Positions 1-64,000 of a DNA stretch of 64,000 nt are shown in pieces. Each line of letters starts with the position of its first letter. Positions within the stretch are counted from its first letter, which is position 1. The position numbers and the translations under genes were made by a program. The notes beneath the pieces are model-generated. The model did no database searches and had not been told where the DNA came from. It was given only the letters and a program-made list of their open reading frames with translations. The DNA is from Leucobacter sp. cx-328. Its GTDB lineage: Bacteria; Actinomycetota; Actinomycetes; Actinomycetales; Microbacteriaceae. The stretch covers positions 62,001-126,000 of the forward strand of contig NZ_JACVMX010000002.1 in assembly GCF_014530035.1 (NCBI RefSeq), read 5' to 3'.

Positions 1-30
1 AGGGGCGGACACCACACGGTGTCCGCCCCT
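1..30. terminator. Perfect hairpin downstream of trxA
   Basis: A 13-bp perfect stem (AGGGGCGGACACC with GGTGTCCGCCCCT) encloses a 4-nt loop. It lies 32 bases beyond the trxA stop and fits a terminator for the minus-strand trxB-trxA operon. The run of T that would follow lies outside the window, so Rho-independence cannot be judged. It may be bidirectional. Confidence 0.7.
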
Positions 31-62
31 CTCGCGTTGCAGGGAGACCCTGCTCGAGTGTC

Positions 63-386
63 TTAGATGACGCCCTCGAGGTTGTCGAGGATCGCCTTCT
101 TCGGCATTGCGCCGATGATTTCGCGGATCTCTTCGCCGTCCTTGAAGACCTTCATCGCCGGGATCGACGTGATGCGGTACTGCGCTGCAAGGTTCGGGTT
201 CTCATCGACATTGAGCTTGACGATGCGAATCTTGTCGCCCTGCTCAGCTGCGATCTCTGCGAGAACGGGAGCTACTGCACGGCAGGGGCCGCACCAAGCT
301 GCCCAGAAGTCCACGAGTACGGGGATTGGGCTCTGCAGAACGACGCGCTCGAAGCTCTGCTCGTCTACGTTGATGGGTTCAGTCAT
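63..386 (-). CDS. trxA: Thioredoxin TrxA
   Basis: Cytoplasmic dithiol-disulfide oxidoreductase that passes electrons from thioredoxin reductase to ribonucleotide reductase, peroxiredoxins and other client proteins. The 107-residue length is that of a classical single-domain thioredoxin. The active-site WCGPC is visible with redox cysteines at residues 32 and 35, and the cis-proline lies in the SIPAM segment near residue 76. The start codon is preceded by an AGGAG-like site. It follows trxB on the minus strand with a 16-base gap, so the pair is almost certainly cotranscribed, and a perfect hairpin follows the stop. Nothing in the sequence is unusual. Confidence 0.97.
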   Translation of the reverse strand: MTEPINVDEQSFERVVLQSPIPVLVDFWAAWCGPCRAVAPVLAEIAAEQGDKIRIVKLNVDENPNLAAQYRITSIPAMKVFKDGEEIREIIGAMPKKAILDNLEGVI

Positions 387-402
387 GATGCTCTCCTAAA
401 AA

Positions 403-1332
403 TTACTTGTCTGCGAGCGCTGCAAGGTAGTGCTCTGCGTCAAGCGCCGCAACGGTGCCCGATGCTGCTGCGGTGATGGCCTGGCGGTAGCTCGGGTCGA
501 TGACGTCGCCTGCGGCGAAGACACCAGGGATCGAGGTACGCGAGCTGCGACCGTCGACCGCGATGGTGCCCTCGGCGGTGAGCGCGAGCTGGTTGTGTAC
601 GAGGTGGGTACGCGGATCGTTGCCGATCGCCACGAAGACGCCAGTGACGTCGAGTTCGCTTTCGGTACCGTCAACGGTGTTGCGCAGGGTCACGCCGGTG
701 AGCCCTGACGAGCCGTGGAGCTCCTTGATCTCGGTGTTCCAGATGAACTCGATCTTCTCGTTGTCGAAGGCACGCTGCTGCATGATCTTCGACGCCTTGA
801 GCTCATCGCGGCGATGGATCAGGTAGACCTTTGACGCGAAGCGGGTGAGGAAGGTTGCCTCTTCCATCGCCGAGTCGCCGCCGCCGACAACGGCGATGGT
901 CTGGTCACGGAAGAAGAAGCCGTCGCAGGTCGCGCACGACGAGACGCCGTGGCCGGTGAGGGTTTCTTCGCCGGGAACGCCGAGCTTGCGGTAGGCCGAA
1001 CCGGTCGCGAAGATGACGGTCTTTGCCTCGTGTACCTTGCCGTCGCTTGAGGTGACGCGCTTGACGTCGCCCTCGAGTTCGACCGAGGTGACGTCGTCGT
1101 AGACGACCTCGGTGCCGAACTTCTCTGCCTGGTCTTGCATGTGCTGCATGAGCTCGGGGCCCTGGATGCCCTCTGGGAAACCGGGGAAATTTTCAACCTC
1201 GGTGGTGTTCATGAGCTCGCCGCCAAGTGCGACTGAGCTAGCGAACAGGAGGGGTTTCAGGCCTGCGCGTGCTGCATAGATGCCCGCGGTGAAGCCTGCG
1301 GGGCCGGAGCCGATGATGATGATCTCGTGCAT
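403..1332 (-). CDS. trxB: Thioredoxin-disulfide reductase TrxB
   Basis: FAD-dependent, NADPH-linked reductase of thioredoxin, 309 residues. The FAD dinucleotide fold GSGPAG is at residues 8-13, the redox-active CATC at residues 133-136, the NADPH-binding GGGDSAMEE follows, and the C-terminal FAD motif GVFAAGD is present. The open frame extends 13 codons further upstream, but the ATG at 1332 is preceded by a clear AAGGAG and begins exactly at the conserved MHEIIIIGSG, so it is chosen. trxA follows in the same operon. In many actinobacteria murJ lies directly upstream of trxB; here the DUF6049-type gene takes that place. Confidence 0.97.
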   Translation of the reverse strand: MHEIIIIGSGPAGFTAGIYAARAGLKPLLFASSVALGGELMNTTEVENFPGFPEGIQGPELMQHMQDQAEKFGTEVVYDDVTSVELEGDVKRVTSSDGKVHEAKTVIFATGSAYRKLGVPGEETLTGHGVSSCATCDGFFFRDQTIAVVGGGDSAMEEATFLTRFASKVYLIHRRDELKASKIMQQRAFDNEKIEFIWNTEIKELHGSSGLTGVTLRNTVDGTESELDVTGVFVAIGNDPRTHLVHNQLALTAEGTIAVDGRSSRTSIPGVFAAGDVIDPSYRQAITAAASGTVAALDAEHYLAALADK

Positions 1333-1417
1333 GTTTCTCCTTGTGCGGGACGTCGCTTGAACCGCGATCACTGGGTATAACCCATCCTAGAGTCGCGGTA
1401 TTCCGTACGTCAGCTGA

Positions 1418-3688
1418 TTACGCTGTGGGTGATTCAGTTTCTGGTGCGGAGGATGTTTCAGTGGCTTCAGCCTTGGCCTTGCGCCGGCTGCGGATACTGC
1501 GGAAAATTCCGAACCCAACGAGCAAGACTGCGCCGGCGCCGAGCGTAATGAGGGCGATACTCTCGATCGTGGCGGTGACGGAGATTTCGATTTCGCCGCT
1601 GTGGGCGGTGACCGTGCCTGAGGGATCCTGGAGAGTCACGATGAGCGATGATTCGCCGTTCGATACACGGCTCTTCACCGGCACAAGAATGGTCTGTGTC
1701 GACTTGGCCTCGACGAAGACGTCTTGGAACGTTTCCTGTCCGACCGCGAGGACAGCCGAAGTCGGGCGCACCTCAAGCCGCACGGTCGCATTGAACGGCA
1801 GCAAGTTTTGCACCTGAATGGGGACGCGCGTTGAACTGCCGACAAGCTGGGTGTGGCGGGTGTCGATGATCCGCACGCCGCGCTCAATCTCGGCGTCACG
1901 CTCGGCGTAGGCCTCGGCGATCGCCGCAAAATCGGTGTCAGGGTCTGCAAAGTGCGTCGCGTACAGATCGAGCATGCGTGCGCGTTGATACCCGGTGACG
2001 TAGTCGGGATGTACGTACAGGTCGCGGATCGCGGTGACTTCTGGCTCACACTCCGCTGCGAGGGCGAGGGCGTCGAGACGGGCGGGATCAGCGTCTGCGG
2101 GATTCGGAGTCACACGGGTAAGCGTGGCACGGCCCTCTGCCTGAGCGGTGAGCGCGGTCGGCGTGAGCCATGACTCGCTCGTGAGCGCGGTGAGCTGTTC
2201 CCACGGCGAAATGCCTGCGGCAATGATTCCGCGGTCGACGGTGAACATGACTCCGGTGGGCTTCGCCGCGGCAAGCGCGGTGAGCTTTGCTTGGAACTGC
2301 GCCGTACCGAGCGCACGCTCGGCTGGGGTCGCGCCCTCGACTGCGAGGGCTGCGCCGGCGGAAAGGTCAGTGTCGGCAACGAAGGCTTCTGATACCCCTG
2401 ATCCTGATGCACGAAGCGTCACGCGTGGTGAGGTCGCGCCTTCAACGTTTGATGAATCGAGCACCGTCGTTGACAGCGCAGAGGTGCGTAGCAGGTTGAG
2501 TGTCGCTGAATCGACAGCACCGGTAGCCGGCCAGGCGGCCGGAATGCCCTGCGGCCATGCCATGAGCGCCTCAAGCGAGGCGGGGTCGACGGGTTCTGCG
2601 TCGGCAACCTTGTCCGTAGTCTGTCCAGTCGCTGCGTCGGTCGCCGCCTCTTTTACCTCGCCCTTCGCGTCAGCCGGGTCGCCGGTACCTGGCGCGGTAG
2701 TTGCCGGATCCGTCGTCTCAGGATCCTCAAATGTGCCAAGGCGCGTGAGGAAATCGAAGGAGGTCGGCGCGAGCAGCGCGTCGGCGTCGAGGGCTGCTTG
2801 GGCTGCCGGATCCGCGTCCGCATACTGCAGCAGGAAGCTCTGCAGCGGGGAAGCTTCGAGCGTGGCAAGGAACGTGCGCGCGGGCTCTGGCGCATCGAGG
2901 CCGTAGCCGCGAATGGCGACGATAATGCGCGGATCGATTGCGAGCGTCGCCTCTTGCTTGAGGGCGTAGTTGTACGCGGCCTCAAGCTCGGGGATTGCGC
3001 GAGTGAGCTGGCGCGGGGTCGGTGTCGACTGCACAGCATCAGGCAGGACAAGGGGAACGATCGTGCTGAGTTTGACGGTGTCGCCGGTGTTTACTCCGCG
3101 CCAGATGACCGGGGCGGTTGCGCCCGCGAGGGGGCCGGGGGCACCTTCATCGGCCGTCGCGGAAGCGGTAAAACGCTCGCCTGGCTCGGGCGCGAATGCC
3201 GCCTGGAGCGCGAATACGCCCGGCTGCTCGGTGCCGGCAAGCGGCCAGACATCGCGCGGAATCTCCACCGTGACCGACTGATCGCTGGTGGCGGGAGTCT
3301 CGCGCATGGCCTGGCTCACAAGTACCTTCGCGGCGTCATCGAAGGCAGGTGCGGCAGTGCTGTCTGCGGCCGCGATCCGCGCGCCGAGCGCGAGATCGAG
3401 CGTGCCTGCGCTGATCGCTTCCTCGCTCGTGTTCCGCAGCGTGATCTCGACCGATATGGGGTCTGAGCCTGGGCGGATCAGCGCCTCAGTCGGCGCGACA
3501 AACAGCGTGACGGGTGCAATGTCAGTGGTCTCATCTACCGTTGAATCTACGGTCGAAATGACCGTCGGAGCCGCGTAGGCACTGGGGGCAGGCGCAGTAA
3601 GTGCGCCAACGCCCACAATGGTGAGCGCGGCCACAGTGAGCCCACCGATCATGCGCGCACAGTGGCGGCCTCCGCGAGAAAGTCCCAT
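1418..3688 (-). CDS. DUF6049-type secreted membrane-anchored protein
   Basis: A 756-residue protein with an N-terminal export signal (hydrophobic segment about residues 14-38, ending PSAYA), a long extracellular region and one C-terminal transmembrane helix followed by a basic, Ser/Glu-rich tail. The extracellular part starts and ends with beta-rich Ig-like segments and has an acidic Ala/Asp/Thr-rich linker around residues 325-365. Size, topology and position between the CCA-adding enzyme and trxB match the actinobacterial DUF6049 family, often a partner of MurJ. The function is unknown; a cell-wall role is only suggested by that genomic association. Only 41 bases separate it from the divergent CCA gene and no clear ribosome-binding site precedes the ATG, so a leaderless mRNA is possible. 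Confidence 0.75.
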   Translation of the reverse strand: MGLSRGGRHCARMIGGLTVAALTIVGVGALTAPAPSAYAAPTVISTVDSTVDETTDIAPVTLFVAPTEALIRPGSDPISVEITLRNTSEEAISAGTLDLALGARIAAADSTAAPAFDDAAKVLVSQAMRETPATSDQSVTVEIPRDVWPLAGTEQPGVFALQAAFAPEPGERFTASATADEGAPGPLAGATAPVIWRGVNTGDTVKLSTIVPLVLPDAVQSTPTPRQLTRAIPELEAAYNYALKQEATLAIDPRIIVAIRGYGLDAPEPARTFLATLEASPLQSFLLQYADADPAAQAALDADALLAPTSFDFLTRLGTFEDPETTDPATTAPGTGDPADAKGEVKEAATDAATGQTTDKVADAEPVDPASLEALMAWPQGIPAAWPATGAVDSATLNLLRTSALSTTVLDSSNVEGATSPRVTLRASGSGVSEAFVADTDLSAGAALAVEGATPAERALGTAQFQAKLTALAAAKPTGVMFTVDRGIIAAGISPWEQLTALTSESWLTPTALTAQAEGRATLTRVTPNPADADPARLDALALAAECEPEVTAIRDLYVHPDYVTGYQRARMLDLYATHFADPDTDFAAIAEAYAERDAEIERGVRIIDTRHTQLVGSSTRVPIQVQNLLPFNATVRLEVRPTSAVLAVGQETFQDVFVEAKSTQTILVPVKSRVSNGESSLIVTLQDPSGTVTAHSGEIEISVTATIESIALITLGAGAVLLVGFGIFRSIRSRRKAKAEATETSSAPETESPTA

Positions 3689-3729
3689 ACCGACAGTTTA
3701 GAGATAGGAGCACCGAGTACCCTTAGTGG

Positions 3730-5226
3730 GTGACATCCTTCGCTGATTCAATGGCCGCAATGCGTGAGCGCGCGTCGCTCCCGCCCGTGTCGATTCTTGC
3801 AACCGCCTTCGATGAGGCCGGTCATGAGCTTGCGCTTGTGGGCGGTCCGGTGCGTGACGCCCTGCTCGGGCGTCCGGTGCACGACCTTGACTTCACAACG
3901 TCTGCGAGCCCTGATGAGACCCGCGCGATCCTTGAGGGCCTGACGAAGCAAATTTGGGATGTCGGCCGTGACTTCGGCACGATCGCCGCGAAGGTGGCTG
4001 GCGAGGACGTCGAGATCACGACGTACCGCGCCGACACGTACCGCGAAGACTCGCGCAAGCCCGTCGTAGAGTTCGGCGACAACATTCAGGGCGACCTGGT
4101 GCGCCGTGACTTCACGATCAACGCGCTCGCGCTCATGCTGCCATCGATGGAACTCGTCGACGTGTCTGGCGGTCTCGAAGACCTCGCAGAGGGTCGCATC
4201 AAGACGCCCGGTTCGCCCGAGGTGTCGTTCACCGATGACCCGCTGCGCATGCTGCGCGCTGCCCGCTTCGCATCTCAGCTCGGCTTCGAGGTCGAGGCTG
4301 AGACCGAGGCGGCAATGGTCGTCTTCGCAGATCGCCTCGACATCATCTCGGCAGAGCGCGTGCGCGACGAACTCGTCAAGCTGCTGCTCACCGATGACCC
4401 CGAGCCGGGCCTGCGCCTGCTCGTTGACACGGGCCTCGCGCAGCGCTTCCTGCCCGAGCTCACCGACCTGCTCACCACACAGGACGACCACGGTCGCCAC
4501 AAAGACGTCTACGAGCACAGCCTCGTCGTACTGCGCCAGGCGATCGCGCTCGAGAAGAGCCGCTCACATGAGCCCTCCCCTGACCTCGTGCTTCGCCTCG
4601 CGGCGCTCCTGCACGACATCGGAAAGCCAGCGACCCGCAAGTTCGAGCGCGGTGGCGTCACCTTCCACCACCACGACATGGTCGGCGCGAAGCTCACCCG
4701 CAAGCGTCTGCGTGCGCTCCGCTTCGACAACGACACCGTCAAGCGCGTCGCACGGCTTGTTGAGCTGCACCTGCGCTTCTTCGGCTACAGCGACCAGCAG
4801 TGGACCGACTCGGCCGTGCGCCGCTACGTGCGAGACGCCGGTGATGAGCTGCAGCGTTTGCACATCATCACCCGCTCTGACGTGACGACCCGTAACCGCC
4901 GCAAGGCGGAGCGCCTCGAGCACGCCTACGACGACATCGAGCGGCGCATCGAAGAGCTCGCGGCAGAGGAAGAGCTCGCGGCCGTGCGCCCCGCGCTCGA
5001 CGGCGAAACAATCATGCGAATCCTCGACCTGCCGCCCGGGCCGGTCGTGGGTATGGCCTACAAGTTCCTACTCGACCTGCGCCTCGACGAGGGGCCCCTC
5101 GAAGAAGCCGAAGCGATCGAGCGTCTGCGCACCTGGTGGGCAGAGCAAGACATTGAAAAGCTGACCGCTGCTCGTGGCCGCGGCCCGCGCGACAAGAAGC
5201 ACACCACTGGAGGAAGCAATGACTGA
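3730..5226 (+). CDS. cca: CCA tRNA nucleotidyltransferase
   Basis: Adds or repairs the 3'-CCA end of tRNAs using CTP and ATP. The 498-residue protein has the class II nucleotidyltransferase head (GGPVRD near residues 38-43 and metal-binding DLD at 52-54), the tRNA-binding middle domain, and an HD phosphohydrolase-like domain (LLHDIGK near residue 293), an arrangement common in actinobacterial CCA enzymes. The GTG at 3730 is taken as start, but an in-frame ATG at 3751 would leave a more normal divergent promoter and cannot be excluded. The C-terminal codons overlap the start of the mshB-like gene by 8 bases, which indicates translational coupling. Confidence 0.93.
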   Translation: MTSFADSMAAMRERASLPPVSILATAFDEAGHELALVGGPVRDALLGRPVHDLDFTTSASPDETRAILEGLTKQIWDVGRDFGTIAAKVAGEDVEITTYRADTYREDSRKPVVEFGDNIQGDLVRRDFTINALALMLPSMELVDVSGGLEDLAEGRIKTPGSPEVSFTDDPLRMLRAARFASQLGFEVEAETEAAMVVFADRLDIISAERVRDELVKLLLTDDPEPGLRLLVDTGLAQRFLPELTDLLTTQDDHGRHKDVYEHSLVVLRQAIALEKSRSHEPSPDLVLRLAALLHDIGKPATRKFERGGVTFHHHDMVGAKLTRKRLRALRFDNDTVKRVARLVELHLRFFGYSDQQWTDSAVRRYVRDAGDELQRLHIITRSDVTTRNRRKAERLEHAYDDIERRIEELAAEEELAAVRPALDGETIMRILDLPPGPVVGMAYKFLLDLRLDEGPLEEAEAIERLRTWWAEQDIEKLTAARGRGPRDKKHTTGGSND

Positions 5227-6070
5227 GACCCAGGCTGCACAGCCCGCAGAGACTGCAGACGTGACCGAGTGGTTCGGCGGTCGCGCGCGCGTCATGTTTG
5301 TGCACGCGCACCCAGACGACGAGACCATCACGACCGGAGGCACGCTCGCGGCACTCGCTGCGGCAGGCCGCGAGCCACTGCTCGTCACCTGCACGCGCGG
5401 CGAGCAGGGCGAGGTTGTTGAGGGTCCGCTGCAGGCACTCGTCCAGCTGCACGGCCTGCCGATCGCACGCCAGAACGAGCTGAAGACCGCCCTCGGCATG
5501 CTCGGCATCGAGCGCCACGTGTTCCTCGGCGTTGAGCCGGCGCGCGCTGAGGGTCTCGCCCCCACGATCTATGAAGACTCCGGAATGGAATGGTCTGAGG
5601 CTGACCCCGAGACCGGAGAGCGCCGCGCGATTCCGTCGCCCGCGACCGGACCCGACGCGTTCACGACCGTGCCTGCTGTCGAGGCGCTCAACGACCTCCT
5701 CACCGCTGCGCACGCCGCTGGCGCGCAGGCGATCGTGAGCTACGACAACGGCGGTGGATACGGTCACCCCGACCACGTCCTCGCCCACCGCCTCTCGCGT
5801 GCGGTCGCTGCCGCGCTCGGTCTGCCGTTCTGGGAGATCGTCGGGGACGATGTCGTTGAGACCGCGCCCGCGGCTGAGACTGATGATGAGGGGGCGGATC
5901 CGCGCCCCATCGAAAGCTACGACGTCAGTGCGTGGCTTGACCGCAAGACCGCAGCGCTTCGCGCTCACCAGACCCAGCTCGTGGTCGAGGGTGACGAGAT
6001 TGTGCACGTCGGTGGACAGCGGGAGCCGATCCGCGCAACGGAGCGATTCCGCCGCGTCGTCGGCATGTAG
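5219..6070 (+). CDS. mshB: PIG-L/LmbE deacetylase, probable mycothiol enzyme MshB
   Basis: Zinc-dependent deacetylase of the PIG-L family, 283 residues. The metal-binding AHPDDE is at residues 30-35 and the second histidine set GHPDH at about residues 181-185. In mycothiol-producing actinobacteria MshB removes the N-acetyl group of GlcNAc-inositol; the close homologue Mca hydrolyses mycothiol conjugates. Assignment to MshB rather than Mca is inferred from the adjacent ino1 and nearby mshA-like gene. The ATG at 5219 follows GGAGGA and gives MTETQAA; the open frame upstream belongs to overlap with the CCA gene. Confidence 0.75.
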   Translation: MTETQAAQPAETADVTEWFGGRARVMFVHAHPDDETITTGGTLAALAAAGREPLLVTCTRGEQGEVVEGPLQALVQLHGLPIARQNELKTALGMLGIERHVFLGVEPARAEGLAPTIYEDSGMEWSEADPETGERRAIPSPATGPDAFTTVPAVEALNDLLTAAHAAGAQAIVSYDNGGGYGHPDHVLAHRLSRAVAAALGLPFWEIVGDDVVETAPAAETDDEGADPRPIESYDVSAWLDRKTAALRAHQTQLVVEGDEIVHVGGQREPIRATERFRRVVGM

Positions 6071-6184
6071 GTGCCCTGCAGAAGGACGTAAGTACTTCAG
6101 CAGGTGGCAATGAATTTGAGTCGGCGTAGACTGACTCGTTGGAAAGCCCGGCCGTGTGCCGGGAAGATGTACAGGGATGGTTCA

Positions 6185-7249
6185 ATGAGTGTGAAGGTAG
6201 CCCTCGCGGGTGTAGGTAACTGCGTAAGTTCGTTGGTACAGGGCGTCGAGTACTATCGCGGTGCGGCTGACGACAAGCAGGTTCCGGGCCTGATGCACGT
6301 TCGTCTTGGTGGATACCACGTCTCGGATCTCGAGTTCGTAGCGGCGTTCGAAGTTGACGCCGCAAAGGTTGGCAAGGACCTGTCAGAGGCGATCTGGGCC
6401 GGCCACAACAACACCATTAAGTTCTCGGACGTGCCGAACCTCGGCCTTGAGGTACTGCGCGGCCCGACGTTTGACGGTTTCGGTAAGTACTACCGTGCAG
6501 TCAGCGAAGAGTCGACCGCAACCCCCGTCGACGTGGCACAGGTGCTGCGCGATTCGGGTGCAGAGGTACTGGCTTGCTACCTGCCCGTCGGCAGTGAAGA
6601 AGCAGTGAAGTTCTACGCGCAGGCAGCGCTCGAGGCAGGCGTCGCGTTCGTGAACGCAGTGCCCGTGTTCGTCGCGTCTGACCCCGTATGGGCACAGAAG
6701 TTCGTTGATGCGGGTCTCCCCATCGTCGGCGACGACATCAAGAGCCAGGTCGGCGCAACCATCACGCACCGCGTGATGGCACGCCTCATGGAGAGCCGCG
6801 GCATCGCGCTCGACCACACCTACCAGCTCAACGTCGGCGGCAACATGGACTTCATGAACATGCTGGAGCGCGACCGCCTCGAGTCGAAGAAGATCTCGAA
6901 GACGCAGGCAGTGACCTCGAACATCGACGTCGACCTGCCCGCAGAAGACGTGCACATCGGCCCGAGCGACCACGTGCCCTGGCTCGAGGACCGCAAGTTC
7001 GCGTTCGTGCGCCTTGAGGGTCGTGGCTTCGGCGACGTTCCCATGAGCCTCGAATACAAGCTTGAGGTCTGGGACTCCCCCAACTCGGCAGGCACCATGA
7101 TCGACGCGATCCGCTCGGCAAAGGTTGCACTCGACAAGGGCATCGCTGGCCCCGTCGAGTCGGCATCGGCGTACTTCATGAAGTCGCCCGCTGTGCAGAA
7201 GCCTGACGATGAGGCGCGTGCAGAGCTCGAGGCATTCCTCGACGCGTAA
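6185..7249 (+). CDS. ino1: Inositol-3-phosphate synthase
   Basis: NAD-dependent isomerase converting glucose 6-phosphate to 1D-myo-inositol 3-phosphate, precursor of phosphatidylinositol lipids and mycothiol. The 354-residue length matches the short actinobacterial form. The N-terminal Rossmann segment (VALAGVGNC, residues 4-12) and the central [11 protein letters not shown] catalytic-domain block are visible. The ATG at 6185 opens the conserved core; an upstream in-frame ATG at 6104 would add 27 residues of unlikely basic sequence. It lies 114 bases after mshB and is followed by a GC-rich hairpin. Confidence 0.95.
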
Positions 7250-7279
7250 GCCATAGGCGCGTTGGCGCTCGCCGTATGA

Positions 7280-7316
7280 GGGCGGGGGTTCGGATTTTCC
7301 GGGCTCCCGCCCTTTT
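7280..7316 (+). terminator. Terminator after ino1
   Basis: Stem GGGCGGG/CCCGCCC followed by TTTT, just after the ino1 stop. The 22 bases from 7291 to 7312 recur identically at 9305-9326 after the next gene. Confidence 0.75.
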
Positions 7317-7397
7317 CGATACTCACGTTTTCGACGGAGCTACTCAAACATGCCTAACGCATGCAAAAGCTATGAGTCTCAAATTTAAGCTTCCGGG

Positions 7398-9263
7398 ATG
7401 AAGAAGTTTTCAGCTCTGTGTTTGACCGGTGCGCTCGTGTCCGCAGCGTTCGTGGCAGCGACTCCAGCGTTCGCCGAAGACGATGAACCATTTGCTGCGT
7501 GCGTGGATCCGGGATCCCCGCTTACTGTGACCGATGGACGCTCGCCGATCATGGTTACGCAGGCCGACGGCAATGCCGCGGCCGAGGAAGGAAGTTACGT
7601 CTGGGCGGTGGATCAAGCCAATGCCACCCCAGGCGTAGATGAGATCGTCATTGCTGCAGGCGTGGTGATCGAGAACATTCCTGAGGACCACCCGATTGTC
7701 GAGTCGGCAATCTTGCGCGGTGAAGATGCAACCTCAGGCATTCTGGGCCTTGGAGTTATCACCGCAGAAAACGAAGCCCACGTGGAATACGAGAGTCGCT
7801 ATGCGATCAGCAATTTGACGCTGTACTCGGTTGAAGACCAAGACAATTTTGCTGGCATTCTGGATCTGAAGCAATCGTGTGGCAACGTACTTTCCAACAT
7901 TCGTGCTGACGGTAACGAAGGGATCCTCATCCACAGTGATGGGACGAAGTTCTTCCACCTGACGGACAGCTCGTTCAGCAATCACGTTTCCCCTAACGGA
8001 TTCGACTACGGCGGCATGGTGACCGTGAACACGATGGTCGAAGACCCGTCCGTGTTGGTGCGAGGCGTGAGCTTCACAGACAATGCGGGCGGTGCAATGC
8101 GATTCCTTACACCGTTGCGATTTACTGGCGAAGCCGGGGCTGGTGTTACGGTCGCTGATTCAATCTTTGCGCGCAACACCAACGCGAACGAGCCTGACTA
8201 TTACACGACTGGCACTCTGGCATTCAATGAATTGGTTGCGCAGGAAAAGTTTGGGGAAACCTATCCCAAAACGGTTGAGCCGCTTCTGAATGTTGTAAAC
8301 ACGACGTTTGCCGACAACACTGCCCTTGATGGTGGCGGCATCTCAGTGCTGGGCGTCAACACCCCTGAGAGCATCACGTTTGCGCCAGCAGTCGTAAACA
8401 TTGAGGATGCAAGCTTCGTAGGGAACAACAGCGAGCCTCAATTTGGCCCGACCATTCGAGGCAATGCGATCGCGTTTGGTGGGTACCTGACCACTGTGCG
8501 GGCTGGTTCCGCACTCGCCGTGACGAATTCAACCTTCGCAAACCCGAACGCGGACGGGCAAGACCTGAACGAAAACGGTCGCCCGGTGCCGAGTATCTCT
8601 GTGCAGTCGCTCGTAGGCGATGTGGCAGTGCAGCATGCCACGTTTACCGGACCAGCGATTGATATCGGGCTGGTTGACAGCGCACCTGCCTCGCTCACTG
8701 TGAGCAACTCGGCCTTCGAATCTGGTGACGTAGAGCCTATTGTCACGCCAGAAGATCCGGTTATGGCTGTGAGTGGATCGCACAATGCCTACACCAACTG
8801 GCCAACGGCTTTCGCTGCTGATGAGAACAGTCTGGTCACTACGGCGGCAGATTTTGCGCTTGGTGATCTGGTGAGCACCGCGGGACCAACGCCTGTCTTT
8901 ATTCCAGCGGCAGACTCGGCACTCATCGACGCTGCCGCTAGTGGCGGGCCCTCATTTGACCAGCGTGGGCTTGCGCGTCCACAGGGAGATGCCGCAGATA
9001 TCGGCTCGGTCGAACGCGAGGTTGTTGCCCCTGAACCCGAACCTGAGCCCGAGGATCCGAAGCCGGAGCCGAAGCCGGATCCCGAGCCGAAGCCTGACCC
9101 CGCACCTGCGACGCCAAAGCCAACTCCGGGCACTTCGGATGTGGACACAGGCCTTGCAAACACCGGTCAGAATGACGCGCTGATGATCGGGGTTGTGAGC
9201 ATCGCGCTTGCGCTCGCCGCAGCTGGGGGTGGAGTGCTACTCGCTCGCCGACGCCTGAGCTAG
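7398..9263 (+). CDS. Sortase-anchored beta-helix surface protein (LAxTG)
   Basis: A 621-residue exported wall protein. An N-terminal signal peptide ends near TPAFAE (about residue 26). Residues about 60-500 carry repeated short beta-strand turns with Asn/Asp/Gly stacks, typical of right-handed parallel beta-helix proteins. Near residue 525 the DQRGLARPQ...DIGSVE block matches the 'choice-of-anchor Q' region. A Pro/Glu/Lys/Asp repeat (about residues 545-580) spans the cell wall, followed by LANTG at residues 586-590, a hydrophobic helix and RRRLS tail: a class E-type sortase signal. Ligand or substrate is unknown. Codon use is visibly less GC-biased than in the neighbours and near-identical terminators flank the gene, which suggests it was inserted as a cassette. 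Confidence 0.8.
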   Translation: MKKFSALCLTGALVSAAFVAATPAFAEDDEPFAACVDPGSPLTVTDGRSPIMVTQADGNAAAEEGSYVWAVDQANATPGVDEIVIAAGVVIENIPEDHPIVESAILRGEDATSGILGLGVITAENEAHVEYESRYAISNLTLYSVEDQDNFAGILDLKQSCGNVLSNIRADGNEGILIHSDGTKFFHLTDSSFSNHVSPNGFDYGGMVTVNTMVEDPSVLVRGVSFTDNAGGAMRFLTPLRFTGEAGAGVTVADSIFARNTNANEPDYYTTGTLAFNELVAQEKFGETYPKTVEPLLNVVNTTFADNTALDGGGISVLGVNTPESITFAPAVVNIEDASFVGNNSEPQFGPTIRGNAIAFGGYLTTVRAGSALAVTNSTFANPNADGQDLNENGRPVPSISVQSLVGDVAVQHATFTGPAIDIGLVDSAPASLTVSNSAFESGDVEPIVTPEDPVMAVSGSHNAYTNWPTAFAADENSLVTTAADFALGDLVSTAGPTPVFIPAADSALIDAAASGGPSFDQRGLARPQGDAADIGSVEREVVAPEPEPEPEDPKPEPKPDPEPKPDPAPATPKPTPGTSDVDTGLANTGQNDALMIGVVSIALALAAAGGGVLLARRRLS

Positions 9264-9293
9264 CCTCGACGGTCGTAGGCGCCGTGAGGCAGT

Positions 9294-9330
9294 GGGCGGG
9301 AGTGCGGATTTTCCGGGCTCCCGCCCGTTG
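9294..9330 (+). terminator. Terminator after the surface-protein gene
   Basis: Stem GGGCGGGAG/CTCCCGCCC of 9 bp. It shares a 22-base identical block with the ino1 terminator, but is followed by GTTGGG rather than a clean T run. Confidence 0.6.
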
Positions 9331-9357
9331 GGCTCCCGTTCCGTGGTGCTTTAGAAA

Positions 9358-9774
9358 CTACATGTCGTTAGGCAAGACCAAATATGTGAGCAACGCTTGC
9401 ACATCAGGCTTGGTGACCCTGCCGTAGTCGCGCAATGTCGCCGCAAGAGGATGCACGACCAGCAGGTTCACCTCAGGTGACAGGTAGTCGAATAGCTCTG
9501 GCCACGTGTGGGCGAAGGCGAGGCGATGCCAGCCGGTATACATAGCTTCGAAGAGGTAGTCGTCGAGGAGCCCGTCGTCTACGGCTTTGGCAATTTCTTC
9601 CCATGGCGCTGGTGCAGAGAGCGCAATGACGTTGCCCTCTGGTTCCTGCGTGATGGCGACGTGTCGGAAGTGGTGCGCGTTTGCCATGAGCTGCTCACGG
9701 CTCAGGGAACCCTTTGCGTACAACACGCAGAGTTCATAGGCAGACAGCCGTGCTTGCTGCTCCTCCAACTGCAT
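9358..9774 (-). CDS. Hypothetical protein, 138 residues
   Basis: I do not recognise this protein. It is a soluble-looking alpha-helical chain of 138 residues with no signal peptide, no transmembrane segment and no cysteine cluster. It is rich in aromatic residues and histidine (for example FRHVA, GWHRLAFAHTWPELFDYL). It begins MQLEEQQARL, and the ribosome-binding site is weak. It stands alone between the surface-protein gene and mshA, both separated by short spacers. Its base composition is slightly lower in GC than the core genes, so it may have arrived with the surface-protein cassette. Confidence 0.55.
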   Translation of the reverse strand: MQLEEQQARLSAYELCVLYAKGSLSREQLMANAHHFRHVAITQEPEGNVIALSAPAPWEEIAKAVDDGLLDDYLFEAMYTGWHRLAFAHTWPELFDYLSPEVNLLVVHPLAATLRDYGRVTKPDVQALLTYLVLPNDM

Positions 9775-9834
9775 GACGCCCGCCTAACACGTGGATGACG
9801 ATAATTTCGCCCATCTTACGCAGAGGCAACCTCA

Positions 9835-11106
9835 TTAGTCACGCATTAGTGAGTCATAGGTGCGCAGGAGTTTTGTCGCGTGTGCATCCCAGTTGTGAGC
9901 CTCTGCGTGAGCGCGCCCGCGAATCGCATATAGCTGACGCAGATTTTCGTCATTGAGCAGTGCGCGGATCGCCCCCGCCCACGTGCGCGGATCCCTGTCG
10001 GCAACGTGCACGCCGGCCACGCCATTCGGCGCGGCCTCAAGGAGCCCCGTGTGCGCCCCCACAACGGTCGGTACCCCGCTGGCCGCAGCCTCAAGCGCCA
10101 CGAGTCCGAAGGTCTCAGATCGTGAGGGGACGAGCGCCAAGGTGCTCCGTGTGAGCAACGCTGCGGCCGCTGTGCGTGACTGTGCGGGAAGGAAGTGCAC
10201 GCGGTCTGAGATCCCAGACTCCGTGGCACGTGCCCGAAGCGCTTGCGCGTAGTCCTCGGCGCCCGGGGTTGGCTCCCCCGCAATCACCAGTTTGGTGCGC
10301 GCGGCAAGCGTGGGATCAAGCTGTCCCAGTGCTGCCATCGCTTCAACCGCAAGGAGCTGGCCTTTGAGCGGTTGCACGCGGCCGAGCACGGTGATCGTGA
10401 AGTCGGCTGCGGCTGCGGCTGCGGCTGTGCCAGTGCCAGTGGCAGTGGCGGAGTCGGAGCGTCTGTGGGTAGGAGCTGGCACGAAGAGATCAGTATCGAC
10501 GCCCGGATGGATCACAGTGTTGCCCACAGCTGGGGTCCCGTAACCGGCCACCACTCCCGCAAGCTCACTGTGGCTTCCTGCGATGATGAATTGCTCGCCG
10601 GTGAGCGATGCCTCGGCATCGAGTCTGGCCTGCGGTTCCGGGCGATCACCCAGCGCCAAGTGCGCATTCTTCTGCGCGGCAACCGTGTGGAGCGTGAGCG
10701 CGGGGGTTACTCGTTGGCCAGTCGCCTTCGCCTGTGCCGCAGCGAGTGATGCCGCGGCAACCCCGCTTAACCAGTAGTGGCCGTGAATCGCGTCGAACGG
10801 GCCGTACTCTGCGATCCGCGCCCCAAACTCGGTAGCAAGGCCCGGGAGCTCTTCCTTTCGGAGGGACGGCTTGCCAACAGCAAGAGCGATGAGCCGTGGG
10901 CCGGTCGAGTTGTGCGGGTCGAGCGCACGCTCCCCCGCGGGGGTCTCGTTCGTGGCGCGCGTGAAGATCTCAACCCCGTGACCGTGCCGGGCGAGGGCGC
11001 GAGCGGCCTCAGCGACCACTACATTCATGCCGCCAGCATCGCCGCTCCCTGGAACTGCGCCGGGGGAGGTATGAAGCGAGATGAGGGCGATGCGCATGGA
11101 ACCCAT
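9835..11106 (-). CDS. mshA: Glycosyltransferase family 4, probable MshA
   Basis: MshA transfers GlcNAc from UDP-GlcNAc to 1L-inositol 1-phosphate, the first committed step of mycothiol synthesis. The N-terminus LISLHTSPG...GDAGGMNV is the MshA-type donor/acceptor signature, and the C-terminal GT-B fold block SRSETFGLVALEAAASGVPTV binds the nucleotide sugar. ATG 11106 (MGSMRIAL) is chosen; ATG 11097 is equally possible, and the longer open frame to 11259 adds an unconserved tail. A low-complexity Thr/Gly/Ala stretch (coding bases about 10405-10455) sits in the interdomain loop and looks like microsatellite expansion. With ino1 and mshB this forms a partial mycothiol cluster. Confidence 0.82.
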   Translation of the reverse strand: MGSMRIALISLHTSPGAVPGSGDAGGMNVVVAEAARALARHGHGVEIFTRATNETPAGERALDPHNSTGPRLIALAVGKPSLRKEELPGLATEFGARIAEYGPFDAIHGHYWLSGVAAASLAAAQAKATGQRVTPALTLHTVAAQKNAHLALGDRPEPQARLDAEASLTGEQFIIAGSHSELAGVVAGYGTPAVGNTVIHPGVDTDLFVPAPTHRRSDSATATGTGTAAAAAAADFTITVLGRVQPLKGQLLAVEAMAALGQLDPTLAARTKLVIAGEPTPGAEDYAQALRARATESGISDRVHFLPAQSRTAAAALLTRSTLALVPSRSETFGLVALEAAASGVPTVVGAHTGLLEAAPNGVAGVHVADRDPRTWAGAIRALLNDENLRQLYAIRGRAHAEAHNWDAHATKLLRTYDSLMRD

Positions 11107-11215
11107 CGTCCCACGTGGAATGCGTGACGGCGTGAACGATGAGTGGGCCTGCGGAAAAACTCCGCGGCCTGGCCTGACAGTGGGGTCAATCAGTGGTAGG
11201 CTTTCCAAGTTGTCT

Positions 11216-11241
11216 GTGCACCCGTATCCTTCGGAGTGCAC
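11216..11241 (+). promoter_or_regulatory. Candidate leader hairpin of the rpsF operon
   Basis: GTGCAC at 11216-11221 and at 11236-11241 can pair around CCGTATCCTTCGGA in the rpsF 5' region. S6:S18 autoregulatory leader motifs in other bacteria are hairpins with a CCG bulge. This one contains CCG but I cannot show it fits that model. Confidence 0.25.
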
Positions 11242-11312
11242 GACACAATGCACAAACACCCTCCTGTCACAGAAATCCTGTGGCCGTGAAGTCCGAAGGA
11301 GGTGGGTCAGTA

Positions 11313-11675
11313 ATGCATCCGTACGAACTCATGGTGATCCTCGATCCCGGTATCGACGAGCGCACCGTGGCCCCCAGCATGGACAAGTTCCTCGGCGTCA
11401 TCCGCAATGCGGGTGGCTCGGTTGAGAACGTTGACATCTGGGGCAAGCGCCGTTTCGCATACGAAATCCAGAAGCACACCGAAGGCATCTACGTAGTTGT
11501 GAACTTCACCGCTACGCCTGAGGCTACCGACGAGCTCGATCGTCAGCTTGGTCTCTCCGAGGCAGTCCTCCGCACCAAGGTGCTCCGCGCAGACGAGCTC
11601 ATGGCTCAGCGTGCAGCACAGGCAAAGCGCGACGCAGCTAAGGCTGCACGCGCTGCTGCGAAGCAGGGCGCGTAG
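11313..11675 (+). CDS. rpsF: 30S ribosomal protein S6
   Basis: Small-subunit protein that binds 16S rRNA together with S18. The 120-residue chain begins [12 protein letters not shown] and carries the conserved [10 protein letters not shown] segment. It has an Ala/Lys/Arg-rich C-terminal tail that is longer than in E. coli-like forms after trimming of the Glu tail. ATG 11313 follows GAAGGAGGT with good spacing; the 40 upstream codons in frame are leader. It heads rpsF-ssb-rpsR-rplI, with ssb 3 bases after its stop, so the four genes are one operon. Confidence 0.97.
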
Positions 11676-11678
11676 CTC

Positions 11679-12209
11679 ATGGCCGGCGAGCCGCTGATCA
11701 CAGTTGTCGGTAACCTTGTTGCCGATCCCGAGCCTCGCGTAAGCCAGGCCGGTAAGTCTTGGGTTACCTTCCGTATCGCCTCGACTCCGCGCGTGCGTGA
11801 CCGCCAGTCGGGTGATTGGTCGGACGGCGAGCCGCTTTGGCTCGGCTGCCGTGCCTTCGGCGAATATGCCGATAACATCGCCGCATCGCTCACTAAGGGC
11901 ATGCGCGTGATTGTTCAGGGCCGGCTGACGCAGCGCAGCTACACCGATAACCAGGGCCAGCAGCGCACCTCTCTCGACCTTGATGTCGAAGAAGTAGGTC
12001 CGTCGCTCCGCTTCGCAACCGCACAGGTGAGCCGTGGGCAGTCCCGCGGCCAGGTTGGCGGTTTCGGTGGCGGTCAGCCTGCAGGACAGAGCGGCTGGAA
12101 TAAGCCTGCTGCTGCTCCGCAGGACAACCCCTGGACCAACTCGGGCCAGCAGGGCAACTCGTCTCCCGCCGACTTCGGTGGCGGATTCGACGACGAGCAG
12201 CCCTTCTAA
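11679..12209 (+). CDS. ssb: Single-stranded DNA-binding protein
   Basis: Homotetrameric SSB protecting single-stranded DNA during replication, recombination and repair. The 176-residue protein has the OB fold in residues 1-110 (ITVVGNLVADPE, WLGCRAFGEYADN, VIVQGRLTQRSY). A Gly/Gln/Ala-rich flexible linker follows, and the acidic tip DDEQPF recruits partner proteins. It sits between rpsF and rpsR, the classical arrangement that couples translation and replication proteins. Paralogous SSBs in actinobacteria lack this context, so this is the housekeeping copy. Confidence 0.97.
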   Translation: MAGEPLITVVGNLVADPEPRVSQAGKSWVTFRIASTPRVRDRQSGDWSDGEPLWLGCRAFGEYADNIAASLTKGMRVIVQGRLTQRSYTDNQGQQRTSLDLDVEEVGPSLRFATAQVSRGQSRGQVGGFGGGQPAGQSGWNKPAAAPQDNPWTNSGQQGNSSPADFGGGFDDEQPF

Positions 12210-12261
12210 AACAGTTTTGTCCCAGACTTCGGTCTGAGGCGCAGTACGAAAAGAGACCATC

Positions 12262-12522
12262 ATGGCAGGTAAGTCAAGCGGCGCAGGCCGCAAGCCGGGT
12301 CGCGGCAAGAACGCAAAGCCCGTCGCACCCGCGAAGAAGCAGACCGTCGGCGTCATTGATTACAAGGACGTCGCAACGCTTCGCAAGTTCGTTTCTGAGC
12401 GTGGCAAGATCCGCGCACGCCGTATCACCGGTGTTTCCGTCCAGGAGCAGCGTCTCATCGCAAAGGCAGTTAAGAACGCCCGCGAGATGGCACTCCTCCC
12501 CTACGCCGGCTCGGGCCGCTAA
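12262..12522 (+). CDS. rpsR: 30S ribosomal protein S18
   Basis: S18 pairs with S6 on the 30S platform. The 86 residues include the conserved core [19 protein letters not shown] and the C-terminal RR...G.S...Q..L..AIKRAR-like helix ([22 protein letters not shown]). There is no CXXC zinc motif, so this is the zinc-independent (C-minus) type, usual for one of the actinobacterial S18 copies. The N-terminus is Gly/Lys/Arg-rich. A ribosome-binding site AAAGAGA precedes ATG 12262 and rplI starts 12 bases downstream. Confidence 0.96.
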
Positions 12523-12534
12523 GGAGAACACATC

Positions 12535-12984
12535 ATGGCGAAGGTAATTCTCACGAACGAGGTCCAGGGCCTCGGTTCCGCAGGCGACGTAGTAGAGGTT
12601 AAGACCGGCTACGCACGCAACTACCTCGTACCTCAGGGCTACGGCGTTCACTGGACTCGCGGTGGCGAGGCTCAGGTTGAGCAGCTCCGTGCAGCTCGCG
12701 AGGCACGTGCACTCGCATCGGTCGAGGACGCTCAGGCACTCAAGGCAAAGCTCGAGGCAGGCAAGATCCGTCTCATCGCTAAGGCTGGTGCAGAGGGCCG
12801 TCTCTTCGGCGCAGTGAAGCCCGCTTCGGTGGCTGCAGCTGTTGCTGAGCAGGGCCTCGGCGAGGTCGACAAGCGTAAGATCACCGTTCCGGCGATCAAG
12901 ACCACCGGTGAGTACAAGGCAACGATCCACCTCCACGAGGGTGTCGACGCTAAGGTCACCGTTCAGGTTATCGCTCAGCGCTAA
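12535..12984 (+). CDS. rplI: 50S ribosomal protein L9
   Basis: Large-subunit protein of 149 residues with two globular domains joined by a long helix. The N-terminal 23S rRNA-binding domain is recognised by [28 protein letters not shown] (signature residues split here between positions 3-30). The connecting helix is Ala/Glu-rich and the C-terminal domain carries [14 protein letters not shown]. It is the last gene of the rpsF operon and is followed by a strong terminator. Confidence 0.97.
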
Positions 12985-12997
12985 TCTCGGTTTCTAA

Positions 12998-13033
12998 AAG
13001 ACCCCCGCCCACTTCGGTGAGCGGGGGTCTTTT
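12998..13033 (+). terminator. Rho-independent terminator after rplI
   Basis: GACCCCCGCcCaCTTCGGTGaGCGGGGGTC stem with a TTCG-type loop, preceded by AAAA and followed by TTTT. It ends the rpsF-rplI transcript; the symmetric A/T tracts would work on both strands. Confidence 0.9.
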
Positions 13034-13396
13034 GCGTTTGCGTTGGCCTCTGTGCCGGCGTTGGCGTGGAGTTCTGCCAGTCGACTTCGCGAGACGGGAC
13101 CTTTCCTGCGAGGGTCTGTCTTTCGGCGTAAGTAAGTGCCTCCTGTGTTAGAAACACTTCGTTTCAATGGGATGGTGGTCTTGCAAAACGTGCGCAAGGG
13201 ATACGGCGATACCCTCTTTGGCGCGAAGGATCTGCAACTTGGGCGCCCCGAAACGGCACATATGAAGGAGCGCCTGGCAAGGCCTCGTGCGCTAAATAGT
13301 GTGAATTCTATGTAAACACTACTTTTCTGCTGTCTAAAAGCGGTTTGCTGGCAGTTTCTTCAATGTGTGCTGCGTGGGTATACGATTTCGATGCTT
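13034..13396. other. Intergenic spacer without recognisable gene
   Basis: This stretch between the rplI terminator and the DnaA-box region contains only short, unconvincing open frames on either strand. From about 13290 the composition falls abruptly from GC-rich to AT-rich (for example CTAAATAGTGTGAATTCTATGTAAACACTAC), foreshadowing the DnaA-box cluster. I see no RNA gene here. Confidence 0.6.
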
Positions 13397-13591
13397 TTGT
13401 CCACAACTTTTCGCGAGGTTGAATCCTTCAAGTCTTGGCTGAATGTTGAATAAGTTTGTCATTGTGGAAACTGACAAGTCCAGTTCAGGACGTACTTTAA
13501 AATACTTATTCAATATCCATCCACAAGTTATCCCCAGAAATGTGGACAACTTGTGTGAAAACGCGGTGGATTATTCACACAGTTATCCACA
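13397..13591 (+). promoter_or_regulatory. Cluster of DnaA boxes upstream of dnaB
   Basis: Two perfect actinobacterial DnaA boxes TTGTCCACA occur at 13397-13405 (+) and 13541-13549 (-), and an E. coli-type TTATCCACA at 13583-13591 (+). One-mismatch boxes are at 13528-13536 (TTATCCCCA) and 13571-13579 (TTATTCACA). Two of them form a near-perfect inverted repeat, 13522-13533 against 13544-13555 (11 of 12 pairs). The cluster lies in an AT-rich segment (about 13290-13620) ending 112 bases before dnaB. It could be a DnaA-controlled dnaB promoter, a DnaA-titrating site, or an accessory origin element. Confidence 0.75.
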
Positions 13592-13702
13592 GGTAGACTT
13601 GAGGGGTAGGTATTGTTGGGTAATTCCGCAATTTTGGACGTTTCGGGGGCGCTGATCCGCGCCCATCGCCCGTCCCCATGAGGTCTTGCAAGGAGCGAAC
13701 GA

Positions 13703-15082
13703 GTGTCTATCGCACACCTGGGTATTTCAGCCCCGTCTGAGGAGCCGCGGAGCGCCGGTGATTTTGAGCGCACGCCTCCATATGACCTGCTCGCTGAGCA
13801 GAGTGCGCTCGGTGGCATGCTCCTCTCAAAGGACGCCGTTGCCGATGTGACGAGCGTTGTGCGCGGCAATGACTTCTATGTGCCCAAGCATGAGGTCATT
13901 TATGAGGCAGTGCTGTCGCTGTACTCACGCGGCGAGCCGACAGACGTCATTACCGTGACCGACGCGCTCACCAAGTCAGGCGATCTGCAGCGCGCGGGCG
14001 GTGCGGAGTACCTGCACCAACTCACCGCGATTGTGCCAACGGCTGCAAACGCGAGCTTCTACGCCGAGATCGTGGGCGAAAAAGCCCTGCTCCGCCGCCT
14101 GGTCGACGCCGGAACGCGCATCGTGCAAATGGGCTACGCCGGCGAGGGCGAAGCAATCGATCTCGTCAACGTGGCTCAGTCAGAGATTTACGGTGTGACC
14201 GGTGAGGCACAGGGCGAGGACTACGTTCCCCTCTCGCTCGCGGTCGACGCCGCGCTTGAAGAGATCAACAAGGCAAACAGCATGCCTGACGGTATGCTCG
14301 GCGTCCCGACGGGCTTCGCTGAGCTCGATGGCATGACCAACGGCTTTGCCGGTGGCCAGATGATCATCATCGCCGCGCGACCCGCAATGGGTAAGTCGAC
14401 GCTTGCGCTCGACGTCGCCCGCAACGCCTCGGTGCACGCCAACGCCTGCACGGTCTTCTTCTCACTCGAGATGGGTCGCGCAGAGATCGCTATGCGCTTG
14501 CTCGCGGCAGAGGCAACGATCCCGATGCAGACCCTGCGTAAGGGTTCGCTCGATAACCGCGACTTCCAAAAGCTTGCAGCGACCCAGGCGCGCATCGCCG
14601 AGGCGCCGTTGTTCATTGATGACAGCGCGAACATGACACTGGTGGAGATTCGCGCAAAGTGCCGTCGACTCAAGCAGCAGCACGGCCTCAAAATGGTTGT
14701 CATCGACTACCTGCAGCTGCTTTCGAGCGGAAAGAAGAGCGAGAGCCGTCAGCAGGAGGTCTCGGAATTCTCGCGTGCGCTCAAGCTGCTCTCGAAGGAG
14801 CTCGACGTTCCCGTCATCGCACTATCTCAGCTGAACCGTGCCTCCGAGCAGCGTGCCGACAAGATGCCTGCGATCAGCGACCTTCGTGAGTCGGGCTCGC
14901 TTGAGCAGGACGCCGATATGGTCATCCTGCTCCACCGCGAGGCCGTTGGTGATCGTGATCACCCGCGCGCTGGCGAGGCGGACTTTATCCTTGCGAAGCA
15001 GCGTAACGGCCCCACCGGTACGGTGACCGTGGCCTTCCAGGGCCATTACTCCCGCTTTGCAGACATGCCGCAGGGCATGTAA
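13703..15082 (+). CDS. dnaB: Replicative DNA helicase DnaB
   Basis: Hexameric 5'-3' helicase that unwinds the replication fork and contacts primase. The 459-residue protein has the N-terminal helical domain (DLLAEQSALGGMLLSKDAV), a RecA-like motor with Walker A ARPAMGKST near residues 224-232, Walker B MVVIDYLQLL, and the C-terminal DLRESGSLEQDAD motif. No intein or homing endonuclease interrupts it, unlike some actinobacterial dnaB genes. GTG 13703 follows AAGGAG at the proper distance. It is preceded by the DnaA-box cluster, which is unusual context. Confidence 0.97.
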   Translation: MSIAHLGISAPSEEPRSAGDFERTPPYDLLAEQSALGGMLLSKDAVADVTSVVRGNDFYVPKHEVIYEAVLSLYSRGEPTDVITVTDALTKSGDLQRAGGAEYLHQLTAIVPTAANASFYAEIVGEKALLRRLVDAGTRIVQMGYAGEGEAIDLVNVAQSEIYGVTGEAQGEDYVPLSLAVDAALEEINKANSMPDGMLGVPTGFAELDGMTNGFAGGQMIIIAARPAMGKSTLALDVARNASVHANACTVFFSLEMGRAEIAMRLLAAEATIPMQTLRKGSLDNRDFQKLAATQARIAEAPLFIDDSANMTLVEIRAKCRRLKQQHGLKMVVIDYLQLLSSGKKSESRQQEVSEFSRALKLLSKELDVPVIALSQLNRASEQRADKMPAISDLRESGSLEQDADMVILLHREAVGDRDHPRAGEADFILAKQRNGPTGTVTVAFQGHYSRFADMPQGM

Positions 15083-15231
15083 TTCGGGCGTATGGGGGGC
15101 GGATCGGGACAGCGTGCAACGCACCCGAATGATCCGCGCCCTGCACTGCGCCGTCGGGCGCAACACTCAGCTGACTGCAAGTGTCCAGGCAGACCGAGTA
15201 CAATCGCGAGGGGCCAATGAAAGGGGTCGAT

Positions 15232-15822
15232 ATGAGCGTGTCTGCACAGGGCCAAGCCGTAGCTACGGGTTCGGCGCAGGAAGTCGTCTCTCGACTCGCT
15301 CCGCGAGGAGTGCGCATCGCGCGAGCGGTCGTGCTGTTCGTGGTCGGTATGGTCGTGACCTTCTCGGCCACGATGCACTCAGATTTCAACTTTGATTTCC
15401 TCGTCACCGCTGGTGCACTTGCCGCCATCGGTGTCATGCACCTCGTCGAATGGTTTGCGCGAAAAGACGAGGCTCGCTCGGTCATTCCGCTGTTGCTCGG
15501 CCTCGCTGCTCTCATTGCCACCGTCGTACTCCCCATGACTGGTGAGGCCGTTGGCTACGCGATCATCGTTGCAGTGTGGGCGCTCATCAGCGGACTCCTT
15601 GAGTTCGTCGCGATGGTCACCCAGCCCGGCACGCGCCAGGATCCAGCGATTATCGGCGCAGCTGGTCTGCTCCTCGCAATTTTCGTGCTGTTGGCACGCA
15701 ACGACGCCGTGGCCGTGCTTGGCTTCTTCGGCGCGTACACCATCATTGCCGGCGTATTCCTCGGCATCGCAGCTTTTGACTCGAAGCGAAACGGCTCGGC
15801 CGACTCGCAGAAGTCTGAGTAA
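15232..15822 (+). CDS. Multi-pass membrane protein, HdeD/DUF308-like
   Basis: Integral membrane protein of 196 residues with about six hydrophobic helices (about residues 30-50, 55-75, 85-105, 108-128, 138-155, 158-178) and a short hydrophilic tail. The spacing of short helices and small loops resembles the DUF308/HdeD group, often mislabelled 'acyl-CoA synthetase' in actinobacterial annotation. Function is unknown. Start 15232 (MSVSAQG) is preferred because AAAGGGG lies 6 bases upstream; starts at 15217 and 15181 are also open. The next small membrane gene begins 48 bases downstream, so the two may be cotranscribed. Confidence 0.7.
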   Translation: MSVSAQGQAVATGSAQEVVSRLAPRGVRIARAVVLFVVGMVVTFSATMHSDFNFDFLVTAGALAAIGVMHLVEWFARKDEARSVIPLLLGLAALIATVVLPMTGEAVGYAIIVAVWALISGLLEFVAMVTQPGTRQDPAIIGAAGLLLAIFVLLARNDAVAVLGFFGAYTIIAGVFLGIAAFDSKRNGSADSQKSE

Positions 15823-15870
15823 CTGCTCACGCAGTACTCCCCCTCGATATCAAAAACGAAGAAAGCAGTC

Positions 15871-16158
15871 ATGACGAAGTCGAATGATCCCAAGCAGTCT
15901 CAGTCGCACGAGCCCCTGCGTAAGGACCGCATGCGCCCCGTGGAGCTGCTCGTATTCTCGGGTGTGCTCGCAATCTTTGCGGGTCTTGTCGTGGTCTTCA
16001 CGACGCGTGACATTCGCCTCGCACTGATCTTCATGCTCGTTGCGTTCATCGTCTCGGTAATGGGCGTTGCCCTGCTCGGACTCGGTGGCAAGCGCAGCCA
16101 GGAAGACGAAGAAGCACGTCAGGTGCTGCAGAAGCCGAACACGGACGACGCGCACTAA
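15871..16158 (+). CDS. Small two-helix membrane protein
   Basis: A 95-residue protein with a basic hydrophilic N-terminus, two transmembrane helices (about residues 27-45 and 50-70) and a Lys/Glu-rich C-terminal tail. The family is not recognisable by eye. It lies between the DUF308-like protein and a strong terminator, in the same orientation, and probably shares its transcript. GAAAGCA precedes the ATG. Codon use is that of a normal high-GC gene, so it is unlikely to be spurious. Confidence 0.7.
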   Translation: MTKSNDPKQSQSHEPLRKDRMRPVELLVFSGVLAIFAGLVVVFTTRDIRLALIFMLVAFIVSVMGVALLGLGGKRSQEDEEARQVLQKPNTDDAH

Positions 16159-16169
16159 GCGCGAGTTGG

Positions 16170-16199
16170 AAAAAGCCCCGGGTGCGCCCGGGGCTTTTT
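16170..16199 (+). terminator. Rho-independent terminator
   Basis: AAAAAGCCCCGGG-TGCG-CCCGGGGCTTTTT, a perfect stem flanked by A and T tracts, 12 bases beyond the small membrane-protein stop. Confidence 0.92.
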
Positions 16200-16221
16200 G
16201 CGTTTCTGGGGCCCGGCAAAG

Positions 16222-16320
16222 CTCAACCCCTCGAAACAGGCCGTTTCTCTCGAGATGAGGCTCTTCATACGCATGAAAGGGTGCCTTTCGAGAGAAACGG
16301 CCTGTTTCGAAGGGGTAAGG
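16222..16320. repeat. Interspersed palindromic repeat, copy A
   Basis: Arms 16226-16253 and 16288-16316 are perfectly complementary over 28 bases apart from one extra T. The centre contains TTCATACGCATGAA, itself an inverted repeat. Part of the left arm (reverse complement CCTGTTTCGAGGGGTTGAG) recurs in copies C and D. It lies between convergent transcription units, after a conventional terminator. Confidence 0.85.
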
Positions 16321-16350
16321 CGGGCGGCGGGGTACGGCGGGCAGCGGGGT

Positions 16351-16382
16351 GCCAGGGCGGCGGGGTGCCAGGGCGGCGGGGC
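16351..16382. repeat. Two tandem 16-bp GC-rich units
   Basis: GCCAGGGCGGCGGGGT at 16351-16366 is repeated at 16367-16382 with one change at the last base. It abuts palindrome copy A; a related but different GC-rich tandem array abuts copy B. Confidence 0.8.
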
Positions 16383-16420
16383 AACTTAGCCGCGCACGCC
16401 GGGCTGCCCCGCCTGTTCCC

Positions 16421-17263
16421 TTACTCCCCTGCTTCGGGCTCGCTCGGGTCGAGCGGGCCGTGGTGATCGAAGTTGGCCTCGCCGCGGCGCCAGTAGCCGC
16501 TCACGGTGTACTGCTCGCGGGGCAGCCCGATCTCGTCGCGGATAGCGCGGCGCACCGGAATCAGGCTCGTTGCCTCGCCGGCGACAAATACGTACGTACC
16601 CGCGCCGACTTCGCTGTCGAGCATGGCCTGCGCGAGTCCGCCGAGGGGCTCGCGCACGAGGATGTCTCGGCCCGTCGAGATACGCAGGTACTCTTCGACC
16701 CACTCGATGCTCGCCGGGTCGACGTCAGCGACGACCTCAATATCTGAGACGTGCGGTAGACCTGAGATCCAGCGGGTGACGGCGGGTAGCGCGGTCGGGT
16801 CGACGATGCAGACGAGGCTGTCGATGCCCTCGGGGATGCCACGCGAGCCACGCGGGCCAGCGACGACGATGGTGTCGCCAATGACCGCCTTCTCGGCCCA
16901 GGCGGACGCAGGACCGGGGTTCTCGTGAAGAACGAAGTCGAGGTCGAAGCAGACGCCATCGGCCGTCTCACGGACATTCAGGGGTGTGAAGTCGCGCGGG
17001 AATGTCTGCCCGTCGGGACGAATGATGCCATCTTCGCCGGGGCCAACAGCCTTGGGTGCCAGCAGCTCACCGGTGACGGGGTGCGGGAAGAATGCCTTCA
17101 CGTGATCGCCGGGGCCGGTCGCGGTGAAGTCTGCGAGGTCATCGCCGGTGAAGGTGAGGCGTGCAATGGTGGGTACGGGGCGATAGACCGCGATCACCCG
17201 TACCTCTCGTGCGGTAAATCGGTGCCGAGTGGTGGAAAATGCGAAACGGGGTGATGCAGTCAT
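16421..17263 (-). CDS. Siderophore-interacting FAD/NADPH reductase
   Basis: Predicted cytoplasmic ferric-siderophore reductase of the SIP/ViuB family, which reduces Fe(III)-siderophore so that iron is released. The 280-residue protein has an N-terminal FAD-binding beta-barrel (VPTIARLTFTGDDLADF, GPGDHVKAFFP, TPLNVRE) and a C-terminal NAD(P)-binding domain with FVAGEATSLIPVRRAIRDE and the terminal SGYWRRGEAN. ATG 17263 (MTASPRF) is preferred over the TTG at 17299. No siderophore biosynthesis or uptake gene is adjacent, and no obvious iron box is seen upstream, so regulation is unclear. Confidence 0.88.
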   Translation of the reverse strand: MTASPRFAFSTTRHRFTAREVRVIAVYRPVPTIARLTFTGDDLADFTATGPGDHVKAFFPHPVTGELLAPKAVGPGEDGIIRPDGQTFPRDFTPLNVRETADGVCFDLDFVLHENPGPASAWAEKAVIGDTIVVAGPRGSRGIPEGIDSLVCIVDPTALPAVTRWISGLPHVSDIEVVADVDPASIEWVEEYLRISTGRDILVREPLGGLAQAMLDSEVGAGTYVFVAGEATSLIPVRRAIRDEIGLPREQYTVSGYWRRGEANFDHHGPLDPSEPEAGE

Positions 17264-17334
17264 GCATTCAGCATGGCCTGAATCACCCCGTCTCAGCAAT
17301 CAGCTGCGAATCAGGAAGACCTGAGCAGTAACCC

Positions 17335-18714
17335 CTAGAGGTACTTGAGGAGCTCGGTAGCGCTGCCGATGTAGGTAGCGGGGGTGAGCTTCAGGAGGCG
17401 CTGCTTCGCGTCGTCACCGATCTCGAGAGCCTCAACGAACTCAACGAGCTCTGCCTGGCCGATGCGGCGGCCGCGGGTGAGCTCCTTGAGCGCTGCGTAC
17501 GGGTCTTTGATCGAGGAACGGCCAGCGGTCACCTCTGCGCGGATCACGGTCTGGATCGCCTCGCCGAGGACCTCCCAGTTGTGATCGAGATCGTACGCGA
17601 GCGCCTCAGGCGCTGCGTCGATCTGGCCGAGGCCCTTGAGGATGTTGTCGAGTGCGAGCACCGAGTGGCCGAATGCGACACCAATGTTGCGCTGTGCCGA
17701 CGAATCGGTGAGGTCGCGCTGCCAGCGGCTGGTCACGAGGGTTGCTGCGAGCGAGTCGAGCAGTGCATTCGAGAGCTCGAGGTTTGCCTCTGCGTTCTCG
17801 AAACGGATCGGGTTGACCTTGTGTGGCATGGTCGACGAACCGGTTGCGCCAGCAACGGGGGTCTGGCGGAAGTAACCGATCGAGATGTAGCTCCAGATGT
17901 CGGTCGCGAGGTTGTGCAGGATGCGGTTTGCGTGAGCCATACGGGTGTAGAGCTCTGCCTGCCAGTCGTGCGACTCGATCTGCGTGGTGAGCGGGTTCCA
18001 GTCGAGGCCGAGACCTTCGACGAACTCGCGCGAGATCTTCTCCCAGTCAGCTGCGGGGTCTGCTGCGAGGTGCGCAGCGAAGGTGCCGGTCGCGCCCGAG
18101 AACTTGCCGAGGTACTCGATGCGGTCGATCTGCTCGAGCTGGCGACGGAGGCGGTATACGAAGACCGCGATCTCCTTACCGAGGGTGGTCGGCGTAGCTG
18201 GCTGACCGTGGGTGCGGCTCATCATGGGGAGCTCGCGGTACAGCTCAGCCTGGCGAGCGAGCTCGTCGATGACCGCGACGAACTTCGGACGCCATGCGTC
18301 AGCAACAGCGTGCTTGACGGTGAGTGCGTACGACAGGTTGTTGATGTCTTCGCTGGTGCAGCACACGTGGGTGAGCTCAGCGAATGCTGCGAGGCCCTGC
18401 GCCTCGAGGCGCTCGCGGATGAGGTACTCAACCGCCTTCACGTCGTGGTGCGTGACTGCCTCGATGCCAGCAAGCTTGTCGATCTCGGTCTGGCCGAAGT
18501 TCGCAGCCCACTCGCGAAGCGATGCGAGCTGGTCGTCAGCGATCGGGCTGCCGCCGAGGAGCGAGTTCGAGGTGAGGTAGGCGAGCCACTCAACCTCAAC
18601 GTGCACGCGTGCCTTGTTCAGGCCCGCCTCCGAGAGAGTGTTACCAAGCTCGGTAACGGCTGCGCGGTAGCGGCCGTCGAGGGGGCTGATGGGCTGCGGG
18701 GGAAGATTGGTCAT
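17335..18714 (-). CDS. purB: Adenylosuccinate lyase
   Basis: Catalyses two purine-pathway steps: SAICAR to AICAR, and adenylosuccinate to AMP, with release of fumarate. The 459-residue protein carries the fumarase/aspartase signature GSSTMPHKVNP and the E. coli-type N-terminus PISPLDGRY. The mobile loop SRTHGQPATPTTLGKE is also intact. ATG 18714 follows GGAG; the 11 upstream codons in frame are not conserved. It is oriented with, but separated by 126 bases from, the phosphatase gene upstream. Confidence 0.97.
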   Translation of the reverse strand: MTNLPPQPISPLDGRYRAAVTELGNTLSEAGLNKARVHVEVEWLAYLTSNSLLGGSPIADDQLASLREWAANFGQTEIDKLAGIEAVTHHDVKAVEYLIRERLEAQGLAAFAELTHVCCTSEDINNLSYALTVKHAVADAWRPKFVAVIDELARQAELYRELPMMSRTHGQPATPTTLGKEIAVFVYRLRRQLEQIDRIEYLGKFSGATGTFAAHLAADPAADWEKISREFVEGLGLDWNPLTTQIESHDWQAELYTRMAHANRILHNLATDIWSYISIGYFRQTPVAGATGSSTMPHKVNPIRFENAEANLELSNALLDSLAATLVTSRWQRDLTDSSAQRNIGVAFGHSVLALDNILKGLGQIDAAPEALAYDLDHNWEVLGEAIQTVIRAEVTAGRSSIKDPYAALKELTRGRRIGQAELVEFVEALEIGDDAKQRLLKLTPATYIGSATELLKYL

Positions 18715-18840
18715 TGCATCTCCGTGCGATCGTGACGTGGGGTTCACCCGACTGGGAGAACCGAAATCGTTCTTCTATTCTTTCACGTTCGCACGGGGGC
18801 GTCAGCCGGAGGCCCGCTTACCCACAGGAAGCACCCAAAG

Positions 18841-19353
18841 CTACGACGAGGTCAGGGCTGTGAGCAGCGCTCGGCAGCTGCGTTCTACCTGGTCTCGGAC
18901 GTCGTCGAAGGCAGCCGCGTCTGAGTAGTAGGGGTCGAACACGTCGGGATCCGCCGGTGACTCAGGGTCGTACGCCGTCAACAGCTCGACCCGCGATGCA
19001 CCGCGCCCCAGCATGATCTCCTCATGGCCCCGATCGAGCGCAATGAGGAGGTCGTGCGACGCGATGTCAGCGTCAGACAACTGGGCCGCACGGTGGGCGC
19101 TACCGTTGTACCCGGTCTCGGCGAGCGCTGCGACAGTGCGCGGATCAGCGCCATTGCCCACGTGGTAATTGTGCGTGCCGCGCGAGGTGATGACGAAGCG
19201 GTCAGCAACGCCAGCCTGCTCAGCGAGCTCGCGGAAGATCACCTCGCCCATGGGCGAGCGGCAGATGTTGCCGGTGCAGACGAAGCTGATGTGGAACGGC
19301 GAAGCGGCCGATGCAGTTGCAGCAGAAGCCGAAGCTGAAACAGGTACAGACAC
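18841..19353 (-). CDS. Low-molecular-weight protein tyrosine phosphatase
   Basis: Cytoplasmic cysteine phosphatase of 170 residues. The P-loop CTGNICRS lies at about residues 26-33 with the nucleophilic cysteine and CX5R arginine, and the general-acid aspartate is in the FDPYYSD segment near residue 142. The N-terminal 20 residues are Ser/Ala-rich low complexity (SASASAATASAAS) not found in typical members. The start is GTG 19353, 6 bases after AGGAG. The holin-4-like gene ends 12 bases upstream, so they form an operon. Substrates are unknown; such enzymes often act on capsule or exopolysaccharide tyrosine kinases. Confidence 0.9.
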   Translation of the reverse strand: MSVPVSASASAATASAASPFHISFVCTGNICRSPMGEVIFRELAEQAGVADRFVITSRGTHNYHVGNGADPRTVAALAETGYNGSAHRAAQLSDADIASHDLLIALDRGHEEIMLGRGASRVELLTAYDPESPADPDVFDPYYSDAAAFDDVRDQVERSCRALLTALTSS

Positions 19354-19365
19354 AGGAGACTCCTC

Positions 19366-19785
19366 TTACTTACGGTTCTTACGCTTCTTCGTGCCAAGGA
19401 TCGAGTTCATCAGGCTCGCAAGCAGCGACATGACGAACGCCCCAAGCACGCCCCACCAGAAACCATCGACTTCGAGGCCGAACCCGGCGAGGCTGGAGAG
19501 CCAGACGACCACCGAGACCATGATGCCGTTCACGATGAACGCGAACAGGCCGAGCGTGATGATGTACAGCGGGATCGACACAAAGCGAACAACCTTGCCA
19601 AGCGTCGCGTTCACCAGACCAAATGCGAGCGCAACCAGCACGAGGGTCACCACGTGTGCCTGTTCGGTTGGCTCGTAGGCGCGCACCCAGAATCCGTGGT
19701 CACCGCTGCCACCCACAATGAGGGTCGTGAGCCACAAGGCGAACGAGCTGACGGCAATACGAAGAATCATGCGCATACGACCCAT
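19366..19785 (-). CDS. Phage_holin_4_2-family membrane protein
   Basis: A 139-residue protein with four hydrophobic helices (about residues 6-24, 45-63, 72-92, 107-128) and a basic C-terminus (KKRKNRK). The segment PLYIITLGLFAFIVNGIM is the characteristic block of the YvlD-like 'phage holin family 4' proteins. Despite the name these are ordinary chromosomal membrane proteins, and no phage gene is nearby. It precedes the tyrosine phosphatase in an operon. Function is unknown. Confidence 0.82.
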   Translation of the reverse strand: MGRMRMILRIAVSSFALWLTTLIVGGSGDHGFWVRAYEPTEQAHVVTLVLVALAFGLVNATLGKVVRFVSIPLYIITLGLFAFIVNGIMVSVVVWLSSLAGFGLEVDGFWWGVLGAFVMSLLASLMNSILGTKKRKNRK

Positions 19786-19884
19786 CCTCGCACCGACCGC
19801 TGATAACCGACCACTGACAAACTCTCAGCAAACGACGCGCCCATATAACGATCTGAGAACGGACGCTAAGTAGACTCGGGAGCT

Positions 19885-21078
19885 ATGAGCCAACACCTCA
19901 CTCTTGGCTTCGACATGAGCGATCCGGAACCCATCCGATTCCTCGACGAAGCAGGCAACTACGCCCCCTCAGACACCGCGGTCGAGTACGCAGAAGAACT
20001 CGAGGCAGCAACGCTTGACGACTTTACAGAGTGGTACAGCGACATGGTCGCGACCCGTGCGTTCGACACGGAGTGCACGCACCTGCAGCGCCAGGGCCAG
20101 CTCGCCCTCTGGGTACCGAGCGTCGGTCAGGAAGGCTGCCAGGTTGGGCTCGCGCACGCGGCAGAACCCAAGGATCACATCTTCCCCGCGTACCGCGAGC
20201 ACGCCATCGCTCGTATCCGCGGCGTAGACCTCGCAGAGCTCGCGCTCCTCTTCCGCGGTTTCTCGCACGGCGGCTGGGACGTCACCGACCCCGCGAACGG
20301 CAACTTCCACCTCTATACGCTCGTGCTCGGTGCCCAGGCACCGCACGCGACCGGATACGCCCTCGGCCAGGTACTCAACGCCAAGCGTGACGCGCTCGCC
20401 GCAGGCGGATCCGCGCCCATGACGCTCGACCCGGGTGAGGCCGCAGAGCCGACCGGCGAGGCAGCCATGGTCTTCTACGGCGATGGCACCTCGAGCCAGG
20501 GTGACGCGAACGAGGCGCTCGTATTCGCTGCGAGCTACCAGACGCCGCAGGTCTTCGTCGTGCAGAACAACCAGTGGGCGATCTCGGTGCCAGTGACGCG
20601 CCAGTCGCGCACTCCCCTGTACCGTCGCGCGCTTGGTTTTGGCATTCGTGCGGTGCAGATTGATGGCAATGATCCGCTCGCTGCGTTTGCAGTGGGTCGC
20701 CGGTTCATGCGCCTCGCGCGTGAGGGTGGCGGACCGAGCTACATCGAGGCCCTCACCTACCGCATCGGCGCACACACGACGAGTGACGATCCCACGCGCT
20801 ACCGCGAAAACGAAGAGCTCGAGTCGTGGCGCGACCGCGATCCCATCGAGCGCATGGAGATCTTCCTGCGTTCGAAGGGCGTCGAGGACGAGTTCTTCAC
20901 CCAGGTCGCAGAGGTGGCGGATCGCGAAGCGAAGCGTATCCGCGACCAGATTCTCACGGCTCCGGCCCCCGAGGCTGACTCCATGTTTGCCAACGTGTAC
21001 TCGGCTGAGCATCCGCGCATTGAAGAACAGCGCGCATGGCTCGAGCGCTACGAAGCATCGTTTGAGGAAGGCGCCTAA
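19885..21078 (+). CDS. 2-oxoacid dehydrogenase E1 subunit alpha
   Basis: Thiamine-diphosphate-dependent E1 alpha subunit, 397 residues, which decarboxylates pyruvate or a branched-chain 2-oxoacid and acylates the E2 lipoyl group. The ThDP/Mg motif starts at YGDGTSSQGDANEA and ends at VVQNNQWAIS; the HTTSDDPTRYR phosphorylation-loop block follows. It is the first gene of E1alpha-E1beta-E2, and its stop overlaps the E1beta start by one base (TAATG). Length and sequence style fit the branched-chain/pyruvate E1 of actinobacteria; substrate cannot be decided from sequence alone. Confidence 0.93.
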   Translation: MSQHLTLGFDMSDPEPIRFLDEAGNYAPSDTAVEYAEELEAATLDDFTEWYSDMVATRAFDTECTHLQRQGQLALWVPSVGQEGCQVGLAHAAEPKDHIFPAYREHAIARIRGVDLAELALLFRGFSHGGWDVTDPANGNFHLYTLVLGAQAPHATGYALGQVLNAKRDALAAGGSAPMTLDPGEAAEPTGEAAMVFYGDGTSSQGDANEALVFAASYQTPQVFVVQNNQWAISVPVTRQSRTPLYRRALGFGIRAVQIDGNDPLAAFAVGRRFMRLAREGGGPSYIEALTYRIGAHTTSDDPTRYRENEELESWRDRDPIERMEIFLRSKGVEDEFFTQVAEVADREAKRIRDQILTAPAPEADSMFANVYSAEHPRIEEQRAWLERYEASFEEGA

Positions 21079-22079
21079 TGAGCGACGCAGAGATTACCGC
21101 GGGTCGTCAGACCCTGCCCATGGCCCGTGCGATCAATGAGGGTCTGCGCGCGGCAATGAAGAACGATGACCGCGTCCTCATGATGGGCGAAGACATTGGC
21201 CCGCTCGGTGGCGTGTTCCGCATCACCGACAAGCTGCACGCTGAGTTTGGCTCGGCGCGCGTGCTCGATACCCCGCTCGCAGAGGCCGGCATTGTCGGCA
21301 ACGCGATTGGTCTTGCGATGCACGGCTACCGCCCGGTCATTGAGATCCAGTTCGACGGTTTCATCTTCCCCGCGTTCAACCAGATTGTGTCGCAGCTCGC
21401 AAAGTTCACCAATCGGCATGACGGCAAGGTGTCGATGCCGATCGTGATCCGCGTCCCATACGGCGGACACATTGGTGCGATCGAGCATCATTCCGAGAGC
21501 CCCGAGGCGTATTTCGCGCACACTCCGGGTCTGCGCGTGGTCGCGCCCTCGACACCGAATGATGCGTACTGGATGATTCAGCAGGCGATTGAGTCGCCAG
21601 ATCCCGTGCTCTTCTTCGAACCGAAGGCGAAGTACTGGATGAAGGGTGAGGTCGACTTCGACCAGCCCACCACCGACCTGCACACCGCCCGCGTCGCGCG
21701 CACCGGCACCGATTGCACCGTCGTTGGCTACGGCGCAATGGTCACGACCCTGCTCCAGGCAGCAGAGGTCGCGGCGACCGAGGGCACCAGCCTCGAGGTG
21801 GTCGATCTGCGCAGCATCTCCCCCATCGACTACGAGCCGCTGCTCGAATCCGTGCGCAAGACGGGACGCCTCGTCGTCGCGCAAGAGGCCTCGGGCAACG
21901 CGAGCGTTGGCAGCGAGATCGCGGCGTACGTTGCTGAGCACGCGTTCTATTCGCTGCAGGCTCCAGTGCTCCGGGTCGCTGGCTTCGATACGCCGTACCC
22001 TGCGGCTCGTCTTGAGGGACTGTTCCTTCCTGATGCGGATCGGGTCCTCGAGGCCGTCGACCGCACCATGCACTACTAA
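21078..22079 (+). CDS. 2-oxoacid dehydrogenase E1 subunit beta
   Basis: A 333-residue partner of E1 alpha. The ThDP-binding part begins MGEDIGPLGGVFRIT, the conserved D-T-P-L-A-E (LDTPLAEAGIVG) is intact, as are the EIQFDGFIFPAFNQ and VVDLRSISPID blocks of the C-terminal transketolase fold. It forms the alpha2beta2 heterotetramer with the upstream gene. The coding regions are translationally coupled by a 1-base overlap. E2 begins 65 bases downstream. Confidence 0.94.
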   Translation: MSDAEITAGRQTLPMARAINEGLRAAMKNDDRVLMMGEDIGPLGGVFRITDKLHAEFGSARVLDTPLAEAGIVGNAIGLAMHGYRPVIEIQFDGFIFPAFNQIVSQLAKFTNRHDGKVSMPIVIRVPYGGHIGAIEHHSESPEAYFAHTPGLRVVAPSTPNDAYWMIQQAIESPDPVLFFEPKAKYWMKGEVDFDQPTTDLHTARVARTGTDCTVVGYGAMVTTLLQAAEVAATEGTSLEVVDLRSISPIDYEPLLESVRKTGRLVVAQEASGNASVGSEIAAYVAEHAFYSLQAPVLRVAGFDTPYPAARLEGLFLPDADRVLEAVDRTMHY

Positions 22080-22144
22080 GCCCGGCCCGCTCCACGCGGA
22101 TCGTGCGACATACTGAGACTGAACATCAGGCTTGAGGAGTCCTC

Positions 22145-23521
22145 ATGAGTGAAATGACTTTCCCCCTCCCCGACGTTGGCGAGGGTTTGACCGAGGCTGA
22201 CATCGTCAACTGGCTCGTAGCGCCGGGCGACACTGTCGAGCTCAACCAGGTCATCTGCGAGATCGAGACAGCGAAGTCGCTGGTCGAGCTGCCGTCGCCC
22301 TTCAGCGGCGTCGTGACCGAGGTGCTTGCTGCGGTCGGTGAGACCGTGCCCGTTGGCGCGCCGATTCTGCGCGTGCGCGTTGCTGGCGGGGCTGATGAGG
22401 CTGCCGCTGGTGCTAACTCGGTCGATGCTCCCGTCGAGAAGTGCGCTGACGGTGCTGATGATGCTGCGTGCGAGGTTGGCGCCGGGGCTGCTGCTGGTGC
22501 TGCGCCCAATGCCGATGCGCCCACTGCCGATGCTCCCGCGGCCGAAGAAGAGGGCGGATCCGTCCTCGTCGGCTACGGCAACGCCGGCACCGTGCGTTCG
22601 CGTCGTCGCAGTGGCGGTGAGCCCCTGCTCACTCCCCCGCCGATTCCCGTCGCCGAGGCGATGCCGGTCATCGCGAAGCCGCCGATCCGCAAGCTCGCGA
22701 AGGATCTCGGCGTTGACCTCACCCAGGTCGAGGGCTCGGGCATCGCTGGCGAGATTCTGCGCGATGACGTTGTCCGTCACGCGTCGCAGGCGAGCGTCTT
22801 CCGCAACCTGTCTACCCCTGAGGTGTCGCCGCAGCGCGAGGAGCGCATCCCGCTCAAGGGCATGCGCAAGCACATCGCGAACGCGATGACCCTCAGCTCG
22901 AACGAGGCGCCCCACGTGAGCGTCTTCACCGAGGTTGACGCGACCCGCACCATGGAATTTGTGAAGCGTCTGAAGACGTCGACCGACTTCGCTGGTGTGA
23001 AGGTGTCGCCCCTGTTGATCTTTGCGAAGGCGATGCTGTGGGCGATCCGCCGCAATCCCGAGATTAACTCGACCTTCACCGAGACCGAGATTATTCGTCG
23101 GTACTACGTGAACCTTGGCATCGCGGCCGCGACGCCGCGCGGACTCATCGTGCCCAACATCAAGGACGCGCAGGAGCTCAGCCTCATCGAACTCGCTCAG
23201 GCGATCGAACAGCTGACGATCACCGCGCGCGATGGCCGTACGAAGCCCGCTGAGATGCAGAACGGCACCATCACGATCACCAACATCGGTGTCTTCGGGA
23301 TGGACTTCGGTACGCCGATTCTGAACCCGGGCGAGGTTGCGATCATGGCGATGGGTACCATCCGCGAGAAGCCGTGGGTGGTTGACGGCGAGGTGCGCCC
23401 CCGCATGGTGACGATGGTGGGCGGATCCTTCGACCACCGCGTCGTCGACGGTGACGTGATCTCGCGCTTCGTTGCAGACGTGGCTTCGGTGCTTGAGGAG
23501 CCTGCGCTGCTGCTTGACTAG
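22145..23521 (+). CDS. Dihydrolipoamide acyltransferase E2
   Basis: E2 core of the complex, 458 residues. The lipoyl domain is at residues 1-80 with the lipoylated lysine in [11 protein letters not shown]. An Ala/Asp-rich flexible linker spans about residues 82-145, and the peripheral-subunit-binding domain lies near 175-215 ([19 protein letters not shown]). The catalytic domain ends with the FDHRVVDGD histidine motif. It is the last gene of the operon; no E3 (lipoamide dehydrogenase) gene follows, so E3 must be encoded elsewhere. Palindrome copy C lies just after the stop and may terminate transcription. Confidence 0.94.
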
Positions 23522-23556
23522 CGCTTGGCGCGCGGCCCCGCGCCCGCGCCAAGCAT

Positions 23557-23648
23557 GCGAAAAGGGCCCTTTCTCCCGAAACTGGTAGTTTCTGGCGCTT
23601 GAAAGGGCCCTTTTCGCGTGAAAGTGCCTGTTTCGAGGGGTTGAGCGC
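23557..23648. repeat. Interspersed palindromic repeat, copy C
   Basis: Arms GCGAAAAGGGCCCTTTC (23557-23573) and GAAAGGGCCCTTTTCGC (23601-23617) are perfectly complementary over 17 bases. The loop contains GAAACTGGTAGTTTC. A conserved 3' tail, GTGCCTGTTTCGAGGGGTTGAGCG, follows. It sits between the convergent E2 and response-regulator genes. Confidence 0.88.
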
Positions 23649-23660
23649 CCGCCGAGACGC

Positions 23661-24470
23661 TTAGGCGCCTGGTGCGGGCACGAGGCGATAGAGCACCTCT
23701 GGCCGCCCGCGTTTACCGTAGCGGTGCGACAGGTCGATCGTGCCGCGTTCAACGAGATAGTCCAGGTATCTTCTGGCCGTCGCAGGAGAGATCTCACACG
23801 CGGCAGAGAGGCTCGCCGTGGTGCGCGGCATCACCGGGTCCAATGCGGCGATGACCTCTGCAAGAGTCACTGGTGAAATGCCTTTGGGGAGCCGGTGTGG
23901 CACGGCGGGCGCCGCAGCATCGCTGCTGGTGGGAGCACCTACGCTGAGCGCCTCCAACTGTGTCGGGGTGAGAGTCTGAATGCTCCCAGTCGAGAGCAGC
24001 TGATCGATTTCGCCCTGCGCAAGCGGCAGTTCACGCACGTCTGCCGGCCGAGTCGGACCTTGATTGAGCCCGTCAAGATACGCATGGAGTCTGCTCGCGA
24101 GTGCGGCTTCGGTGAACGGCTTCACCAGGTAGCCGATGACCTGGCCAGCAAGCGCTTGGCGCACCGTCACGCGATCCTGCGAGGCGCTGATCACCAGCAC
24201 GTCAGGGGATGCCGGCCCCATCATGCGCACGCGATTGAGTACCTCGACGCCACTGATGTCGGGCAGGCGCATGTCTAGGAGGACCAGGTCGATGTCTTTG
24301 CGAAGGATCCGCGAAACTGCGTCTTGACCCGTGCCAACAGCGGCAGCAAGAGAAAATCCGGGCGTGCTCGCCACGAATCTACTGTGCAGCATCCGTGCGC
24401 CAGCGTCATCATCGACGATGAGTACCCGTACCTTGGGAAACTCACCGCGGTGCATCGGAGCGTCAGTCAT
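23661..24470 (-). CDS. CitB/DcuR-family response regulator
   Basis: A 269-residue two-component regulator for organic acid use. The receiver domain occupies residues 13-130, with acidic pocket VDDD at 19-22, phosphoacceptor Asp-66 in LLDMRLPD and Lys-117 in YLVKPF. A linker leads to a C-terminal helix-turn-helix domain (about residues 195-262) typical of the CitB/DcuR group. Its first 4 bases overlap the stop of the histidine kinase, so the pair is translationally coupled. The divergent tctCBA operon is the likely target. Confidence 0.9.
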   Translation of the reverse strand: MTDAPMHRGEFPKVRVLIVDDDAGARMLHSRFVASTPGFSLAAAVGTGQDAVSRILRKDIDLVLLDMRLPDISGVEVLNRVRMMGPASPDVLVISASQDRVTVRQALAGQVIGYLVKPFTEAALASRLHAYLDGLNQGPTRPADVRELPLAQGEIDQLLSTGSIQTLTPTQLEALSVGAPTSSDAAAPAVPHRLPKGISPVTLAEVIAALDPVMPRTTASLSAACEISPATARRYLDYLVERGTIDLSHRYGKRGRPEVLYRLVPAPGA

Positions 24471-25717
24471 CGCACCTCCATCTCAAATCGGAACCGGGCC
24501 CCGCCCGAAGACGCATGTCCGACCTCGATGTTGCCGCCACGGTCGGTGACGGTGCGCCGTACCAGGTCTAGGCCAATGCCTCGTTCCATGCTGTCAAACG
24601 GGCTGTCGGGCGGCAGGGACTTTGTGGAGAATCCGCGTGTGAATACTCGCTCCAGCTGTGCCGCGGGGATTCCATCACCGTCGTCCAAAATCTCGCCGTA
24701 GAAGAAGCCGTCGCGCTCTATGAGAGTGCAATCCACTACAGACGCGCCTGCCTCGCCAGAGTTTCGGCAAAGGTTCGTCAGGACAAGGCTGACCTCTTCA
24801 TCCACCACGCTCGTGACGGAGATGTTTGTTTCGAGGCGCGTACCGTTCGCTCCGAGCTCAGCGGTGAGCGCGTCGAGAGTTGCCCGCAGGAGGGGCTGGT
24901 GTTCGAGCTCCACACCGTGAACATTCGAGGTGACGGGGGTGATGCCCTCAATATATTTGAGCGCGTCATCGATGTCTCCGTGCGACACAAGCCCGTGTAC
25001 GACATGCAACCGTGTGACGAATTCGTGTGACTGCTCTTGGAGCGCTGCCGAGGTGCGGCGAAGCCCTTCGTGTTCCATCGCTGCGGTGTCGAGAAGCCTG
25101 AACCGACGTTCGAGAAGTGCGGCCACCAGCGAACTTGTGAGCGTACCGACGATGAGGGCACCAAGGGTCCACGGGAGAAACTGACTAAGCGCATCTTCGA
25201 TGTCGGCCGCAATTCTGCTCTCGAGAATGCCAACGGACAGCGCGCCGATGATCTCACCCTCGTCATCACGCACGGGAACCTTTGCCCGAAGCGTGCGACC
25301 GATGGTTCCCGTCTCTGTTCCGATGAACGTTTCGCCTGCAAGTACGGATGAGTTGTCTGTGGAGACATGGCGACCGCGCTCGCTTGGCGTGGGGTGGGTG
25401 ATGCGAATCCCGAATTCATCCGAGATGACAACGTAGTCGACACCTGCAGCGCGCTCGATGACATCGGCGAGCGGTTGCAGTTCTTCGGCAGCGACCGAAG
25501 GATCATCGTGCACGAGCATGAGGGCGGATCTCACCTGCGTGAGCTCAGCAAGGCTTGAAGCGACGCTCAACACGCGCTTGCTGGTGGCGTCGCGTACCCC
25601 GCGCTCCTGCACCGTGAGGGCGATGCTCGTCGTTAAGATCACGGCGGCAACAACGAGCAGCGTCGGGGCGAACAGCATCAGCAGCCTGATGCTCCTGGTC
25701 GCGCGTTGAGCTGTCAC
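24467..25717 (-). CDS. CitA/DcuS-family sensor histidine kinase
   Basis: Membrane sensor, 416 residues. Transmembrane helix 1 (about residues 13-34) and helix 2 (about 181-201) enclose a single-Cache/PDC-type ligand domain. The SpoB-type dimerisation segment carries the phosphoacceptor His-231 in SHEFVTRLH. The ATPase domain shows LTNLCRNSGEA (N-box) and DDGDGIPAAQLERVFTRGFSTK (G boxes). Unlike CitA and DcuS, no clear cytoplasmic PAS domain is present between helix 2 and the histidine. GTG 25717 follows a strong AAAGGAGGT. It probably senses an extracellular carboxylate imported by TctABC. Confidence 0.9.
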   Translation of the reverse strand: MTAQRATRSIRLLMLFAPTLLVVAAVILTTSIALTVQERGVRDATSKRVLSVASSLAELTQVRSALMLVHDDPSVAAEELQPLADVIERAAGVDYVVISDEFGIRITHPTPSERGRHVSTDNSSVLAGETFIGTETGTIGRTLRAKVPVRDDEGEIIGALSVGILESRIAADIEDALSQFLPWTLGALIVGTLTSSLVAALLERRFRLLDTAAMEHEGLRRTSAALQEQSHEFVTRLHVVHGLVSHGDIDDALKYIEGITPVTSNVHGVELEHQPLLRATLDALTAELGANGTRLETNISVTSVVDEEVSLVLTNLCRNSGEAGASVVDCTLIERDGFFYGEILDDGDGIPAAQLERVFTRGFSTKSLPPDSPFDSMERGIGLDLVRRTVTDRGGNIEVGHASSGGARFRFEMEVR

Positions 25718-25905
25718 CGGTGATACCTCCTTTGGTAACGCCCAAGCTTAAACCTGGTAGTGGCGGGAATGGCGGTGGTGCAAAAAACTTGTCGTGTGAA
25801 TTAATGAGGTCAATTCGCTCCAGGGGTTCTTCAGAGGCTCTTCCCTGCCATGGTGTGTTGATTACCTTGGTGCATGTCAGCGCCGTCACAAAGGAGTGAA
25901 CGCAA

Positions 25906-26928
25906 ATGACAGAGTCGTATAACGCGCCTTCACAGCGCAAACAAGTGAAACGGTCGCGACCCATCGTGCGGATCGTTGGCAGCCTCATTGCCTGCGCCGC
26001 CATCGGTGTCGCGGCATTCGGGTCGATCACCTCGGCCTCTGCTGGCCAGGACATCGCTTCCTCGCTCACCATCGTGGCGCCAGCGGCGGCTGGTGGCGGC
26101 TGGGATACCGTCGCACGCGAGATGCAGCAGGCGCAGCGCGCGAACGGCCTCACCGCCAACGTGCAGGTCGTGAACATGCCTGGCGCCGGTGGCACGATCG
26201 CCCTCGGCAACATGACGCGACTTGAAGGCCGCGCCAACACCATGCTTGTCGGCGGCACAGGCCTGCTCGCAGCAACCATCCAGTACAACTCGGCCACAAC
26301 TCTCGATGATGTGACGCCGCTCGCCGTGCTGTTCGATGAGTACGACGTCATCGTCGTTCCAGCAGACTCGCCCCACAAGACCCTCGACGATCTCGTGCAA
26401 GCGTGGCGCGCGAACCCGGGAGCTGTCCCCTGGACCGGCGGCGGATCATTCGATCAGCTCGTCGTCACCGAAATGGCGCTCGCCGCAGGCATCGACCCCG
26501 TCGACACAACATATATTTCTTCGGATGGTGGCGGTGAAGCTGTTGCCGCGCTCCTCAATGGCACCGCACACGCTGCCGCCGGCGGCTACCCCGACAACAT
26601 CGACCAGATCGAGTCGGGCCGACTGCGCGCACTCGCACTGATTGCAGAAGAGCCTGTCCCTGGAATTGATATTCCGACTGCGCGCGAACAGGGTTTCGAC
26701 GTGACAATCGCAAACTGGCGCATGCTTGCTGCGCCAGGCGGCATCACCGCTGAAGAGACCGGCCAGCTGACAACGTTGATCGAGGACTCCGTTGGGACCC
26801 CGGAGTGGCAAACCGCCGTAAAGCGTTACCACTGGAGCGAGAACTTCATCACCGGTGATGAACTTTCGACCTTCTTGACCACCGAACGCGAGCGCATTGC
26901 GCGCCTGTACGAGGAGATGGATCAGTGA
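25906..26928 (+). CDS. tctC: Tripartite tricarboxylate transporter, solute receptor TctC
   Basis: Extracytoplasmic solute-binding protein, 340 residues. A basic N-terminus and one hydrophobic helix (about residues 22-40) form the export signal, with no lipobox. The mature protein has the TctC features: VAPAAAGGGWDTVAREM after the first strand, MPGAGGTIALGNM, and PWTGGGSFDQL in the carboxylate loop. ATG 25906 follows AAAGGAG. It opens tctC-tctB-tctA; its stop overlaps the GTG start of tctB by 4 bases. The substrate could be citrate or another di- or tricarboxylate; sequence alone does not settle it. Confidence 0.92.
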   Translation: MTESYNAPSQRKQVKRSRPIVRIVGSLIACAAIGVAAFGSITSASAGQDIASSLTIVAPAAAGGGWDTVAREMQQAQRANGLTANVQVVNMPGAGGTIALGNMTRLEGRANTMLVGGTGLLAATIQYNSATTLDDVTPLAVLFDEYDVIVVPADSPHKTLDDLVQAWRANPGAVPWTGGGSFDQLVVTEMALAAGIDPVDTTYISSDGGGEAVAALLNGTAHAAAGGYPDNIDQIESGRLRALALIAEEPVPGIDIPTAREQGFDVTIANWRMLAAPGGITAEETGQLTTLIEDSVGTPEWQTAVKRYHWSENFITGDELSTFLTTERERIARLYEEMDQ

Positions 26929-27578
26929 CCTATTCACCCAACCCAACATCGATGTCTGCCGTCATCGGCGAGGAGATCGAGCTCGGTGGTGGGCGCGGAT
27001 CGCGCACAGCGCTCCTCAAGCCCCTGCTGATGCCGCTCTTCCTTTTGACATTTGCTGCCTATCTTGGCGTCGGCATGATCACGATGCGCGTGCCAGAGGG
27101 CACTGCCTTCCCTGGCCCCCGGTTCTTCCCTGGCCTCATTGCTGCCGGGCTCGTGCTCTTCGCGGTGCTGCTGACGATCAGCGCGATTCGTGAATACCGC
27201 AAGACCCCCGCGTTGATCGTGCAGGAGACGGTTATCGCCGGATCGGCGTCTGAAGGCGTTGGCGTTGGCGGTGCTGGTGCTGGTACTTTTGAGACTGATG
27301 CAAACGCGGATCACGCCGCGCCTCGCACGGTGCGCGTTGACTGGAAGTCGCTCAGCTGGGTGGTGGGCTCGTTCCTCGTCTTTGCCCTCGTGCTCCCCTA
27401 CCTCGGCTGGATCATTGCTGCTGGCTTGCTGTTCTGGGGTGTTTCCCGAGGCTTCGGGGCCGCCCGCTCGCTCACGAGCCTCATTGTCGGACTCACGCTG
27501 AGCTCCGTCGTATACATCGCGTTCGATATGGCGCTCGGGATGTCGCTCCCGTCCGGCATTCTGGGTTGGGAGTTCTGA
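26925..27578 (+). CDS. tctB: Tripartite tricarboxylate transporter small subunit TctB
   Basis: Small four-helix membrane subunit of 217 residues, with helices at about residues 33-53, 65-85, 130-165 and 180-200. The FPGPRFFPGLIAAGLVLFAVLLT block is diagnostic. The cytosolic loop between helices 2 and 3 contains a Gly/Val/Ala low-complexity stretch (GVGVGGAGAG) encoded by repeated GGCGTT/GGTGCT units. The start is GTG, overlapping tctC. It is followed one base later by tctA. Confidence 0.85.
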   Translation: MTYSPNPTSMSAVIGEEIELGGGRGSRTALLKPLLMPLFLLTFAAYLGVGMITMRVPEGTAFPGPRFFPGLIAAGLVLFAVLLTISAIREYRKTPALIVQETVIAGSASEGVGVGGAGAGTFETDANADHAAPRTVRVDWKSLSWVVGSFLVFALVLPYLGWIIAAGLLFWGVSRGFGAARSLTSLIVGLTLSSVVYIAFDMALGMSLPSGILGWEF

Positions 27579-27579
27579 C

Positions 27580-29088
27580 ATGGATTCAATACAGCTACTG
27601 CTTGATGGTTTTGCGGGTGCTCTGACCTGGCAAAACCTGGTGTGGGTGTTGCTCGGCTGCATCCTCGGTACTGCCGTTGGCGTGCTGCCTGGCCTTGGTT
27701 CGTCCATGGCCGTTGCACTCCTGCTGCCCGTGACTTTCTCGCTTGAGCCAACAGCCGCGTTCATCATGTTCGCAGGCGTCTACTTTGGCGGCCTGTTTGG
27801 TGACTCCACCATGGGCATCCTGATGAATACGCCAGGCCAAGCCTCTGCGATCGCCTCAACATTTGAGGGGCACAAGATGGCTCGCAACGGGCGGGCAGCG
27901 CAAGCACTCGCCACCGCTGCGATCGGCGCATTCATCGGTGGCATCGTTGCTTCAATCATTGTTGTCTTCCTAGCGCCCGTACTCGCAGAATTCTCAACCA
28001 AGTTCGGACCCGCTGAGTACTTCGCACTTGCGGTGTTTGCGTTCATTGCAACCTCGTCAGTTGTGACAGACAACGCCGTACGCGGACTTGCTTCACTCTT
28101 CATCGGTCTTGGCATCGCAGTCATCGGCATCGATGGAGTCTCAGGTGCGCCGCGCTTCACCATGGACTCCCCCTACCTCTTCGATGGTGTCTCGCTTGTC
28201 ACGGTCACCGTTGCGGTGCTTGCCCTCGGTGAAGTCATCTATGTGGCTAGTCTCGAACGTCACGTCACGGGAGGCAAGATTATTCGCCCGAAGGGGCGGC
28301 CGTGGCTTTCCCGGGCTGAGCTGAAGGAAGCGGCTCCCGCTTGGGCACGAGGTACAGCGATTGGCCTCCCCTTCGGTGTGATTCCCGCCGGCGGAGCTGA
28401 AATCCCGACCTTCCTCGCGTTCGGTTTGGAGAAGAAGCTTGACGCGAAGCGGGCAACGCCGATGTTCGGCAAAGGTGCGATCCGGGGTCTTGCGGCTCCG
28501 GAGGCCGCCGGTAACTCAACCACCGGCATGGCAATGGGCGCACTGCTCGCACTCGGCCTGCCGATCTCGGCAACCGCTGCAATCATGCTTGCGGCGTTCC
28601 GTCAGTACGGCTTGCAGCCTGGTCCGCTGCTGTTCGAGCGCGCACCAGATCTTGTCTGGGCATTGCTCGCGAGCTTCTTCATTGCGATGATTGTTCTGCT
28701 GATTCTGAACCTGCCGTTTGCAACGCTGTGGGCGAAGCTCCTGCTGATTCCGCGCCCGTACCTCTATGCCGGAATCACCGTGTTCTGTGCGTTTGGTATC
28801 TACGCGACCTCGGGATCACTCTTTGACCTCTTCATGCTGCTGGGTATCGCGCTTGTTGGCTTCATGATGAGGGCCCTGGACTTCCCGATTGCGCCGCTCA
28901 TCATCGGCATGGTGCTTGGCCCACTGGCAGAGACGAGTTTGCGTGATGCAACCATGAGCGCCAATGGTGACTTCTCGGTGCTCGTACAGGGGCCGATCGC
29001 AGTGACGCTCTACGTTCTGCTGGCGGTCGTGCTGGGATCTGCGCTGGTGGCACGGTTGCGCGGCCGCCAGGTGAACAAGGTGCGCTAG
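27580..29088 (+). CDS. tctA: Tripartite tricarboxylate transporter large subunit TctA
   Basis: Main permease of the TTT system, 502 residues with about 11-12 transmembrane helices. The family signature GVLPGLGSSMAVALLLP near residues 27-43 and the second repeat GVIPAGGAEIPTFLAFGLEK near 265-284 are visible, reflecting an internal duplication. Uptake is driven by an ion gradient rather than ATP. It ends the operon; palindrome copy D lies about 75 bases downstream and could serve as a terminator between this gene and the convergent CDF gene. Confidence 0.94.
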   Translation: MDSIQLLLDGFAGALTWQNLVWVLLGCILGTAVGVLPGLGSSMAVALLLPVTFSLEPTAAFIMFAGVYFGGLFGDSTMGILMNTPGQASAIASTFEGHKMARNGRAAQALATAAIGAFIGGIVASIIVVFLAPVLAEFSTKFGPAEYFALAVFAFIATSSVVTDNAVRGLASLFIGLGIAVIGIDGVSGAPRFTMDSPYLFDGVSLVTVTVAVLALGEVIYVASLERHVTGGKIIRPKGRPWLSRAELKEAAPAWARGTAIGLPFGVIPAGGAEIPTFLAFGLEKKLDAKRATPMFGKGAIRGLAAPEAAGNSTTGMAMGALLALGLPISATAAIMLAAFRQYGLQPGPLLFERAPDLVWALLASFFIAMIVLLILNLPFATLWAKLLLIPRPYLYAGITVFCAFGIYATSGSLFDLFMLLGIALVGFMMRALDFPIAPLIIGMVLGPLAETSLRDATMSANGDFSVLVQGPIAVTLYVLLAVVLGSALVARLRGRQVNKVR

Positions 29089-29163
29089 TGCGGGCGGGCT
29101 AGCTAGTTGGCTAGCTGGCTAGTGCTAGGTGGCCTTGGCTGCTCCACCGGGGAGCCGATCACA

Positions 29164-29254
29164 CGAAAAGGGCCCTTTCTGCCGAAACTCCTAGTTTCTG
29201 GCGTATGAAAGGGCCCTTTTGGGATGAAAGTGCCTGTGTCGCGGGGTTGAGCGC
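29164..29254. repeat. Interspersed palindromic repeat, copy D
   Basis: Arms AAAAGGGCCCTTTC (29166-29179) and GAAAGGGCCCTTTT (29207-29220) enclose GAAACTCCTAGTTTC. The 3' tail GTGCCTGTGTCGCGGGGTTGAGCG matches copy C with few changes. It lies between convergent tctA and the CDF gene. Confidence 0.88.
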
Positions 29255-29287
29255 GGGATCCTCGCGGGCACCCAGCGGCCGAAAACA

Positions 29288-30289
29288 CTACTTGTGCAGC
29301 CCAACACCCTTCACCGCGTGTGACTCGGGCTCGAGTTGCAGCGTTGAGTGGTGAAGATCGAAGTGCGTGATGAGGCACGCTTTCAGCTCGTCGAGCACCG
29401 CGTGGTAGCCGCGTTCGTTCCAGGCCCCGTCTTCAACGGTCACGTGTGCTGAGAACGCGGGGACGCCCGAGGTGATGGTCCACGCGTGAACGTCGTGCAC
29501 CATTGCGACACCGGGCACCGCCTCCATGTGTGCGCGTACCTCTTCGACGGAGAGACCCTTGGGAGTTGCCTCGAGGAGCACGCGTACGACGTCCTTGAGC
29601 AGGCTGTAGGCACGCGGCAGAATCATGAGGGCGATCGCAATCGAAGCGATCCAGTCAATCGGGGTCCAGCCGGTGAAGAGAATCACGAGGCCGGCAATGA
29701 TGACGGCAATCGAGCCGAGGAGGTCGCCGAGCACTTCAAGGTATGCGCCGCGAACGTTGAGGCTTTCCTTTTGTCCCGCCTGCAGTACGAGCAGGCTCAC
29801 CAGGTTGGCAACCGCGCCAAGAATGGCGGCGATGAGCATCGGGCCGGCGTGCACCTCTGGGGCATCGCCGATGCGGGCGATGGCTTGGACGAAGATGACG
29901 ACCGCAATCACACCGAGCACGATGCCGTTGATGAGTGCCGCAAGGATCTCGACGCGGAGCAATCCAAACGTACGCTTCGACGTTGCAGGAAGCGCGGCGA
30001 TCAGCGACGCAATGAGCGCGATGAGCACGCCCGTCGCGTCGGTGAGCATATGGCCCGCATCAGCGAGCAGCGCGAGCGAGTTCGAGATGAGGGCGCCAAC
30101 AACCTGGGCGACAAAGACCACGAGCGTAATGGCCAGTACGATGATGAGCCGCTTGCGGTGCTTGCCGGTAGCGGTCTGGGCGCTCACACCGTGATCGTGA
30201 CCCCCGACTCCCTCGTCCCCATGGATGGGGGCGGCAGGATGCCCCGCGCTGAACGCTGCGTCACAGTACTGGTCATCACGATCGGTCAT
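29288..30289 (-). CDS. CDF-family cation efflux transporter (CzcD-like)
   Basis: Divalent cation/proton antiporter, 333 residues with six transmembrane helices. A His-rich N-terminus (HGDEGVGGHDHG) precedes the helices. Helix 2 has the HxxxD pair in LLADAGHMLTDATGVLIA, and helix 5 carries the second acidic site region ITPIDWIAS-like (GWTPIDWIASIAIALM). The cytoplasmic C-terminal domain has HDVHAWTI. Zinc, cobalt or cadmium are the usual substrates. Its start overlaps the copA stop by one base (TAATG), so it is the third gene of copZ-copA-CDF and is likely coinduced with copper export. Confidence 0.92.
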   Translation of the reverse strand: MTDRDDQYCDAAFSAGHPAAPIHGDEGVGGHDHGVSAQTATGKHRKRLIIVLAITLVVFVAQVVGALISNSLALLADAGHMLTDATGVLIALIASLIAALPATSKRTFGLLRVEILAALINGIVLGVIAVVIFVQAIARIGDAPEVHAGPMLIAAILGAVANLVSLLVLQAGQKESLNVRGAYLEVLGDLLGSIAVIIAGLVILFTGWTPIDWIASIAIALMILPRAYSLLKDVVRVLLEATPKGLSVEEVRAHMEAVPGVAMVHDVHAWTITSGVPAFSAHVTVEDGAWNERGYHAVLDELKACLITHFDLHHSTLQLEPESHAVKGVGLHK

Positions 30290-32553
30290 TACTTGCTCAT
30301 TTCCTTAAAGCGGCGGAGGCGAAGCGAGTTACCCACAACAAACACACTCGAGAAGGCCATCGCGGCGCCAGCAATCATGGGGTTCAGAAGTCCAAGTGCT
30401 GCCAGCGGAATCGCGGCAACGTTGTACGCGAAGGCCCAGAACAGGTTGCCCTTGATGGTACGAAGTGTACTTCGCGAGAGGCGGATCGCGTCAGCCGCGC
30501 TGCGAAGGTCACCACGCACGAGCGTGATGTCTGCAGCTTCGATCGCAGCGTCGGTTCCGGTGCCCATTGCGAGACCAAGGTCGGCTTGCGCGAGTGCGGG
30601 CGCATCGTTCACACCGTCACCGACCATAGCGACAACCTTGCCGGCTGCCTGCAGCTGCTGGATGACCGCGACCTTGTCGCCGGGGAGTACCTCGGCTTCG
30701 ACGCGATCGATGCCAACCTCACGAGCGACCTGGGCCGCGACCGAGCGATTGTCACCCGTCAGCAGCACCGGCTCAAGGCCAAGCTTTCGGAAGTTGCGGA
30801 TCGCCTCAGCACTCGTCGGCTTCACCGTGTCGGCAACCGCTGCGACACCGCGCGGGATACCGCCCCACGAGATGATCGCTGCCGTCTTCCCCTCTGACTC
30901 CAGGCGGGCGAGCTCTGCGAGCGCAGGATCTGTCAGCTCGGAGGACATTCCTGAAATGGAATGCTTACCGATAAGCACGGTGATGCCCTCGATCGTGCCT
31001 TCCACACCCTTGCCAGCGGTGTTCGCAAAGCCGCTTACCGAAGGCAGCTCTGCAGCAGACATTCCGAGCTCGGCAAGCGCACCGCGGGCAATCGCGCGAG
31101 CGATGGGGTGCTCTGAAGCGCCCTCCACAGCGGCGACGTAGCGGAGGAGGGTGACGCGGTCGTGATCCGCGCCCTGGATCGAATCGAGGGAGACGAGGTC
31201 AGTGAGCGCCATTTCGCCGGTGGTGACGGTGCCGGTCTTGTCGAGGACGATCGTGTCGACGCGACGGGTCTGCTCGAGAATCTCGGGGCCCTTGATGAGG
31301 ATGCCGAGCTGGGCTCCGCGGCCAGTGCCGACGAGGAGGGCCGTGGGAGTTGCCAGGCCAAGGGCGCAGGGGCACGCGATGATGAGGACGGCGACCGCGG
31401 CGGTGAACGCGTCAGCGACGCTGAAGCCGAGAAGTAGCCAGGTGACGAGCGTGCCAAGCGCAATGAGGATCACGATCGGAACAAAGATGCCAGAGATACG
31501 GTCAGCCAGACGCTGCACGTCGGCCTTGCCCGACTGTGCGTCCTCGACCATCTTGGCCATCTGCGCGAGCTGGGTGTCCGAGCCAACGCGGGTTGCCTCG
31601 ACCACAATGCGGCCGCTCGTGGAGACGGTGCCGCCGGCGACGACGGTCCCGGTAGATGCCTCTACGGGAATAGATTCACCGGTGAGCATGGACGCGTCGA
31701 TCGCGCTGTGTCCATCGACGATTCGGCCGTCGGTGGCGATTTTCTCGCCGGGACGCACTACGAACTGGTCGCCAACCTTCAGGTCTTCAACGGGAATGCG
31801 AGTCTCAACGCCGTCGCGCAGCACAGAGACTTCCTTCGCGCCGAGTTCGAGGAGCGCGCGCAGGGCTGCTCCGGCCTGGCGCTTGGACTTCTTCTCGAAG
31901 TATCGGCCCGCGAGCAGGAACATCGTGACGCCGGCCGCGGCCTCAAGATAGATGTTGCCCGCGCCGTCGCTGTGCTGCAACGAGAAGTCGAAGCCGTGGG
32001 TCATGCCTGGCATGCCGGCGTGGCCGAAGAACAACGCGTAGAGCGACCATAAGAAGGCCGCTCCCGTGCCAACAGACACGAGGGTGTCCATGGTGACGGC
32101 ACCGTGTCGCAGGTTCGTCCACGCGGCCTTGTGGAACGGCCAGCCGGCCCACACGACTACGGGGGCCGCGAGGGTGAGTGACAACCACTGCCAGTATTCG
32201 AACTGGAGCGCAGGAATCATCGCCATTGCGATGACGGGTACCGAGAGCCAGATCGATCCGATCAGGCGTTGGCGCAGGGCAGTGAGCTCGGGATCAACCG
32301 CAGGCTCGTCGTCGATCTTGGCCTCAGGTGCCTTCGGCAATGATGCCGAGTATCCCGCGGCCTTGACCGTCTCGATGAGCACCTGGGGATCCATGCCAGC
32401 TGGGGCATGCACCGTGGCGCGTTCGAGGGCGTAGTTCACCGTTGCTTGAACGTTGTCGAGTTTGTTGAGCTTCTTCTCAATGCGGTTTGCGCACGAGGAG
32501 CAGGTCATGCCACCGAGGTCGAGCTGGATGAAGTTGGGCTGGGCGGTTGCCAC
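30289..32553 (-). CDS. copA: Copper-exporting P-type ATPase CopA
   Basis: P1B-type ATPase of 754 residues exporting Cu(I). One N-terminal HMA domain has metal-binding cysteines at 18 and 21 ([11 protein letters not shown]). Eight transmembrane helices include the ion-binding [13 protein letters not shown]; the actuator domain shows LTGESIPVE, the phosphorylation site is [12 protein letters not shown] and the hinge [11 protein letters not shown]. The helix-7/8 motif region [31 protein letters not shown] fits the Cu-specific CopA group. The CsoR-like operator upstream of copZ predicts copper induction. Confidence 0.95.
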
Positions 32554-32603
32554 GATGCGTCCTTTCTTGCTGTCTGGCGTGCTCAGGCGGTGCCGGTCGA
32601 CAG

Positions 32604-32636
32604 TGGGCGCGGATCGCGAGCGCGAATCGGCGCCCA
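32604..32636 (-). promoter_or_regulatory. Intra-operon inverted repeat between copZ and copA
   Basis: TGGGCGC (32604-32610) pairs with GCGCCCA (32630-32636) in the 117-base copZ-copA spacer. It could be a weak attenuator or mRNA-stabilising hairpin that gives more CopZ than CopA. No T tract follows. Confidence 0.35.
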
Positions 32637-32670
32637 GCTCGTGCGGCCGCGTGAGCTGGAGGGGCGAGGG

Positions 32671-32880
32671 CTACGCGCGAACTGCTGTGTAGCCGGCCTC
32701 GTCAACCGCAGCGATGATTGCTGCATCGTCGAGGGGCTGCTCTGAAGTGATTTCAAGCAGACCAGTCTTGGCGCTGACCTCGAGCGCGATCACGCCAGCT
32801 ACCTGCTCAACTTCCTCACGGGTGTGGTTCTCGCAATTGCCGCAGGTCATGCCGGTCACGTTGTACGTAGTGGTAATCAT
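32671..32880 (-). CDS. copZ: Copper chaperone CopZ (HMA domain)
   Basis: Cytoplasmic 69-residue metallochaperone delivering Cu(I) to CopA. The MTCGNCENH metal site (cysteines 12 and 15) and the ferredoxin-like beta-alpha-beta pattern cover the whole protein. Its own start is 12 bases after a CsoR-like operator, which therefore overlaps or abuts the promoter. It is the first gene of copZ-copA-CDF on the minus strand. Its length is standard for the family. Confidence 0.94.
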   Translation of the reverse strand: MITTTYNVTGMTCGNCENHTREEVEQVAGVIALEVSAKTGLLEITSEQPLDDAAIIAAVDEAGYTAVRA

Positions 32881-32891
32881 GCGACCAGAAT

Positions 32892-32908
32892 ATACCCCCC
32901 TAGGGTAT
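32892..32908. promoter_or_regulatory. CsoR-like copper operator
   Basis: ATACCCCCCTAGGGTAT is a 17-base pseudo-palindrome (arms ATACCC/GGGTAT) immediately upstream of copZ. Copper-sensing CsoR repressors bind such TACCC-N-GGGTA elements. No csoR gene is in the window. Confidence 0.75.
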
Positions 32909-32925
32909 CTTGCAAGTGTGTATTT

Positions 32926-34248
32926 CTAGTGCTGCGCATGTGCGGGTGGTGGGGCGGAGCTGGCGTGATCCGCGCCCGGCTTGGTGAACCAGATCGCACA
33001 GAGGGTCGTGACCGGCATCGACAGGACGAGGCCGGTGGCGCCCACGAGCGTGCGAATGACCTCCTGGCCCAGCTGCTCGGAGGTGACGAGCTCGATGAGG
33101 TCCTTCGGGAATGCGTAGATGAGGAGGAGGACGACGAGCATCGATCCGGCATAAGCGAAGACGAGGGTGTAAATGCTCGAGGCAATGTGATCGCGACCAA
33201 CTCGCATGGCTGACGCGTAAATGCGGCGACGTGAGAGGTGTGGGTTAAGTGCACGCATCTCCCAGACAACGGAGGCCTGGGACACCGTGATGTCATTGAG
33301 CACGCCAAGCCCGGCGATGACGATTGTTGCCGTCAGGATGTCATTCATCTGAATGCCCGGCACCGAGATGGACAGGCTCGATTCCTCAGTGGTGGAGATG
33401 CCAGTGAATCGCAGCCAGCGCGTGACCATAGCTCCCGCGACCGCGGTGAACACGATGCCGAAGATCGAGCCGAAAAGAGCCGCGGTCGTACGGTGTGAGA
33501 ACCCGTGGGCGAGGTACAGCACGATGATCATGATGTCGAGGGAGCCGACGATGGCGACGAGCACAGGTGAGTGGCCCGCGAGAATTGCCGGCAGGATGAA
33601 CATGACGAGCAACGCGACGGCCGCGCCGACGCCGATCAGCGCCAACCCGCCACGTACCCGGCCTACCAGCACGACGACGAGCACGAACAAGATGGCGACG
33701 GCGAGCATCTTGCCGCCGCGCGGGTAGTCGTAGAACGAGTAATTTGTGACGGTTTCGTCGCCAACGGAGTACTCATGCGCGATGAGTCGTACCGCGTCGC
33801 CGACCGCAATCGGGCGGCTCTTGGCGCGTTCGGCATCCATAAAGAACGCGACTGGCTTGCCGACAGGGAGGTGAGCGCGCACGCTCAGGCAATCGGTCGC
33901 CGTGGGGGCGTCGGCAATCGACTGCTGATCGACGCTTTGCTCACCTGCCTGCGCTTCTTGGCCGGCTTGTCCTCCGGCCTGTCCACTTGCCTGTCCGCCG
34001 CCCTGCAGCTGCGGCTGTACGCAGGCCACGGCTTCGACGTGCGTGACGCGGGCATCGACCACCTCCCCGCTCGCTACCGACCCCGACTCTTGCCGTGGCA
34101 CGTCTTGTTTCGCTGGCCACAGGGCGACCGTGGCGGCAATCGTCGCAACAAAGATCATCAGAACTATGCCGGCGAGGGTTGCGGATCGACGAGTTGGCTT
34201 CCTGAGTGGGAAGATCGACGGTCGGTCTTCGCGGTGGTGGTAGTGCAT
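32926..34248 (-). CDS. YibE/F-family membrane protein
   Basis: Integral membrane protein of 440 residues. A short His-rich N-terminus (MHYHHRED) and one helix (about residues 24-44) precede an extracellular beta-barrel-like region with a Gly/Gln-rich repeat (QASGQAGGQAG). Seven or more helices follow in the YibE/F pattern (LTATIVIAGLGVLNDITVSQASVVWEMR). It lies upstream of the copper operon promoter with a 45-base gap, and downstream of the amidase with a 22-base gap, all on the minus strand. The transport substrate is unknown. Confidence 0.85.
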   Translation of the reverse strand: MHYHHREDRPSIFPLRKPTRRSATLAGIVLMIFVATIAATVALWPAKQDVPRQESGSVASGEVVDARVTHVEAVACVQPQLQGGGQASGQAGGQAGQEAQAGEQSVDQQSIADAPTATDCLSVRAHLPVGKPVAFFMDAERAKSRPIAVGDAVRLIAHEYSVGDETVTNYSFYDYPRGGKMLAVAILFVLVVVLVGRVRGGLALIGVGAAVALLVMFILPAILAGHSPVLVAIVGSLDIMIIVLYLAHGFSHRTTAALFGSIFGIVFTAVAGAMVTRWLRFTGISTTEESSLSISVPGIQMNDILTATIVIAGLGVLNDITVSQASVVWEMRALNPHLSRRRIYASAMRVGRDHIASSIYTLVFAYAGSMLVVLLLIYAFPKDLIELVTSEQLGQEVIRTLVGATGLVLSMPVTTLCAIWFTKPGADHASSAPPPAHAQH

Positions 34249-34270
34249 GCGAGCGCTGCCTTTCGGGTGG

Positions 34271-35668
34271 TTACGTGTTGAGGAGCTGCTCTGCGAGCTG
34301 CAGGAGTGCGGCCTCTGACCCTGCGCGACCGATGAGCTGAACGCCCATGCTCATGCCATCGGCATTGCGCAGCATGGGCACGGCGATCGCCGGGAGCCCG
34401 GCGACGTTGACCATCGACGTGTATGGCGCCCACTGGCACTGCAGTTCGTAGTCGGCGTCGGGGGAGAGGCGTGTGAATGCGTCGATGGCAGGCGCCGTCA
34501 TCGCCAAGCCTGGAGTGAGTACGAAGTCTGTGAGTCCCCACTGCGCGCGCATGTGCTGTGCGTGGGAGTGGAGGTGTGCCGCCGCTGCGCGGTTGATGGC
34601 CTCGCCGCGCTGCAATGCGCGCTCGCGGAAGACCCTGGTGAGCGGCATGAGCAACGATTCTTCCTCGGGTGTGAATTCGAGCAGGGCGAGCCCTGCCGTC
34701 CATACCTTGCCGAAGGTCTCGGCGTAGTCGCCGTAGCTGAACGCGGTCTCTTCGAGGTGATGTCCGAGGTTGCCGAGTTTGCGCACGGCGATGTCGAGTG
34801 CCTGACTGGCATCGTCCGAGAGGGCAATGTTGTACGTGTCGGCGAATGGTGAGGTGGTGCTGACGCCGATCCGTGCCCCTGTGAGATCGCTCGCCCGACG
34901 CACGGCGAGGCTCCACGCTCCTGGCGCCGTTGCACGTGAAACGCCGCGCATCGCGTCGCCGAGCAGGGCAGCGTCGGTGGGGGTATGCGCAAGGGGGCCG
35001 GAGACAGTGAGCTGTGGCGCACCAAATTCATCGCGTGGGCCGTTCGCAAGGTCAGTCGGGATTGTGCCTAGCCCCGGCTTCAGGCCGATGAGCCCACAGG
35101 CAAGGGCGGGGATGCGGATCGATCCACCGCCGTCGCTCCCGGGTGCGAAGGGGAGAAGTCTGGCTGCGACCGCGGCAGCGGATCCGCCGCTCGAGCCACC
35201 TGGCGTGCGGGTTGGATCGAGCGGATTGCGGGCCGGGGGAGCTATGCGGTTCTCGGAATATGCGGTGAGTCCATATTCTGGGACCTGGGTCTTGCCGAGG
35301 GAGATCGTGCCGGCCGCGCGCAGGGTGGCGACGCCGGGGGAATCGATGCGCGAGGGGCTGAGGGGCACGCTCGTCGCGCTGCCGCGGGTCGTGGGTGAGC
35401 CAGTGACGGCAGTGAGGTCTTTATGCGCCACTGGAACACCGTGCAAGATCGGGAGTGCCGTGCGCCCCTCGCGGGTGAGTGCGGCCCGACGGATGTCTGC
35501 CTCGCCTGCGGCGTCGATGGCCTGCTCTGCGGAAACTGATACGAAGGCGCCGAGGTCTGCGTGCGTCTCGATCTGCGCGAGGTAGTGCTCTGTGGTTTCG
35601 CGGGCGGTGATCTCGCCAGCGCGGAGGGCGGCGGTGAGCTCGGATGCTGAGTCGGGAAGCGCGGACAT
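34271..35668 (-). CDS. Amidase-signature hydrolase
   Basis: A 465-residue hydrolase of the amidase signature family, acting on an amide by a Ser-cisSer-Lys triad. Lys-83 lies in VAHKDLTAV, the Gly/Ser-rich signature TPGGSSGGSAAAVAA starts near residue 155, and the nucleophile is probably Ser-183 in GSDGGGSIRIPA. It lacks GatC/GatB neighbours and has the style of a catabolic amidase rather than GatA. Substrate is unknown. It probably shares a transcript with the YibE/F gene 22 bases downstream, and is divergent from the zinc operon. Confidence 0.9.
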   Translation of the reverse strand: MSALPDSASELTAALRAGEITARETTEHYLAQIETHADLGAFVSVSAEQAIDAAGEADIRRAALTREGRTALPILHGVPVAHKDLTAVTGSPTTRGSATSVPLSPSRIDSPGVATLRAAGTISLGKTQVPEYGLTAYSENRIAPPARNPLDPTRTPGGSSGGSAAAVAARLLPFAPGSDGGGSIRIPALACGLIGLKPGLGTIPTDLANGPRDEFGAPQLTVSGPLAHTPTDAALLGDAMRGVSRATAPGAWSLAVRRASDLTGARIGVSTTSPFADTYNIALSDDASQALDIAVRKLGNLGHHLEETAFSYGDYAETFGKVWTAGLALLEFTPEEESLLMPLTRVFRERALQRGEAINRAAAAHLHSHAQHMRAQWGLTDFVLTPGLAMTAPAIDAFTRLSPDADYELQCQWAPYTSMVNVAGLPAIAVPMLRNADGMSMGVQLIGRAGSEAALLQLAEQLLNT

Positions 35669-35738
35669 GACACCAGCATATGAGCACCTTGTTGCGAACG
35701 GGTATCAATAAGGGTTAGAGTTGGCGCATTGCTAGAAC

Positions 35739-35751
35739 GAGAATCGTTCTC
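35739..35751. promoter_or_regulatory. Zur/Fur-like operator of the zinc operon
   Basis: GAGAATCGTTCTC (imperfect 13-base palindrome, GAGAA/TTCTC arms) lies 17 bases upstream of the ATG of the zinc-binding lipoprotein. It resembles actinobacterial Zur boxes. The Zur-type regulator is encoded at the end of the same operon, which implies autoregulation. Confidence 0.65.
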
Positions 35752-35768
35752 AATTAGGAAGACACGTT

Positions 35769-36938
35769 ATGCGTCACCATTCACTGACCAAGCGAGCTCA
35801 GATGCTCGGGGCCACTGGAATCGCGCTTGCCGCGACACTGTTGCTCACATCTTGCGGTACCAACGCTGCAGATGCTGAGCACGACAAACTGAAAGTCGTC
35901 GCTACAACGACGCAGCTCACCGACTTCGCCACTCAAGTGGGTGGGGACGACACTGAGGTTACGGGATTGCTCCCGGCGGGCGGATCCGCGCATCATTTCG
36001 ACCCGACTCCCGCAGACCTGCTTGCACTCGGACAGGCCGATGTGCTCGTTGTGAACGGCGCAAACCTCGAATCCTTCGTGGACAGCGCGGTGGAAGCGTC
36101 AGGGTTCTCCGGCGTCATCATCACTGCTGCCGATGGTATTGATCTCGCGGAGGCAAAGCAGATCACGGCCGAGGGTGAGGACGAGGCGAGCGGAACTGCT
36201 GCCGCGGCCGATGCTGTTGCTCATGACCACGATCATGATCACGCCGATGAGCATGACCATGACCACGGCGATGAGGCGAATCACGACCACGCTGAACACG
36301 CAGACGAGGTTGCAAGCGAAACCGCGAATGATCACGACGGTCATGACCACGGTGACACCAACCCGCACCTGTGGACCGCTCCGCGCTACGCGGAGGGAAT
36401 GGTGTCTGAGATTGCAGACGGTTTCGCACAGGCGGATCCCGAGCATGCTGCGAACTACACGAAGCGCGGGGAAGAATACATCGCAACGCTCACCGAGCTC
36501 GACCGGTGGGCTGCTGAGCAGTTCGCCGCTGTTCCCGAAGCTGACCGCGTTCTCGTGAGTGGGCATGATTCGCTTCGCTACTTCCTGCATGACTACGAAA
36601 TCGGGTTCGCCGGTGCGATCCTGCCTTCGTTTGAAGACAACGCTGAGCCAAGTGCAGCCCAGATTGATGCACTTGTTGAACAGATTCACGCACGCGGCGT
36701 AAAAGCCATCTTTGTGGAGTCCTCAATGAGTCCGAAACTTGCAAAAACGATCGCCCGTGAGGCAAACGTCACGGTCGTCGATGACACCGCGCTATACGCC
36801 GATTCACTGGGCTCTGCGGGCTCCGGTGCAGAGAGCTACGTCGGGGCAACCGTACATAACACACGAGCAATTATTGAGGCCTGGGGTGGCAGTGTTACTG
36901 ATCCGCCCGCCGCAGTAGACGCCGCAATGGAGGGATGA
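35769..36938 (+). CDS. znuA: Zinc ABC transporter substrate-binding lipoprotein (ZnuA-like)
   Basis: Surface-anchored cluster A-I metal receptor, 389 residues. The lipobox LLTSCG places the lipid-modified cysteine at residue 29. The mature N-lobe has GGSAHHFDPTPADLLALGQADVLV with the first metal histidines. A His/Asp-rich loop of about 55 residues (HDHDHDHADEHDHDHGDE, near residues 150-195) is typical of zinc, not manganese, receptors. NPHLWTAPR and VSGHDSLRYF supply further ligands. It heads znuA-znuC-znuB1-znuB2-zur and overlaps the ATPase start by 4 bases. Confidence 0.93.
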   Translation: MRHHSLTKRAQMLGATGIALAATLLLTSCGTNAADAEHDKLKVVATTTQLTDFATQVGGDDTEVTGLLPAGGSAHHFDPTPADLLALGQADVLVVNGANLESFVDSAVEASGFSGVIITAADGIDLAEAKQITAEGEDEASGTAAAADAVAHDHDHDHADEHDHDHGDEANHDHAEHADEVASETANDHDGHDHGDTNPHLWTAPRYAEGMVSEIADGFAQADPEHAANYTKRGEEYIATLTELDRWAAEQFAAVPEADRVLVSGHDSLRYFLHDYEIGFAGAILPSFEDNAEPSAAQIDALVEQIHARGVKAIFVESSMSPKLAKTIAREANVTVVDDTALYADSLGSAGSGAESYVGATVHNTRAIIEAWGGSVTDPPAAVDAAMEG

Positions 36939-37747
36939 ACCTCGTGACAAGCAATCAAGCAACCGCCGCAATCTCGCTCGACCGCGCAGCGTTCGGGTAC
37001 GCGGGTCGAGCTCGGGTGCACGACCTCACCCTTGACGTGCCTGAGGGGGCGGCGGTTGCACTGATCGGACCGAACGGCTCAGGAAAATCCACACTGCTTC
37101 GTGGGCTCCTTGGGCTTTCCGATCTGACGGGAGGCACCGTGCACGTGCTCGGCAGGCTTCCCGCCGCAGCTCGCCGCGACATCGGGGTGCTCCCGCAGTC
37201 GGATGCACGTGATACGAGCCTGCCGCTTACACTGCGTCAGGTCGTTGCGATGGGCCTGTACCGACAGGCAGGCGCCTTTGGCCGAATTGGGCGCGCGGGC
37301 CGCGAGGCGATCGATACCGCGATTGCTCACGTTGGGTTGGCGGATCACGCCGGCCGGCTCTTCGGTGAGCTCTCTGGCGGGCAGCAGCAGCGTGGCATTC
37401 TGGCCCGTGCACTTGTCTCGCAGCCGCGTTTGCTGTTGCTCGATGAGCCGTTCAACGGCCTTGACCGCGAAAACCGCGACGTGTTGTTGGAGCTGGTGCG
37501 CGCGCAGCGCGAGGAGAAGCGCACGGTCATCGTATCGACGCACGATCTCGAAATTGCCCGCGAGGCATGCACGCACGTGCTGCTCCTTGCCTCGGGGCAC
37601 GTGCCGGGGGAGCCGGGGCATCCGGCGGCCTTTGGCCCGCTTGATGAAGCGCTCACACTCGATGCCGTCAAGCACGCGTTCCATGAAGTCACCGTTGAGA
37701 TCGATGAGCACACCGTAACAACGACCCACGAAGTGGATACCCCCTGA
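36935..37747 (+). CDS. znuC: Zinc ABC transporter ATP-binding protein (ZnuC-like)
   Basis: A 270-residue ATPase. Walker A GPNGSGKST near residues 47-55, Q-loop PQSD, signature LSGGQQQRG and Walker B LLLLDEPFNGLD are intact, followed by the switch histidine in VSTHDLE. The C-terminal His-rich end may sense or bind metal. ATG 36935 overlaps znuA; GTG 36944 is another possible start. The stop overlaps the next permease start by one base. Confidence 0.92.
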   Translation: MNLVTSNQATAAISLDRAAFGYAGRARVHDLTLDVPEGAAVALIGPNGSGKSTLLRGLLGLSDLTGGTVHVLGRLPAAARRDIGVLPQSDARDTSLPLTLRQVVAMGLYRQAGAFGRIGRAGREAIDTAIAHVGLADHAGRLFGELSGGQQQRGILARALVSQPRLLLLDEPFNGLDRENRDVLLELVRAQREEKRTVIVSTHDLEIAREACTHVLLLASGHVPGEPGHPAAFGPLDEALTLDAVKHAFHEVTVEIDEHTVTTTHEVDTP

Positions 37748-38637
37748 TGGTATTTCTGGTGGCGGCCGTAGGCCTTGACTACTCAGTGCTCGACGCGTTC
37801 TCCATGCCGTTCATGAGCCGTGCCCTCATTGCCGTGATTGCGATCTCAGTCGCAGCAGGCATCGTGGGGCTGTTCGTGAGCTTTCGCGAGATGGAGTTTG
37901 TGACCGACGGCCTTGTGCACGCGGTGTTCCCCGGCCTTGTGGCTGGCTTTTTACTCGGTGGATCCGCCGGCATTCTGCCAGGTGCAGCGATCGCCGCACT
38001 CGGCGCCGCAGCTTTGTTCACACTGACCGATCGGCGCGGGGGCTCAGACGCTGGCGTTGCCGTCGTTCTCACCGGTCTATTTAGCCTGGGAGTGGTGCTC
38101 ATTTCGCGCGGCGGCAGTTACGTGTCACAGCTGCAAGAGTTGCTCTTCGGACGAATCCTCATGGTGACAAGCGATGTCCTCTGGCAAATCATTATTGTCG
38201 CTGTTATTGCCGTTGCAATCGTGTTGGTCACCCGTCGTGCGCAGCTCATGCGGGCGTTTGACCCTGTCGGTGCTGAGTCAGCGGGCTTCCGCCCGTTTGC
38301 GACAGACCTAGCCTTAAACATCGCGGTCGCTCTGACCGTGGTGGCTGGTGTGCAAGCGCTGGGAGTGCTCATGGTGATTGCGGTACTGGTGGTGCCAATG
38401 GCAGTCGCTCGTCTGCTCACCAAGCGCCTCGGCCTACTTGTGCCGCTCGCGGTGCTGGTGTCACTTGCTGCCGGCATCATGGGACTCTGGTTCTCATTTG
38501 ATTGGTCGGTGCGGGCAGGGGCCTCGGCCTCACCAGGGGCCTTGATCGTCCTCATGCTCATTGCGGCATACGTAATTGCGCTTGCGGTACGCGGTATCGC
38601 GCCCCGCAATACTTGGAACGGCAGGGGTAACGCATGA
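37747..38637 (+). CDS. znuB: Zinc ABC transporter permease 1 (ZnuB-like)
   Basis: Cluster A-I ABC-3-type membrane subunit, 296 residues with about eight helices. The FREMEFVTDGLVHAVFPG block near residues 42-60 is the family's conserved cytoplasmic loop that contacts the ATPase. The SAGFRPF segment after helix 5 is also conserved. It overlaps znuC at its start, and the second permease starts 4 bases before its stop. Together with permease 2 it probably forms a heterodimeric channel, whereas many zinc importers use a homodimer. Confidence 0.9.
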   Translation: MVFLVAAVGLDYSVLDAFSMPFMSRALIAVIAISVAAGIVGLFVSFREMEFVTDGLVHAVFPGLVAGFLLGGSAGILPGAAIAALGAAALFTLTDRRGGSDAGVAVVLTGLFSLGVVLISRGGSYVSQLQELLFGRILMVTSDVLWQIIIVAVIAVAIVLVTRRAQLMRAFDPVGAESAGFRPFATDLALNIAVALTVVAGVQALGVLMVIAVLVVPMAVARLLTKRLGLLVPLAVLVSLAAGIMGLWFSFDWSVRAGASASPGALIVLMLIAAYVIALAVRGIAPRNTWNGRGNA

Positions 38638-39512
38638 GCTACTTCGCACTCGCAGCCATTGAACTTTCTTTGCTGGGCCTCCTGGCAGGTGTCGCTGGAA
38701 CACTCGTGGTGCTGCGCCGCCGTTCATTCTTTGCGGTCGCGCTCAGCCACGCGACGTTCCCCGGTGGTGTGGTGTTCGCCCTCGCCGGCTGGAATCTGCT
38801 CATCGGTCAGGCGCTCTTCGCTGCCGTCCTTGTGGCCATCATGGGGCTCCTCGCGAAGGTGCCCGGCCAAGGCTCTCAGGTTTCGAGCGGCGTCGTACTG
38901 GCATTTGGCTTCGCCCTCGGCACGCTGCTCACCGGCCTCAACCCAGGGCTTGGGGTGCCGGTCGAGGCACTGCTAGTTGGCTCGCCGCTTGGTGTCGCGC
39001 CCTCTGACGTTGTCGCGACCAGTGTCGTTCTGGTCTTGTCTGTGATGGTCGTGTGGCTCTTCCGGCGCCGCATTCTGTTCCAGACCTTTGACCCTGCGGG
39101 CTACACCGCTGCAGGGTTCTCCACGGCCTCGGTTGAGCTCGTGGTGACGAGCGTCATCGCTGCCGCGGTTGTTGTGGCCATGCCCGCGGTGGGCGCGATC
39201 CTGGGTGTTGCAATCTTGATTGCCCCTGCGGCAGCGGCGCGGATCATCGCCCCCACCATCACCTGGGTGCCTCCCATTGCGGCTGCCCTGGGAGTCGTGA
39301 CTGGCCTGCTTGGTCTGTGGGTCTCACGTGAGTTTGATCTCGCTGCAGGCGGTGCAGTTGGACTCGTGGCGACTGCGGTCTATATTGCCGCGCTCGCGGG
39401 ACGAGCACTTGTGGGCTTCGTGCGAAGCGCACAGCTTCGTGCCCGTGGCGGCGCGCGTTTGGGTACGGTGGAACCGCAGACCGAATGTGGAGGTGATGGT
39501 CAGCATGCCTGA
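38634..39512 (+). CDS. Zinc ABC transporter permease 2 (ZnuB-like)
   Basis: A second ABC-3 permease, 292 residues, about eight helices. The conserved loop here reads VLRRRSFFAVALSHATFPGGVVFALAG, clearly different from permease 1, so this is an old duplication rather than a recent one. The TAAGFSTASVELV segment corresponds to the family's AGF motif. Its last codons overlap the zur start by 8 bases. The C-terminal cytosolic tail is basic. Confidence 0.9.
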   Translation: MSYFALAAIELSLLGLLAGVAGTLVVLRRRSFFAVALSHATFPGGVVFALAGWNLLIGQALFAAVLVAIMGLLAKVPGQGSQVSSGVVLAFGFALGTLLTGLNPGLGVPVEALLVGSPLGVAPSDVVATSVVLVLSVMVVWLFRRRILFQTFDPAGYTAAGFSTASVELVVTSVIAAAVVVAMPAVGAILGVAILIAPAAAARIIAPTITWVPPIAAALGVVTGLLGLWVSREFDLAAGGAVGLVATAVYIAALAGRALVGFVRSAQLRARGGARLGTVEPQTECGGDGQHA

Positions 39513-39999
39513 TCAACAAGTATCGCAGCCCGAGTTGGCACCCAAGCCGGCACTCAAAGTGGCACCAAAGTCGGCGTCCAGGGAGCGCCAGGATGCGCAG
39601 CCCAAGGCGAAGCGCAATACCTGGCAGCGTGAGGCGGTGCGCGCTGCGCTCGTCGAGCACCGCGGCTTCGTCAGCGCCCGTGAGCTGCATGAGCGCCTAT
39701 GCGCGCAGGGCTCAACCATTGGCCTCGCAACTGTGTATCGGGCTGTCTCTGATCTTGCTGACTCAGGTGAAGCTGATGTCATCGTCTCGCCTGACGGTGA
39801 GAACATCTTCCGTTTCTGTGGAACGCACCATCACCATCACCACCTCATTTGCCGCTCCTGTGGTGCAACCCGAGAGCTGGAAGCCTCGGTCGTTGAAGAC
39901 TGGGCGGGCAACGTCGGCGCCGAGCATGGGTTTGCTGAGATCGACCACGTAGTCGACCTCTTCGGCCTGTGCGAGAAGTGTCAGGCGGCCCGCGTCTAG
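39505..39999 (+). CDS. zur: Fur-family regulator, probable Zur
   Basis: Zinc-responsive repressor of 164 residues. The N-terminal 25 residues are Pro/Ala/Lys-rich. The winged-helix domain (QREAVRAALVEHRGFVSARELHERL, TIGLATVYRAVSDLADSG) precedes the dimerisation domain. The metal-site segment has six consecutive histidines (CGTHHHHHHLICRSCG), and the structural zinc cysteines are in CRSCG and CEKC. ATG 39505 is preferred because GGAGGT lies about 10 bases upstream; ATG 39496 is possible. Cotranscription with the zinc importer and the operator at 35739 support Zur rather than Fur. Confidence 0.85.
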   Translation: MPDQQVSQPELAPKPALKVAPKSASRERQDAQPKAKRNTWQREAVRAALVEHRGFVSARELHERLCAQGSTIGLATVYRAVSDLADSGEADVIVSPDGENIFRFCGTHHHHHHLICRSCGATRELEASVVEDWAGNVGAEHGFAEIDHVVDLFGLCEKCQAARV

Positions 40000-40030
40000 C
40001 GCGCTCGCGATTCTTTTCACCCTCATCTGC

Positions 40031-40087
40031 AAAAAGACCGTAGGGTAAGACGTTTTCCGTGAAATTCGTCTTACCCTACGGTCTTTT
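40031..40087. terminator. Bidirectional terminator between zur and the RND gene
   Basis: A 21-base perfect stem, AAAAGACCGTAGGGTAAGACG (40032-40052) with its complement at 40067-40087, encloses 14 bases. Terminal A and T tracts on both sides suit the two convergent transcription units. Confidence 0.92.
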
Positions 40088-40109
40088 GCATACCTAGGGT
40101 AAATCAGAC

Positions 40110-43100
40110 CTAGCGGTCGCCTGCCCCAGCTCCAGCACCAGCACCAGCACTACCTGCACGGTACGCAGCAACGCGGCGCGCCTCAACAATGCCCCGTGCC
40201 CGCTTGCGCGCGCGACGCAGTCGCTTCCGCTCGTGGCGGCGCTCGACGAGCGTGTACAGCACCGGCACCAGAATCAGCGTGAGCAGCGTAGACGAGATCA
40301 GGCCGCCAATCACAACAATTGCGAGCGGCTTCGAGATGAAGACGCCGCCACCGGTGAGGCCGAGAGACATCGGAATGAGCGCGAAGATCGTCGCAGCCGC
40401 GGTCATCAGAATGGGACGCAAGCGCAGACGCGTACCGTGCTCGACAGCGTCTGCCAAGGACTCGCCGCCCTCGCGCAGGCGACCGATAAGGTCGAGCAGC
40501 ACGATGGCGTTCGTGACCACGATGCCGATGAGCATGAGCAGACCGATGAGCGCGGGAAGTCCGAGCGCAGTGCCAGTGATGAGCAGGCTGAGAATCGCAC
40601 CAGTCGCCGCGAACGGAACCGATACGAGCAGAATCATCGGCCCGCGGAAGCTCCTGAACGTCGCAATCATCACCACGAGCACGAGCGCGATCGCGGCGAG
40701 CATCGCAGCGCCGAGCTGCGCGAATGCCTCGTCCTGCTCGGCGGTCACGCCACCCAGCTCGAACGTGACGCCAGAGGGTAGCTGCGTCTTCTCAATCGCA
40801 GACGCCACGGCCGCGTTTGCGGCGTCGAGGCCGCCAGCCTTCGGCGTCACGCTCAGGGTCACCTGACGTTCACCGCCGGCACGGGTAATCGATGGCGCGG
40901 TGAGTACCTCTTCAACCGTCGCGATTGCACTGAGCGGAATGGCGGTACCGCGAACCTTCGCAGCCGCTTCCTGCTCGTCCTGCGCTGCCTTCGCGTCGGA
41001 TTCTGCCTGCGCAGCTTGCTCGCGTGCCTCGTAAAGACCTTCGATCTGCGCGTCGAGACCGGCAATGCCGCCCTGGGCGCCGGCGATCGCTTCCTGGAGC
41101 GCGGCAATCTGCTGCTGCCGTTCTTCCTGTGCGCGCTGGGCCGCCTGCTCGTCAGGGGTCTGTGGCTTGCCGGGCATGATCGGAGCCTTTGAGAGCTGCG
41201 CCAGCTGCGAGTTCAGCTCCGAGAGCTGGGAGTTCAGCTGACTGCGCTGATCCGCCGCATCACTGATCTGCTGCGAGATCTCATTAGCGGCCTTCGAGCG
41301 CGCGTCATCGGCCTCGGCCTCTGCCTTCTTCTGCAGCGCTTCAGCGGCGATCTTCTGCGCCTCAGCGGTCTGCTGCGGGGTGACGGGGAGCAAGATCTCA
41401 CCGAGCTTCTCGGCGGATCGCGCAGTCCCAGGGGTGCGCAGCAGAATCGAGCGATCTTGACCCTCGAACATGAGCTGACCGATGGTTTCGCCCTCGAGCG
41501 CGTTCGAAATCGCGGCGGCAACCGACGTGCGGTCGAAGCCGAGGCGGGCAGCCTTCATCTCGTCGAGCGTGACCTTCATGACGGGCTGTTCGCCCTGCAG
41601 CTCGCTTCGGACGGACTTGACGCCGTCGCTCTCCTTGAGCTTCTCCTCAAGCAGGTCGCTCGCCTTGCGCAGCGCCTCGGGATCCTTGCCGCTGATCTGC
41701 AGTGAGATATCGCTGCCGCCTGCGCCTGCTATAAATGCATCGTTGGTTGCTTGGCGGATCTCGCCAGCCCCCTTGAGCTTCTGCATCCGCGCCTCAACTG
41801 CTTCGCCGGTCTTCTCGGCGTCGACGCCCTCCTTGAGCATGAGGGTGTACGAAATCGAGGTCGGCAGACCCGGGGTGCTGCCACCGAGGGAGACGCTTGT
41901 GACGACGTCCTGCACGCCTGACACCTTGAGAAGTGCCTGCTCGACGGGCTCAGCAGCCTTGATGAGCTGCGCGGCGTCACCAGACTCGGGTGGCGTCTGG
42001 GTGACCTGCAGAGTTTCCTGGCCGGAGGAGCCGAGGAAGTCAGTCTGCACGAACGGCAACATTGCGAACGTCGCCACAAGAATAAGTACTGAAGCGGTGA
42101 GCGTCAGTGCGGGACGGCGCCTGGTTGCATTGAGCGCGGGCATGATGGCCCGCTGCAGGCGATCCGTCTCAGAGGCGACCTCATCGGCCTCTGAAAGAAC
42201 TTCGTTTGCGGTGGCGCTGGGATCCGCGCCCTCGCCAGTGACTGCCGCGGTCTGCACCGAGACACGATTCTTGGAGCCGCGCATGAACCAGTAAGCCAGG
42301 ACGGGAACGATTGTGAGCGCGACGAGCAGTGAAGCCAGCAACGCAATCGTCACCGTAACCGCAAACGGCCTGAACAGCTGCCCCGTGACTCCCGAGACGA
42401 GTGCGATCGGGAGGAACACGGCCACGGTCGTAAGGGTCGACGCCGTGATCGCTCCTGCGACCTGACGCGTTGAAGCGACGACGCCCTCGACCGTGAGGGG
42501 GCCAGTTCCGCGGCGACGGCTGATGTTCTCGATGACCACGATCGAGTCATCGACCACTCGGCCGATCGCGATGGTGAGTGCTGCGAGCGTCAAAATGTTC
42601 AGCGTGTTTTCGCTCACCCAGAGACCGATGAGGGTGATGAGAAGCGAAAGCGGAATCGAAACGGCCGCGATGATGGTTGACCGCCACGATCCAAGGAACG
42701 CGAGGATTACCAGGATCGCGAAGAGGAGACCGAGGCCGCCCTCGACCGAGAGATCGTGGATCGACTGCTCAATGTAAGGAGCCTGGTCGAAGAGTGCCAC
42801 AAACTCTGCCTTGACGGTCGGCGCGAGTCGATCAAGCTCGGCGTTGACGCCCTTCGAGATCTCGACCACATTGGCGCCCTGGGCGGGGTAAACCTCGAGG
42901 TTCACTGAGGGCTTGCCGTTCACGCGCGCGATTGATGTGATGGGCTCAGCCTCGAGCTTGACATCGGCGATTGCTGACAGCTGGATGACGCCGTCTTCAG
43001 TGCTGAGGGGTGCGCCCTTGATCTGGTCGAGAGAGGTGAGCTTATCGCCAACAGTGACCGAGAGCTGGCCTGACTCAGACTGAGCCTCGCCTGCGGGGGC

Positions 43101-43772
43101 AGCCGAGCCCAGCGTGGCAAGCACCGCTTGAATCTGGGCTGTTTCTACCTTGTGCTTTGCGACATCCGCTGGCCGGAGGTCGATAACGATCCGCTCCTGC
43201 TGGCCACCGCTGAGATCTACGCGCTGCACGCCAGGCACTGCTGCGAGTGCAGGGACGACCTGGCTATTCAGGCGGTCGACGAATGCTGAGGCTGTTGCGG
43301 CAGCGTCGGCTTCCTCAGTACCGGTGGCCGCTGCCTTGTCGCCCGCGCTGAGCATGAGGGCAGGCATCGAGTCAGAGCCACCAGAGAAGACCTGAACGTT
43401 TGCATCTTTCGGCAGGCCAGGCTTGACCGCGTCAACTGCGCCACGGATCGCTCGCAACGTCTCATCGTCGCCGTCCTTGAACGACCACTCGGCGCTGATA
43501 CTCGTCGAGCCGCTTGAAGTCGTCGAGGTCACCTTGGAGACGCCTGGCACGGCAGAGATTGCCTGCTCGAGCGGCTCCGTGACGGCCTGCGACATTTCTT
43601 CAGGAGCAAGCCCCTTGGAATCTGCCATGACATAGGCGGCGGGTACCTGCATGGACGGCATGAGCTCTTGCTTGAGAGAGGTCATGGACACGAGGCCCAT
43701 GACCGCTACAGCGAGAGTGATCAAGCCGACGAGGAGGCGGTTTTTCAGACTGGCGCGAGTGAGGATTGACAC
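40110..43772 (-). CDS. RND-family efflux transporter with coiled-coil insertion
   Basis: Proton-driven membrane transporter of the AcrB/HAE1 superfamily, 1220 residues, 12 helices. Helix 4 carries the proton-relay aspartates in IGRVVDDSIVVIEN; the second half repeats the fold. Residues about 794-937 (bases 40960-41390) form a long Ala/Gln/Glu-rich heptad-like hairpin (DQRSQLNSQLSELNSQLAQL, EERQQQIAALQEAIAG) in the second extracytoplasmic loop, absent from Gram-negative AcrB. GTG 43772 (VSILTRASLKNR) follows GGGAG; the open frame to 43877 has an unconserved extension. No membrane-fusion or outer-membrane partner is adjacent, as expected in a monoderm. The C-terminus ends in a Gly/Ala repeat. 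Confidence 0.9.
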   Translation of the reverse strand: MSILTRASLKNRLLVGLITLAVAVMGLVSMTSLKQELMPSMQVPAAYVMADSKGLAPEEMSQAVTEPLEQAISAVPGVSKVTSTTSSGSTSISAEWSFKDGDDETLRAIRGAVDAVKPGLPKDANVQVFSGGSDSMPALMLSAGDKAAATGTEEADAAATASAFVDRLNSQVVPALAAVPGVQRVDLSGGQQERIVIDLRPADVAKHKVETAQIQAVLATLGSAAPAGEAQSESGQLSVTVGDKLTSLDQIKGAPLSTEDGVIQLSAIADVKLEAEPITSIARVNGKPSVNLEVYPAQGANVVEISKGVNAELDRLAPTVKAEFVALFDQAPYIEQSIHDLSVEGGLGLLFAILVILAFLGSWRSTIIAAVSIPLSLLITLIGLWVSENTLNILTLAALTIAIGRVVDDSIVVIENISRRRGTGPLTVEGVVASTRQVAGAITASTLTTVAVFLPIALVSGVTGQLFRPFAVTVTIALLASLLVALTIVPVLAYWFMRGSKNRVSVQTAAVTGEGADPSATANEVLSEADEVASETDRLQRAIMPALNATRRRPALTLTASVLILVATFAMLPFVQTDFLGSSGQETLQVTQTPPESGDAAQLIKAAEPVEQALLKVSGVQDVVTSVSLGGSTPGLPTSISYTLMLKEGVDAEKTGEAVEARMQKLKGAGEIRQATNDAFIAGAGGSDISLQISGKDPEALRKASDLLEEKLKESDGVKSVRSELQGEQPVMKVTLDEMKAARLGFDRTSVAAAISNALEGETIGQLMFEGQDRSILLRTPGTARSAEKLGEILLPVTPQQTAEAQKIAAEALQKKAEAEADDARSKAANEISQQISDAADQRSQLNSQLSELNSQLAQLSKAPIMPGKPQTPDEQAAQRAQEERQQQIAALQEAIAGAQGGIAGLDAQIEGLYEAREQAAQAESDAKAAQDEQEAAAKVRGTAIPLSAIATVEEVLTAPSITRAGGERQVTLSVTPKAGGLDAANAAVASAIEKTQLPSGVTFELGGVTAEQDEAFAQLGAAMLAAIALVLVVMIATFRSFRGPMILLVSVPFAATGAILSLLITGTALGLPALIGLLMLIGIVVTNAIVLLDLIGRLREGGESLADAVEHGTRLRLRPILMTAAATIFALIPMSLGLTGGGVFISKPLAIVVIGGLISSTLLTLILVPVLYTLVERRHERKRLRRARKRARGIVEARRVAAYRAGSAGAGAGAGAGDR

Positions 43773-44166
43773 CAGACAATACTCCCAAGTGAGGCCAGCA
43801 GGCGCATCGTCCCTAGGTACCATTCCGTGCGGTACCCCGGGGTCATTGAGGAGTTCAAGCGTTGCTTTGAGCGCCAACGCGCGTCAGGGGTCGGGCCAGA
43901 GTCGCTCCGAAGTGCGCCGACGCGCGCCGACGCGGGCAGGCGCTGCGCCCGGGCCTTGCAGTAGATATGCGATCCGCCAACCATATGCAGAATCCGCCGC
44001 CAAAGAACATATTGAGGGCCGATTACATATCTACGGCAAACCTGAGCGGCTAGGGCGTGCGCAGTTTCGCCTCTGTATGCAAAAACGCCTTCGGTCGGGC
44101 GAATATCGCCGAATCGACCTTACCCAAGGCCCTTTTTCATACCGAAGGGCAAAGGGGGCGAACCAC
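43773..44166. other. Intergenic region with two inverted repeats, no gene seen
   Basis: GTAGATATG (43961-43969) pairs with CATATCTAC (44026-44034), enclosing a nested CATATG/ACATAT pair. Downstream, GCCTTCGGT (44087-44095) pairs with ACCGAAGGGC (44141-44150), near a CCCTTTTT tract, and probably terminates the GDSL gene. The spacer is less GC-rich than coding DNA. Short open frames here look spurious. Confidence 0.5.
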
Positions 44167-44928
44167 CTAGCCGCGCGGGAACACCCGCACCCACCCGGGG
44201 TACTTCGCAGTGCGCCCGTCGCCGCTCGACTTGCCGGTCAGGCGCCGCTTGATCCACGGCGCCACATGTTGCCGAGCAAACGCGAGCTCGTCGCGGAACG
44301 TGGGCTTCGCGACCGGATCCGCGTCAATCATCCAATCAGCCGGGGCATCGTGGCCGAGGGTGCGCAGCACATTGGTGGCGACGCGGTGGTGACCGACGGG
44401 CGCGAGGTGCAGACGGTCGTGTGACCAGTACTGGCGCTGCGCGAGCGTGGGGTCTGACCAGTTGTCGGTGTAGCGAAGCCCCAGCGCGGCGGCGGTCACG
44501 CCCGCGGCGGTGACGAGTTCTGAACCTTTGGCGCTGATCCGCGCCCCATTGGGCAGGCCGACGGTTGGGTTCGCGCCTGCGAGCAGGAGGGGCTCCGCGC
44601 CCGATGCCTGGATGCGGCGCAGGGCAGCGTCGGTCTGGGCGATGACCGACTCGAGGTCGGTGCCAGGGCGGAGCATGTCGTTGCCGCCACCGTTGAAACT
44701 CACGAGCGTGGGTTTCAGAGTGAGCGCGGGTTCGACCTGCTCGGCGATGATCGGGCCGAGGAGGCGGCCGCGGATCGCGAGGTTGGCGTACTCGATCGGT
44801 TCGCCGGTGGCGTCCGCGAGGCCTTGCGCGACGAGGTCGGCCCAGCCACGGACTGATCCGTCTGGTCGCTCGTCACCGACGCCCTCGGTAAAGCTATCTC
44901 CGATTGCGACGTAGCGGATCACGCCCAC
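44167..44928 (-). CDS. SGNH/GDSL-type esterase
   Basis: A 253-residue hydrolase. Block I is AIGDSFTEGVGDE with the nucleophilic serine near residue 12. Block II glycine and block III GGGNDMLRPG follow, and the C-terminal catalytic pair is in HDRLHLAPVGHHRVA (D and H). No signal peptide is present, so it is cytoplasmic or leaderless-exported. Substrate is unknown; lipid or carbohydrate esters are usual. The start is GTG 44928; the next in-frame GTG two codons later has better spacing from GGGAG. It is followed by the GntR gene upstream on the same strand with a 55-base gap. Confidence 0.88.
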   Translation of the reverse strand: MGVIRYVAIGDSFTEGVGDERPDGSVRGWADLVAQGLADATGEPIEYANLAIRGRLLGPIIAEQVEPALTLKPTLVSFNGGGNDMLRPGTDLESVIAQTDAALRRIQASGAEPLLLAGANPTVGLPNGARISAKGSELVTAAGVTAAALGLRYTDNWSDPTLAQRQYWSHDRLHLAPVGHHRVATNVLRTLGHDAPADWMIDADPVAKPTFRDELAFARQHVAPWIKRRLTGKSSGDGRTAKYPGWVRVFPRG

Positions 44929-44983
44929 TCCCTACCTCAATTACTGCGGTTTGCGCGCGCGGCTCTTAGCGCCGCAAGCGCGC

Positions 44984-45757
44984 CTATACGTTCTGTGCGT
45001 CGCGCGCCTGGTCGATGCGCTGCTGCGCCTCGGGGCTGCGCACGAGCGGCGGCACGATCTCGTTCTGCTCGTTCACGATGACGACGTCGTGGTCAACGTG
45101 TTCGACCATCGCGTGCACTGCGTCGATGAAGTCTCGGCGGCGGATCGCGTCCAAGACGCGAGCGTGGTCCTGCTCCATTTCGGCGCCCGTTGCGACGTTC
45201 GCGAGGCGACCGCGGTGCTCGGGGGTGCGGAGCTGATCGTTGATGCCAGCGTAGAGCGAGGACAGCAGGCGGTTCTTCGCAGCGTCAAAGATGAGCTGGT
45301 GGAACTTGCTGCTGAACGCGGTCGTATCAGAGCCGTCGATCATGCCAAGGACGGGGCAGCGGGTGCAGCCCATCTCTTCCTTTGCGGCCTCTTCGAGCGC
45401 GGCGATGTCTTCCTCGGTGCGCTGCAGGGCAGCCTGTTGCGCGGCCTCGATTTCGAGCGCGCGACGGTAGCTCAGAATTTCTTCGAGCGTGAAGTCATTG
45501 AGGAACTCGTTGAGCAGCGAGCTCGTCGGGGTGGCCGAACGCACGAAGGTGCCGCGGCCGGGTGCGGTTTCGAGCATGCCGACGCTCGCCAGTGAGCGCA
45601 CAGCCTCTCGCACGGTTGAACGGCCGACGCCCATCTGTTCAGCGAGCTCGGGCTCGATGGGAATTCGGCTGCCGACGGGCCAAGTTCCGGTGGTGATTTG
45701 GCGTCGAAGGTACGCAAGTGCGCCGCGCGCACGATCTGATCCCATAGTGGAAGCCAT
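44984..45757 (-). CDS. FadR/GntR-family transcriptional regulator
   Basis: A 257-residue repressor-type regulator. The winged helix (about residues 8-78) shows SRIPIEPELAEQMGVGRSTVREAVRSLASVGMLETAPGRGTFV signatures in parts, and the FCD ligand domain (about residues 95-235) carries metal-binding histidines (FHQLIFDA, HARVLDAI). It would bind an organic acid. ATG 45757 follows AAGGAGG. It is divergent from the PEBP-type gene with about 155 bases between, so either neighbour could be its target. Confidence 0.9.
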   Translation of the reverse strand: MASTMGSDRARGALAYLRRQITTGTWPVGSRIPIEPELAEQMGVGRSTVREAVRSLASVGMLETAPGRGTFVRSATPTSSLLNEFLNDFTLEEILSYRRALEIEAAQQAALQRTEEDIAALEEAAKEEMGCTRCPVLGMIDGSDTTAFSSKFHQLIFDAAKNRLLSSLYAGINDQLRTPEHRGRLANVATGAEMEQDHARVLDAIRRRDFIDAVHAMVEHVDHDVVIVNEQNEIVPPLVRSPEAQQRIDQARDAQNV

Positions 45758-45912
45758 TGCTTCGCCTCCTTGTACTCACGACTGCTCGTGATTGACGCTG
45801 GTGTGACTGGCTTCGTGTGGGTTCGCTCTCGCGAGGAAGCACAGTATGAGTCAGTATAGTTGTGACCCCTTCCGGCGAGGTGGCCGGAGTCGGACGGAAT
45901 TCGGAGAGTCAG

Positions 45913-46467
45913 ATGTCCCAGGTTGCTAGTCGCGGTCCCGCGAACCCATATGCGCTCATGCGTCAGGTGCCAGAGTTCACCCTCACGAGCGCGACAATCC
46001 AAGCGGGCGAGCCGATGCCCGCTGAGTTGTATGCAGAATATGCCGGCGGATCAAACCAATCCCCACAGCTCTCCTGGACAGATGTTCCAGAGGGTACGAA
46101 GAGCTTCGCGATTACGTCGTACGACCCAGACGCTCCCACCGGTTCAGGCTTCTGGCACTGGGCGGTGGCGAACATTCCCGCTGACGTGCGTGAGTTGCGT
46201 GCCAATGCTGGGGCGATCGGGGGCGCGGATCTCCCAGACGGCGCCTACATGATCCGCAACGAGAAGGGGGAGCCCGCCTTCACGGGCGCTGCGCCGCCCG
46301 AGCACACCGGCGTGCACCACTACTGGTTCGTTGTCCACGCACTCAACGTTGCTCACATCGATGTGCCGGCAGATGTTACTCCGGCAGTTCAGGGCTTCAT
46401 GATGCGAGACGCTGTCATCGGTCGTGCGATTCTCGTGGCGACCGGCGAGTACGGCCAGGCTGTGTAA
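45913..46467 (+). CDS. YbhB/YbcL-type PEBP protein
   Basis: A 184-residue protein of the phosphatidylethanolamine-binding (Raf-kinase-inhibitor-like) family. The anion-binding pocket is seen as YDPDAPTGSGFWHWAVANIP (central residues) and GVHHYWFVVHALN. No signal peptide is present. The in-frame extension upstream of ATG 45913 is weakly supported. Bacterial members have no agreed biochemical role. It is followed by an aminotransferase gene 111 bases downstream. Confidence 0.9.
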   Translation: MSQVASRGPANPYALMRQVPEFTLTSATIQAGEPMPAELYAEYAGGSNQSPQLSWTDVPEGTKSFAITSYDPDAPTGSGFWHWAVANIPADVRELRANAGAIGGADLPDGAYMIRNEKGEPAFTGAAPPEHTGVHHYWFVVHALNVAHIDVPADVTPAVQGFMMRDAVIGRAILVATGEYGQAV

Positions 46468-46578
46468 AACTCTGCAATCGCGGCTTCGCAGGAGAACTGG
46501 GGGAGTAGCCTGGCTGCAACGTCAATCTCCTCTGCTCAGCGCTTCGGCGTCGAGCTCTCCTGCGAAAGCGAGCCGACA

Positions 46579-47649
46579 ATGTCACTGCCCTCACGCCCCG
46601 GCCTCGAACACGTTGCTGCATACCGTCCCGGTAAGCCTGCACCCGTTGGCCATGATGGTCTGAGTGCAAAGCTGTCGTCGAATGAGAACCCGTATGATCC
46701 GCTGCCTTCGGTGGCGGCCCGCGTGCAGGCGTGTTTGCCAGCCGCGATCAACCGGTACCCCGATCACGGTGCCGTGGTGATCGGCGAAGCAGTTGCTGCT
46801 CGGTTTGGCGTGAAGTACGAAAACGTCGTGTTTGGCTCGGGCTCGGTCGAGGTCGCCGGTCAGCTCATTCACGCGGTAACAGGCCCCGGCGACGAGGTCA
46901 TGTTTGCGTGGCGTTCGTTCGAGGCCTACCCGATTCTCGTGCGCTCGGCGGGCGCCGTGCCTGTTGAGGTGCCCCTTGACGCCGGCGCACGTCACGATCT
47001 CGATGCGATGGCCGATGCCATTACCGACCGCACTCGTCTGATCTTCGTCTGCAACCCGAACAACCCGACTGGCACGGTGGTCGATCGCGCAGACTTCGAG
47101 CGCTTCCTCGCCCGCGTGCCTGAGAACGTCGTCGTGGTCATCGATGAGGCGTACACGCATTTCGACCGCGGCGCTGAGTCACCCCGCGGCATCGACTACT
47201 TCGGCAAGTTCCCGAACGTCGTTGTGCTCCACACCTTCTCGAAGGCCTACGGCCTTGCCGGCCTGCGCATCGGCTACGCGATTGCCCCCGTTGAGCTCGC
47301 AGATGACCTGCGCAAGGTCTCGATTCCATTCGCGGTCTCGGCGCTCGCTCAGGAGGGCGCGCTCGCGTCGTTCGAAGCTGAGGGTGAGCTGCAGGAGCGC
47401 GTCGACCAGCTCGTTGCAGAGCGCGAACGCCTGGAAGCAAAGCTCGCAGAGCTCGGTGTCCACTTCGTGCCTTCGCAGGCGAACTTCGTGTGGTTGCCGG
47501 CTGGTGAGCGCAGCGACGAGCTCGCGACGCAGTTTGCAGAGCGCGGCATTTCGGTTCGTTACTTCCCGGGCTCCGGCATGCGCATCTCAATCGGCCTCCC
47601 CCTCGAGAATGACGCAGTGCTCGAGGTTGCTGCGAAGTTCGCAGCCTAA
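46579..47649 (+). CDS. Aromatic amino acid / histidinol-phosphate aminotransferase
   Basis: PLP-dependent class II aminotransferase, 356 residues, of the HisC/Pat group. KLSSNENPYDPLPSV is the N-terminal arm; CNPNNPTGT, DEAYTHF and the Schiff-base lysine in HTFSKAYGLAGLRIGY are intact, and the phosphate-binding arginine lies in YFPGSGMRISIG. The gene is not in a histidine operon, and a TrpXYZ-type importer follows, so an aromatic transaminase (pat) role is more likely than HisC. That choice is inference. Confidence 0.85.
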   Translation: MSLPSRPGLEHVAAYRPGKPAPVGHDGLSAKLSSNENPYDPLPSVAARVQACLPAAINRYPDHGAVVIGEAVAARFGVKYENVVFGSGSVEVAGQLIHAVTGPGDEVMFAWRSFEAYPILVRSAGAVPVEVPLDAGARHDLDAMADAITDRTRLIFVCNPNNPTGTVVDRADFERFLARVPENVVVVIDEAYTHFDRGAESPRGIDYFGKFPNVVVLHTFSKAYGLAGLRIGYAIAPVELADDLRKVSIPFAVSALAQEGALASFEAEGELQERVDQLVAERERLEAKLAELGVHFVPSQANFVWLPAGERSDELATQFAERGISVRYFPGSGMRISIGLPLENDAVLEVAAKFAA

Positions 47650-47981
47650 CCGTTTCGGTGGCGGGCATTGCTTCCGCCTCGCAATTCTGTTGCATAAGAC
47701 GAGGTCTGTAGGGCAACTAGATTGCGAGAAGGGAAGCGCTGCCCGCAACTGGGTGTTGTCGCGCTCGCCGCATCACAAAACGACAACCGTTTCCAAAACG
47801 GTGGCTCAGACATTTGAAACCGTGGTGTCTTCGCGCATACGATGCTTGCAGCGGTGGCGACAACCCTGCGGTCCTGGACGTGTGCAAAGACGGCACGCGT
47901 TGGTCCTGTTGGGAGCGAGTTGCGGCCGTTCAGCCTCGGAGATTTCCCGTGGCGTTGACCAACCCGTAAGGATCCACACCC
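47650..47981 (+). promoter_or_regulatory. Upstream region of the TrpXYZ-type operon
   Basis: 332 bases with no gene. ACCGTTT-CCA-AAACGGT at 47785-47801 is a 7-bp inverted repeat, echoed by GAAACCGTGG just downstream, and could be an operator. Several other small hairpins are possible, but I cannot fit a T-box or any named riboswitch. AAGGAT precedes the next ATG. Confidence 0.4.
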
Positions 47982-49001
47982 ATGCGACAGACATCTTTCT
48001 CACGTCGCGCGCTCGCAGTAGTCGGTTTGACTGCTGCTGCCGCTCTCACGCTCAGCGGCTGCGCGAGCACTGACTCGGGTTCCGAGACAGGCGCAGACTC
48101 CGTCACGATTGGCATTAGCCAGTTCGTGCAGCACCCTGCACTCGACGCAGCGACCGCAGGTTTCAAGGAAGCCTTCACGGAAGCTGGCTACGTTGAGGGC
48201 GAGACCGTTATCTTCGACGAGCAGAACGCACAGGCGGAGGTTCCCACCGCGGGCACCATCGCTGAGAGCTTCGCTGGCAACAAGGACCTCGACCTCGTAC
48301 TCGCAGTTGCGACGCCTTCGGCGCAGGCAGCAGTGAACTCGATTACCGAGATTCCCGTGCTCTTCACCGCTGTTACCGACGGCGTCGAGGCGCAGCTCGT
48401 TACCTCGAACGAAGCCCCCGGCGCAAACGTCACCGGCACCAGCGACGCTGTCCCCGAGGAAGCCCTCGAGCAGCAGTTCCAGCTCCTCAAGGAGATCAAG
48501 CCCGACGCAAAGACCGTTGGTATCGTCTACGCTTCGGGCGAGGTGAACTCAGAGGTGCAGGTCAAGAACGCAACCGCGGTTGCAAAGAAGCACGGCCTCG
48601 AGATCAAGACCTCGACCGTCACCACCGGTGCAGACATCTCGTCGGCAGCTGAGGCGCTCGGCAAGGTTGACGCGTTCTACGTCCCGACCGACAACGTCGT
48701 TGTTGCTGGCATCGCGTCGCTCGTCAAGGTTGCAGAGACCAATAAGATTCCCGTTATTGCAGCAGAGGCTGGCACCGTTGAGGGTGGCGCGCTCGCTACC
48801 GTCGGTATCGACTACTTCGCACTCGGCAAGCAGACCGGTGCGATGGCAGTGAAGATCCTCAAGGGTGAGGCTGAGCCCGCAACCATGCCGGTTGAGTTCG
48901 CTGACACCCTCGCGAGCACCTACAACTCGGCTGCAGCAGCGGCAATTGGCATCGAGCTGCCCGAGTCGATCACCGCTGAGGGCACCGACGTCTCGAAGTA
49001 A
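47982..49001 (+). CDS. trpX: ABC transporter substrate-binding lipoprotein, TrpX-like
   Basis: Extracellular receptor of 339 residues of the PF04392-type group linked to tryptophan/tyrosine uptake. The lipobox LTLSGCAST gives a lipid-modified Cys-27. The mature part shows two Rossmann-like lobes: IGISQFVQHPALDAATAGFKEAF, DLVLAVATPSAQAA, PVLFTAVTDGVEAQLV, and VYASGEVNSEVQV. It is followed by a 12-bp hairpin and then the permease and ATPase. In Gram-positives this trio (trpX-trpY-trpZ) imports tryptophan; the specificity here is inferred. Confidence 0.85.
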   Translation: MRQTSFSRRALAVVGLTAAAALTLSGCASTDSGSETGADSVTIGISQFVQHPALDAATAGFKEAFTEAGYVEGETVIFDEQNAQAEVPTAGTIAESFAGNKDLDLVLAVATPSAQAAVNSITEIPVLFTAVTDGVEAQLVTSNEAPGANVTGTSDAVPEEALEQQFQLLKEIKPDAKTVGIVYASGEVNSEVQVKNATAVAKKHGLEIKTSTVTTGADISSAAEALGKVDAFYVPTDNVVVAGIASLVKVAETNKIPVIAAEAGTVEGGALATVGIDYFALGKQTGAMAVKILKGEAEPATMPVEFADTLASTYNSAAAAAIGIELPESITAEGTDVSK

Positions 49002-49073
49002 GACGTTGCGGGTGGTTCCCGTCGCATAGACGCGGAGGAACACCACCAGCGGTAAGCGCAAGCTCACCATTAG

Positions 49074-49117
49074 GGGTACCGGCCATCGTAAATACGCGAT
49101 TGGCCGGTACCCTTATT
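49074..49117 (+). terminator. Intra-operon hairpin after the substrate-binding gene
   Basis: GGGTACCGGCCA (49074-49085) pairs with TGGCCGGTACCC (49101-49112) and is followed by TTATTTA. It probably ends part of transcription so that the receptor is made in excess over the permease. Confidence 0.7.
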
Positions 49118-49208
49118 TACAGACAGTGTGGCGTGACACAGATTCCTGTGACTGCCACACGAAGAAGCCCGTAACCGCTCGGGAAACCACAATGAATAGG
49201 ACAACCGC

Positions 49209-50210
49209 ATGATCGGTGCGCTCGAACTCGGCCTGCTCTACGGAGTGATGGCACTCGGGGTCTACCTGACCTTCCGTGTGCTGAATTTCCCTGACCTCAC
49301 CGTTGACGGTAGCTTCACGACCGGTGGCGCAACCGCCGCATCGATGATCGTGCTTGGTTTCAATCCTGCCCTTGCGACCGCGGCTGGCTTTGGCGTTGGT
49401 CTCATCGCAGGTGCCATCACCGGCCTGCTGCATACCAAGGGCAAGATCGATGGGCTGCTCGCCGGTATCCTCACGATGATCGGCCTGTGGTCAATCAACT
49501 TGCGGATCATGGGTAGCACCAAGGAAGGCGTCGCTGGCACATCAAACGTGCCCCTGCTTCGCGCAGACACCGTCTTTACTCCGATCGATAACGCAGGCAT
49601 CAGCAAGAGCTGGTGGAGCGTCCTCATCATCTTCGCCGGTGTCTTCATCGTGAAGCTCATCGTTGACTGGTTCCTGTCGACGAACCTTGGCCTCGCTATC
49701 CAGGCGACTGGCGACAACGGCCCCATGATCTCGAGCTTCGGCGTCAGCACCGACGGCACCAAGATCCTTACGCTTTCGCTTTCGAACGGCCTCGTCGGCC
49801 TCTGTGGTGCGCTTGTCGCTCAGTACCAGGGCTTTGCCGACATCAGCATGGGCGTCGGTCTCATCCTTATCGGTCTCGCGTCGGTCATCCTCGGCCAGGC
49901 GATCTTCGGTCAGCGCTTCATCTGGGTTGCAACCTTTGCGGTTATCTTCGGTGCGGTGCTCTACCGCATGATCATCTTCTTGGCGCTCAAGGCTGGCCTT
50001 GACCCCAACGACATGAAGCTCGTTACGGCGCTGCTTGTGATCGCCGCGCTGCTGCTGCCGCGCTGGGGCTTCCTCAAGAAGGTGCCCTCGCTCTGGAGCC
50101 GCGGCGGCAAGGTCTCGAGAGCAGAAGACCGTGACACCGCGCTCTTCGATGACTCGACTCCGTCGACCACCGAGAACATCAAAATCGACGCTGCGAACGC
50201 GAAGGGCTAA
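49209..50210 (+). CDS. trpY: ABC transporter permease, TrpY-like
   Basis: Single-chain membrane permease of 333 residues with about eight to nine helices. It begins directly with LGLLYGVMALGVYLTFRVLNFPDLTVDGSF, the signature of the branched-chain/BMP-like permease group used by TrpXYZ systems. The GLKNGLVGLCGALVAQYQGFADISMG-like loop contacts the ATPase. A charged C-terminal tail of about 40 residues extends into the cytosol. ATPase coding begins 6 bases after its stop. Confidence 0.88.
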   Translation: MIGALELGLLYGVMALGVYLTFRVLNFPDLTVDGSFTTGGATAASMIVLGFNPALATAAGFGVGLIAGAITGLLHTKGKIDGLLAGILTMIGLWSINLRIMGSTKEGVAGTSNVPLLRADTVFTPIDNAGISKSWWSVLIIFAGVFIVKLIVDWFLSTNLGLAIQATGDNGPMISSFGVSTDGTKILTLSLSNGLVGLCGALVAQYQGFADISMGVGLILIGLASVILGQAIFGQRFIWVATFAVIFGAVLYRMIIFLALKAGLDPNDMKLVTALLVIAALLLPRWGFLKKVPSLWSRGGKVSRAEDRDTALFDDSTPSTTENIKIDAANAKG

Positions 50211-50215
50211 TCGAC

Positions 50216-51007
50216 ATGCTGCAGATTGAACGCATCTCCAAGACCTTCTTCCCCGGCACTGTCAACGAGCGTCGCGCGCTCAACGAGATCAGCCTGACCC
50301 TCGAACAGGGTGACTTCGTCACCATCATCGGTTCGAACGGCGCCGGTAAGTCGACGCTGCTGAACGCGATCTCGGGTCGCTACTCGGTTGACTCGGGCAC
50401 GATTGACATCGCAGGCAACCGCGTGAACAAGCTCAAGGAACACCAGCGCGCAAAGTACGTCGGTCGCGTGTTCCAGGACCCCATGGCGGGTACCGCGCCC
50501 GATCTCACGATCGAGCAGAACCTTGCACTTGCGGTGCGCCGCGGCAAGAGCCGTGGCCTCGGCCCTGCGCTGACGCGCGGCCAGCGTGACCGCTTCCGTG
50601 AAGACCTCAAGTCGCTTGAGCTCGGCCTTGAGAACCGCCTCACCGCAAAGGTTGGCCTGCTTTCAGGCGGCCAGCGCCAGGCGCTCTCGCTGCTCATGTC
50701 GGGCTTCACGAACCCCGACATCCTGCTGCTCGATGAGCACACCGCTGCGCTCGACCCGCAGCGTGCGGCGCTCGTGACTGACCTCACCGCTCGCATTGTC
50801 GGCCAGGGCGGTCTCACCACTCTCATGGTCACGCACAACATGGAGCAGGCGCTTGCCCTCGGTAACCGCCTCATCATGATGCACGAGGGTCGCATTGTGT
50901 TCTCGGCTGATCCCGAGCGCAAGAAGACGCTTACCGTTGCTGGCTTGCTCGAGGAGTTCTCGAAGATCAAGGGCGCACAGCTCGACGATCGCGCACTGCT
51001 CTCGTAA
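50216..51007 (+). CDS. trpZ: ABC transporter ATP-binding protein, TrpZ-like
   Basis: A 263-residue ATPase with Walker A GSNGAGKST, Q-loop VFQDPMAGTA, signature LSGGQRQALS, Walker B ILLLDEHTAALDP (His in place of the usual Pro after DE, a common variant in this subgroup) and switch VTHNMEQAL. It completes trpX-trpY-trpZ. A strong terminator follows the stop. Confidence 0.9.
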   Translation: MLQIERISKTFFPGTVNERRALNEISLTLEQGDFVTIIGSNGAGKSTLLNAISGRYSVDSGTIDIAGNRVNKLKEHQRAKYVGRVFQDPMAGTAPDLTIEQNLALAVRRGKSRGLGPALTRGQRDRFREDLKSLELGLENRLTAKVGLLSGGQRQALSLLMSGFTNPDILLLDEHTAALDPQRAALVTDLTARIVGQGGLTTLMVTHNMEQALALGNRLIMMHEGRIVFSADPERKKTLTVAGLLEEFSKIKGAQLDDRALLS

Positions 51008-51021
51008 CATCACTGCAGTCG

Positions 51022-51058
51022 AAAGGCGGGCCTGCTCGTGGGAGCAGGCCCGCCTTTT
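51022..51058. terminator. Bidirectional terminator
   Basis: AAAGGCGGGCCTGCTC/GAGCAGGCCCGCCTTTT, a 16-bp perfect stem with a 4-nt loop, between the convergent trpZ-like and thiamine-transport ATPase genes. Confidence 0.95.
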
Positions 51059-51059
51059 G

Positions 51060-51908
51060 CTATTTCCCGCGTTCGTCTGCGCTGCCGGGTGCGATCGTGT
51101 CTCGTGCGTGCACGCGTCCGAGCGCGGCCTGCAGCTGAGATTCGAGCACCGGTACCCGAGGGTCGAGCACGAACCGGTCATCGCGTGGAATGTCTCGGGA
51201 GACAGGGACTTCCGCCACGATCCGCGCCCCACCGTGCCCACCGCGCCCGCCTGCCTCACCGACCTCGCCAGCCCGACCAAGCACGAGTGCACGGTCGGAA
51301 AGGCGCACGGCCTCGCGAATATCGTGGGTAATGAGCAAGATGCTCCAGCCATGCTGTTCCCAGATTGCAAGGAGCCACCGCTGCAGGTCGTCGCGAGTGA
51401 TCGCGTCGAGCGCCCCAAACGGCTCATCGAGCAGCAGTACGGGCTTTTCTTGCACGACCGTGCGCAGGAACGACACGCGCTGACGCATGCCGCCTGAAAG
51501 CTGTCGGGGAAACTGCGCCTCGCTTCCCGTGAGGCCGAAGGGAGCGAAGAGCTCGGCTGCGCGGGACCGGGCTTCCCGCTTGGGCACTCCAGCAACCTCG
51601 AGTCCGATGCTCGCGTTCTCCACCATGTCGCGCCATGGCAGCAGTACGTCGCGCTGCGGCATTGCGGCAAAGGGTCGGTGCGCTCCCATCGCCGCCGGGT
51701 AAATCACGGCGCCGCCGTAGCGGATCTCTCCCGCACTCGCGCGCACCGCTCCGGTCAGGAGGGATAGCAGCGTTGACTTGCCGCTTCCGCTTGCGCCAAC
51801 CAGCGCCACGATCTCGCCTGGCGCAACCTGCAAGTGTAGATCGTCGAGCACGCGATGGCTGCCGAATCCGGCCGAGATGCCATCAAGCTCAAGTAATTGC
51901 GCGCTCAT
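51060..51908 (-). CDS. Thiamine-precursor ABC transporter ATPase (ThiZ-like)
   Basis: A 282-residue SsuB/TauB-type ATPase. Walker A GASGSGKST, Q-loop MPQRD, signature LSGGMRQRV, Walker B LLLDEPFGALD and switch LITHDIREA are visible. ATG 51908 follows GGGGAAGG and overlaps the permease stop by 4 bases; the open frame continues upstream to 52196 but that part lies antisense to nothing conserved and inside the permease. The C-terminal part has a Gly-rich RAGEVGEAGGRGGHGG insertion. Its operon is preceded by a TPP riboswitch, so it energises uptake of a thiamine precursor. Confidence 0.9.
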   Translation of the reverse strand: MSAQLLELDGISAGFGSHRVLDDLHLQVAPGEIVALVGASGSGKSTLLSLLTGAVRASAGEIRYGGAVIYPAAMGAHRPFAAMPQRDVLLPWRDMVENASIGLEVAGVPKREARSRAAELFAPFGLTGSEAQFPRQLSGGMRQRVSFLRTVVQEKPVLLLDEPFGALDAITRDDLQRWLLAIWEQHGWSILLITHDIREAVRLSDRALVLGRAGEVGEAGGRGGHGGARIVAEVPVSRDIPRDDRFVLDPRVPVLESQLQAALGRVHARDTIAPGSADERGK

Positions 51909-52690
51909 GCGACCTTCCCCCGTTCGATTCTCAGCCATGGCACGGTGATGCGTTCGATGAGCATCACGACCCCATAGAGGGTGAGCGTCAGTACCGAACT
52001 CATCGTGACCGCTGCGAGCACCAGGTCTGTACGAAACACATGTTTCGCTGACTGCATGTACACGCCGAGTCCGGCGACCGCGCCCGCATACTCGGCGAAG
52101 ATTGTTCCGACTACGGCGTAGGTGATCGAGATACGGAGCGCTGAGAAGAAGGACGGAATACTCGCCGGGAGGCGGAGCAGGCGAAACACCTGCCATCTTC
52201 CAGCCCCCATCGAACGCAGTAGCGCCTCGGCTTCAGGGTCGGCCTCGGTGAAGCCTCGAAGCAGTCCGACGACCATGGGGAAGAACGTGACAAAGGCGAC
52301 GAGGAGCACCTTCGGGAGTAGGCCAAACCCAAACCAGAGCACCACAAGCGGTGCAAGCGCGATCAGCGGCAGGGTTTGGCTCACGACAAGAATGGGCAAG
52401 ATTGCCCGTCGCAACAGCTGCGAAAAATCGAGGAGTGCCGCCGCGAGAAAGGCGACGGCCACCGAAAGTCCGAATCCGACGACGGTGGCGGTCAGCGTTG
52501 GCACCAGGTGCCGCAGAAGCGCGTCACGCTCAGCGAATCCCGCCTCGGCAATCCTTGTCGGAGATGGCAACAGTTCTGGCGGCACCAGCCCTGCCTGCGT
52601 GGCTCCTTGCCACACGCCAAATAGCACGCAGCACGCGAGCGCGGGCGGCAGCACGACGGCTGCTACCCGCGCGCTACGCGGCTGAGTCAC
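51905..52690 (-). CDS. Thiamine-precursor ABC transporter permease (ThiX-like)
   Basis: Membrane subunit of 261 residues with six helices and the EAA-type loop (EAEALLRSMGAGRWQVFRLLRLPASIP). It belongs to the SsuC/TauC-like permease group. Its start overlaps the stop of the substrate-binding gene by 4 bases and its stop overlaps the ATPase, giving a tightly coupled ThiY-ThiX-ThiZ order on the minus strand. Confidence 0.9.
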   Translation of the reverse strand: MTQPRSARVAAVVLPPALACCVLFGVWQGATQAGLVPPELLPSPTRIAEAGFAERDALLRHLVPTLTATVVGFGLSVAVAFLAAALLDFSQLLRRAILPILVVSQTLPLIALAPLVVLWFGFGLLPKVLLVAFVTFFPMVVGLLRGFTEADPEAEALLRSMGAGRWQVFRLLRLPASIPSFFSALRISITYAVVGTIFAEYAGAVAGLGVYMQSAKHVFRTDLVLAAVTMSSVLTLTLYGVVMLIERITVPWLRIERGKVA

Positions 52691-53742
52691 TTGAGCAGTT
52701 CGTCGGTGTAGTAGGTGCTCCAGTCAGGTTCAACGGTCACCGGCTTTCCCGAAGCATCAGCCAAGAAGCCGCCATCGAAGAGGAACTTGCCAAAGTCGTT
52801 CCACGCGTCAGGGTTTGCCGCACCGATTGCGTGGCCCTCCTGCACGAGGTAGCCGTCTTCGGCCATGAGCTTGGCGCTGCGTTGCACGAGCTCGCGAGCC
52901 GTGCCCAAAGTGTCAGGGTTCGCGTCGATGAGCATCTCGGCTGCCTGTTCAGGGTGGTCAGCGGCGAACTGGTAGCCCTTCGCCACGGCGCCAACGAATG
53001 CGCGGGCTGCATCGGGATGCTCAGCAAGATACGCATCACTCGAAATGATGCCGGTTGACTGCTGCACGGGTACGCCAAAGTCTTGGTAGCGCCATGCCTG
53101 GTATGGGTGGCCGTCAATTTCGTTCTGCAGGTTCTCCCACGTCGCGACCGAGAGCGTGAAGTCGATGCGTCCCTGCGACAAGGCTTCATACGCGCCGGTA
53201 TCGAGCACGACCTCTTCGAATGTGCCGGTGCCGCCGTCACCCTGAATCGTTGACTTCGCGAGTGCTGGGAAGAGGGGCGCGCCAAATCCACCGAAGACCA
53301 TTCCGTCGAGATCCTTCGGCCGGGTGATGTCTGCACGGTCGTTCAGGGCCACCAGGCGTCCGGTATCGGTCTGGGTCACGCGGTAGACCGAAAGGACGTC
53401 GAGGCCTGAGGTGCGGGCCATCTGTACCCCAGACTGCCCGCCAATGCCGAAGTCTGCTTCGCCAGCTGAGACCAGCTGCGTGGCAGAGGTTGAGCCGTAT
53501 GGCAGGATCTCGACGTCGAGGCCGGCATCGGCGAAGTATCCTTCTGCCTCGGCAACGTAGACGCCAATGTGGTTGGTGTTTGGCGCCCAATCCAGTGCGA
53601 ATGTGACGGCCTCTGTCGACCCGTCTGAGGTAGTGGCAGAGTCGGCGTCGCTCGTGCTGCACCCGGAGAGTGCCAGGGTTGCGACGGCGATTGCAGCCGT
53701 AGCCGCGATGCTGCGACCGGTCTTGAATGTGTGGTGACGCAT
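52687..53742 (-). CDS. Thiamine-precursor substrate-binding lipoprotein (ThiY-like, NMT1/THI5 fold)
   Basis: A 351-residue receptor with lipobox LALSGCSTS (Cys-28). The mature N-lobe FALDWAPNTNHIGVYVAEAEGYFADAG is the NMT1/THI5-like signature found in ThiY, the receptor for formylaminopyrimidine or HMP. The TPP riboswitch directly upstream supports a pyrimidine-precursor substrate. Start ATG 53742 follows AAAGGGC. It heads the three-gene uptake operon. Confidence 0.9.
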   Translation of the reverse strand: MRHHTFKTGRSIAATAAIAVATLALSGCSTSDADSATTSDGSTEAVTFALDWAPNTNHIGVYVAEAEGYFADAGLDVEILPYGSTSATQLVSAGEADFGIGGQSGVQMARTSGLDVLSVYRVTQTDTGRLVALNDRADITRPKDLDGMVFGGFGAPLFPALAKSTIQGDGGTGTFEEVVLDTGAYEALSQGRIDFTLSVATWENLQNEIDGHPYQAWRYQDFGVPVQQSTGIISSDAYLAEHPDAARAFVGAVAKGYQFAADHPEQAAEMLIDANPDTLGTARELVQRSAKLMAEDGYLVQEGHAIGAANPDAWNDFGKFLFDGGFLADASGKPVTVEPDWSTYYTDELLK

Positions 53743-53789
53743 GTGCGTGCCCTTTCAGTGTTCACTGGGCACGGGTATGTAGAAGAGTG

Positions 53790-53875
53790 TCTCCCTGCGC
53801 TGGCATGATCCAGATCAGGTTCGACGGTCGAAGGTTGATGACCTTCCTCTCAGCCCGGCCTACCGGACTCCCGTG
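53790..53875 (-). promoter_or_regulatory. TPP (thiamine pyrophosphate) riboswitch
   Basis: Read on the minus strand, CGGGAG...GGGCTGAGAGG (pyrimidine-sensing arm) is followed by GAACCTGATCTGGATCATGCCAGCGCAGGGAGA (given here in two halves by arm), the highly conserved THI-box core. It ends 48 bases before the ThiY-like ATG and should shut down translation or transcription when TPP is abundant. Confidence 0.95.
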
Positions 53876-53966
53876 TGTGCTCACCGTAACAGAACTCGCA
53901 TGCGCCATGCGCTTGGCCACTGTGGAAAGGCAGGTCAGGCCGGAGGTGCGTCATTCCGAATCCCCT

Positions 53967-54620
53967 ATGGTTGATCGTGTGATCGCACCAGTATCAACTT
54001 CGACACCAGCACCAGCACCAGCACTTGCACCGGAGCAGTACGGCGTCGGTGCCCGTTTCACGCTTTCGGTCTACGACTCCGACTACGTACGGATCATCTT
54101 GGGTGCCCTCGCCGAGGCGAACCGCGACGGGCTCACCATTGAGACCAATGACATCTCAACGTTCATCGGCGGCGCCGAGCAGCGAGTGCTCGAATTCTTG
54201 CACGAGGTCATTGCACAGGCCGCGGCTACCGGTGTGCACCTGTCGGCGACGATTCTGCTTTCGCGTGGCTGCCCTGGGGAACTCACGTGCGCGCTGCCAG
54301 CTGGCGTCACGGCGCTGGGGGCTGCGCCGGTGGCACTTGTACCCACTGGGGTGCGAGCTCGCGCGCACTGGTCGCTGTACCCGTTGCTTGACGGTGACTC
54401 GACGGGTGATCATATGACGCCAATTTATGAGGCAATTGAGTCGGCGAAGCAGGCCGGAGTGTATTCGGGCTCAGACCACTTCGCGACGCGACTCGACGGC
54501 GACCTTGCTGATGTGCTCGCAACCGCTGCTAACGGCTGGATCGGTGTTGGCGCCGTCGTGCAGCACGTCACCACGCATCTCACGGTCTCGCTCAACAGCC
54601 CGACCACGATTACCGACTGA
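53967..54620 (+). CDS. YkoF-type thiamine/HMP-binding protein
   Basis: Cytoplasmic protein of 217 residues. After an Ala/Pro low-complexity head (STPAPAPALAPEQYG) come two related ferredoxin-like halves: ARFTLSVYDSDYVRIILGALAEAN and ARAHWSLYPLLDGDST...IYEAIESAKQAG. This duplicated layout and the divergent TPP-controlled transporter match YkoF, which binds thiamine and its pyrimidine. ATG 53967 has a poor ribosome-binding site, and the GTG at 53979 is an alternative. It is 13 bases upstream of a flavin monooxygenase gene. Confidence 0.8.
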   Translation: MVDRVIAPVSTSTPAPAPALAPEQYGVGARFTLSVYDSDYVRIILGALAEANRDGLTIETNDISTFIGGAEQRVLEFLHEVIAQAAATGVHLSATILLSRGCPGELTCALPAGVTALGAAPVALVPTGVRARAHWSLYPLLDGDSTGDHMTPIYEAIESAKQAGVYSGSDHFATRLDGDLADVLATAANGWIGVGAVVQHVTTHLTVSLNSPTTITD

Positions 54621-54633
54621 GCCGGGGAGCGCG

Positions 54634-55944
54634 ATGACGCAGATGCACCTCGTGGCGATGGTGAACCCGCCAACGAGTCAGTACGCAGAGAACTGGCGCC
54701 ACCCGCTCTCGCGCACTGACTGGCTGAGCGGCAAGTTCTTTACTGACCTCGCGCGCATCCTGGAGCGCGGGTGCTTCGACATGATGTTCTTTGCGGATGC
54801 GCTCGCGGTGCCTGAGGATCGACACGGTGACTTTGCCACCACGCTGCGCACGGCGGGGAAGGGGAGCATCTACTTCGATCCGGTGACGCTCATCTCGCAC
54901 GTCGCCGCGGTAACGACCCATTTGGGACTCGGGGCGACCGTGTCAACGAGTTTTGTGCCGCCGTATGCGATCGCACGCCAGCTGCTGTCGGTCGATCATC
55001 TCTCTGGCGGTCGCGTCGCTTGGAATATCGTCACCTCGACGACCAACGCTGAGGCGCGCAATATGGGGCACGCGGCGATCGCATCGCCCACCGACCGCTA
55101 CGATCATGCTGACTCGGTCGTTGAGACGGTACGGGCGCTGTGGCAGTCGTGGGAACCCGATGCGATGGTGCTCGATCAGGCAAATGGTGAATTTGTGGAT
55201 GCGGATCGTGTGCACCGCATCCCCGCGGGACTTGGCTCACGCGGCCCGCTCACGCTCCCGAGCAGCTCACAGCGTGAGCCTGTGCTCATGCAGGCGGGGT
55301 CGTCGCCGCGTGGCCGTGACTTCGCTGCACGCTGGGCAGAGGTCGTGTTCGCGATTGGCGACTCTGCCGAGCAGATGCGCGAACTGCGCACCGAACTCCG
55401 AGAACGCGCGCAGCGTGATTACGGACGTGACCCAGATTCCATCAGGGTGCTGCAGGGCGTGCAACCCATCGTGGGGTCCACTGATGCTGCGGCGGCAGCG
55501 AAGCTCGCGGAGCTTCGCGCGGCCATCGATCTCCCCGCAGCGGTGACGAAACTTGAGCGACTGTTACACGCAGACTCGCTCGACCTGGCGGCATCGGCCG
55601 TCGACGTGCTCGATGCGCACCGCGGCGCGACCGGAAGCACCGGGTTCGAGGACATGCTGCGTGCGGTGAGTGAGCGGCGCTCGTTCACGGTTGCCGATCT
55701 CGCGCTTGAGCAGGCAATGAACCAGCTGCATCCGCAGTTGGTCGGGTCACCGGCGTCGATTGCTGACGAGCTGGAGCACCTCTTCCGCACCGAGGCGGCC
55801 GATGGGTTCATTATCTTCCCTGCGCTCTACCACGCATCGTTCGAAGACTTCGTGAACGGTGTCGTGCCTGAACTGCAGCGACGCGGAGTATTCAGGCAGT
55901 CGTACGCGCACTCGACGCTGCGCGGGACACTCGGTATGAACTGA
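54634..55944 (+). CDS. NtaA/DmoA-type FMN-dependent monooxygenase
   Basis: Luciferase-fold flavin monooxygenase of 436 residues, the long NtaA/SnaA/DszA subgroup. WRHPLSRTDWL opens the core; RGCFDMMFFADAL, GLGATVSTSFVPPYAIAR and SGGRVAWNIVTSTT are characteristic, as are LMQAGSSPRGRDFAARWAEVVF and the C-terminal lid. It needs a separate flavin reductase. GGGGAG precedes ATG 54634. It follows YkoF by 13 bases, which links it to thiamine or its breakdown products; the actual substrate is unknown. Confidence 0.85.
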   Translation: MTQMHLVAMVNPPTSQYAENWRHPLSRTDWLSGKFFTDLARILERGCFDMMFFADALAVPEDRHGDFATTLRTAGKGSIYFDPVTLISHVAAVTTHLGLGATVSTSFVPPYAIARQLLSVDHLSGGRVAWNIVTSTTNAEARNMGHAAIASPTDRYDHADSVVETVRALWQSWEPDAMVLDQANGEFVDADRVHRIPAGLGSRGPLTLPSSSQREPVLMQAGSSPRGRDFAARWAEVVFAIGDSAEQMRELRTELRERAQRDYGRDPDSIRVLQGVQPIVGSTDAAAAAKLAELRAAIDLPAAVTKLERLLHADSLDLAASAVDVLDAHRGATGSTGFEDMLRAVSERRSFTVADLALEQAMNQLHPQLVGSPASIADELEHLFRTEAADGFIIFPALYHASFEDFVNGVVPELQRRGVFRQSYAHSTLRGTLGMN

Positions 55945-56018
55945 GCGCCCCAGAACACACAGCGAACATCCGCGTGTTTCGCGCCCCTCTGTGTCGCTTC
56001 GCGCTTTAGGGTAAAGAC

Positions 56019-59000
56019 ATGGCAGAGCAGGTGTTCCCTAGGGCGGCAAGCGTACCCGCGATTGTTGATCGCGCGGCACGATGGCGGGAGGCCGGGAAGG
56101 TGGGCGGATCCGCCGAAACTCCAGACGCGAACCTGCTTGCCGGCATCGCAGGCGACCCGTCACAGCGAGAATTCGTCAACCGCCTCGTCGAGGTGCTGTT
56201 CGGCACCGAAGACGCGTTTGCGGCCGCAAACGGCTTGCGCGATGCGTCACAGAACATCCCTGATTCGATGCCGATGAAGGATCGCTTGCTGCTGCGCGCG
56301 AGTGGCACGGTGTCGTTCGGCCTACCGTGGCTCGTGAAGCCGCTTGCGCGACGCCATCTACTTGGCCGTGCGTCTGAGCTGATCGCGACCGTGCGCGTCA
56401 CAGCGCCAACCAAGACCAACCCTGCCAAGTTCACCGGGGTCACCGAACTCTTGCGCGGGATCACTGACGACGGTCTTGAGCCGGTCGTCACCTTGCTCGG
56501 CGATACGATCCACGGCAACGCTGGTACAGCGACCGAGGCTCAGCGACTCTTGGCGCTCATCGAGCATGCTGCCGTGCGTCAGGTGGCGATTGATCCGGGC
56601 CGCCTCGTCGCTCGCTCGCGCGGGGGAGAGTGGGCGATTGATGCCGACGCTGCGCTCGCCATCGCGGCGCTTGAACCGCTCGCGGAGGCTGCCGTCGACC
56701 ACGATGTCACGCTCACGCTTGAACCAACCGATCTTGCCTGGGTGCGCGTGCTGCCCACGATCGTCCGCGGCGTGCTCGGCAACGAAGACGCCAAGCGCCT
56801 CCGCTTCGGCGTGCGCCTGCCGAGCGACCTGCCTGAATCGCGGGAGCTGTATGCAGAGCTGCACTGCTTCGCGCAGTCGCACGTTGCCAAGGGTGGCGTA
56901 CCACTTGAGGTGGTCATTGGTCAGTCGCAGGTGGCGGCGCGTGAGCGGATCCGCTCGATTCTCACCGGCCTTGCCGTTCCCGTGATCGAAGATCAGGTCG
57001 AGGCTGACGCCCAGTTCCTGCGGCTCATTGAGCTGGTGTTGCACCCGGGTCGTGCGGCCGTGATCCGCCCCGTCATCGCGACCGAAGACGCGCGCATCGC
57101 TGCGGCAGCCGTCGAGGTCGCCGAGGTGCTGGAGTCGACGGCGCTGTACAGCTTCCGGCTGCGGAGCGGCGTTGAGTCGCACCTCGCACAGGAGCTCCGT
57201 GCGCACGCCGATGTGCAGCTCCTGCTGCCGCTGCTTCCCCGTGGCGAGCACGCGGGCGCGATCGACGTGCTCGTGGGGTACATTGCAGAGTTTGCGGCCG
57301 CGGATCTCGCAACAGACCCCGACGCAGCATTCCTGGAATCTGCTGACCTTGCGCAGCTGCCAGCCCCTGCCTCACACCGCACGCAGCACCGTGCGCGCGA
57401 GTGGGACCCGAGTGAGCGCGATAGTGCCCTGTTCTACAAGGCGCCAGACGAGACCACGCGCTTTGACACTGGCGGCCTGACGGCAGCCGTGCTTGGCCTG
57501 AACCACCAGGAGACGGGCGAGATCACGCTTGAGGAGTTTGCTCCCACGCGCACGATTCCCGCGGTCTCTGCATCCGGCTTCGCGAACGAGCCGCTCACCG
57601 ATGCCTGCGTCGCGGCAAACCGCACGTGGGTGCGTGAACTGCTGGTGCGATCTGCGTCTGTGACCGCTGGCACCGAGGCAGCCGACGCGACGATCGCGCT
57701 CTCGGCTGCAGACCTCGATCCCGCAGCTGCAGCAGCCGCGGCGCGCGAATCAGCCGCGCAGTGGGCGAGCCAGTCACACTCGATCCGCGCCGTGCGCCTA
57801 CGCCGTGCCGGACTCGCAACCGCGGCAGCCCGCGACCGCATCTTCACCGAGCTCGCAGCTGCGACGGGCGCCCCCGCCCGCGTGCTCGACGCGCAGGTGA
57901 ACCTCATCATCGACGCCGCCCGCTACGCCGCCCAGCAGGCCGAGGCGCTCCAGACTATGCGCGGCGCGACGTTCGTGCCCGACCGCCTCGTACTCGTCTT
58001 CGGCGACGAACAGGCCTCGCTCGGCGTGCAGTCGGGGGCGGTGCTTGCGGCGCTCGCCGCGGGCAGCGGCGTGCTGTGGGCCGTGCCCGCTGCACTCGTG
58101 TTCCCCGCCCAGGCGTGCGTTGAGGAGTGGGAGGCTGGCGGTCTGACGCCCGGTGCGATCCGCGTCGTTGGTTTGAGCGTCGAAGAGACCCTGGCGGCGC
58201 TCGGTGCGAGCCCCATGGTTGATCGTGCGGTCGTGTTCGGTCGCCGTTCGCTCGGTCGTGAGCTTGCGCGCCACCGCCCCGACTTGCGCGTTGAGGGGCA
58301 CTTCGTGTCAGGCTCGTCGATGCTCATTACGCCGACCGCCGAGATTGATCGCGCGGTGACCGACCTGGTGGATTCGGCGTTCCGCGCCGATGGCAGCTCG
58401 CTCGCGTCAATGAATCGCGCAATTCTGCTCGGCAGCGTCGGTCGTTCGAAGTCCTTCCGCGAATCGCTCGCAGATGCCGTGCGGTCGTTGCGCGTTGGCG
58501 ATGTTGCGCGGCCGACGGCGGGTGCGGATCCGCTCGCCTACGATGTCGGACCGCTCACGGTTGCACCCTCCGAAGCGGGCCTGCGCGCGCTCACTGAGCT
58601 TGGTCGCGGTGAGGAGTGGCTCGTTGAGCCGCGCCTCCTCAGCGAGGACGGTCGCCTGTGGAGCCCCGGCGTGCGCATCGGTGTCTCGCCGAAATCGCAG
58701 TTCTGGGTCGACGCGGTTGGCATGCCCGTGCTGGGTATCTCGACGAGTTCCATGCTGAGCGAGGCGATCTCGCAGCAGAATGCCCTCGGCACCGGTGCCA
58801 CAGCTGGCCTGCAGTCCTGGGATGCGCGCGAGATCGAGACCTGGCTGGAAGAAGTGAGCGCGGCATCGCTCATGCTGAACCGGCCGCTCGGCTCGCACGT
58901 GATCGAACGGCAGCCGCGTGGCGGCTGGGATGACTCGGTCATGGGGCTCCCCGTGCTCAGTGGCGGCCCGCACTGGCTCGTAGGCCAGGGGTCGTGGACC

Positions 59001-59660
59001 CGTCGCCGCGGCACCCGCAGCGACACCCTGCACCTGCGCGGCCTCGACCCCGAGATCGGCCGCCTTATCGAGCTGTTGCAGGCCGACATCACCTACGAGT
59101 CGTTTGATGAGCTGCGCCGCGCCGCCCTCGATGACCAGCTCACCTGGCGCACCGACTTCGGTGTTGTGCAGGACGAGATCGGGCTCGGCATTGAGCGCAA
59201 CGTGCGCCGCGCGTGGCCGGTGGCTGTCCAGGTGCGTCTTGCGCAGGGCGGATCGGTCGTCGGCCTCACCCGCGTGCTCGCTGCCGCATTCCTCGCTCGA
59301 TCGCCCATTGAGGTGTCGACCGGGGAAGTGCTGCCGGGCGAGCTTCTCGCCTTCCTCGATGCCCAGGGCATCGATGTTTCCCGTGAAACTGATGACGATT
59401 GGCTTGCGCGCATCGCAGTGAGCGGGCCGACGGCTGGTGAGGGCATTGCGGCGGATCGCGTCCGCCTCATCGGCGGCGATCGTGTGCGCGTCGCAGAGTG
59501 GATGGGCGGGCTTGACCGTGCGGCGCTCTGGGCAGAGTCCGTGACGATGGCGGGTCCGGTCGAGCTGCTCGTGTTCTTACGCGAGCAGGCGATCTCGGCC
59601 CGTGCTGAGCGTCACGGACTCGCCCACGAGGTGCCTGGCCTCGACGAGCTACTGAGTTAG
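56019..59660 (+). CDS. PutA-like protein with degenerate active sites
   Basis: A 1213-residue chain that aligns in layout with bifunctional proline dehydrogenase/P5C dehydrogenase. The first half is a PRODH-like barrel ending at about residue 440, and the second an aldehyde-dehydrogenase-like fold (residues about 500-1000) recognised by NRPLGSHVIERQPRGGWDDS, the counterpart of NRxxTGAxVxRQPFGGW. However, the expected ALDH motif GQ(K/R)CSA reads DGSSLAS, so the catalytic cysteine is absent, and the expected E(L/T)GGKN reads VEGHFVSGSS. In the PRODH half the ERR-type carboxylate-binding arginines (YLxRRLxEN) read VLVGYIAEF. The frame is intact with normal codon use. A functional PutA must be elsewhere. 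Confidence 0.8.
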   Translation: MAEQVFPRAASVPAIVDRAARWREAGKVGGSAETPDANLLAGIAGDPSQREFVNRLVEVLFGTEDAFAAANGLRDASQNIPDSMPMKDRLLLRASGTVSFGLPWLVKPLARRHLLGRASELIATVRVTAPTKTNPAKFTGVTELLRGITDDGLEPVVTLLGDTIHGNAGTATEAQRLLALIEHAAVRQVAIDPGRLVARSRGGEWAIDADAALAIAALEPLAEAAVDHDVTLTLEPTDLAWVRVLPTIVRGVLGNEDAKRLRFGVRLPSDLPESRELYAELHCFAQSHVAKGGVPLEVVIGQSQVAARERIRSILTGLAVPVIEDQVEADAQFLRLIELVLHPGRAAVIRPVIATEDARIAAAAVEVAEVLESTALYSFRLRSGVESHLAQELRAHADVQLLLPLLPRGEHAGAIDVLVGYIAEFAAADLATDPDAAFLESADLAQLPAPASHRTQHRAREWDPSERDSALFYKAPDETTRFDTGGLTAAVLGLNHQETGEITLEEFAPTRTIPAVSASGFANEPLTDACVAANRTWVRELLVRSASVTAGTEAADATIALSAADLDPAAAAAAARESAAQWASQSHSIRAVRLRRAGLATAAARDRIFTELAAATGAPARVLDAQVNLIIDAARYAAQQAEALQTMRGATFVPDRLVLVFGDEQASLGVQSGAVLAALAAGSGVLWAVPAALVFPAQACVEEWEAGGLTPGAIRVVGLSVEETLAALGASPMVDRAVVFGRRSLGRELARHRPDLRVEGHFVSGSSMLITPTAEIDRAVTDLVDSAFRADGSSLASMNRAILLGSVGRSKSFRESLADAVRSLRVGDVARPTAGADPLAYDVGPLTVAPSEAGLRALTELGRGEEWLVEPRLLSEDGRLWSPGVRIGVSPKSQFWVDAVGMPVLGISTSSMLSEAISQQNALGTGATAGLQSWDAREIETWLEEVSAASLMLNRPLGSHVIERQPRGGWDDSVMGLPVLSGGPHWLVGQGSWTRRRGTRSDTLHLRGLDPEIGRLIELLQADITYESFDELRRAALDDQLTWRTDFGVVQDEIGLGIERNVRRAWPVAVQVRLAQGGSVVGLTRVLAAAFLARSPIEVSTGEVLPGELLAFLDAQGIDVSRETDDDWLARIAVSGPTAGEGIAADRVRLIGGDRVRVAEWMGGLDRAALWAESVTMAGPVELLVFLREQAISARAERHGLAHEVPGLDELLS

Positions 59661-60233
59661 GAGCGCTTTCGCGACCTCGATGCCTGCCGGGCCGTCGAGC
59701 GATGGAACGCCATCCCACTTCCCGCCAGCAATGGAGACCTCTACGCCAGGCACCCAGACCGTGGTGCCGATGGTGACAACGAGACCAATGTCGACGGTGT
59801 GCGCGAAGGCGGTGCCACCCTGCTCCGCAACCCAGGGGTCTGCAAGTGCTTCGGTGCCCTTCATGTCGAGAAGCATGCTGAAGTCAGGCTGCTCTGGGGT
59901 TGGGGTGAGTGTGACATCGACGCCGCGAATGTCAGAGAGGTCGGTGCCTGCCTCGCCGCTGCCCCACGAGCAGTAGACGCTTGTTGAGCTGACGTTGCTG
60001 CCCTCGAGAGGTACCAGGCCTTCGATGTACGGGGCGACGGCCTCGGCGACCTGGTCGCACGAGGTGATCTTCTCGATCGAGAAGGTGCCGTCATTGGCGC
60101 CGGTGTCTTGCTGGGCTGATGGGTTCGTATCGGCCGATCCGGCTGCGGTGTCGGAGGGGTCGGCTGCGCTGGAGCATCCGGCGAGCAGAACGGCAGAAGA
60201 GATCAGAGTAAACGTAGTGACAAACTTCTTCAT
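59649..60233 (-). CDS. Lipoprotein of unknown function
   Basis: A 194-residue secreted lipoprotein with lipobox LLAGCSS (Cys-20) and a Ser/Thr/Asp-rich spacer. The C-terminal domain has one SCDQV...VYCSWG cysteine pair and resembles DUF3558-type proteins of actinobacteria, but I cannot be sure. Its last 12 bases overlap the tail of the PutA-like gene on the opposite strand. The hydrophilic spacer suggests surface exposure. Confidence 0.65.
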   Translation of the reverse strand: MKKFVTTFTLISSAVLLAGCSSAADPSDTAAGSADTNPSAQQDTGANDGTFSIEKITSCDQVAEAVAPYIEGLVPLEGSNVSSTSVYCSWGSGEAGTDLSDIRGVDVTLTPTPEQPDFSMLLDMKGTEALADPWVAEQGGTAFAHTVDIGLVVTIGTTVWVPGVEVSIAGGKWDGVPSLDGPAGIEVAKALLTQ

Positions 60234-60276
60234 GTCACCAGGTTAGCCTCGCAGCTAGATTTTCTCTATGAACTGC

Positions 60277-60657
60277 TCATGACGCGAGTGGGGCTGCAGT
60301 CGTCGGCGCGACGTTTCGCGTGAGTTCTTCGGTGTGCTCGCGGCTCCAGTTCACGAGCGGGTGCAGCAGTGAAATGAGCTGCAGGCCTGACTTGGTGAGC
60401 GTGTAGGTGATCGTGACGGGCGTCGTTGGCTGCACCTCGCGCCGCACCAGGCCCTCGCCTTCGAGCTCCTTCATGCGTGCCGAGAGCAGGCGGTCAGAGA
60501 TGCCATTGATGAGGTGCTGGTACTCGGAGAAGCGGCGTGCGCCGCGTGCGCCAGCGAGCAGGATCGCCGCATTCCACTTGCGGCCCGCAAGCTCTGCCGC
60601 TGACTGAAAACGGCGGCATTCCTCTTCGTTGATGTGCAACATGCTGTGCTCGGTCAC
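60277..60657 (-). CDS. HxlR-family transcriptional regulator
   Basis: A 126-residue winged-helix regulator. The core WNAAILLAGARGARRFSEYQHLINGISDRLLSARMKELEGEGLVRRE matches the MarR/HxlR fold, with one cysteine (Cys-14) that could act as a redox sensor. It is divergent from an NAD(P)-binding/F420-reductase-like gene; the 143-base spacer holds a palindrome, so it likely controls that pair. Confidence 0.88.
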   Translation of the reverse strand: MTEHSMLHINEEECRRFQSAAELAGRKWNAAILLAGARGARRFSEYQHLINGISDRLLSARMKELEGEGLVRREVQPTTPVTITYTLTKSGLQLISLLHPLVNWSREHTEELTRNVAPTTAAPLAS

Positions 60658-60676
60658 GTCTTTCTCCTAACTATTA

Positions 60677-60689
60677 GTAAGTAGCTTAC
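60677..60689. promoter_or_regulatory. Candidate HxlR operator
   Basis: GTAAGTAGCTTAC is a 13-base palindrome 20 bases upstream of the HxlR start, in the divergent spacer. An overlapping CTATTAGTAAGTAGC gives a second half-site. Binding is unproven. Confidence 0.4.
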
Positions 60690-60800
60690 GCAGTGTTCGC
60701 GGTTTTGGGAAGACGGGGTCATGCTGGAGTGAGCAGGCCGGAGCTACCGGCGGAGCGGCCTCACGGAGGTGCGCATCACAGACCAAACGGAGCGTGAACC

Positions 60801-61469
60801 ATGCAGCAGAAGATCGGCATCCTGGGTGCGGGGCGGGTCGGATCCGCCATTGCGCGGGTGGCGATCGCCGCGGGGTATGACGTTGCGATCGCGAGCTCGG
60901 GGCCGGCTGCCGACCTCGAACTGCTCGCAGAAATCGTGACCCCCGGCGCGCGTGCCATGGATGCCCGTGGAGCGGCGGAGCACGGCGACATTGTGGTCGT
61001 CGCTGTTCCGCTTCATAAGCACACGACGGTCGACGCAGAGCTGCTGCGTGGCAAGGTCGTGATCGACACCATGAACTACTGGGAGCCGATCGACGGCCTG
61101 CTTCCTGAGTTCGCCGAGGCTGCAGCCGACGGCGGGGCAGGCACCAGCGCGGTGGTGCGCGGGCACTTCGGCGGATCCGCCATCGTAAAAACGCTCAATC
61201 ACATTGGCTACCACGACATCGAACTCGAGGCGCGACCAGATGCGCCTGCTGGCGATCCCGCGCGCAGGGCGCTCGGCATCGCGGGCGATGATCCGGAAGC
61301 CGTCGCCGAGGTCGCGAGCTTCATTGACGGGATCGGCTTCGACGCCGTGCCCACCGGGCCGCTCGCTTCAGGCGTGCTGTTCCAGCCGGGATCCGCGCTC
61401 TTTGGCGCACGCCATACGGCGCCCGAGCTCCGAGACCTCGCTGACGCGCACTGCGCGACCCAGCAATAA
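60801..61469 (+). CDS. NADPH-dependent F420-reductase-like oxidoreductase
   Basis: A 222-residue single-domain Rossmann protein. IGILGAGRVGSAIARVAIAAGYDVAIASSG is the nucleotide site and DIVVVAVPLHKHTTVDAELLRGKVVIDTMNYW follows. It resembles the NADPH:F420 reductase/NPD family. ATG 60801 follows TGAACC. The next gene, a luciferase-like oxidoreductase, starts 32 bases downstream, so the pair may supply and use a deazaflavin or flavin; F420 dependence is unproven. Confidence 0.8.
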   Translation: MQQKIGILGAGRVGSAIARVAIAAGYDVAIASSGPAADLELLAEIVTPGARAMDARGAAEHGDIVVVAVPLHKHTTVDAELLRGKVVIDTMNYWEPIDGLLPEFAEAAADGGAGTSAVVRGHFGGSAIVKTLNHIGYHDIELEARPDAPAGDPARRALGIAGDDPEAVAEVASFIDGIGFDAVPTGPLASGVLFQPGSALFGARHTAPELRDLADAHCATQQ

Positions 61470-61500
61470 CGACACAGACCCTTCAACCCAGGAGCACACC

Positions 61501-62544
61501 ATGCAGATTGGCGCCTACAGCTTCGGTGATACGCAGTTCACTGCCGACGGCGAGCAGACGGATACCGCGGGAGCGATCCGCAATCTCTTCGACGCAATCG
61601 TCCACGCGGATAGTGTCGGCCTCGACTACTTTGCCATCGGTGAGCATCACACGATGAGCATGCCTGCCTCCGCGCCCGGCACGCTCATCGCGGCGGCCGC
61701 GGCAGCGACCAAGCAGATCGTTCTTGGTAGCGGCGCGAGCATCATCAGCACGGACGATCCCGTACGGGTGTTCCAGCAGTTCGCCACCGCCGACGCGATC
61801 TCGGGTGGCGGCCGCGTGGAGATCACCGCTGGGCGTGGATCTTCCGTCGAAACCTTCCCCCTCTTTGGCTACGACCTCCAAGACTACGACCGGCTGTACT
61901 CCGAAAAGCTCGACCTCTTGTTGAAGATCAACGAAAGCGAGGACGGCCTCGTCTCATGGCGCGGATCGGTGCGCCCGGAGCTTAACCAGCTTGCGGTCGT
62001 TCCGCGTCCGGCCGCGGGGAAGCTCCCCATCTGGCTCGCGACGGGCGGTAACGCACAGTCGTCTGCTCGTGCGGGACGCCTGGGAATCCCAGTATCGTAC
62101 GGCATCATTGGCGGTGAACCGCACCGATTCGCACCGCTCGCGAATCTCTACCGCAAGACGGCAGAGCAGGCTGGGCACACAGGTGACCGCGTGCAGGTGT
62201 CGGTGGGCGCGCTCGGTCTCATCGCACCGACCAAACAGGAGGCGCTCGACCGCTTCTACCCAGGTTGGCACAACCTCACGCTTGAAATGGGCAAACTGCG
62301 TGGCTGGCCGGCGCAGCCACGCAGCGCGTTCGAGGCGCAGACGGGCCCGCTTGGTGGGTTCTACGTTGGTGCTCCTGATGATATTGCGGAGCGCATCGCG
62401 TCGCTGCACGGGCACATGGGGCACACGCGCCACTTCCTCCAGATGGACGTCGGTGGCTTGCCGCAGGAACACTTCATTGAGTCGCTGACGCTGCTCGCGA
62501 CTGAAGTGGCACCTCGAGTGAAAAGACTTCTTGCGCGTAAGTAA
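61501..62544 (+). CDS. LLM-class flavin/F420-dependent oxidoreductase
   Basis: Luciferase-like TIM-barrel oxidoreductase of 347 residues. GLDYFAIGEHH, ATKQIVLGSGASIISTDDPVRVFQQFATADAISGGGRVEITAGRGS and LATGGNAQSSARAGRLGIPVSYG are typical. The start is ATG 61501 (MQIGAYSFGD); the longer frame from 61204 overlaps the upstream gene. It shares an operon with the F420-reductase-like gene and is followed by a terminator. Substrate is unknown. Confidence 0.88.
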   Translation: MQIGAYSFGDTQFTADGEQTDTAGAIRNLFDAIVHADSVGLDYFAIGEHHTMSMPASAPGTLIAAAAAATKQIVLGSGASIISTDDPVRVFQQFATADAISGGGRVEITAGRGSSVETFPLFGYDLQDYDRLYSEKLDLLLKINESEDGLVSWRGSVRPELNQLAVVPRPAAGKLPIWLATGGNAQSSARAGRLGIPVSYGIIGGEPHRFAPLANLYRKTAEQAGHTGDRVQVSVGALGLIAPTKQEALDRFYPGWHNLTLEMGKLRGWPAQPRSAFEAQTGPLGGFYVGAPDDIAERIASLHGHMGHTRHFLQMDVGGLPQEHFIESLTLLATEVAPRVKRLLARK

Positions 62545-62571
62545 TGCGGCGCGCGAGGAGGGAGAAAAGAG

Positions 62572-62609
62572 CGAGCCGCTCGGTTGGTGATGGCCGAGCG
62601 GCTCGTTTG
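62572..62609 (+). terminator. Terminator after the LLM oxidoreductase
   Basis: CGAGCCGCTCGG (62572-62583) pairs with CCGAGCGGCTCG (62594-62605), followed by TTTG. It is probably active against the convergent NlpC-like gene as well. Confidence 0.8.
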
Positions 62610-62650
62610 CGTCTGTGTGTGCGAGTGTAGCTAGCGCCGCACGTTGGTGC

Positions 62651-63298
62651 TTAGAAGCGCCAGACGACCGTCTGGAAGTCTGCGGGAGGCTCAGGGGTCC
62701 AGTTCTCAACCTTGGTGACGAGACCAGATCCGCCGGGAACGTTCGACTGGATGATCGTGTACGTGCCATCGCCGTTCACGCCGGTGATGAGCAGCGTGTG
62801 CACGCCCGAAACCCATGAGGTGGGGGAGTCGATGCTCTCGTACTGAATAACATCACCGGGCTGTGCGTCGGAGATGCCGAGGCGCACTGCGTCACGGTAT
62901 GCGCTGACGGGGTCGCTGCCGCCGTCCCAGTACGCGTTGCCCGCCAGAAGCCAGCGACGTGCTGACTGGATGCACTCGCCTGGGGCGCTCCAGCCGGTTG
63001 CGCGGCTCGTGCCAACTTCCGATTCTGCAGCGGCGATTGCCTTGTCGACGTCGAAGTTGTGACCGGCGCTGCCGGAGATAGAGGTGAGCTCGAGGATCGA
63101 AGGCTGGTCAGCCTCGAAATCGAACTGCGTGGTTTCAAACGTCTGTGCTGCGGGTACAGCCGCCACCGTTGAGGTCGGGGTGACCGAGTAGTCCACAGCG
63201 TCTGAAGAGCCGGTTGCTGCGAACGCAGGTGCCGCGCAGAGGGAGAAGGTGGTGACCGCGACTACTCCGACAATCAGCGGCTTAAACGGTGAACGCAC
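62651..63298 (-). CDS. Secreted NlpC/P60-like or CHAP-like peptidase
   Basis: A 215-residue exported protein. The signal peptide ends near PAFA-A (residue 27), followed by a low-complexity linker. The catalytic domain (about residues 80-215) has the probable nucleophile Cys-109 in GECIQSARRWL, QPGDVIQYES before the His, and His-167 in GVHTLLITG. It likely cleaves peptidoglycan peptides outside the cell, in amidase or endopeptidase manner. GTG 63298 follows GAGGAG. The closest family cannot be fixed by eye. Confidence 0.7.
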   Translation of the reverse strand: MRSPFKPLIVGVVAVTTFSLCAAPAFAATGSSDAVDYSVTPTSTVAAVPAAQTFETTQFDFEADQPSILELTSISGSAGHNFDVDKAIAAAESEVGTSRATGWSAPGECIQSARRWLLAGNAYWDGGSDPVSAYRDAVRLGISDAQPGDVIQYESIDSPTSWVSGVHTLLITGVNGDGTYTIIQSNVPGGSGLVTKVENWTPEPPADFQTVVWRF

Positions 63299-63497
63299 CT
63301 GGTGGACTCCTCAACGGTTTTCGGTCCCCGCGGTCGCGGAAACAACTTGACCAGTATGCGTTACCTTTCTGTGATAATTCAAACCGAAATGAGAAAAAGT
63401 ACTGTGAACAGGGGCTTTGTATTTTCTGTGATTGTCGATGTGCGTCGCCGGTGCGAGTTCAGGTAATGTGGTCTCCTGTTGGTGCACGCACCAGCAT

Positions 63498-63585
63498 GGA
63501 GGATTCGCATAGCGGCCTAGTGCGCACGCCTGGAACGCGTGTTGGGTTAACGCCCTCAGGGGTTCAAATCCCCTATCCTCCGCCA
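63498..63585 (+). tRNA. tRNA-Ser (anticodon GGA)
   Basis: An 88-nt class II tRNA. The acceptor GGAGGAT (63498-63504) pairs with ATCCTCC (63575-63581), followed by G and an encoded CCA. The anticodon stem CACGC/GCGTG holds the loop CTGGAAC (anticodon GGA). A long variable arm and T arm AGGGGTTCAAATCCCCT are present. It reads UCC/UCU serine codons. Confidence 0.95.
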
Positions 63586-63590
63586 CAGGG

Positions 63591-63630
63591 AAAGCCCCTC
63601 GCAGAAGTTCGACTTCTGCGAGGGGCTTTT
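63591..63630 (+). terminator. Terminator after tRNA-Ser
   Basis: AAAGCCCCTCGCAGAAG (63591-63607) pairs with CTTCTGCGAGGGGCTTTT (63613-63630), starting 6 bases after the tRNA CCA. Confidence 0.92.
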
Positions 63631-63697
63631 GGTTTGTGTTGACGCGTGCGCGTGGCCCTGGGTGGATCCGCGCTGCTTGCGCTCCGATCCGCGCCCG

Positions 63698-63762
63698 AAC
63701 CCGCGCCCCCAACCCGCGCCCCCAACCCGCGCCCCCAACCCGCGCCCCCAACCTGCGCTCCG
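63698..63762. repeat. Tandem array of 13-bp GC-rich units
   Basis: AACCCGCGCCCCC occurs four times exactly (63698-63749) and once with three changes (63750-63762). It follows a degenerate unit and abuts palindrome copy B. Confidence 0.9.
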
Positions 63763-63772
63763 ACCCGCGCCC

Positions 63773-63866
63773 CAACCCCGCGAAAATGGCCGTTTCTTGC
63801 ACAGCGACCCCTTTCATACGCATGAAAGGGGCGATCTCGGCAGAAACGGTCGGTTTCGCGGGGTTG
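63773..63866. repeat. Interspersed palindromic repeat, copy B
   Basis: CAACCCCGCGAAA (63773-63785) pairs with TTTCGCGGGGTTG (63854-63866), a second stem CCGTTTCT/AGAAACGG lies inside (63790-63797 and 63842-63849), and the core CCCCTTTCATACGCATGAAAGGGG (63808-63831 by arms) is shared in part with copy A (TTCATACGCATGAA). It lies upstream of yajQ. Confidence 0.88.
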
Positions 63867-63904
63867 AGGGGACGGGCAGAGCGCAACAAGGTACAGTTTG
63901 AGGC

Positions 63905-64000
63905 ATGGCTGATTCTTCATTTGACGTAGTGAGCAAGATCGACTCGATGGAGGTCGAAAACGCTATCAACCAGGCCCGCAAGGAGGTCGAGCAGCGTTAC
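63905..64000 (+). CDS. yajQ: YajQ-family nucleotide-binding protein (partial)
   Basis: Only the first 32 codons are present, and the gene runs off the window. [20 protein letters not shown] is the conserved start of the YajQ family, cytoplasmic proteins linked to binding of cyclic di-GMP or RNA. It lies 39 bases after palindrome copy B. Confidence 0.85.

Follow-up and report, generated by a model that had tools for sequence, protein, structure and literature searches.

What does a bifunctional PutA become once the residues of both its active sites are gone and its gene is kept? This question is raised by an open reading frame of Leucobacter sp. cx-328, a genus placed in the Microbacteriaceae, which lies in a stretch of 64,000 nucleotides that was analysed at full length (contig NZ_JACVMX010000002.1, positions 62,001 to 126,000; hereafter the window). 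Here we report that, at the level of sequence, the encoded protein is a PutA pseudoenzyme that is under selection, has lost both active sites, and occurs in every genome of the genus searched. An enzyme fold, deduced from homology, is maintained by selection and its catalytic residues are lost, which is the combination that characterizes a pseudoenzyme.

The gene (56019..59660, + strand) encodes 1213 amino acids, starts with ATG and contains no internal stop, and its product is a homologue of type B PutA along the entire length, in agreement with the intact 1213-residue PutA paralogue described in the first-pass annotation. The protein matches the Pfam families Aldedh (7.3e-32) and Pro_dh (6.5e-8); its top relative of solved structure is the PutA of PDB entry 5ux5 (E 5.5e-77), which we take to come from Corynebacterium freiburgense; and a profile-profile alignment of its family with catalytic PutAs covers 1172 columns (E 1.6e-176). 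Together, these comparisons show PRODH and ALDH domains in a single chain with a C-terminal domain. Both NCBIfam PutA equivalog cut-offs were missed (45.9 bits vs. 747 and 34 vs. 1750). Residue tables, Pfam and the 5ux5 match delimit, all on the + strand, an N-terminal and PRODH-like barrel region (residues 1–443; 56019..57347) with lost FAD and proline residues, a long PRODH–ALDH linker with a GGLTAAVLGL element (residues 444–545; 57348..57653), an ALDH-like domain (residues 546–990; 57654..58988), and the C-terminal domain of type B PutA (residues 991–1213; 58989..59657). The closest named genome is that of Leucobacter sp. cx-42 (98% protein identity), and a scan for related loci found this 98% sibling as the single locus. 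A plasmid search gave partial matches in three records, none with 80% coverage. A predicted structure of the window protein and one 98% orthologue was set aside (mean pLDDT 30.9).

The loss of active-site residues was assessed at 15 positions spanning both active sites and the cofactor sites. The alignment used for this purpose contained 38 catalytic PutAs, 3 intermediates and 39 orthologues, of which 33 are from the same genus and 6 from outside it. All 15 canonical residues are kept in 38 of 38 catalytic PutAs, 0–2 in the orthologues, and 6, 13 and 13 in the three intermediates. In the window protein, all 15 positions are changed (D192, E235, V299, E356, L402, G420, Y421, Q665, A688, H761, G765, S766, L795, A899, G901). 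On the PRODH side, the Lys, the Asp, the Arg-Arg pair and the FAD-contacting residues are absent (D192, E235, G420, Y421, V299 and E356 in the window protein), with Gly420-Tyr421 (57276..57281, + strand) replacing the proline-binding pair. On the ALDH side, the Cys, the oxyanion Asn, the SGKN motif and the NAD-site Lys and Glu are absent (L795, Q665, VSGS, A688 and A899); VSGS (residues 763–766; 58305..58316, + strand) replaces SGKN, and DGSSLAS (residues 791–797; 58389..58409, + strand) places Leu795 at the position of the catalytic Cys. The motif changes listed in the first-pass annotation (DGSSLAS at the ALDH Cys, loss of GGKN, GY for the Arg pair) were thus all recovered, and the comparison of Cys, Glu and Arg positions with catalytic PutAs that it had recommended, done here by sequence alignment, found every one of them changed in the window protein. 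Further losses that it had not listed concern the PRODH Lys and Asp, the FAD-contacting Arg and His, the oxyanion Asn, the NAD-site Lys and Glu, and the general-base Glu. Catalytic PutAs have 336 invariant columns; at 160 of these the orthologues agree with them in the majority residue, and at 64 the orthologues are themselves near-invariant.

The register of the Arg pair and of SGKN (to residue 773) is backed by the profile-profile alignment, and that of the Cys region rests on the MAFFT alignment. The E. coli PutA numbers and some of the FAD and NAD role labels of the scored positions are assumed by us to be correct; for Arg, Tyr and Leu, the E. coli numbering was compared by hand with the alignment. 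The roles of Arg488, Arg489, Lys265, Tyr473, Leu449, Asn707 and residue 844 of SmPutA (the last replaced by Ser in that work) follow PMC12398946. Excluded from the tree and the residue counts were L145 (frame broken over two ORFs on a 6.5 kb contig), the sibling L004 and redundant fragments; L032 was dropped (best local match below 900 residues), and L072 stands in for L027, which is encoded in the same genome.

The argument of the first-pass annotation that an undamaged frame is kept by selection is supported by dN/dS values of 0.039–0.138 across eight orthologue pairs and by a match, read as a pseudoenzyme orthologue, in 54 of 54 genomes of the genus (taken as Leucobacter; orthologues were assigned by identity). 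In one species pair, dN/dS was 0.073 for the pseudoenzyme vs. 0.025 for catalytic PutA. Constraint is strongest on the linker between the domains and on the C-terminal domain, with regional dN/dS values, pooled over six pairs, of 0.056 for the linker, 0.062 for the C-terminal domain, 0.097 for the PRODH region and 0.104 for the ALDH region. The ALDH pocket (15 of 396 columns) has a variability percentile of 0.61 in the pseudoenzymes vs. 0.18 in catalytic PutAs, and the PRODH pocket one of 0.46 vs. 0.21; neither pseudoenzyme pocket is clearly distinct from random columns, and 28% of random sets were as low as the PRODH pocket. Because the ALDH pocket varies like random columns, the former ALDH site no longer stands out from its domain, and to judge from the alignment it has drifted without conserved replacements.

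The PRODH-like barrel has conserved features of its own. Ten of its positions show a conserved residue in 35 or more of the 39 orthologues (E173, R176, D192, R195, H228, E270, E297, D357, R382, R400), with residues that are nearly all charged and are absent or rare in catalytic PutA; the window protein deviates at two of them (Asp at 270, Gln at 400). The counts are 36 for D192 (Ser in the other three), 38 for R195, 36 for R382, 35 each for E297 and D357, and 32 Glu and 6 Asp at position 356, where catalytic PutAs have Lys (D192), Ser or Ala (R195), Leu (R382), Lys (E297), His (E356) and Asn (D357). These residues mark the putative location of a pocket, a candidate site, in the pseudoenzyme. 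By hand comparison of the alignment with published numbering, which is not a structural superposition, R382 corresponds to Leu449 of SmPutA, a residue that touches the product according to PMC12398946.

Such a site could belong to a new chemistry, in which the PRODH-like barrel would have become a different enzyme that needs no flavin and uses an acid/arginine active site of its own, and the ALDH half would be structural. The conservation of D192, R195, R382, E297, E356 and D357 where catalytic PutAs differ, and the placement of R382 at the product-touching residue given in that paper, point in this direction. However, constraint on the PRODH region is weaker than on the linker or the C-terminal domain, the PRODH pocket taken as a whole shows no more than average conservation, and several of its columns vary freely; D192 is replaced by Ser in three orthologues, and the window protein has Gln in place of R400. 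We regard a new enzyme as unlikely. The non-catalytic pseudoenzyme is the reading that we pursue.

The occurrence of the two proteins bears on a second explanation, that the pseudoenzyme is a partner or regulator of catalytic PutA through heteromerisation or competition. A survey for a co-existing canonical putA, as had been advised, found a catalytic PutA in the window's own genome (P0002) and in 45 of 54 genomes of the genus (threshold E 1e-100), and the shared fold and the joint presence in these 45 genomes are what a partnership would lead one to expect. Catalytic PutA was undetected in the other nine (G001, G015, G022, G025, G035, G041, G045, G047, G052), all of which keep the pseudoenzyme; 13 candidates were scored per genome (11 in G035), and a separate search scored all candidates in G001, G022, G035, G045 and G052. 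In a Pro_dh family search of these nine genomes, the pseudoenzyme was the sole possible match and no other PRODH was found; its own barrel misses E 0.001 with the Pro_dh model in G001, G015, G025, G041 and G045. The absence of PutA is firmest for the single-contig genomes G001, G015 and G025, because the assemblies of G035, G041 and G045 are fragmented or incomplete. The earlier suggestion of a decoy or regulator of PutA does not fit these nine genomes, and a role as its partner is very improbable. Among the genus genomes searched, catalytic PutA thus appears to be dispensable and the pseudoenzyme universal.

Two further explanations barely deserve credence. A working PutA with catalytic residues shifted to nearby positions would agree with the whole-length homology, but the FAD and NAD contacts are lost and a relocated catalytic cysteine, which the first-pass annotation had named as counter-evidence to its own proposal, was not found: no column has Cys in more than 8 of the 39 orthologues, five of which lack Cys altogether. 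A decaying pseudogene that is open by chance could account for the faster evolution relative to catalytic PutA (90.9% vs. 99.1% identity in the same species pair) and for a discontinuous frame in 5 of 54 genus assemblies (G008, G012, G017, G021, G032), but dN/dS is 0.04–0.14 in the eight pairs and all 54 genomes have a match; catalytic putA is likewise split in G012 and G017, which points to sequence errors, and is unsplit in G021.

The selected pseudoenzyme probably descends from the long-linker PutA of the Microbacteriaceae themselves, as suggested by the tree and by a shared linker element. All pseudoenzymes fall to one side of a fully supported branch; a wider tree included other actinobacterial PutAs, with the linker columns removed. 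In AU tests, a single clade of all sampled catalytic Microbacteriaceae PutAs was rejected (p 1.6e-11) and one of pseudoenzymes plus long-linker catalytic PutAs was not (p 0.41), values that serve as guides since the one-clade groups were named after viewing the first tree. The deepest placement is uncertain owing to long branches and a quick search. A GLTxxVLGLxRGS-like linker element is common to pseudoenzymes and long-linker catalytic PutAs. Short-linker catalytic PutAs in the Leucobacter group lack it, as do 7 of 9 outgroups, those with a readable linker. Five other genomes of the family encode two PutAs each; the Cys, SGKN and Arg-Arg motifs are kept by all 10 of these proteins, and the PRODH Lys motif was recognised in 8. 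On the simplest account, one lineage would have owned two PutAs, of which the long-linker copy may have abandoned catalysis, freed by the short-linker catalytic PutA. Two of the three intermediates already have Arg at position 400. Outside the genus, the linker profile reaches at least 82 bits in 20 of 398 genomes and 7 of 85 genera of the family, 3 of the 20 being intermediates; the next match (58 bits) is in genus g55, whose examined members are catalytic. In an order-wide draw of 396 genomes, 14 of 14 matches at E 1e-7 belonged to the same family, and the window's own genome was the only strong match.

The gene neighbourhood includes a linked importer, encoded on the + strand by a TrpX-type substrate-binding protein (PF04392; 47982..49001; 276 bits, below the NCBIfam TrpX cut-off of 390), a BPD_transp_2 permease (49209..50210) and an ATPase (50216..51007), the last of which adjoins the pseudoenzyme gene upstream in several relatives. 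The conserved neighbourhood further comprises a HisC-like aminotransferase (46579..47649, + strand), a YbhB/YbcL (PEBP) protein (45862..46467, + strand; uncertain start) and a GntR/FCD regulator (44984..45757, − strand). Context was counted in 23 orthologue loci with upstream DNA (20 loci were hand-picked for spread, not at random; L144, with 10 bases upstream, was excluded). At least one neighbourhood gene is present in 21 of these 23 fetched loci: 13 have the importer genes on the same strand, no more than 4 kb upstream, a PEBP gene is directly upstream instead in 4 and an aminotransferase in 2, the GntR/FCD regulator occurs alone in 1, and in the cx-42 sibling, just as in the window, the importer is 5–8 kb upstream, past an inserted thiamine-type block. 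The remaining 2 loci have no neighbourhood gene. A GNAT gene on the opposite strand follows downstream in 14 of 23 loci (2 kb away in one). None of these neighbour genes was found at the three intermediates, and the flanks of 38 catalytic PutA loci, a weak control of mostly 1.5–3.5 kb, gave one ATPase match that is probably generic. In G039 and G048, the importer is 23–25 kb from the pseudoenzyme gene. The importer is not a required partner, because its binding protein was detected in only 31 of 39 genomes searched; the eight without it include six with the pseudoenzyme (G022, G034, G035, G052, G202, G252), one with an intermediate (G076) and one with catalytic PutA only (G058).

Taken together, it is quite likely that the gene has been retained for a role other than that of PutA, and the product is probably an ancient FAD- and NAD-free pseudoenzyme of PutA fold that serves as a scaffold or ligand-binding protein. 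It would act without either cofactor, with contact surfaces on the C-terminal domain and on the linker between the domains, and the conserved acids and arginines of the PRODH-like barrel would bind a small polar molecule, perhaps an amino acid that is also handled by the TrpX-type importer, whose genes lie upstream in many species. We propose only tentatively that this ligand-sensing or scaffolding role is tied to amino-acid import. Rather doubtful is the more specific notion of a flavin-free barrel whose rebuilt site (D192, R195, E270, E297, E356/D357, R382, R400) would serve to sense or convert a small polar metabolite and of a linker and C-terminal domain that relay the output to a membrane partner.

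Searches of an open-access library, judged from titles and abstracts, brought up nothing on pseudoenzymes of PutA or PRODH type, on inactive PutA paralogues, or on a Leucobacter PutA. With a dead copy in all genus genomes searched, a live copy that is dispensable, and half-degraded relatives that still exist, the loss of catalysis and what selection favoured instead become directly testable. The family is also an annotation trap: going by a PutA-like name, one would expect proline catabolism in species such as G001, G015 and G025, which have no PRODH-family match.

Among known systems, the type B PutA of 5ux5 has the order of PRODH, linker, ALDH and C-terminal domain in common with the window protein, which differs from it at 15 of 15 catalytic, FAD and NAD positions and in a linker that is about 60 residues longer by the alignment boundaries. 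The long-linker catalytic PutAs of Microbacteriaceae (for example L039, L040, L049 and L053) share the long linker and its GLTxxVLGLxRGS-like element and differ from the pseudoenzyme in keeping 15 of 15 residues. Another point of comparison is human ALDH16A1, which we take to be an ALDH-family protein and not a PutA. According to PMC10650815, it has an ALDH fold without catalytic residues, as does the window protein, and is reported to act via protein partners. Unlike ALDH16A1, the window protein has lost both active sites of a bifunctional enzyme; among its 33 matches of solved structure, 5ux5 was best and none was labelled ALDH16 (judged by labels only). A PutA with a non-catalytic role is known from the trifunctional E. 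coli type, described in PMC5293562 as a moonlighting regulator, for which the C-terminal domain is suggested to be indispensable when the protein switches to the membrane. In contrast to the window protein, which has no ribbon-helix-helix domain among its Pfam matches, this E. coli-type PutA retains catalysis.

The TrpX-type importer genes and the gene of the PutA-derived pseudoenzyme are separated by a thiamine-type block (window 51060-55944), which includes minus-strand ABC genes behind a TPP riboswitch (53775-53884), a YkoF protein gene and a gene for an NtaA/DmoA-type flavin monooxygenase. Among the loci compared, this block was present only in the window and in the sibling genome, Leucobacter sp. 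cx-42. The 3' end of the pseudoenzyme gene is faced by a DUF3558-like lipoprotein gene (59652-60233), whose DUF3558 match lies below the Pfam cut-off; many relatives carry a GNAT gene at this place.

The catalytic putA match of the Leucobacter genome G002 (L153; G002:C1:910749-914315) contains one in-frame TAA. The pseudoenzyme frame is broken in the single-contig genome G021 (G021:C1:1900872-1904611), in which the catalytic putA is intact; the break reflects either a sequence error or a lineage that is losing the pseudoenzyme.

Three genomes of the family encode PutA paralogues that have lost the catalytic set only in part (L055, L141 and L142). The PRODH lysine is gone in all three, and the ALDH cysteine is still present in two of them. 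In Microbacteriaceae, the linker of the catalytic long-linker PutAs is variable apart from a GLTxxVLGLxRGS-like element that these proteins have in common, as seen in loci L039, L040, L047-L049, L053, L057 and L060.
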